Source of the DNA: Myxococcota bacterium
GTDB lineage: Bacteria; Myxococcota_A; UBA9160; PR03
Direction of reading: 5' to 3'
NCBI GenBank assembly: GCA_028284525.1
Contig: JANQRO010000537.1
Location: 1-32,596 of the forward strand
DNA length: 32,596 nt
This document shows, piece after piece, positions 1 to 32,596 of this stretch. Position 1 is the first letter of the stretch. Every line of letters starts with the position of its first letter. The translations under genes were made by a program, and so were the position numbers. Below the pieces are notes generated by a model, which worked only from the letters and a program-made list of their open reading frames with translations, had not been told where the DNA came from and did no database searches.

Positions 1-765
<765 letters not shown>

Positions 766-781
766 GGCTTAGTGTCCATGC

Positions 782-857
782 GGGCGCGTAGCTCAACTGG
801 CAGAGCAAGGGACTCTTAATCCCTAGGTTCGGGGTTCGATTCCCCGCGCGCTCACCA
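782..857 (+). tRNA. tRNA-Lys (anticodon CTT)
   Basis: Cloverleaf by eye: acceptor GGGCGCG/CGCGCTC, anticodon arm AGGGA-CTCTTAA-TCCCT, T arm CGGGG-TTCGATT-CCCCG, encoded CCA. Confidence 0.93.
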
Positions 858-859
858 CC

Positions 860-945
860 GCCGGGGTGGCGGAACTGGCAGACGCAGTGGCCTTAGGAGC
901 CACCGTCCTTTGGACGTGCAGGTTCGAGTCCTGTCCCCGGCACCA
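860..945 (+). tRNA. tRNA-Leu (anticodon TAG)
   Basis: Class II tRNA: acceptor GCCGGGG/CCCCGGC, anticodon arm GTGGC-CTTAGGA-GCCAC, long variable arm, T loop GGTTCGAGTCC, encoded CCA. Confidence 0.93.
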
Positions 946-950
946 CCGTC

Positions 951-2399
951 GTGAGCACCCGGCCGATGCCCCCCCGCCCGCGCTGCTCCGCGATCGCCGA
1001 CCGGTTGATCCTCGCCCTGTGTCTCGCCGCGTGGGGCTCTGCCTGCGCGCCCGAGGCCACCGCACCCGAGTCGACGCTCACCGCCTTCGTCGGCGCCACC
1101 CTGGTCGACGGGACCGGCGGGCCGTCGCGGCCCGACGCCGTGGTGCTCGTGGAAGGCGAGCGAATCGTGGCGGTGGGGTCCCGCGGAGCCGTCGACGTCC
1201 CCGGCGACGCAACCGTGGTCGATGTCTCGGGCCGATGGCTCGTGCCCGGCTTGATCGACGCGCACGTCCACTTCTTCGAGTCGGGCCGCATCTACACCAA
1301 GCCCGGGCAGATCGACCTCACCCACCTCGTGCCCTACCCGGACGAGGTCGCGTGGATGAAGCAGCGGGTGCCCGCGACGCTCCGGGCGTACCTCTGCGCC
1401 GGCGTGACCACCGCCGTATCGGTGGGGGGGCCGCGCTTCGAGTACGAGGTGCGCAGCGCCGCCCAATCGATCGCGGCGGCGCCCAACGTGGTGGTGGGGC
1501 ACGGCCCGCTGACCCTCGTCCCCGCGGAGGTGCTCTTTCCGCCCTTCGACGGGGATGTCTCGGTGCGAAGCGTCACCGACACGGAGAGCGCCCGCACCAC
1601 GGTCCGCGAAGCTGTCGCTTGGGGTGCCGACCTGATCAAGACGGGCGTGCTCGGCGGGCCCTTCGCCGCGTACGAAGCGGACTACGCCGCAGTCCACGAC
1701 GCGGTGGTCGAAGCGGCGCGCGTTGAGGGGCTCCGGGTCACGGCCCACGTGACCGAGCTCGAGGCGGCGCGGACGCTCATCGAGGCGGGCGTCGACAGCC
1801 TTCAGCACCTCCCCCTCGACGCGCTCGTCGACGAGGCGTTCCTCCGTCTCGCCGCGGAGCGCGGGGTGATCGTGGTGCCGACCCTCGCCGTGGGCCCGCG
1901 CAACTTCGTCCAGCCCTACGATCGGTCCTACGATCTCCTCCCGATCGAGGAGATCTGCGGGGACCCCCAGGTCATCGCGTCCTGGTACGAGGTGGACGAC
2001 CTCCCGCCCTTGGGCGGCGGATTCGCCGAGCTCTTCGCGGCGGGTGACGGAGTCCCCCAGCAGAACATCCGTCGGCTCCACGAGGCCGGTATCCCCCTGG
2101 CTGCCGGCTCCGACGCCGGGAACTTCGGGCTGCTCCACGGGGCCTCGCTCCACTACGAGCTCGACCGGATGCAGGCGGCCGGCATCCCCGCGGCGGACCT
2201 CCTCGTCGCGGCGACCCTCCACGCCGCCCGGGTGGGTGGCGTCGGGGCCGAGGTGGGGAGCGTCGAGGTCGAAAAACGCGCCGACCTGCTGATCCTCGAC
2301 GCCGATCCCCTCGAAGACGTCTCCGCGCTCCAGGCCATCCACCGGGTGGTGAAGAGCGGGCGGGTCTTCGAGCGCGACGAGCTCCTCCCTACGCGGTAG
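951..2399 (+). CDS. Amidohydrolase family protein (imidazolonepropionase-like), probable lipoprotein
   Basis: N-terminal hydrophobic segment ending in lipobox-like WGSAC; GLIDAHVHFFES metal-binding motif, HVTE, AGSDAGNFG, ADLLILDADPLEDV C-terminal signature. Start GTG 951 or ATG 966 uncertain. Confidence 0.85.
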   Translation: MSTRPMPPRPRCSAIADRLILALCLAAWGSACAPEATAPESTLTAFVGATLVDGTGGPSRPDAVVLVEGERIVAVGSRGAVDVPGDATVVDVSGRWLVPGLIDAHVHFFESGRIYTKPGQIDLTHLVPYPDEVAWMKQRVPATLRAYLCAGVTTAVSVGGPRFEYEVRSAAQSIAAAPNVVVGHGPLTLVPAEVLFPPFDGDVSVRSVTDTESARTTVREAVAWGADLIKTGVLGGPFAAYEADYAAVHDAVVEAARVEGLRVTAHVTELEAARTLIEAGVDSLQHLPLDALVDEAFLRLAAERGVIVVPTLAVGPRNFVQPYDRSYDLLPIEEICGDPQVIASWYEVDDLPPLGGGFAELFAAGDGVPQQNIRRLHEAGIPLAAGSDAGNFGLLHGASLHYELDRMQAAGIPAADLLVAATLHAARVGGVGAEVGSVEVEKRADLLILDADPLEDVSALQAIHRVVKSGRVFERDELLPTR

Positions 2400-2556
2400 C
2401 CGGCGCGGTGTGGCGGGGTTCCCCGTGTGGCGCAGGAGCGCGCGCCGTGCGAGGGACCTGCCCGACCCGGGAGCGTCTGGCGGATACCTCGGGGGAGGGC
2501 GTAGACTGACGAGCCCCCCGGCGTCCCGCCGCGGCGGCCATTCGAAACGGACCCGA

Positions 2557-3864
2557 ATGAGCGACCAGAGTCCCCAGGTGGAATGGAGCGACGAGAGTCC
2601 CGCGGTGAAGCGCGTGACGGTGGAGGTGCCCCAGCGGCGCGTCGACCAGATCTACGCCCGGGCCTACAAAGAGTTGGCCAAGGGTGCGCAGGTGCGGGGG
2701 TTTCGGCGTGGAAAGACGCCGCGTTCGGTGCTGCGTCGGCTCTACGGGGCGGCGCTCGCGGAGGATGTCCACCGCACCCTCGTCCAGGAGACCCTGCCCG
2801 AGGTGGTGCAGGACCGCGAACTCTTCCCGGTGAGCGAGCCCCAGATCGAGGGAGACCTCCCCGCCGAGGGACAGGCCTTCCGCTATGTGGCCGTGGTGGA
2901 GGTGAAGCCGCCGATCGAGCTCGGCGACCTGGGCGGCCTGGCTGCGAGCCGGCCGGTGGAGACGGTCGGGGAAGACAAGGTCGACGAGGCTCTCGAGAAT
3001 CTGCGTCAGCGCCAGGCGACCCTGATCGAGGAGCCGGCAGACACCGCGGCCACCGAGGGTCACCACGTCACCATGGACTTCATCGGTCGCATCGATGGCG
3101 AGCCCTTCGAGGGCGGCGCCGGCAACGACGTCACCGTCGAGCTCGGCAGCGGGCAGCTCCTCCCGGACTTCGATCGCCAGCTCGTCGGGGCACGGGCCGG
3201 CGAAGAGCGCACCGTGCACATCACCTTCCCCGACGATTACGGCGAGGAGAGTCTCGCGGGCAAGCAGGCCGAGTTCGCCGTCCAGGTGAACACCCTGCAG
3301 CGTCGCGAGGTGCCGGCCCTCGACGACGAGTTCGCCAAGGACCTGGGCGACTTCGACGACCTCGAAGCGCTGCGCGCCCGCGCGCGCAGCGACCTCGAGA
3401 GCGCGCGCGAGCGCGAGGTGAAGCAGGCGCTGCGGACCTCGCTTCTCGACAGTGTGCTCGAGCGCGTCGAGATCCCGGTGCCGCCGCGTCTCGTCGACGA
3501 ACGCTTGCAACGCCGCATCGCGATGTCACAGCAGGACATGGTGCGCCAGGGGCTTCCCGAATCGCTGGTGCAGGGACAGGCGGCGAGCTGGGCGGAGAAC
3601 TGGCGCCCGTCGGTCGAACGCGAGATCCGCGAAACGTGGGCGCTCCAGCAGGTGGCGGAGGATCAGAACATCGAGGTGGACGACGCCGCCGTGGACACGC
3701 GTCTCGGCGAGATGGCCGAGCAGCAAGGTGTCGATGCCGCGATGTTGCGCAAGGAATACCGCGAGCACGGTCTCCTCGAAGCGATCCGCTCGGATCTGAC
3801 ACAGGAGCGGGCCGTTGAATTCCTTCTCACCGAGGCTACCGTCGAAGAATCCACCGACGAGTGA
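2557..3864 (+). CDS. tig: Trigger factor
   Basis: [44 protein letters not shown]-domain, PPIase domain, genome context upstream of clpP-clpX-lon; start at ATG 2557 inside the longer ORF. Confidence 0.95.
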
Positions 3865-3959
3865 TGGGAAAGACCCGCGCCGGGTCCTCGCAACCACCCG
3901 CAATGCAGGCCTCTACTCGAACGCGTCCACGCCGCTCGGGGGTCGCAAAGGAAGCTTCG

Positions 3960-4598
3960 ATGCCCCTGGTGCCGATGGTGATCGAGCAGAGCCCCCGAGG
4001 CGAACGGGCGTACGACATCTACTCGCGGCTGCTCAAGGACCGCATCATCTTTCTGGGCAGCGGTGTCGACGACGATGTCGCCAACCTCGTGATCGCGCAG
4101 CTGCTCTTCCTCGAGGCCGAAGACCCCGAGAAGGACATCCACCTCTATATCAACTCACCCGGGGGGTCCATTACGGCGGGCCTCGCGATCTACGATACGA
4201 TGCAGTACGTGCGTCCTGACGTGTCCACGATCTGCCTCGGCCAGGCCGCCTCGATGGGCGCCTGGCTGCTCGCCGCCGGCGCGGCGGGCAAGCGGATGGG
4301 GCTCCCCAACAGCCGCATCATGATTCACCAGCCCATGGGTGGGTTTCAGGGGCAGGCAACTGACATCGACATCCAGGCGCGCGAGATCCTGAAAATCCGT
4401 GAGCGCATGAACGAGATCCTCGCCGACCACGTCGGCGTCCCCGTCGACCAGATCGCGAAGGACACCGAGCGCGATTACTTTATGTCCGGAGAGGAGGCGC
4501 AGGCCTACGGGATCATCGACCGGGTGGTGACCCGCCGGCCCCTCGCACCTTCCGACTCGGACGCGCCCCCCTCCAACGGATCGGATTCCACATCCTGA
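3960..4598 (+). CDS. clpP: ATP-dependent Clp protease proteolytic subunit
   Basis: [33 protein letters not shown], active site [11 protein letters not shown] (Ser) and MIHQPMGG (His). Confidence 0.97.
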
Positions 4599-4629
4599 GC
4601 CCCGACGGGCTCCACGGAGGCGATGCGGC

Positions 4630-5877
<1,248 letters not shown>

Positions 5878-5880
5878 CCC

Positions 5881-8313
<2,433 letters not shown>

Positions 8314-8480
8314 GCGCGGGCGCGTCGGCGTTCGTTCGAGGCAGAGGGCTTCGGTCCGGGCCCCGCGGGTCGCGAGCGGCGTCATCCAGATGGGCACCGA
8401 CTCGGACGGGGGGCTCGCCCTGAGCGCACCGCCAGGCGCCCCGGCGCACGGTCCCGCCGCCGTCGGACGTCGCGTGGTCC

Positions 8481-9089
8481 TCAGGCGTCCCAGCTCGGGC
8501 GCGCGCGGAGCCGGTCGAACCAGCCGTTCACGTGCTTGAGCTCCGCGGAGACCGGGATCTCGAGCAGCCCGATCACCATCGCGGCGCACATCCCCGTGAT
8601 GTCCGCCATGGTGAAGGTGTCGCCGGCGGCGAAAGGACGTCCGTCGGCGAACTCGCCGTCGAGCCACGCGAGCTTGCGAGCCGTCATCTCGCGTTCCGCC
8701 TCCGCGAAGGCGGGCACCTGGATGCGCCGCGTCGCGAAGAATTCGAAGGTGTGCTGCGCGATGTGGCCGACGGTGTCCATCAGTTCGAGCTCGACCCGGC
8801 GGTTCCACATCGCGACCTGCGCCCGCTCGAGCGGGGTCGTACCGAAGAGCGGCGGGTCGGGGTGGAGCTCGTCGAGGTAGCGGCAGATCGCCACGCTCTC
8901 GGAGAGGGTCGTGCCGTCGTCGAGTTCCAGCACTGGCGTCAAGCCGAGGCTGTTCTTGGCGAGGAACTCTGGGGTCCGGGCCTCTCCGGCCTGGAGATCG
9001 AGATCTACCCGGGGGATCTCGATCCCCTTTTCTGCCAGAAAGATCCGGACCTTGCGCGGGTTGGGGGCGGGTGCGTTGTAGAGCTTCAC
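8481..9089 (-). CDS. Glutathione S-transferase family protein
   Basis: MKLYNAPAPNPRKVRIFLAEKGIEIPRVDLDLQAGEARTPEFLAKNSLGLTPVLELDDGTTLSESVAICRYL thioredoxin-fold GST N-domain; AGGAGG-like RBS upstream. Confidence 0.93.
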   Translation of the reverse strand: MKLYNAPAPNPRKVRIFLAEKGIEIPRVDLDLQAGEARTPEFLAKNSLGLTPVLELDDGTTLSESVAICRYLDELHPDPPLFGTTPLERAQVAMWNRRVELELMDTVGHIAQHTFEFFATRRIQVPAFAEAEREMTARKLAWLDGEFADGRPFAAGDTFTMADITGMCAAMVIGLLEIPVSAELKHVNGWFDRLRARPSWDA

Positions 9090-9133
9090 GGGCGTCGTCT
9101 CCTCCTGGGGGCGCGTCTTGACGACATTGTTCC

Positions 9134-9162
9134 ATTAAACAATCATATGATCAATTGATCAA
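9134..9162 (-). promoter_or_regulatory. Candidate sigma70-type promoter for the GST gene
   Basis: On the minus strand: TTGATC (9157-9162), 17-bp spacer, TTTAAT (9134-9139). Confidence 0.45.
9148..9161. promoter_or_regulatory. 14-bp perfect palindrome TGATCAATTGATCA, candidate ArsR operator
   Basis: Perfect dyad in the AT-rich intergenic gap between divergent GST and arsR-type genes. Confidence 0.55.
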
Positions 9163-9175
9163 ATATGGAGCCGCG

Positions 9176-9514
9176 ATGTCCGATCCCCTGGATGCCACGT
9201 TTGCCGCGCTCTCCGATCCGACCCGGCGCGGCATCCTCGCCCAGCTCTCGACCGGCGAATGCTCGGTGGGAGAGCTCGCCGAGGCCTTTCCCATCACCCA
9301 GTCCGCCGTGTCCCGCCACCTCCAGGTGCTCGAGCGGGCGGGCCTCATCACCCGGCGCCGGGACGGGCAGCGCCGATTGTGTCGTCTCGAGGACGCTCCC
9401 TTCGACGCCGCGAGCGCCTGGATCGACCGGACCCGCGCGGAGTGGGAGGCGCGGCTGGACCGGCTCGGGCGCGTCGTCGCCCGCGGCGCCGACGTCCCGA
9501 AGACGGGCCGATGA
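9176..9514 (+). CDS. ArsR-family winged-helix transcriptional regulator
   Basis: FAALSDPTRRGILAQLSTGECSVGELAEAFPITQSAVSRHLQVLERAGLITRRRDGQRRLCRL. Confidence 0.95.
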   Translation: MSDPLDATFAALSDPTRRGILAQLSTGECSVGELAEAFPITQSAVSRHLQVLERAGLITRRRDGQRRLCRLEDAPFDAASAWIDRTRAEWEARLDRLGRVVARGADVPKTGR

Positions 9515-9966
9515 CCGCGCGCAGCGTCGAGGTCTCCCGTCGCTACCCCGCGACCGCACCCGACCTGTTCCGGGCCTGGGTCGAGCCCGACCTGGTCGAG
9601 AGCTGGTGGGGGCCCGAGGGGTTCAAGACCGTGGTCACCCACCTCGACGCCCGCGTCGGGGGAACCTTTCGCTTCGAGATGATCTCGCCCTCGGGCGCCC
9701 GCGGCGCGATGGCCGGGTTCTACCGCGAGGTCTCCCCCGGGCGTCGGCTCGTGTTCGAGCTCACCGAGCACTGCAACTGCGACCTCGCGCCCGGCGACCC
9801 GCCCCAGCTCGACGCGACCGAGGTCTGCGTCGAGTTTCTCGAAGACGGCGACGGGACCCTCGTCCGCATCGTGCACCGGGGTCTCACGAGCGATGCGATC
9901 GCCGGCCGCACCGGCGGGGGCTGGGCCAGCGGTCTCGCCTGTCTCGCCCGCGCGGTGGGCGGCTAG
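9511..9966 (+). CDS. SRPBCC / AHSA1 (Activator of Hsp90 ATPase homolog 1-like) domain protein
   Basis: VSRRYPATAPDLFRAWVEPDLVESWWGPEGFKT; ATGA overlap with the upstream ArsR gene, a common pairing. Confidence 0.92.
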   Translation: MTARSVEVSRRYPATAPDLFRAWVEPDLVESWWGPEGFKTVVTHLDARVGGTFRFEMISPSGARGAMAGFYREVSPGRRLVFELTEHCNCDLAPGDPPQLDATEVCVEFLEDGDGTLVRIVHRGLTSDAIAGRTGGGWASGLACLARAVGG

Positions 9967-10146
9967 GCCCCGGCGCCGCTCTCGCTCGCGCGGCGCGCCT
10001 GCGATCCCCCGCGGTCGAGCTGGAAGGGAGGATCACGGCATGGACATCACCGAGCGCGGAGCGTTCGTCGCGCACGTCACGAGTGGGCACCCGCCGAGGT
10101 GCCTGGCGTACACTCCGGGGGCCTCGGTCACTCGTTGGGAGTCCCC

Positions 10147-11367
10147 ATGCCGCCGCTCGACGACCACGCGCTCTCCGACGTCCGCATCCTCGACCTGAGC
10201 CGGGTCGTCGCCGGGCCCTACTGCACTCGGATGCTCGCCGAGATGGGCGCCGAGGTGATCAAGATCGAGCCGGCGCCCGCCGGCGAGCTCTCGCGGGGGG
10301 CGGCGTCGTTCAAGGGCGGCCGCAGCCTCTACTTCGTCCAGCAGAACCGCGGCAAACAGAGCGTCTGTGTCAACCTGAAGGACCCGCGCGGCATCGCGTT
10401 GGTGGCCGAGCTCGTGCCCCACGTCGACGCCGTGGTGGAGAACTTCCGCCCCGGCGTGCTCGACGGCATGGGCTTGGGCTACGAGCGCCTCCGCGAGCTC
10501 AAAGAGGACATCATCCTGTGCTCGATCTCGTCCTTCGGACAGACGGGCCCCTTGGCCTCGAAGCCCGGGTACGACTTCATCGCCCAGGCCTACTCGGGGA
10601 TGACCTCGATGATCGGGGACCCGGGGGAGCCGCCGGCGCTCCCCTCGGCGGCCATCGGCGACGCCAGCACGGGGGCCCACGCCGCCGTCGCGCTCCTCGC
10701 GGCGCTCCACCGCCGCAACCGGACGGGGAAGGGCGAGCGCATCGACGTCTCCATCCTCGACGTCTACTACGCCTATCACGACGCCAACGTCCACGTGTAC
10801 AGCGGGACCAACGGCGAGGTGGTCCCCACCCGCGCCGGCCGCTATTACGGCTTCGCCTGCCCGGCCGGGGTGTATCGCTGCGGCGACCAGTACATCGTGG
10901 TGATGGGCATGCTCCACCACTGGCCCGACCTCTGTCGGGCGATGGGGCGAGAAGACCTCATCGACGACCCGGAGCTCGGCAACGACCGCAGCCGCGTCAA
11001 GCGCCGGGACGACGTGACCGAGATGCTCGAAGACTGGCTCGGCCAGTTTCCCGACGTCCACGCCGCCGTCGCGGAGCTCGAGCGTTTCGACGTGCCCTGT
11101 GCCCCCGTGCTCTCGATCGCCGAAGCGACCCAGCACCCACATCTGCGCGAGCGCGGCACCGTGCAGGCCATCGACGATCCGGTACACGGCCCGGTGGAGA
11201 TCCCGGCCATGCCGATCCGCTGGGGCGAGCTCCCGAACCAGCCCCCCATCGACTCGCCCACTCTCGGCCAGCACAACCGCAAGGTCCTGGCCGACATCCT
11301 GGGTCGCAGCGAGGCCGACCTCGAGGCGCTGCGCGACGCGGGCGTGCTCCTCGAGAAAGAGGTGTAG
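10147..11367 (+). CDS. CaiB/BaiF family (type III) CoA-transferase
   Basis: VRILDLSRVVAGPYCTRMLAEMGAEVIKIEPA, VCVNLKDPRG, VENFRPGVLDGMGLGYERL, SISSFGQTGPLASKPGYDFIAQAYSGM. Confidence 0.95.
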   Translation: MPPLDDHALSDVRILDLSRVVAGPYCTRMLAEMGAEVIKIEPAPAGELSRGAASFKGGRSLYFVQQNRGKQSVCVNLKDPRGIALVAELVPHVDAVVENFRPGVLDGMGLGYERLRELKEDIILCSISSFGQTGPLASKPGYDFIAQAYSGMTSMIGDPGEPPALPSAAIGDASTGAHAAVALLAALHRRNRTGKGERIDVSILDVYYAYHDANVHVYSGTNGEVVPTRAGRYYGFACPAGVYRCGDQYIVVMGMLHHWPDLCRAMGREDLIDDPELGNDRSRVKRRDDVTEMLEDWLGQFPDVHAAVAELERFDVPCAPVLSIAEATQHPHLRERGTVQAIDDPVHGPVEIPAMPIRWGELPNQPPIDSPTLGQHNRKVLADILGRSEADLEALRDAGVLLEKEV

Positions 11368-11439
11368 ACGCCGTCGTCGCGCTTGGCCTAGGTTGCGACC
11401 GACCCCTCGCACCCGACGAGTGCTGCCGGAGGAGCCTGC

Positions 11440-12105
11440 GTGCGGACCCCGCGTCTTCGACCCGTCTCGTCCCTCGCGATCCTCGGCATCGCGCTCCTGG
11501 GGAGCGGCGTGGCGACGGCCACACCGGTGCGCTCCATCCCGGGCCTCGAATCGATCACCTTCTGGGAGCGCACGGGGGGCGCGGGGCCGAGCGCGTCGAC
11601 CTTCCTGGTCGCGGGCTCCGAGCTCACCATTCGCTTGAGCGACCCGCTCGGGGCGGCCAACCACGACATCTCCGGAGCGAGCACCGAGTACTACGACGTC
11701 TACTACTCCGACGCCAACGGCGCGTTCGACCTCGACGGCGAGTACTTGAGCATCGAAGGCGTCTTTCTGCAGGGGGCGCCCGCCGGCGGCGGGCTCAACC
11801 TCGCGGAGATCGAGCTCAACTTCTCGGCCGCACCCGGCGAGTTCGGCAACTTCGTCGCCAGCTTCGTCGCGCTCGGCGACAACGCGTTCCCGGCAACCGT
11901 GGGTCGCGCGATCGACGGCGATCTCCTCACCCACACGACGATGGGCAACACGGCGGGGAGCGACCAACGCCTGCGCGTGACGCTCGGCTTCCGCTCCTCG
12001 TCGGGCGAGCCCCCGAGCGACCCGATTCCGGAGCCCGCGACGGCGCTGCTCCTCGCGCTCGGCGTGCTCGGCCTGGCGTCGCGCGGCAAGCGGACGAACG
12101 CGTAG
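11440..12105 (+). CDS. PEP-CTERM sorting domain-containing exported protein
   Basis: N-terminal signal peptide; C-terminal IPEPATALLLALGVLGLASRGKR (PEP motif, TM helix, basic tail). Confidence 0.85.
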   Translation: MRTPRLRPVSSLAILGIALLGSGVATATPVRSIPGLESITFWERTGGAGPSASTFLVAGSELTIRLSDPLGAANHDISGASTEYYDVYYSDANGAFDLDGEYLSIEGVFLQGAPAGGGLNLAEIELNFSAAPGEFGNFVASFVALGDNAFPATVGRAIDGDLLTHTTMGNTAGSDQRLRVTLGFRSSSGEPPSDPIPEPATALLLALGVLGLASRGKRTNA

Positions 12106-12200
12106 GGCGCGCGTCCGCGACCGTCTCCACGGGTTTGGCGGAAGCAGTCGCGTTTCCGCTCGCTGGAGACCGGCCGCGGGCGAGCTACGGTGGACGTCTC

Positions 12201-12276
12201 GGGCGTGTAGCTCAGCTGGGAGAGCACCTGGTTTACACCCAGGCGGTCGGCGGTTCGATCCCGTCCGCGCCCACCA
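12201..12276 (+). tRNA. tRNA-Val (anticodon TAC)
   Basis: Acceptor GGGCGTG/CGCGCCC, anticodon loop GTTTACAC, T loop GGTTCGATCC, encoded CCA. Confidence 0.93.
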
Positions 12277-12571
12277 ACCCAAACCAACACCTAGCACCGA
12301 GGGGCGCCGCTCCCCGGCACCGAGGCCGTTTGGTGTAGGCCGAGCGATCGGGAGCGGGGTATGTCATCGGCGAGCGCTGCAAGGAAGCGTTCGACGGCGG
12401 CCCGGCTCGGGGCGGCGGAGCCATCGCCCCCGAGACCGCGAGCGGAGATCGCCGGAACCGACCGAAGGTCGAAGATCCATCGCCGGCTGGTGCTCGCTCC
12501 CCTCTCTGGTGCTTTGCTGTCGCTCCTGCCGCGAGACGAAAGACGTCGCCCGCCCGGGGAGGCCCACGCGT

Positions 12572-13540
12572 TCAAGCTTTCTTGGTGGCGTGGAGAAAGG
12601 TGCCACCAGCGAGGACCGTCTGGGTCTCGGTCGCGAGGGCGGTGACGTAGGGCCTCGACGCGTGGTCCTCGAACTCGCGTTCCATCAGCTCGCCGACCGT
12701 CATGGAAGCAAATTCCTCCTTCGCCGGGCTCGGCAACCCTCTCGAGTAGGTCCGCATCATCCTCTGCAGCGCTCGGATCGGCCAGAAGGGGCGGGGGACG
12801 TGCAGCTCCTGGATCTCCATCGAGCCCTCGTAGAGGCTCCGGTGCCCTTCGATGGTCATGTTGAAGTAGTGGTGGGGAAACCCGTGGTACTCGTGGAGGA
12901 AGGGCACCGCGGAGAAGAGACGACCACCCGGCTTGAGCACCCGAGCGATCTCGCTCGCGCACATGAGGGGGTGCCGGGTGTGCTCCAGCACCGCGATGCT
13001 CAGGACCGCGTCGAAGGTATCGTTCGAGAAGGGCAACTCCTCGCCCACGCCGAGGACGTCGGTGGAGTAGTACGGGGCGACCTCGTAGTTGACGACGTTG
13101 CTGTAGTAGGTGTTTCGCAGGCCGGCTCCACAATCCAACACGAGTCCGTCGGGGAGCGATTCGATGATCTGTTTCGACGGAAGGCCGTAGTCGTGAGCGC
13201 TGACGTGCTCCGTGTCGGAGATACCAAAGTTCTCGCGTAGCGTGTCCGAGAGAAAATCGATCTGGCCGGTTCGCGGGTCGCGGTCGTGGGGTCGATCCCA
13301 CTCGATCCGGTCCCCGAGCGCTTCGAGCTTGTCTCGGCGGAGTCGCAGCACATCGGGAAGCAAGCGGGTGTCGAGGACCTTGCGCCCCTGCGCCTGGCCA
13401 AAGCGCTCGAAGTGCTCTCGCGCCGAGTCGAAGACGCCGCGTCGAAGTGCCGCCTCGACACCGGGGTTGGCGGCGAGGTATCCCGACTCGGTGAAGTTGT
13501 CCGCATCCGCTGCCACGAGAACCTGAAGCGCCTCAAACAT
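12572..13540 (-). CDS. Class I SAM-dependent methyltransferase with N-terminal NPDV-like module
   Basis: VLDCGAGLRN, FSNDTFDAVLSIAVLEHTRHP, EIARVLKPGGRLFSAVPFLHEYHGFPHHYFN; N-term SGYLAANPGVEAALRRGVFDSAREHFERFGQAQGR. Confidence 0.85.
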   Translation of the reverse strand: MFEALQVLVAADADNFTESGYLAANPGVEAALRRGVFDSAREHFERFGQAQGRKVLDTRLLPDVLRLRRDKLEALGDRIEWDRPHDRDPRTGQIDFLSDTLRENFGISDTEHVSAHDYGLPSKQIIESLPDGLVLDCGAGLRNTYYSNVVNYEVAPYYSTDVLGVGEELPFSNDTFDAVLSIAVLEHTRHPLMCASEIARVLKPGGRLFSAVPFLHEYHGFPHHYFNMTIEGHRSLYEGSMEIQELHVPRPFWPIRALQRMMRTYSRGLPSPAKEEFASMTVGELMEREFEDHASRPYVTALATETQTVLAGGTFLHATKKA

Positions 13541-13734
13541 GGTCCGACATCTCCCGCGCAGAGCTTAGGGTCTGGCGGTCCTCGGGCAGGCCCCCGCCGA
13601 TCGAGCGCCCATCGAGCAAGGTCCGTACGGGCCCCAGCACCGCAGCGGGCCACTCCGGCCTGCCGGCCGGACCTCGAGCGTTGCGCGTTCTCGCCCCGCT
13701 GGACGCCCGCTCGCGTGAGCGCCCCCAACCCGCC

Positions 13735-13764
13735 TTGACAGCGTCCGTTTTGAGTCACTAGCGT
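13735..13764 (+). promoter_or_regulatory. Weak candidate promoter upstream of the SulP-DabA-Mrp region
   Basis: Consensus -35 TTGACA at 13735-13740 followed after 18 bp by a poor -10 (TAGCGT). Confidence 0.25.
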
Positions 13765-13770
13765 TCGCGC

Positions 13771-14196
13771 GTGGGGCATTTCGTCGGTTCGTCGCTCGAT
13801 GCGTTCCGTCTTCGATGGCGCGGCCGTCTGGCCGCCGCACTCACGATCTGCCTTTCGCTCTCGCTGCTCTCGCTGCTGGTCCCCGCTCGCTCGAGGGACG
13901 TGGCGAGCCGGATTCCTCGGGCCTCGACGACCGGTGCCTCCGCCGGCTCGCGGGACGTGCACCTCGGGGGCTGCGACCTGCCCCTGCCCTTGATCCAGAC
14001 CGCTTGGGTCGAGGACCACGAGCGGCGGGTCGACCCGGTCGGAGACGCGCCCGCGAGCGAGGTGGCAGCTCCGAGCACCCGAGCCTTCCCCGGCCGCCGC
14101 ACCCACGCCCGACCGGTGTTCGCCGCACCGCCCGAGCGCATCCCCGCCGCCGTCCCATGGCGACCCCGCGACCGGGCGCCTCCCCCCCCGGCCTGA
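13771..14196 (+). CDS. Hypothetical small protein with N-terminal hydrophobic segment
   Basis: GTG-start ORF with strong third-position GC and RLAAALTICLSLSLLSLLV signal/anchor-like segment; no recognised family. Confidence 0.4.
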   Translation: MGHFVGSSLDAFRLRWRGRLAAALTICLSLSLLSLLVPARSRDVASRIPRASTTGASAGSRDVHLGGCDLPLPLIQTAWVEDHERRVDPVGDAPASEVAAPSTRAFPGRRTHARPVFAAPPERIPAAVPWRPRDRAPPPPA

Positions 14197-14415
14197 GGGC
14201 CGGTACCCGGCTCTCCATCGGCTGACCTGGGCCGGGCGCGGCGACTGCGCGCTCGACCGCCGCGAGATCGGGCGCGGGTCGCCAACGCTCTCACGACTCG
14301 TGAGGCGGCGGCCACCCCGCTTCCCCGGTCGACCCGAGTGAGGACAGTCCGCGCATCGGCGTTCCATCGCGACGCAGCGCGCGCGGACATCGAAGCAGCA
14401 CCAAGGGGGAACGCC

Positions 14416-16053
14416 ATGACGGACCAACCGTCGCCGAGTCCCAAGGGGACGCTCTCGGGATTGTCGAAGAACTGGAAGGCGGATCTGGTCTCCGGCCTCC
14501 TGGTGTTCCTGATCGCGCTTCCCCTGTGTCTGGCCATCTCCCTCGCGTCCGGCTACCCGGCGATCGCGGGGATCTTCACCGCGATCGTCGGCGGTGTGCT
14601 GTCGAGCTTCATCAGCAACTCGGAGCTCACCATCAAAGGCCCCGCGGCGGGGTTGATCGTCATCGCGCTCGGCTGCGTGACGGAGTTCGGCTTCACCGGC
14701 GGGGCAGACCCCGCGGCCGACTTCCAGGCCTACCGGCTGGCGCTGGGCGTCGGGGTGGTCGCCGGAGCGATCCAGATCCTGCTGGGCGTGTTCCGGTCCG
14801 GAATTCTGGGGGAGTTCTTTCCCACCGCAGCGGTACACGGCCTGCTGGCCTCGATCGGCGTTCTGGTCATCGCGACCCAGTTCCCGATCACGCTCGGGGT
14901 GAGCGCGAGCGGAACCCCGCTCGAACGACTCGCCAGCTTCCCGAGCTACGTCATGAATCTCAATCCCGCGGTCGCGCTCATCGGGGGGTCGAGCCTCGCG
15001 ATCATGTTCGGCTACCCGCTGATCAAGAACCCGACCCTGCGAGCGATTCCAGCACCCCTGGTGGTCCTGCTGGTCGCCGTGCCCCTGGGCATGGCCCTCG
15101 ACCTGGGAACGGAGCAGACCTACTCCTTCGGCGGAGCCAGCCATCCCCTGGGCCCCGAGTTCCTCGTCAACGTGCCGTCCAATCTGTTCAGCGCGTTCAC
15201 CTTTCCGGATTTCTCGGGGGTCCCGACCGCGACGGGCGTCAAGTACATCGTGATGTTCGCGCTGATCGGGAGTCTCGAGTCACTTCTGAGCGCGAAGGCC
15301 ATCGATCAGATCGATCCGTGGCGACGCAAGACGAACCTCGACCGCGACCTGCTCGCCGTCGGGGTCGGCAACACGCTCGTCTCCTTCGTCGGCGGTCTCC
15401 CGATGATCTCCGAGATCGTGCGTAGCCGGGCGAACATCGACAACGGCGCCCGAACGCGGTTCGCCAACGCGTTCCACGGGACCTTCCTGCTCGTCTTTGT
15501 CGCGGCCGTCCCGGCGTTGATCAACCAGATCCCGCTCGCGGCCCTGGGGGCGATGCTCGTCTTCACCGGCTTCCGCCTGGCGTCGCCCTCCGAGTTCGTG
15601 CACATGTATCGAATCGGGCGCGAGCAGCTCGTCGTCTTCGTCGCCACGATCCTGGGGGTCCTCGCGACGGACCTGCTGAGCGGGATCGGGATCGGCATCC
15701 TGGTGAAGGCGATCATCCACGTGATCAACGGTGCGCCGGTGGCTTCGCTGCTCAAATCCGACATCACCGTCGATCCCGGGAGCGGCTCGGACGCGACCAT
15801 CGCGGTTCGGCGATCGGCGACCTTCGGCACCTGGATCCCGCTCAAGCGACGAATCGACCGCCTGCCGGACGCGCCACGCATCGTGGTCGACCTGTCGAAC
15901 ACCGCGTTGGTCGATCACACCGTCATGGCGAATCTCCAGGCATTGGGCGAGGACTTCGAGGAAGGCGGTAGATCGCTGGTAGTCACCGGTCTGGAGGGGC
16001 ACCACGCGATGTCCGACTACCCGAGCGCTGCGCGCAAGAAGGCATCGAATTGA
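14416..16053 (+). CDS. SulP family inorganic anion (possibly bicarbonate) transporter with STAS-like C-terminus
   Basis: WKADLVSGLLVFLIALPLCLAISLASGYPAIAGIFTAIVGGVLSSFISNSELTIKGPAAGLIVIALG; C-terminal IVVDLSNTALVDHTVMANLQALGEDF STAS-like. Confidence 0.93.
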   Translation: MTDQPSPSPKGTLSGLSKNWKADLVSGLLVFLIALPLCLAISLASGYPAIAGIFTAIVGGVLSSFISNSELTIKGPAAGLIVIALGCVTEFGFTGGADPAADFQAYRLALGVGVVAGAIQILLGVFRSGILGEFFPTAAVHGLLASIGVLVIATQFPITLGVSASGTPLERLASFPSYVMNLNPAVALIGGSSLAIMFGYPLIKNPTLRAIPAPLVVLLVAVPLGMALDLGTEQTYSFGGASHPLGPEFLVNVPSNLFSAFTFPDFSGVPTATGVKYIVMFALIGSLESLLSAKAIDQIDPWRRKTNLDRDLLAVGVGNTLVSFVGGLPMISEIVRSRANIDNGARTRFANAFHGTFLLVFVAAVPALINQIPLAALGAMLVFTGFRLASPSEFVHMYRIGREQLVVFVATILGVLATDLLSGIGIGILVKAIIHVINGAPVASLLKSDITVDPGSGSDATIAVRRSATFGTWIPLKRRIDRLPDAPRIVVDLSNTALVDHTVMANLQALGEDFEEGGRSLVVTGLEGHHAMSDYPSAARKKASN

Positions 16054-18950
16054 GCGAACCGAGCGAGATGGAGACCCCGGCCGACGCGACCGAGGCGAGA
16101 TCGCGTCTGCTGCGCGAGATCGACGAGGCGGCCGAGCCGGTCTCGCAGTTCTGGCCGATGAAGGGGTTCGTGTCCCACAACCCCCTCCAGGGGCTCGAGC
16201 ATCTTCCCTTCGATGAGGCGGTGCAGCAGGCGAAGCATCTCATCGGGGCGGAGGGGTACCTCCCGGTCGAGGAGTATCGCGAGCTGTTTGCGGAGGGTCG
16301 CATCACGGATCGCAGCGTCGATCGCGCGCTCGCGCGGGTCGGCCCGAGCGACGACCGGTCCCTGTCGCTCGCGTCCCGCACCATCACGGCGGCGGAAGTC
16401 CACAAGCTGCATCTGCTGCACGGGATCGACCCCCTCGAGCCGGCGCTCTTCGACTGGATGTTCACCAGTGCCGGGGCCCTCGCGCGACCCTGCGCCGGCG
16501 TATCGAGCGGTCTCGATCTCGTCGCGCTCTGGCGCCACGTGCTCGCCACGCTCGAGCTCACGGACCCCCGCCTCGGTCTTCCGGACGATGCGACGGAGCG
16601 GGGAGACCCGGCGACCGTCGAGCTGCCCTACCGCCGCGCGCTCAGCGACTGGATCGACGAGCGGACCGGGTCGTCCGTCGTCGCGACGATCGACACGCAG
16701 GTGATCAAATGGGTCTCGTCCTTCGTCGACGAGGGGATGGCCGGGTGGTCGATGCCGTCGAGACGGAGCGGGTTCTACGCCGCGTGGCGCGAGCTGGCGC
16801 AGCACGACCACAGCGGTCGCTTGCTGGGGATCCATCGTTGCGCGGCGAAGATCGCCGCGCTGCCGGCCGACCCGGAAGCGGCGATCGCGAGCCTGCTCGA
16901 GACGATGCAGATCCCCGATTCGCGCTGGCCCGACTATCTGGCACGGGTGCTCGCGCAGCTCCCGGGCTGGACGGGGCTCGTCCGCTGGCGCGGCGCGAAC
17001 CCGGACGACCCGATTCAGAAGCTCAATCCGATCGACGTCACCCAGTATCTCGCCGTTCGGTTGTTCTATGAAGCGGAGCTCGTCGGGGCCGAAGCGCGCC
17101 GCCGATGGAAGGGTCGCGGAACGCTCCCGGAGATCGCGGGGCACCTCGCCGCCGCCGGCGCCGACGCCACCGTCGGTCCCAACAAGAAAGGGGTGTGCGA
17201 CGACGCGTGGCGCGTCTTCCGGCTCGCGCAGTGGCTCGCCCTGTCCGAGGAAAGCGTCACGGCCCTCAGCGGGGAGCAATCGCAGACGCTGTTGGGCTGG
17301 CTCGACGACTTCCCGGCGTCGCGCCAGAACCCCGTCTGGCTGGAGGCGTACGAAGATTCGTTCCGCATCGAGCTGCTGTCGAAGATCTCCTCTCACCGCG
17401 CCTCGGCGCCGGTGGTGGAAGGACGCCCGCTGGCCCAGGCCGCGTTCTGTATCGACGTCCGTTCGGAGCCGTTTCGCCGCAATTTCGAGGCGACGGGCCC
17501 CTACGAGACCTTTGGCTACGCGGGGTTCTTCGGGATTCCCATCGACCACCGCGGCTTCGACACGGACGAGTCGTTTCCATTGTGTCCGGTTCTTCTCACG
17601 CCTTCGAACGCGTTGTTCGAGCTGCCCCGCGCGGGTCAGGAGCAGGCGCTCGAGCGCTACGCGTCGGGCTCTCGGTGGAAACGACTCGGCGAGCACCTCT
17701 TCCACGACTTGAAACACAATCCCGTCGCGTCGTTCCTGCTCGTCGACGTACTCGGGATGTTCTTCAGTCTCGGGCTGGTGGGCAAGACGCTGTTGCGGCG
17801 GCCCTACCACACCCTCCTCGGTGGGTTGCGGGGGTGGTTTCGGCAACCCGTGGTGACCGAGATCCGCGTCGGGGAGACGGGCGCGGCGCCGCCGGGGGTG
17901 GGCGGGCTGCCGGTCACGCTGCCCCGCGGCTTCTCGGTCGAGCAGCAGGCGAACTTTGTCGAAGGGGGTCTGCGCACCATCGGCCTCACCCAGAATTTCG
18001 GTCGCTTCTTCGTCGTGTGTGGTCATGGGAGTGAGACGGACAACAACCCGTACTTCGCCGCCCTCGATTGCGGCGCGTGCGGGGGTCGTCACGGAGACCC
18101 CAACGCCCGCACCTTCGCGGCGATGGCCAACAGCCCCGCGGTGCGCGCGGAGCTCGCCACACGCGGGCTCGAGATTCCCGACGACACCTGGTTCCTGCCC
18201 GCCAAACACAATACGACGGCGGATCGGGTCGAGTTCTACGACCTCGTGGATCTTCCGGACAGCCACCGCGAGGATCTGGAGACGCTGCGCCGAGATCTCC
18301 TCGAGGGCGGAGCCCAACAGGCGCTCGAACGCGCCGGCGGGATCCCGGGGACACCCCGGGGGATGGACGCCAAGCGGGCGTTCGCGCACGTCGAGTCGCG
18401 GAGTATCGACTGGGCGACCACGAGGCCGGAATGGGGCCTCTCGGGCAACGCGGCGTTCATCGTGGCTCGCCGGGCGGTCACCAAAGGGCTGAACCTCGGC
18501 GGGCGTTGCTTTCTCCACTCCTACGACGCCGCCACCGATCCGGAGGGCGCGATCCTGGAGCGGGTGATGACCGCGCCGCTCGTGGTCGGCGAGTGGATCA
18601 ACATGCAGTACTACACGTCCGCGACCGATCCGTGGAAGTACGGCAGCGGGAGCAAGGTGATCCACAACATCGTCGCCGGCATCGGCGTGATGTACGGATC
18701 CCAGAGCGACCTGGCCACCGGGCTTCCTCTGCAGACGGTGAACGACGGCGTCCTCCATTACCACGAACCCATGCGACTGCTGGCGGTGATCGAAGCGGCC
18801 CCTTCGATCGTCGCCGGTATCATCTCCCGTCACGAGGTGCTCCAGCAGTTCTTTCACAACGGATGGATGAACCTCGTCGTCCTCGACCCGCAGACCTTCC
18901 GTTTTCACCGCTACAACCGCGACGCGACCTGGGAGGCGATCGAGCTGTGA
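16050..18950 (+). CDS. dabA: DabA-like inorganic carbon transporter subunit (DUF2309/UPF0753)
   Basis: FWPMKGFVSHNPLQGLE, AFCIDVRSEPFRRNFEATGPYETFGYAGFFG, VVCGHGSETDNNPYFAALDCGACGGRHGDPNARTFA, NMQYYTSATDPWKYGSGSKVIHNI; TTG start with AAGAAGG RBS overlapping the sulP stop. Confidence 0.95.
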   Translation: MSEPSEMETPADATEARSRLLREIDEAAEPVSQFWPMKGFVSHNPLQGLEHLPFDEAVQQAKHLIGAEGYLPVEEYRELFAEGRITDRSVDRALARVGPSDDRSLSLASRTITAAEVHKLHLLHGIDPLEPALFDWMFTSAGALARPCAGVSSGLDLVALWRHVLATLELTDPRLGLPDDATERGDPATVELPYRRALSDWIDERTGSSVVATIDTQVIKWVSSFVDEGMAGWSMPSRRSGFYAAWRELAQHDHSGRLLGIHRCAAKIAALPADPEAAIASLLETMQIPDSRWPDYLARVLAQLPGWTGLVRWRGANPDDPIQKLNPIDVTQYLAVRLFYEAELVGAEARRRWKGRGTLPEIAGHLAAAGADATVGPNKKGVCDDAWRVFRLAQWLALSEESVTALSGEQSQTLLGWLDDFPASRQNPVWLEAYEDSFRIELLSKISSHRASAPVVEGRPLAQAAFCIDVRSEPFRRNFEATGPYETFGYAGFFGIPIDHRGFDTDESFPLCPVLLTPSNALFELPRAGQEQALERYASGSRWKRLGEHLFHDLKHNPVASFLLVDVLGMFFSLGLVGKTLLRRPYHTLLGGLRGWFRQPVVTEIRVGETGAAPPGVGGLPVTLPRGFSVEQQANFVEGGLRTIGLTQNFGRFFVVCGHGSETDNNPYFAALDCGACGGRHGDPNARTFAAMANSPAVRAELATRGLEIPDDTWFLPAKHNTTADRVEFYDLVDLPDSHREDLETLRRDLLEGGAQQALERAGGIPGTPRGMDAKRAFAHVESRSIDWATTRPEWGLSGNAAFIVARRAVTKGLNLGGRCFLHSYDAATDPEGAILERVMTAPLVVGEWINMQYYTSATDPWKYGSGSKVIHNIVAGIGVMYGSQSDLATGLPLQTVNDGVLHYHEPMRLLAVIEAAPSIVAGIISRHEVLQQFFHNGWMNLVVLDPQTFRFHRYNRDATWEAIEL

Positions 18951-19417
18951 GAATCCTCGTTGCGGTCGGGCTGTTCCTGCTCTGGATTGCCTTGTCGGCG
19001 TCGTTTCATCCGGCCCATCTGCTCGCGGGCGCGGTGTTCTCGGGTGGCGTCGCCTGGCTCAACCCGATCGGAACGGCGCGGGCACGAGGAGTCTCGGTCG
19101 CGGCCGCCGTCGTGTATGGGCCCTGGTTGTTCGTGCGGATCCTCAAGAGCGGGTTGCACGTGAGCCGGCTCATCCTTCACCCGTCGCTGCCGATCGCTCC
19201 CCGTCTCATCCGCCATCGGACGAATCTCCGGAGCGACGGAGAGCTCGTCACGATCGGAAACTCGATCACGCTGACACCCGGCACCATCACCATCGAAGCC
19301 GGCCCGGGCGAGCTGCTCGTCCACGCCATCGACGAGCCGTCGAGCGAGGACCTCGTGGGCGGTCTGCTCGAAGACCGGGTCGCGCGCGTCTTTCCGAAGC
19401 AGGGCGACGCCACGTGA
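18947..19417 (+). CDS. mnhE: Na+/H+ antiporter subunit E (MrpE/MnhE; MbhA-like)
   Basis: FLLWIALSASFHPAHLLAGAVFSGGVAWLN, NSITLTPGTITIE.....LLVHAID; GTGA overlap with dabA stop. Confidence 0.92.
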   Translation: MRILVAVGLFLLWIALSASFHPAHLLAGAVFSGGVAWLNPIGTARARGVSVAAAVVYGPWLFVRILKSGLHVSRLILHPSLPIAPRLIRHRTNLRSDGELVTIGNSITLTPGTITIEAGPGELLVHAIDEPSSEDLVGGLLEDRVARVFPKQGDAT

Positions 19418-19683
19418 ATACCTTTTTCTCCTTCGTCATGGGCACGCTCGCCGCCCTGATGCTCGTCTACCTGTATCGCGTGGTCCGCGGTCCGACGGTG
19501 TTCGATCGGGTCCTCGGGCTGAACGGGATCTCGACCAAAGCGATCATCCTGATCGTCGTGATCGGTACCGTTTTCGAGCGCGTCGATATGTTCGTCGATA
19601 TTTCGACCGGCTACGCGCTCCTGAACCTTGTCGGCGCTCTCGCCATCACGAAGTTCCTCGAGGAACGGGGGGCGACCGAATGA
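19414..19683 (+). CDS. mnhF: Monovalent cation/H+ antiporter subunit F (MrpF; MbhB-like)
   Basis: YRVVRGPTVFDRVLGLNGISTKAIILI, DISTGYALLNLVGALAITKFLEERG. Confidence 0.93.
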   Translation: MNTFFSFVMGTLAALMLVYLYRVVRGPTVFDRVLGLNGISTKAIILIVVIGTVFERVDMFVDISTGYALLNLVGALAITKFLEERGATE

Positions 19684-19985
19684 CGTGGTTCGCGATCGCG
19701 CTGATTCTGGTCGGCCTGTTCTTCCTCGTCGTGGGCTCGATCGGCATGCTGAGGCTGCCCGACGTCTTTTCGCGCGCCCACGCGCTTTCGCTCACGGATA
19801 CGATCGGAGCGTTCTTTGTGCTCGTAGGACTCGCCGTCTACGAGGGCCTCGGAGTGAACTTTCTGAAGATCGTCGTCGTGCTCGCCCTGATCTTTCTGCT
19901 CAACCCGGTCATCGCGCACGCCACCGTCCGCGCGGCGTACCGATCCGGTGCGGCGCGGCCACGGGAGGTCGGCCATGACCTATGA
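19680..19985 (+). CDS. mnhG: Monovalent cation/H+ antiporter subunit G (MrpG; MbhC-like)
   Basis: GSIGMLRLPDVFSRAHALSLTDTIGAFFVLVGL, LNPVIAHATVRAAY; ATGA overlap. Confidence 0.93.
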   Translation: MTWFAIALILVGLFFLVVGSIGMLRLPDVFSRAHALSLTDTIGAFFVLVGLAVYEGLGVNFLKIVVVLALIFLLNPVIAHATVRAAYRSGAARPREVGHDL

Positions 19986-20499
19986 GCTCCCGCTCCTGAT
20001 CGTGCTCGTGACGACCGCGGCGGGCGCGCTGACGGTCAGGGACCTGATCTCCGCCGTGTTCATCCTCGGGTCGTACAGCTTTACGCTCGCCCTGGTCTGG
20101 GCGCTCCTCGGAGCGGTGGACGTCGCGTTCGTCGAAGCTGTCGTCGGAGCGGGTCTCGCGACGGTGTTCTTTCTGCTGACGCTCTTTCGCGCCTCGGTGA
20201 AAGACACGGAGATCCGCAGGCCCCCCGTGCCCGTGGTCGCGGTCGTGGGGCTGCCGCTTCTCGCGATCCTTCTCCTGTATGGCGCGGGCGACCTGCCCGC
20301 GTTCGGCGACCCGACCTCTCCGGCGAGCACCCACGTCTCGCCGACCTACCTGGAGAACAGCATCAGCGACACACGCACACCGAACGTCGTGACGTCGGTG
20401 CTGATGGACTACCGCGCGCTCGACACGCTCGTCGAGACGATCGTGATCTTTACGGCTGGCATCGCCTGTGCGTTGATTCTCAGGAACGACGACCAATGA
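19975..20499 (+). CDS. MbhD/MbhE-type fusion (DUF4040; equivalent to MrpA C-terminal region)
   Basis: LTVRDLISAVFILGSYSFTLALVWALLGAVDVAFVEAVVGAGLATVFFLLTL (MbhD) and VTSVLMDYRALDTLVETIVIFTAGIAC (MbhE/MrpA C-term). Confidence 0.88.
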   Translation: MTYELPLLIVLVTTAAGALTVRDLISAVFILGSYSFTLALVWALLGAVDVAFVEAVVGAGLATVFFLLTLFRASVKDTEIRRPPVPVVAVVGLPLLAILLLYGAGDLPAFGDPTSPASTHVSPTYLENSISDTRTPNVVTSVLMDYRALDTLVETIVIFTAGIACALILRNDDQ

Positions 20500-20957
20500 T
20501 TCAGCAGCACGAGAGTGTCATCGTACGCAGGGCGGGCCGGATCGTGATTCCGGTCGCGCAGCTCTTCGGTTTCTATGTGCTCGTGTTCGGACAGTACGGC
20601 CCGGGCGGTGGATTCGTCGGAGGCGTGATCCTGGCGGCCAGTCTGATCCTGGCGATCCTGGTGTTCGGCCTCGAGGCACCCGAGAGCAAGGCCGTGCCGA
20701 CGGTGCTCTATGCGGACGGCCTGGGGCTGTTGATCTTCGCGTTTGTCGGCGGCCTGTGTCTGATCGGCGGTGGCCAGTTCCTGAACTACTCCGATCTCGA
20801 GGTTCCGGGTCTCGACGACGCGTCTCGCCGCTACCTCGGAATCCTGCTGACCCAGGTCGGTGTCGCCGTCGACGTCGCGACGACGGGAGTGTCGATCGCG
20901 GTCAGTCTGTCGTCCGACGACGACGAGCTCTCGGGGCCGGAGGAGCTCGATGATTGA
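20496..20957 (+). CDS. mnhB: MnhB domain subunit (MrpB; MbhF-like)
   Basis: RIVIPVAQLFGFYVLVFGQYGPGGGFVGGVILAASLILAIL; ATGA overlap. Confidence 0.93.
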   Translation: MIQQHESVIVRRAGRIVIPVAQLFGFYVLVFGQYGPGGGFVGGVILAASLILAILVFGLEAPESKAVPTVLYADGLGLLIFAFVGGLCLIGGGQFLNYSDLEVPGLDDASRRYLGILLTQVGVAVDVATTGVSIAVSLSSDDDELSGPEELDD

Positions 20958-21324
20958 CCTCGTCCAGGCGTGGCTCCAGCGGCCGAACTTCATCGTCTTC
21001 GTGATCCTCTTCCTGTCGGGTGTCTACATCATGACGATCCACCCGAACCTGGTGAAGAAGCTGGTCGGCCTCTACATCCTGCAGACCAGCGTCATCTTCT
21101 TTCTCGTCGCCTTCAGCGCAAAGGACGGAGCCACGGTCCCGGTGATCGACACCGAAGCGGCCGCGGGGGTGTTGACCTACGCGAACCCGCTCCCCCACGT
21201 GTTGACGGTCACGGCGATCGTGGTGCAGGTCGCGACGCTGGGGGTTTCGCTCGCGATCGTGTCGGCGATCTACCGGAGGTTCGGAAGCCTCGACGAGCAG
21301 GACGTGCTGGAGCGGGACGAGTGA
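20950..21324 (+). CDS. mnhC: NuoK-like antiporter subunit C (MrpC; MbhG-like)
   Basis: SGVYIMTIHPNLVKKLVGLYILQTSVIFFLVAFS, DPLPHVLTVTAIVVQVATLGVSLAI-type signature (NPLPHVLTVTAIVVQVATLGVSLAIV). Confidence 0.93.
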   Translation: MIDLVQAWLQRPNFIVFVILFLSGVYIMTIHPNLVKKLVGLYILQTSVIFFLVAFSAKDGATVPVIDTEAAAGVLTYANPLPHVLTVTAIVVQVATLGVSLAIVSAIYRRFGSLDEQDVLERDE

Positions 21325-22772
21325 GCAGCCTGCCGATTCTCCTGTTCTTGGTCCCCTTCGCCGCCGCGGTCGTGATGCCGATGGCGACGGTGAAGCGGCG
21401 CTCGTGGTGCCAGCCGATCGCGACGAGCGCGCTCGTCCTGACGGTGCTGCTCGCGGTCGTCAACCTCGGCGTGGTGGCGACACACGGTACGATCGAATAC
21501 GCGCTCGGCGGTTGGGCCGCACCGATCGGAATCGCGTGGCTGGACGATCCCCTTGCGGCGATCGTCGTCCTCACCGTCAGCAGCGTCGCCCTGGTCTCTC
21601 TGATCTACGGCCGCGCGGTGGTGCCGGCGAAGCTCGACCGCAGCGCCCAGTACTACACGCTGGTCCTGGTGCTGATCTCGGGTCTCATCGGCATCGTGTT
21701 CTCCGCGGATCTCTTCAACGTGTTCGTGTTTCTCGAGGTCGCGGCGCTCGCCGGCTACGCCCTCGTCGCGGCGGGAGGTGGCAAGGCGCTGGTGTACGCA
21801 TTCCGCTATCTGCTGCTCGGATCCTTCGGCGCGACGTTGTACCTGCTGGGTGTCGGTCATCTCTACGCCGCGACCGGGACGCTCAACATGGCAGATCTCG
21901 CCACCCGACTGCCCGAGCTCATCACGTCGACCGCGGTGGTCGGTGGCTTCATGTTCATGTTCATCGGTCTGTCCATCAAGATGGCGCTGATTCCCCTTCA
22001 CGGGTGGCTGCCGGACGCGTACGAGAAGGCCCCCCAGGCGGTGGTTCCACTGCTCGCGTCGACCGTGACCAAGGTCGCCATCGTCGCCTGGGTGCGGATC
22101 GAGTACTCGCTGATCGCCCCGGGGGTCGAGGTCAGCCGGGTTCCGGTACTGATCGTCCTCGAAGAAATCGGGGTCATCGCCGCGCTCGTCGGCGGTGCGC
22201 TGGCGCTCAACCAGACCAACCTCAAGCGCATGTTCGCCTACGGTGGCATCAGTCATATCGGGTTGATCCTGATCGGCGCGAGTCTCGGAAACGCCACGGG
22301 ATTCGCAGGCGCGATGTTCTACCTCGTCAACGACGCGATCATGCAGGCGGCGCTCTTCATGATCGCCGGCGCGGTGTTGCACTACCACGGCGCCCACACG
22401 CTCGACGATCTTCGCGCCGTCCAGAGCCGTTCGGCGTGGCTCACCTTTGGTCTCGTCGTCGTCGCGATCTCGATGGTCGGTCTCCCGCCGACCGGAGGGT
22501 TCTTCGGGAAGTGGAACATCATCCTCGGGGCACTGGAGGCCGAGCACTACCTCGCCGCGTTCGCGGTCGTCGCGTCGACGCTGCTCACCCTGGCCTATTT
22601 CGTCAAGGTGTTCGCCGCCTGGTTTCACCAGCCGGCGACGACGGAGACGGGAGAGCTCCAGATCTCGGCGCCCCTGGGGATCAGCGTCGGCGTCGTGACC
22701 GTGTCCCTCGTCGCGCTGGGGCTCTGGAGCGACCCCGTGTTTCAGTTCCTGTTCGACGCTTCGAGCCGGTGA
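21321..22772 (+). CDS. mnhD: Proton/cation-conducting antiporter subunit D (MrpD; MbhH-like)
   Basis: NVFVFLEVAALAGYALVA, SIKMALIPLHGWLPDAYEKAPQAVVPLLASTVTKV, NQTNLKRMFAYGGISHIG; GTG start overlapping mnhC stop. Confidence 0.92.
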   Translation: MSSLPILLFLVPFAAAVVMPMATVKRRSWCQPIATSALVLTVLLAVVNLGVVATHGTIEYALGGWAAPIGIAWLDDPLAAIVVLTVSSVALVSLIYGRAVVPAKLDRSAQYYTLVLVLISGLIGIVFSADLFNVFVFLEVAALAGYALVAAGGGKALVYAFRYLLLGSFGATLYLLGVGHLYAATGTLNMADLATRLPELITSTAVVGGFMFMFIGLSIKMALIPLHGWLPDAYEKAPQAVVPLLASTVTKVAIVAWVRIEYSLIAPGVEVSRVPVLIVLEEIGVIAALVGGALALNQTNLKRMFAYGGISHIGLILIGASLGNATGFAGAMFYLVNDAIMQAALFMIAGAVLHYHGAHTLDDLRAVQSRSAWLTFGLVVVAISMVGLPPTGGFFGKWNIILGALEAEHYLAAFAVVASTLLTLAYFVKVFAAWFHQPATTETGELQISAPLGISVGVVTVSLVALGLWSDPVFQFLFDASSR

Positions 22773-22790
22773 GAGGCTAGGTCGAGAGCA

Positions 22791-24815
22791 TTGTCGTACT
22801 ACACGCTGATACCGCTGCTTCCGCTCGCCGCAGCCGCGACCCTCGCGCTCTTCGGCCGTCGACTCGAGGGGGTCGGCCAGCGGATCGTGGTTCCCGCGGT
22901 TGCCGGGTCGTTCTTGCTGTCGATCGCGGCGTTTCTCGAGGTGTCGGCCACGGGTCCGATCGAGGTCGAGCTGTACCGCCTCCTCGCGGTCGGCTGGCTC
23001 GTCGTCGACGTCGGCTTCTTTCTCGACCCGTTGACGGTCCTGATCCTGCTTCTCGTCACGGGGGTGAGCACCGTCGTCCAGATCTACTCCTCGCGGTACA
23101 TGGTCGGCGACGCACGGCACAGCCGCTTCTTTGCCGTGACGGCGCTGTTCACGGGCGCGATGACCGTTCTCGTCATGAGTAGCAATCTGCTGGTGACGCT
23201 CATCTTCTGGGAGGTGATGGGCATTTGTTCCTACCTCCTGATCTCGCACTACGCCGCGCGTCCGTCGGCGGGTCGCGCCGCCACACGGGTCTTTTTGATC
23301 AACTCGGTCGCCGACGTCGGCCTGAGCTTCGGCGTCATCTTGACCTTTTTGAGCTTCGGGACCCTGGATATCCCCGATATCCTCGCGAGCGTGCGCGCCG
23401 GGATGGAGGTGCCCGCCGCGACCGTGACCGCACTGACGCTCTGTCTCTTCGCGGGGGCCGTGGGCAAGTCGGCGCAAATGCCGGCGCACGTGTGGCTGCC
23501 CTTTGCGATGGAGGCGCCGACGCCCGTCTCGGCGCTGATCCACGCGGCGACGATGGTGAACGCCGGTCCCTTCCTTCTGGTGCGGTTGAGCCCCGTGATC
23601 GCACTCTCCAGTACCACCATGACGGTGATCGCCACCGTGGGGGCGGTCACCGCGTTGTTCGCCGCGGTGGTCTCGCTCACACAGACCGACGTCAAACGGA
23701 CGCTCGCCTACTCCACGATCAGCCAGCTCGGCTTCATGACCTTTCTGTGCGGAGTCGGGGCCTTCGTGGCCGCGATCTTCCATCTGATCGCCCACGGCTT
23801 CTTCAAGGGCTACCTGTTCCTGTCGACGGGCAACACGCTCGCGGAGACCCACCGGCGCTTCGAGCTGGAGACCACGGCCCCCGCTCGTGCGTCGAGCGGT
23901 CTGTTTGCGGGGGCGTTCATCCTGGCTGCCCTGCCGCCGCTCGTGATCTTCTCGGGCGCCTACCAACAGCTCTGGCGATCGCAGAGCTTCTCCGCCGCGG
24001 GCGTCGCGCTCTGGATTGTCGGGCTGGGCACGGTCTTCTTTACCGCCATGTACGTGTTCGAGGGTATCCGGACGGTGTTCCGCGAGGGGCCGCCGGGAAC
24101 GGACGACGGCGCAACACGTGTGGCACCCGGCTTCGTGTCCTGGCGGCACATCGCCCTGGTGCTCGCGATGACCGCCGTCGCGATCGCGGTGCTCCTCGCG
24201 ACGTGGGGCTGGTTCGCGGCGTTTCTGGCGCCGGCGGTCGCCACCGCCGGGGGGGTCGCGCCCGCGCCGCCGCTCGAGTGGTCGGCTTGGATGCTGGTCC
24301 CGATCGCCGTCGCGGCGTGCGGTTGCGCAGTGTCGGCGTCGCGGCACGCGCGGGCCGGCGCCCCGAGCGCGACGCCGTGGCAAAAGCGTCTCTACGTCTA
24401 CTTTCTGAACAAGGGCTATTTCGACGAGATCTACGACGTCGCGATCGTCCGACCGCTCCTCGCGGCCTCGCATTGGCTGTGGCAACGGATCGACCGCGGG
24501 GTCATCGATCGCGCGGTGCTTTCGTCCGGCCCGGCGACGATCGCCGTGGCCACCTGGCTGTGGCGCAGGATCGATCAGCTCATCATCGACCGCGTCGTGG
24601 TGTCGGTCGGGTCCGCGAGCATCGGGGCGGCGCGCGAGCTCGGGAAACGGGTCGACACCGCGGGAATCGAGCGAACGGTCGAGCGGATCGGTCAGGGGGT
24701 GGACGCGTCGAGTCGGGTGGCCAGGCGCTACGAGCCCAACACGCTGCAGCACCACCTTCTGGTGGTGGTCATTCTGCTCGTGCTCGCGTTGGGCTTCTTC
24801 TACAGCATTGCATAG
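22791..24815 (+). CDS. NuoL-like proton-conducting antiporter subunit with extended repetitive C-terminal linker
   Basis: LVTLIFWEVMGICSYLLISHY, VGKSAQMPAHVWLPFAMEAPTPVSALIHAATMVNAGPFLLVR, QTDVKRTLAYSTISQLGFM, NKGYFDEIYDVAIVRPL; TTG start. Confidence 0.92.
   Translation: MSYYTLIPLLPLAAAATLALFGRRLEGVGQRIVVPAVAGSFLLSIAAFLEVSATGPIEVELYRLLAVGWLVVDVGFFLDPLTVLILLLVTGVSTVVQIYSSRYMVGDARHSRFFAVTALFTGAMTVLVMSSNLLVTLIFWEVMGICSYLLISHYAARPSAGRAATRVFLINSVADVGLSFGVILTFLSFGTLDIPDILASVRAGMEVPAATVTALTLCLFAGAVGKSAQMPAHVWLPFAMEAPTPVSALIHAATMVNAGPFLLVRLSPVIALSSTTMTVIATVGAVTALFAAVVSLTQTDVKRTLAYSTISQLGFMTFLCGVGAFVAAIFHLIAHGFFKGYLFLSTGNTLAETHRRFELETTAPARASSGLFAGAFILAALPPLVIFSGAYQQLWRSQSFSAAGVALWIVGLGTVFFTAMYVFEGIRTVFREGPPGTDDGATRVAPGFVSWRHIALVLAMTAVAIAVLLATWGWFAAFLAPAVATAGGVAPAPPLEWSAWMLVPIAVAACGCAVSASRHARAGAPSATPWQKRLYVYFLNKGYFDEIYDVAIVRPLLAASHWLWQRIDRGVIDRAVLSSGPATIAVATWLWRRIDQLIIDRVVVSVGSASIGAARELGKRVDTAGIERTVERIGQGVDASSRVARRYEPNTLQHHLLVVVILLVLALGFFYSIA
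24474..24716 (+). repeat. Three tandem 27-aa repeats within the NuoL-like C-terminal linker
   Basis: WLWQRIDRGVIDRAVLSSGPATIAVAT / WLWRRIDQLIIDRVVVSVGSASIGAAR / ELGKRVDTAGIERTVERIGQGVDASSR, contiguous 81-nt units. Confidence 0.75.
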
Positions 24816-24827
24816 GCAGACAACGAT

Positions 24828-26309
24828 ATGAGTGCACTATTCGAAGGTCACTTGCTGAGCTGGATGATCGCCGTGCCCGCTGTCGGCATCGCAGTGCTCG
24901 CGGTCGTGCCCGAGCGCGCGATCCGAATGTCGGCGCTCGTGGCGACGCTCGTGAATCTCGCGTTCGCGATCTACCTCTGGCGGGGGTTCGATCTCGCCGA
25001 GCGGGGTCTGCAGTTCGTCGAGCGGGTCGAGTGGATGCCGACCTTTGGGATTCAGTACGCCGTCGGAGTCGATGGGATCAGTATCCTCTTGGTGTTGCTC
25101 ACGACGCTTCTGTGCCCGTTGTGTGTTCTGGGCTCCTGGGAGGGGATTACGACGCGCTTGCGCGCGTACATGATGCTGATCCTGCTCGTCGAGGGCGCGA
25201 TGATCGTGGTCTTCACGGCCCTCGACGCGTTTCTGTTCTTCATGTTGTGGGAAGTCACGATGATTCCCATGTACTTCATGATCGTGCTGTGGGGCGGGCC
25301 CGAACGCTCGGCCGCGGGTCTCAAGTACGTGATCTACAGCCTGATCGGCAGTCTGCTGCTGCTCGTCGGTATCCTCGGGATGTCGCTACAGGCCGAGACC
25401 TTCGATATCCAAGCGCTCGCCGAGCACGCCTATTCCGAGAGCTCCCAGCGCTGGATCTTCGCGGCCCTCTTCCTCGGGTTCGCCATCAAGCTCCCGATGA
25501 TCCCGTTTCACACCTGGTTGCCCGACGCGCATTCCGAGGCACCCACCGCGGGCAGCGTGCTCCTCGCCGGAGTCCTGTTGAAGATGGGTGGCTACGGCAT
25601 GATCCGGTTCTGCCTCCCGATCTTCCCCGACGTCGCGATCCACTTCGCGCCGACCCTGTTGTGGCTGTCGGTCGCGGCGATCCTCTACGGGGGCTCGATG
25701 GCCCTGGCCCAGTCGGACCTCAAACGGCTGGTGGCGTACTCGTCGGTTTCGCATATGGGGTTCGTGACGCTCGGGATCTTCTCGTTCACGAGGGAGGGGA
25801 TCGAGGGCGCGATCTTGCAGATGGGCACCCACGGCATCACGACCGGCGCGCTGTTTCTCATCGTCGGCCAGCTCTACGACCGAACCCACAGTCGCGCGAT
25901 GGCCGACTACGGAGGACTCCACCAACGGATGCCGCGCTTTGTGGCGATCCTGAGTCTGTTCGCGGTCGCCTCGTTCGGGCTTCCCGCGACGTCGAACTTC
26001 ATCGGGGAGTTTCTGATCCTGGTCGGTGTGTCGTACGAGAGCTTTGTGTTGGTCGTGCTCGCGATGGGGGGCATCGTGCTCGGCGCCGCCTACATGTTGT
26101 GGATGCTGCAACGCGTGGCGCTCGGACAGCCCCGGACCGAGGCCGCGCGCCAGATCGAGGACATCAATCTCCGAGAAGTGATCACCGTCGCACCGCTCGC
26201 GATCGCGGTCCTCGCGATCGGTCTCTACCCGGGGCCGATGCTCGAGACGATGGACGCGAGCGTGTCGTACGTCGTCGAGCGCATCGCGCTCGTGAAGTCC
26301 ACGCCCTAG
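24828..26309 (+). CDS. NuoM-like proton-conducting antiporter subunit
   Basis: AVGVDGISILLVLLTTLLCPL, FMLWEVTMIPMYFMIVLWGG, AIKLPMIPFHTWLPDAHSEAPTAGSVLLAGVLLKMGGYGMIRF, QSDLKRLVAYSSVSHMGFV. Confidence 0.95.
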   Translation: MSALFEGHLLSWMIAVPAVGIAVLAVVPERAIRMSALVATLVNLAFAIYLWRGFDLAERGLQFVERVEWMPTFGIQYAVGVDGISILLVLLTTLLCPLCVLGSWEGITTRLRAYMMLILLVEGAMIVVFTALDAFLFFMLWEVTMIPMYFMIVLWGGPERSAAGLKYVIYSLIGSLLLLVGILGMSLQAETFDIQALAEHAYSESSQRWIFAALFLGFAIKLPMIPFHTWLPDAHSEAPTAGSVLLAGVLLKMGGYGMIRFCLPIFPDVAIHFAPTLLWLSVAAILYGGSMALAQSDLKRLVAYSSVSHMGFVTLGIFSFTREGIEGAILQMGTHGITTGALFLIVGQLYDRTHSRAMADYGGLHQRMPRFVAILSLFAVASFGLPATSNFIGEFLILVGVSYESFVLVVLAMGGIVLGAAYMLWMLQRVALGQPRTEAARQIEDINLREVITVAPLAIAVLAIGLYPGPMLETMDASVSYVVERIALVKSTP

Positions 26310-26343
26310 GGGGCGCCGCGCCACGCGCTCGCGTCTCGACCCG

Positions 26344-27039
26344 CTAGAACGAGAGCAGGAGCGAGAGCGAGAAGATGTGGTTCATCGCGTCGGTGCCACG
26401 GCGGTTGATGAGCTGGTTCAGGTACCCGGACTCGAGGGTGATCTTCCGCTCCGCGTCGAGCGCCACACCCAGACCGGCGAAGGCGCGGTTCTGACCGAAG
26501 CCCGCCCGCGCCCCCCAGTCGGTATCGTTGAGCGGGAGGAACAACTCGTTCCACGCGCGGAGGGTCCATCGCGACCCCGGCGCGATCGGCCGCACGACAC
26601 GCAGAAACTGGCGGTAGCGCCAGCCCGTATCGTCGCCGTCTTCGAGCCAGCGCTGCTCGAGACGCGAGCGGACGAAGAGGTCGTACTGCTTTCGCTCCCC
26701 GAGCTTGATGCTCCAGGTGAACTGCTGCCACAGCCGGTGCTCGTCGGTGTTCGACCCGGAGGGCGGATCGGTATGGATCCACCCATAGCCGAGCCAGACC
26801 GTCGCGCCTTTCCCCAGGTGGTAGCCGACCCCCGGTCGCACGATGCTGGTGTCGAAGCCGTCGGAGTCCTCGAAGGTGCGGAAGTGGTTGTCGAGCCACC
26901 AGCGCCAACGCGATTCCGGGGCGTCGGCGAGTCGCCCCGTTCCCGCGATGGAGAACCAGGCGCCGAAGTCCTGGTCGTGCGCGTCCGCGGTGCCGGCCAA
27001 CAGGACCGCGAGAACGAGGGATCCGAGGGCCCGGTTCAT
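26344..27039 (-). CDS. DUF2490-like outer-membrane beta-barrel protein
   Basis: Signal peptide MNRALGSLVLAVLLAGTADA, HDQDFGAWFSIAGTGRL, alternating beta-barrel pattern, terminal Phe (SLSLLLSF). Confidence 0.7.
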   Translation of the reverse strand: MNRALGSLVLAVLLAGTADAHDQDFGAWFSIAGTGRLADAPESRWRWWLDNHFRTFEDSDGFDTSIVRPGVGYHLGKGATVWLGYGWIHTDPPSGSNTDEHRLWQQFTWSIKLGERKQYDLFVRSRLEQRWLEDGDDTGWRYRQFLRVVRPIAPGSRWTLRAWNELFLPLNDTDWGARAGFGQNRAFAGLGVALDAERKITLESGYLNQLINRRGTDAMNHIFSLSLLLSF

Positions 27040-27062
27040 CGCACAGATCAACGCATGCGATC

Positions 27063-27467
27063 CTAGCGCGGCGGATCCGACAGCCGGGCGGTGCAGCGGA
27101 TCTCGACGAGAAGCTCGGGGAAGGCGAGACCCGCGACCTGCACGATCGTGCTCGTGACGACGGGATCGCCGCCGTAGGCCTCGCGGCGCACCTCGGTGGC
27201 GCACGCCAACGCCGCTTCCATGTCGGTGACGAAGGTCAATTCGTCGACGACATTCGCCAAGGTCGCACCGTATTCCGCGAGAAGCCGCCCGACGTTGGCG
27301 TAGGCCTGACGCATTTGTGCCGCCATGTCGCCCACGCCCACGATCCGACCCTCGGGATCGTGCGCGATCTGCCCCGAGAGATGGAGCGTTTCGCCGACGC
27401 GGCAGGCTTGAACGTAGGGATAATCCTCCCAGGGGACGCCGAATACGCGAGTGTCCTTGTCGATCAC
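27063..27467 (-). CDS. RidA/YjgF/Rid family protein
   Basis: YVQACRVGETLHLSGQIAHDPEGRIVG.GDMAAQMRQAYANVGRLLAEYGATLANVVDELTFVTDM, FPELLVEIRCTARL. Confidence 0.93.
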   Translation of the reverse strand: MIDKDTRVFGVPWEDYPYVQACRVGETLHLSGQIAHDPEGRIVGVGDMAAQMRQAYANVGRLLAEYGATLANVVDELTFVTDMEAALACATEVRREAYGGDPVVTSTIVQVAGLAFPELLVEIRCTARLSDPPR

Positions 27468-27796
27468 GCGCTCTACCCGGTCGGCTGGCTGGGCGCCCGC
27501 GCAACGCGCGCCAGGACATCGCGGTCGAGTCGTTTCCTCTTCACCATCTCCCGGCCCTCCTCGGCGAGACTCCGCGTCGTGGCGCTCCCATGCTATCCGA
27601 AGCCCCGACCGGTCGCCGAAGCGACCGGTGGCGCCCGAGTCCGCGCGGCGCGCCGACGATCGCGGGTTCCCGATGTGACGCGTCTGGCCGACACCGGTCC
27701 CGCCTGGGCGCCGGGCCGGCGGAGACCGTCCGGGGTGACGCGGGTGGGGGCGCAGTCGCTAGAGTGCGCCTCGAATCCGCTGTCGAGGACCTTCGC

Positions 27797-28258
27797 ATGA
27801 TCCAGATCAACGGCGTCGCCCACACCAACCTCACCGTGAGCAACTGGGAGGTCTGCCGGGAGTTCTACACAAAGCTCCTGACCTTCTTCGGGATGGAGCA
27901 GGTCTTCGACGGAGCGGACATGGTCTATTTCGTCGGCGGACGCACGGCGATGGCGGTGGGTCGTTGTGCCCCCCAGTTCGAAGGCCAGCGTTTCGTGCAG
28001 AACGGCGTCGGACTCCACCACCACTGCTGGCGGGCGCGCAGCCGGGAAGACGTGGACAAGGTGCACGTGCACCTCCAGGGGATTGGGGCGACGATCGTGC
28101 ACGCTCCCGAAGAGGGGGGCTGGGCGCCCGGCTACTACTCGGTGCTCTTCGAGGATCCGGTGGGGACACGTCTCGAGGTAAACCACGTCCCGGGGCACGG
28201 CGTGTTGGCCGACGGTGTGCGCTTCGATCCCTCGGGCGACTACGAACCCAGGGGATAG
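27797..28258 (+). CDS. VOC (glyoxalase/bleomycin resistance/dioxygenase) superfamily protein
   Basis: INGVAHTNLTVSNWEVCREFYTKLLTFFGM, LHHHCWRARSREDVDKVHVHL, YYSVLFEDPVGTRLEVNHVPG. Confidence 0.93.
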   Translation: MIQINGVAHTNLTVSNWEVCREFYTKLLTFFGMEQVFDGADMVYFVGGRTAMAVGRCAPQFEGQRFVQNGVGLHHHCWRARSREDVDKVHVHLQGIGATIVHAPEEGGWAPGYYSVLFEDPVGTRLEVNHVPGHGVLADGVRFDPSGDYEPRG

Positions 28259-28349
28259 GGCGCAAGGGGGGACGCCGGACGCCGAGGACCCTCTGCTAGG
28301 ATTCGCGCGATCGCACTCCACGCGATGGGGAGATGGGGAGACAGGACCC

Positions 28350-28790
28350 ATGAGCACCTTCGACGACACGCAGCTCTCGTGGAGCCGGCTTGGCGACGAC
28401 CCGATCTTCGACCACGTGTTGTTCCACGCCCTCTCCGTCGACGAGGAGCGCAACCACGTCGAGTTCCTCGCGAAGTTCGACGCCAACGAGATGATCATCC
28501 TGCACCGTCACCTCGCGGACACCCACACCCTGGTGGTGGCGGGCGATCACGTGCTCTACGAGAAGGACCGCTCGCAGCGCGACGTCCGCCCCGCCGGACG
28601 CGCCACCAAGAGCCCCGCGGGCGACATGCACCGGGAAGGGGGCGGCGCGCACGGCGCGATCGTCCACTACAGCCTGCGCGGCGAGACCGACGCCCTCTTC
28701 GACCTGCTCGACGAGGACGAGAAGGTCGTCCTGACCCTTCGCACCGAAGACGTCGTGCAGCTCCTCGCCGCGCAGGAGGCGAACGGCTAG
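28350..28790 (+). CDS. Cupin-like small protein
   Basis: NEMIILHRHLADTHTLVVAGDHVLYE histidine-bearing cupin-like motif, KSPAGDMHREGGGAHGAIVHYSLRG. Confidence 0.65.
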   Translation: MSTFDDTQLSWSRLGDDPIFDHVLFHALSVDEERNHVEFLAKFDANEMIILHRHLADTHTLVVAGDHVLYEKDRSQRDVRPAGRATKSPAGDMHREGGGAHGAIVHYSLRGETDALFDLLDEDEKVVLTLRTEDVVQLLAAQEANG

Positions 28791-28824
28791 GGCGCGTCCC
28801 GGGCGGCACCGCCCCGCCACCCGG

Positions 28825-30309
28825 CTACTGGATTCGCGCGCGGATCGGCCGGCCCGGCGCGACTCCCTCTCGGAGGGAGCCGTCGAGGACGACGGGCACG
28901 CCGCCCACGAGGACGTGGACGATTCCCTCGGAGGGTCGGTCTGGCGCTTCGTAGGTCGCCACGTCGACGACCCGTTCGGCGTCGAACACGGTGAGGTCGG
29001 CGTCCGCGCCGACCCGGACGCGGCCTTTGCGCTGCATCGAGGGCACGCGACCCTCGAGACGCTGTGCGGGAAGCCACGTCATCTTGCGCACGGCGTCCAT
29101 GAGGCTCAAGAGACCCTCTTCGCGGACGTATCGGCCGAGTACCCGCGAGAAGGTGCCGGCGCGTCGCGGATGCCCTCGGATGCCGTCACTGGCGATCAGG
29201 GTCTCGGGGTGGACGAGCGCGACGCGCACCACCGGCTCGCGGATCATGTGAAACAGGACCAGACCGCCGCCGGCGGCGCGGTAGTGCCGGAAGCTCGCCT
29301 CCGTGAGTCGTTCGCCGGTCTCGACCCACTGGAGGTCGCCGTAGCCGATCCCGAGACGGGTCTGCCAGCCGGGGTCGAGCATCGCCGAGTCGATCGGGTT
29401 GGTCGCCGCGTTGTAGGGGTAGAGCTCGGTCGTGACGTCGATCCCCCGGGCGCGTGCGGCGTCGATCATCGCGAGAAGCTGCGGTGTGGCGCCGAGCCCG
29501 TTGCTCGTGAGGTGGACGACGTGGGCCGGGACGCCGGTGCTCGCGCTCGCCGCGATCACCTCGGCGAGGGCGGCGACGCTGTCCGTCGCGCCGCTCCCAC
29601 CCTGGTAGCGCAGGTGGACGACGCAGGGTGCATCGAACTCGGCGGCGACGCGGAAGGCCTCGAGCACCTCCCACACGGTCGCGGCGGGCGTCAGTTGGAT
29701 GAGCAACCCGAGCGCCGCGGCGCCCTGCTGGAGCCCCGCGCGCAGACCCCGGCGGATCGCCGCGAGCTCGGCCTCCGACGCGGCCCGGTGGGCGCCGTCG
29801 CCGATCGGGATGAACGAGCCGGGGTCGCGCATTACCTGCATCCGCACCCGCGCGTGTCCCGCGCTCACGCCGTAGTGAAGCGGCGTCGTGCCCTCCCGCG
29901 CCGCGTACCACGCGCCGACGTCGGCGCTGCCGAGCTCCAGCTCGAGGGAGCTGGTGACACCGTCCTGCACCTGGAGCCGATAGCTCTCGAGATCGTGTCC
30001 GTGTTCGTGGAGGTCGATGAAGCCCGGCGCCACGACGAGCCCCGAGACGTCGAGGGTGGTCGCGCCCTCGATCGCGCGCTCGGTCACCGCCGTGACGGTC
30101 CCGCCCTGGATCCCCACGTTGCGCACCGCGTCGAGCCCCGATTCCGGGTCGAGCACCCGACCGCCGAGCAGGACGACGTCGAACCCGTCGCCCCGGCTCT
30201 CCGCGACGCTCCCGGTGAGGACGCACGCGGCGAACACGACCACCAGGCCCCAGCACCGCACGCCCCAGAGCCGCGTCGGTTCCCACCGCGGAGGGGTCTC
30301 GATCGGCAT
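28825..30309 (-). CDS. Exported amidohydrolase, N-acyl-D-amino-acid deacylase-like
   Basis: N-terminal hydrophobic segment, VVLLGGRVLDPESGLDAVRNVGI, VAPGFIDLHEHGHD, VHLRYQG, ASDGIRGHPR, GADADLTVFDAERVVDVATY. Confidence 0.88.
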   Translation of the reverse strand: MPIETPPRWEPTRLWGVRCWGLVVVFAACVLTGSVAESRGDGFDVVLLGGRVLDPESGLDAVRNVGIQGGTVTAVTERAIEGATTLDVSGLVVAPGFIDLHEHGHDLESYRLQVQDGVTSSLELELGSADVGAWYAAREGTTPLHYGVSAGHARVRMQVMRDPGSFIPIGDGAHRAASEAELAAIRRGLRAGLQQGAAALGLLIQLTPAATVWEVLEAFRVAAEFDAPCVVHLRYQGGSGATDSVAALAEVIAASASTGVPAHVVHLTSNGLGATPQLLAMIDAARARGIDVTTELYPYNAATNPIDSAMLDPGWQTRLGIGYGDLQWVETGERLTEASFRHYRAAGGGLVLFHMIREPVVRVALVHPETLIASDGIRGHPRRAGTFSRVLGRYVREEGLLSLMDAVRKMTWLPAQRLEGRVPSMQRKGRVRVGADADLTVFDAERVVDVATYEAPDRPSEGIVHVLVGGVPVVLDGSLREGVAPGRPIRARIQ

Positions 30310-30328
30310 CGTGGAGCTTGGCGGCCGC

Positions 30329-30817
30329 TCAGAGCTGGTCGGGATTCCAGGGTCCGACGCCGGCGAAACGCCGGGGACGGATCCGGGTGATGTAGCCCGC
30401 CGCGTCGCGGTAGGGCGCGGGCGGGAAGACCACCTCCGGACCGAGGTAGGTGTGGGCGAGGCGCTGCAAGAGATCGGCGGCACCCCCCTCCGTGATCCGG
30501 GCGTCGCCGTAGACCACGACGTACTCGTCGAGCCCCATCGCGTTCTTGCCATCGCCCAGGAACGAGAGCGACACCCGTCCATCGCGCCGGACGTTTCGGA
30601 CCTTCTGCCACACGCCCATGTGGCCCATCACGAATTCCCCGTCCTCGACTCCCACCCACACCACCGAAACCTGCGGGCTGCCGTCCGCGTTGAGGGTCGT
30701 CAGGTGGGCGTGGGGGCCCTGGGCGACGAGGCGTTGCACCGAGTCGGGAATCTCCAAGGGGGCGCTCCTGATGCTGCACCGGGGCGCGTCCCGGCGAGCG
30801 TAGGCGGAGTCTACCAC
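30329..30817 (-). CDS. Pyridoxamine 5'-phosphate oxidase (PPOX) family protein, possibly F420-type
   Basis: HAHLTTLNADGSPQVSVVWVGVEDGEFVMGHMGVWQKVRNVRRDGRVSLSFLG split-barrel flavoprotein signature, GDARITEGGA. Confidence 0.88.
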   Translation of the reverse strand: MVDSAYARRDAPRCSIRSAPLEIPDSVQRLVAQGPHAHLTTLNADGSPQVSVVWVGVEDGEFVMGHMGVWQKVRNVRRDGRVSLSFLGDGKNAMGLDEYVVVYGDARITEGGAADLLQRLAHTYLGPEVVFPPAPYRDAAGYITRIRPRRFAGVGPWNPDQL

Positions 30818-30858
30818 CGCAGCGCGCGGTGATGCCGGCGAGATGGCCGGGCGCTAGG

Positions 30859-31668
30859 ATGCCAAGCGACATGGCCGGCCCCTTTGCGCGCCTCGCCCGG
30901 CGCTGGTCGCAGCCCGCGGCGTTCTGTCTCTGTAGCGGAAACAGCGGTTCGCACTACATCGTGGAGCTGCTGCGCGCCAACGGATGTCCGCGCTGTCACC
31001 ATGAGATGGACCCCGATCTCTTCGACCTCGCGATGCCCGCGTATCATCACCTCGTCGGTCGCGGTGAGCTCGTGCAGGCGTTGCGCAAGACGCGACGCGG
31101 CGTGTGGTTCGAGGCGAACAACCGGCTCTTTGCGATGGCGCCGGCAATCCGCGTGGCCTTTCCCCGCTCGCGGTTCATCTTCCTGCACCGCGACGGGCGC
31201 GAGCAGGTGAGCTCGAGCATGCGTCTCCCCGGGGTGGACGCGTACTTCCGAGACCACCCGTGGGACTTGAAGGGACTCACCGGCACCCGTGGCCAGGACG
31301 CGTTCGCCACCGCCTGCCATTTCTGGCGCGTGATGAACGCGCGCATCGCCGACGATCTGGCGGGGCTCGAGCATTTGTCGTTGTCGCTAGGCGACCTCGC
31401 TGCGGGGCGGCTCGAGGCGCTCGAAGCATTCCTCGGACGCCCCCTCGCGGTGCGCAGGCTCCCCCCGGCCAACACCGGGGAGGCTCGGGGTCAGGCAGCC
31501 TTCCCCTCCTACGAAGAGTGGCCCGCGACCCGGCAGGCGCAGTTCTGGGACATCTGCGGAGACGAGATGCTCCGACTGGGGTACAGAGACCGTCGGGCCG
31601 AGCCGTGCGATTCCGCGCCCGCTCCGCGTCGCACCCCGGCCGCGCCTCGACCCGCAGCACCCGAGTGA
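30859..31668 (+). CDS. Sulfotransferase-like family protein
   Basis: LCSGNSGSHYIVELL 5'-phosphosulfate loop-like, RFIFLHRDGREQVSSSMR 3'-phosphate binding-like motif; start ATG 30859 or 30871. Confidence 0.65.
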   Translation: MPSDMAGPFARLARRWSQPAAFCLCSGNSGSHYIVELLRANGCPRCHHEMDPDLFDLAMPAYHHLVGRGELVQALRKTRRGVWFEANNRLFAMAPAIRVAFPRSRFIFLHRDGREQVSSSMRLPGVDAYFRDHPWDLKGLTGTRGQDAFATACHFWRVMNARIADDLAGLEHLSLSLGDLAAGRLEALEAFLGRPLAVRRLPPANTGEARGQAAFPSYEEWPATRQAQFWDICGDEMLRLGYRDRRAEPCDSAPAPRRTPAAPRPAAPE

Positions 31669-31722
31669 AGCCGCGGGCCGCGACGCGAGCAGCCCGCCCA
31701 GAGCCCCGGCTAGCATCGCGGG

Positions 31723-32520
31723 GTGTCACCCCGCCCTACGGTTGCCGCGGGCCTCGCGCCCCATCAGATCCGCGACGTCAGTGCGGTGATGGAGGTGGAT
31801 CCCGAGATGATCCCGTTGCTGGGGCGTCTCGAGTATCCGGATCACATGCTCAATCCGTGGAGCCGGCTGTTGGGGGGAGAGCTGGCACACCTCGATCTGG
31901 GTCCGGGCGCGCGGGTGCTCGACCCGGCGTGTGGGATGGGCGGGGTGGCGGTGATGGTGGCGCGGGAGTTCGGCGCGTCGGTGCAGGGCTACGACGTGTT
32001 GGCCGGCCACGTGGGGAAAGCGGAGGCGTTCGCGGTGGCGCAGGGGCAGGGCGAGCGCTGCGTGTTCGCGGTGGCAGACGTGCGGGACGTGGTGGGCGAA
32101 GCGCGGGGGTACGACGCGCTGCTCTGGATCGCGGCGCCTCGCGTGTGGAGTGATGCGGCGGTCACGATCCGTGCGTTGCGCAGATGTGTGCGCCCGGGCG
32201 GGACCGTGTTCATCGCGGACGCCTACCGCGGGGAGGATCTGCCGCAGACGTTGTGTCCGGGGATGCAGACCCTGGACGAGACGACCGAGGGCCTCGCGGC
32301 GGAGGGGGACACCGTGACGCTCGTGCCCGACCCGCCGACCGACTGGGAGGGGGACACCGCGGTGGCCCGCGCCGCGGCCCGACGGTTGTGGGACTCGCTC
32401 CGCGACCCCGACGAGCGGGGGGTGGTCGAGCGCTATCTGGCTCAGCTCGATGCGTCCGGGGAGCGCGACGCCGTGGAGCTCGGGTCGGCGTTCTGGCACG
32501 TGGTGCGCGGGGAGGCGTAG
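31723..32520 (+). CDS. Class I SAM-dependent methyltransferase
   Basis: ARVLDPACGMGGVAVMVAREFGASVQGYDVL motif I, YDALLWIAAPRVWSD, RCVRPGGTVFIADAYRGEDLP. Confidence 0.88.
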   Translation: MSPRPTVAAGLAPHQIRDVSAVMEVDPEMIPLLGRLEYPDHMLNPWSRLLGGELAHLDLGPGARVLDPACGMGGVAVMVAREFGASVQGYDVLAGHVGKAEAFAVAQGQGERCVFAVADVRDVVGEARGYDALLWIAAPRVWSDAAVTIRALRRCVRPGGTVFIADAYRGEDLPQTLCPGMQTLDETTEGLAAEGDTVTLVPDPPTDWEGDTAVARAAARRLWDSLRDPDERGVVERYLAQLDASGERDAVELGSAFWHVVRGEA

Positions 32521-32596
32521 ACCGGGGAGCGACGGCCACCGCTCCGAGATCCGCGACACGATGGAGGCGGGCGACGCGAACCTCGAGCGGGCCGGA

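What the first reader, a model, noticed from the sequence alone, without database searches (positions are those of the whole stretch)
24474..24716. Three tandem 27-aa repeats in the NuoL-like C-terminal linker
Directly seen: W-L-W-x-R-I-D-x3-I-D-R-x14 units, contiguous and in frame (WLWQRIDRGVIDRAVLSSGPATIAVAT / WLWRRIDQLIIDRVVVSVGSASIGAAR / ELGKRVDTAGIERTVERIGQGVDASSR), lying between the NKGYFDEIYD segment and the last TM helix. In complex I this is where the NuoL lateral helix HL sits. Inference: HL has been lengthened by internal duplication so it can span extra subunits, as expected if this subunit braces a larger multi-pump assembly or contacts DabA.
Basis: partly seen in the sequence, partly recalled or inferred. 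Interest (0 to 1): 0.62.

Follow-up and report, generated by a model that had tools for sequence, protein, structure and literature searches.

The report
Repeat-lengthened brace helix, CO2-transporter pump complex
A pump-complex protein carries a helix that in ordinary respiratory complex I straps three ion pumps together, and here its 27-residue building block is present three times instead of once; relatives carry one to four whole copies although the gene cluster always encodes three pumps, which hints that one pump protein may be used several times in a longer machine.

Summary
In detail: three in-frame 27-residue units at 24474-24716. The gene is the NuoL-like subunit of a conserved operon, SulP-DabA-MnhE-F-G-(MbhD/E)-B-C-D-NuoL-NuoM, found in Gammaproteobacteria, Rhodospirillaceae, Myxococcota, Acidobacteriota, Nitrospinota and Nitrospirota. 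The units lie in lateral helix HL. Own complex I and the other canonical NuoL examined have one unit; MrpA has none; four-pump complexes (2M, rhizobial 'green') have about one more. HL span fits 25 + 27n residues: MrpA 25-26 (2 pumps), complex I 51-54 (3), four-pump 76-77, this window 106 (n=3).

In the DabA-Mrp family n is 1, 2, 3 or 4 (spans 52; 78-79; 103-106; 128-133; nothing between, 54 sequences). It changed at least 16 times, sometimes between near-identical sisters, while the operon keeps three pump genes. Units are under purifying selection (dN/dS 0.18-0.22).

So HL was lengthened by duplicating the NuoM-contact segment. Most likely it braces a longer pump stack, and since only three pump genes exist, the likeliest extra modules are further NuoM copies (L-M-M-M-D here). 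That last step is inferred. A DabA-docking role is disfavoured. The kind is known (2M complex I); variable unit number uncoupled from gene number was not found described.

The parts
14416..16053 (+). SulP-family (BicA-like) transporter, first gene of the operon; start by inspection
   Evidence: PF00916 4.1e-56; in synteny in most relatives
16050..18950 (+). DabA (PF10070), 966 aa
   Evidence: PF10070 4.6e-260
18947..19417 (+). MnhE-like subunit
   Evidence: conserved frame and position across relatives; no Pfam run on it
19414..19683 (+). MnhF
   Evidence: PF04066
19680..19985 (+). MnhG
   Evidence: PF03334
19975..20499 (+). MbhD/MbhE (detached C-terminal part of MrpA)
   Evidence: PF13244, PF20501; NF009159 above cut-off
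20496..20957 (+). MnhB
   Evidence: PF04039
20950..21324 (+). MnhC (NuoK-like)
   Evidence: PF00420
21321..22772 (+). MnhD, pump subunit 1 of 3
   Evidence: PF00361 3.6e-53; nearest NCBIfam models are Mrp subunit D, with NuoN further down
22791..24815 (+). NuoL-like subunit, 674 aa, pump subunit 2 of 3, carrier of the repeats
   Evidence: PF00361, PF00662; TIGR01974 433 bits, above cut-off 407.5; Foldseek best matches are complex I L/ND5
24438..24473 (+). HL head, 12 residues after FDEIYD
   Evidence: units start at HL index 12 in the sequences inspected
24474..24554 (+). HL unit 1 (WLWQRIDRGVIDRAVLSSGPATIAVAT)
24555..24635 (+). HL unit 2 (WLWRRIDQLIIDRVVVSVGSASIGAAR)
24636..24716 (+). HL unit 3, degenerate terminal unit (ELGKRVDTAGIERTVERIGQGVDASSR)
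24717..24812 (+). HL tail (13 residues, VARRYEPNTLQHH) and last TM helix (TM16)
   Evidence: conserved TLQH anchor; helix 652-673 in the model
24828..26309 (+). NuoM-like subunit, pump subunit 3 of 3, proposed to occur in several copies
   Evidence: TIGR01972 597 bits, far above cut-off 263.8; PF00361 2.6e-78

Best explanation
The gene is the NuoL-type end subunit of a DabA-Mrp hybrid complex (probable inorganic-carbon uptake or CO2 hydration coupled to ion flow). SHOWN: its lateral helix HL consists of a 12-residue head, three copies of the 27-residue segment that complex I NuoL has once, and a 13-residue tail, span 106 residues. In orthologues HL grows and shrinks only by whole units while the gene set stays the same. 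INFERRED FROM THE LADDER: one unit spans one antiporter-type subunit (pumps = units + 2), so HL here is dimensioned for about five antiporter widths. INFERRED, LEAST CERTAIN: because only three pump genes exist, the extra positions are filled by further copies of the single NuoM-like protein, giving an arm L-M-M-M-D whose length is set by HL as a ruler, so that unit number would set ions moved per DabA turnover. My split: HL braces an arm longer than three pumps 0.6; the extra modules are NuoM copies 0.4.
For: Ladder: MrpA 25-26 residues, complex I 51-54, 2M complex I 76 (L083; L127 similar by inspection; their four pump genes), S. meliloti green complex I MrpD2 77 (counted by hand; gene order), this family 52, 78-79, 103-106, 128-133 and nothing between (54 sequences). 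Gene content constant: relatives with a full operon have D, L, M; gammaproteobacterial genomes with n=2 (G048), n=3 (G833, G834, G835, G837) and n=4 (G043, G044) all have exactly six PF00361 genes, read as complex I L, M, N plus D, L, M, G044 being a single chromosomal contig. Repeated whole-unit change: at least 16 on a tree built without HL, including L035/L060, L054/L058 and L061/L066; 81/81 identical neighbouring units in L061, 95% in L162. Constraint: dN/dS of units 1, 2, 3 = 0.22, 0.20, 0.18 vs 0.13 for a conserved core stretch. The unit motif aligns with E. coli NuoL 561-567, where residues P564-N566 were reported as the HL-NuoM contact (PMC3274701). The NuoM-like protein is a true NuoM-family protein. 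Model with one helix 541-620, low confidence.
Against: No complex has been seen; nothing here shows more than one NuoM per complex. A homomeric M-M contact is not known in complex I, where each pump is a different protein. Whole-unit change between near-identical sisters could also mean that unit number matters little. Model confidence in HL is low (pLDDT mostly below 50 from residue 609) and units are not uniformly amphipathic. Nitrospirota relatives lacking all Mrp genes (L188, L167, L190) have HLs off the ladder.
Confidence: 0.45

Rival explanations
1. HL is longer than the arm needs: the complex has three pumps (L, M, D) and the surplus units extend past it, brace Mrp small subunits or the partner protomer of a dimer, or tie neighbouring complexes together.
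For: Only three pump genes are encoded. Mrp is a dimer of protomers in the solved structure (PMC7419157). Unit number varies between close relatives.
Against: MrpA works with the same kind of small subunits with no unit. n=1 orthologues (L055, L117) have the whole operon. The step equals the step per pump in complexes of 2, 3 and 4 pumps.
Confidence: 0.25
2. Unit number is close to neutral: replication slippage or recombination adds and removes 81-bp units, and any whole number is tolerated because a longer helix loops out or floats on the membrane.
For: Recent exact or near-exact 81-bp duplications; at least 16 changes; E. coli complex I tolerates some 6-7-residue insertions in HL (PMC3274701).
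Against: Purifying selection on each unit (dN/dS 0.18-0.22); no partial-unit lengths among 54 sequences; the single unit of canonical NuoL did not vary in number in the three-pump complexes measured; an insertion between L and M in E. coli HL cost most of the pumping (PMC3274701).
Confidence: 0.2
3. The extra units are a docking platform for DabA.
For: DabA is encoded in the same operon.
Against: L055 and L117 have DabA and n=1; DabB, which contacts DabA directly, has only a short HL (PMC13144422) and own DabB ends about 20 residues after the HL start; one DabA gene per operon does not explain 1 to 4 units.
Confidence: 0.08

Closest known systems
2M complex I (Chadwick et al. 2018, known here through PMC9040806 and PMC6606698) and Ca. 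Manganitrophaceae Complex_I_3
   Same: HL of the end subunit carries an insertion of about 26 residues, read as spanning an extra pump; L083 and L127 reproduce it.
   Different: There the extra length goes with an extra pump gene; here up to three extra units with no extra gene, repeat-built and variable between sister species. DabA-Mrp, not a quinone reductase.
Respiratory complex I, NuoL
   Same: Nearest family by sequence (TIGR01974 above cut-off) and fold; same HL head, unit motif and TM16.
   Different: One unit, constant; no complex I electron-transfer genes in this operon.
Mrp antiporter (MrpA-G)
   Same: MnhB, C, D, F, G, MbhD/E present, plus an MnhE-like frame.
   Different: MrpA is replaced by a NuoL-like protein, a NuoM and DabA are added; MrpA HL has no unit.
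DabAB / DAB2 (PMC13144422)
   Same: DabA homologue with an antiporter-type partner.
   Different: DAB2 has one antiporter subunit with a short HL; this has three plus the Mrp set. Own genome also has an ordinary DabAB (L009).
YbcC-NuoL clade C operons (COGNAT, PMC5700660) and the Mrp-NuoL/M-BicA locus of Ca. Nitrospira alkalitolerans (PMC7784846; also PMC12342949)
   Same: Earlier sightings of DabA next to SulP, NuoL and NuoM, and of Mrp next to NuoL/M-like genes; COGNAT already proposed that the number of membrane subunits relates to the number of ions.
   Different: The passages read do not mention HL repeats; the Nitrospira papers do not mention DabA in that locus in the passages read.

Membership tests
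2M-type (HL-extended) complex I | HL insertion of about 26 residues per extra pump subunit | tested here: met
   length step only: window span 106 vs 51-54; step 26-27
2M-type (HL-extended) complex I | a second NuoM gene (four pump genes) | tested here: not met
   D, L, M only
2M-type (HL-extended) complex I | complex I electron-transfer arm genes in the operon | tested here: not met
   operon is SulP-DabA-Mrp-D-L-M; complex I is elsewhere in the genome (L008)
Complex I NuoL family (protein level) | TIGR01974 NDH_I_L above its cut-off | tested here: met
   433 bits vs 407.5
Complex I NuoL family (protein level) | single HL unit | tested here: not met
   three units vs one in canonical NuoL
Mrp antiporter | subunits B, C, D, E, F, G | tested here: met
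   Pfam B, C, D, F, G; E by conserved frame only
Mrp antiporter | MrpA as one large fused subunit | tested here: not met
   MbhD/E part is a separate gene; the large subunit is NuoL-like
DAB (DabA-dependent inorganic-carbon system) | DabA (PF10070) | tested here: met
   4.6e-260
DAB (DabA-dependent inorganic-carbon system) | adjacent antiporter-type membrane subunit | tested here: met
   three in the operon
DAB (DabA-dependent inorganic-carbon system) | zinc site intact and inorganic-carbon uptake | not tested
   active-site residues not aligned; activity needs experiment

The most novel reading that the evidence does not exclude
HL is a molecular ruler made of NuoM-binding units: evolution changes the number of identical NuoM-like pumps in the arm by duplicating or deleting 81-bp units, changing the ion-to-reaction ratio of the DabA complex in whole steps, analogous to c-ring size in ATP synthase.
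Probability: 0.33. Interest if true: 0.87.

Novelty: new variant of a known kind. Interest (0 to 1): 0.63.

Why it matters
If each unit seats one more pump, this family is a natural series of arms of 3, 4, 5 and 6 pumps built from the same genes, with which two open questions could be tested: what sets the length of complex I-like membrane arms, and how pump number relates to ions per turnover. It would also be the first case known to me of a complex I-type arm with a repeated identical pump. If it is wrong, the family still shows that HL length and pump gene number can be uncoupled, which weakens the current practice of inferring extra pumps from HL insertions alone.

Tried and rejected
DabA docking as the reason for the units: disfavoured by n=1 orthologues with DabA and by short-HL DabB. 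Mrp small subunits as the reason: disfavoured by MrpA with no unit. Hidden extra pump genes elsewhere: rejected for the Gammaproteobacteria, where all antiporter genes are accounted for; the window genome, 87% complete, also shows none. Assembly collapse of identical repeats: cannot explain L035 vs L060, whose units are diverged, and n=3 or 4 also occurs in very long contigs (G044, G1016, G1090); it remains possible for single short-read MAGs with n=2 and for the exact 81-bp pair in L061. Simple amphipathic-helix periodicity: power is spread over angles near harmonics of 27 (80, 93, 107 degrees), so a uniform amphipathic helix was not confirmed. Close relatives of the window genome (40 genomes) lack the system and gave only complex I controls. 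Viral and metagenome collections were not searched. L165, L167, L169 (operons without Mrp genes) were left out of the ladder because their tails do not align.

Full report
OBSERVATION. The 243 bases 24474-24716 encode three contiguous 27-residue units in frame in the 674-aa ORF 22791-24815. Lag 27 is the only strong autocorrelation of the linker; none of 20,000 shuffles reached the score of units 1-2 or 2-3, and 0.02% that of units 1-3. Unit 3 is a weaker, terminal copy. The claim and its coordinates are right.

CONTEXT. The ORF is gene ten of an eleven-gene run on the plus strand: SulP, DabA, MnhE-like, MnhF, MnhG, MbhD/E, MnhB, MnhC, MnhD, NuoL-like, NuoM-like. The genome (4.7 Mb, 87% complete) has seven antiporter-type genes: complex I L, M, N; DabB of an ordinary DabAB; and D, L, M here. 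No RuBisCO large subunit was found in it, so DabA may serve anaplerotic carboxylation rather than autotrophy; that is inference. Forty relatives of the genome have at best complex I NuoL, so the operon is sparsely distributed; a genome of the same order (L123) has the same HL sequence as a MAG deposited as Myxococcota (L041).

RELATIVES. A scan of species genomes gave 34 loci, the best 71% identical, in Gammaproteobacteria, Rhodospirillaceae, Myxococcota, Acidobacteriota, Nitrospinota and Nitrospirales; further ones came from Nitrospinota (24 of 77 genomes over the threshold, two of them ordinary complex I) and Nitrospirota. Gene order is conserved, SulP being absent next to the operon in many Nitrospinota.

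THE LADDER. I measured HL from the residue after FDEIYD to the TM16 anchor (TLQH / QHY). Known complexes: MrpA 26 and 25 residues (Rhizobium L199, Niallia L198; two pumps); complex I NuoL 51-54 (three pumps); 2M complex I 76 in L083 (four pumps), with L127 of similar length; S. meliloti green complex I MrpD2 77, counted by hand (four pumps). E. coli NuoL is somewhat shorter by the same landmarks. The DabA-Mrp NuoL-like proteins: 52 (L055, and L117 by hand), 78-79 (8), 103-106 (33, window 106), 128-133 (11), none between. All lie close to 25 + 27n, with units starting at HL positions 12, 39, 66, 93 in 27-residue lineages; some gammaproteobacterial inner units are 25 residues.

GENE NUMBER. The family departs from the published rule at one point: n rises to 4 with pump genes fixed at three. 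The clearest cases are Gammaproteobacteria, where six PF00361 genes (three of complex I, three of this operon, by position) are found whether n is 2 (G048), 3 (G833, G834, G835, G837) or 4 (G043, G044); G044 is one chromosomal contig of 6.6 Mb. In the Nitrospinota genome G047 the two situations coexist: a four-pump complex I with HL 76 and a three-gene DabA-Mrp with n=4.

EVOLUTION. On a tree of the protein without HL, n changed at least 16 times (quick method, several open forks, so the number is approximate). Starred sister pairs differ by a whole unit: L035 n=3 and L060 n=2, about 0.05 changes per site apart; L054 n=2 and L058 n=3. L061 carries two units identical over 81 bp, L162 95%. Pooled dN/dS is 0.22, 0.20 and 0.18 for units 1 to 3, against 0.13 for a conserved core stretch: the added units are as constrained as the first.

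WHAT A UNIT BINDS. The unit motif W-L-W-x-x-[IV]-D-x3-I-D aligns with E. coli NuoL residues 561-567 (residue names agree with the paper's numbering). Belevich et al. report that L565 and N566, next to P564, are the HL residues closest to NuoM in 3RKO (PMC3274701). With MrpA (no NuoM, no unit), complex I (one NuoM, one unit) and 2M (two NuoM, about two units) this makes a unit the NuoM-contact segment. This is an inference from alignment plus one published contact.

STRUCTURE. AlphaFold2 from 29 family sequences gives mean pLDDT 65.8; HL is helix 541-620, 626-633 and 640-646, pLDDT about 45-66 and mostly under 50 from residue 609. An n=4 protein gave helices 575-645, 649-672, 675-688, also weak. 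Foldseek matches are complex I L/ND5. HL is nearly free of proline between its ends, with one proline in unit 1 of the window, L037 and L121. So a long helix is plausible, not proven.

MECHANISM. Best reading: HL braces an arm of about n + 2 antiporter-type modules, and as only three genes exist the extra ones are copies of the NuoM-like protein. The alternatives, surplus helix beyond a three-pump arm, near-neutral repeat number, or DabA docking, are ranked in the rivals. Neither DabA nor the Mrp subunits by themselves require extra units (L055, L117, MrpA, DabB).

PRIOR ART. HL extension with an extra pump is known (Chadwick et al. 2018, not held in the library, known here through PMC9040806, and PMC6606698). 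DabA-SulP-NuoL-NuoM operons were noted by COGNAT (PMC5700660) and the Mrp-NuoL/M-BicA locus in Nitrospira (PMC7784846; PMC12342949). Text searches found no report of HL repeats or of variable unit number; the library lacks most subscription journals.

VERDICT. Observation confirmed; interpretation right about duplication and plausibly about bracing, but extra pump genes are absent and DabA contact is disfavoured. A new variant of a known kind, with a specific, testable and more novel possibility behind it.

Noticed in passing
L188 8309-14738, L190 2725-9450, L167 44-4076: Nitrospirota operons with DabA directly followed by NuoL-like and NuoM-like but without any Mrp subunit; their HLs carry one or two units and a different last TM helix, off the ladder.
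   Followed up: partly
L009 3712-7780: The window's genome also has an ordinary single-pump DabAB pair, so it holds two DabA systems of different architecture; no RuBisCO large subunit was found.
   Followed up: partly
L189 174-12219: Two Mrp-type clusters back to back and divergent, one part of a DabA-Mrp operon with n=4, the other an Mrp set of lower similarity.
   Followed up: no
L061 HL, residues 26-28 onward: Two neighbouring 81-bp units are 100% identical: a very recent duplication or an assembly artefact.
   Followed up: no
L055, L117 (Nitrospinota): The n=1 clade has a degenerate unit without the W-D-ID motif, and the L055 operon proteins are diverged (MnhB 42%, NuoM 59%), as if relaxed or re-specialised.
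   Followed up: no
window 9165-12335 +: A 1057-codon open frame between the Lon gene and the operon with no Pfam match.
   Followed up: no
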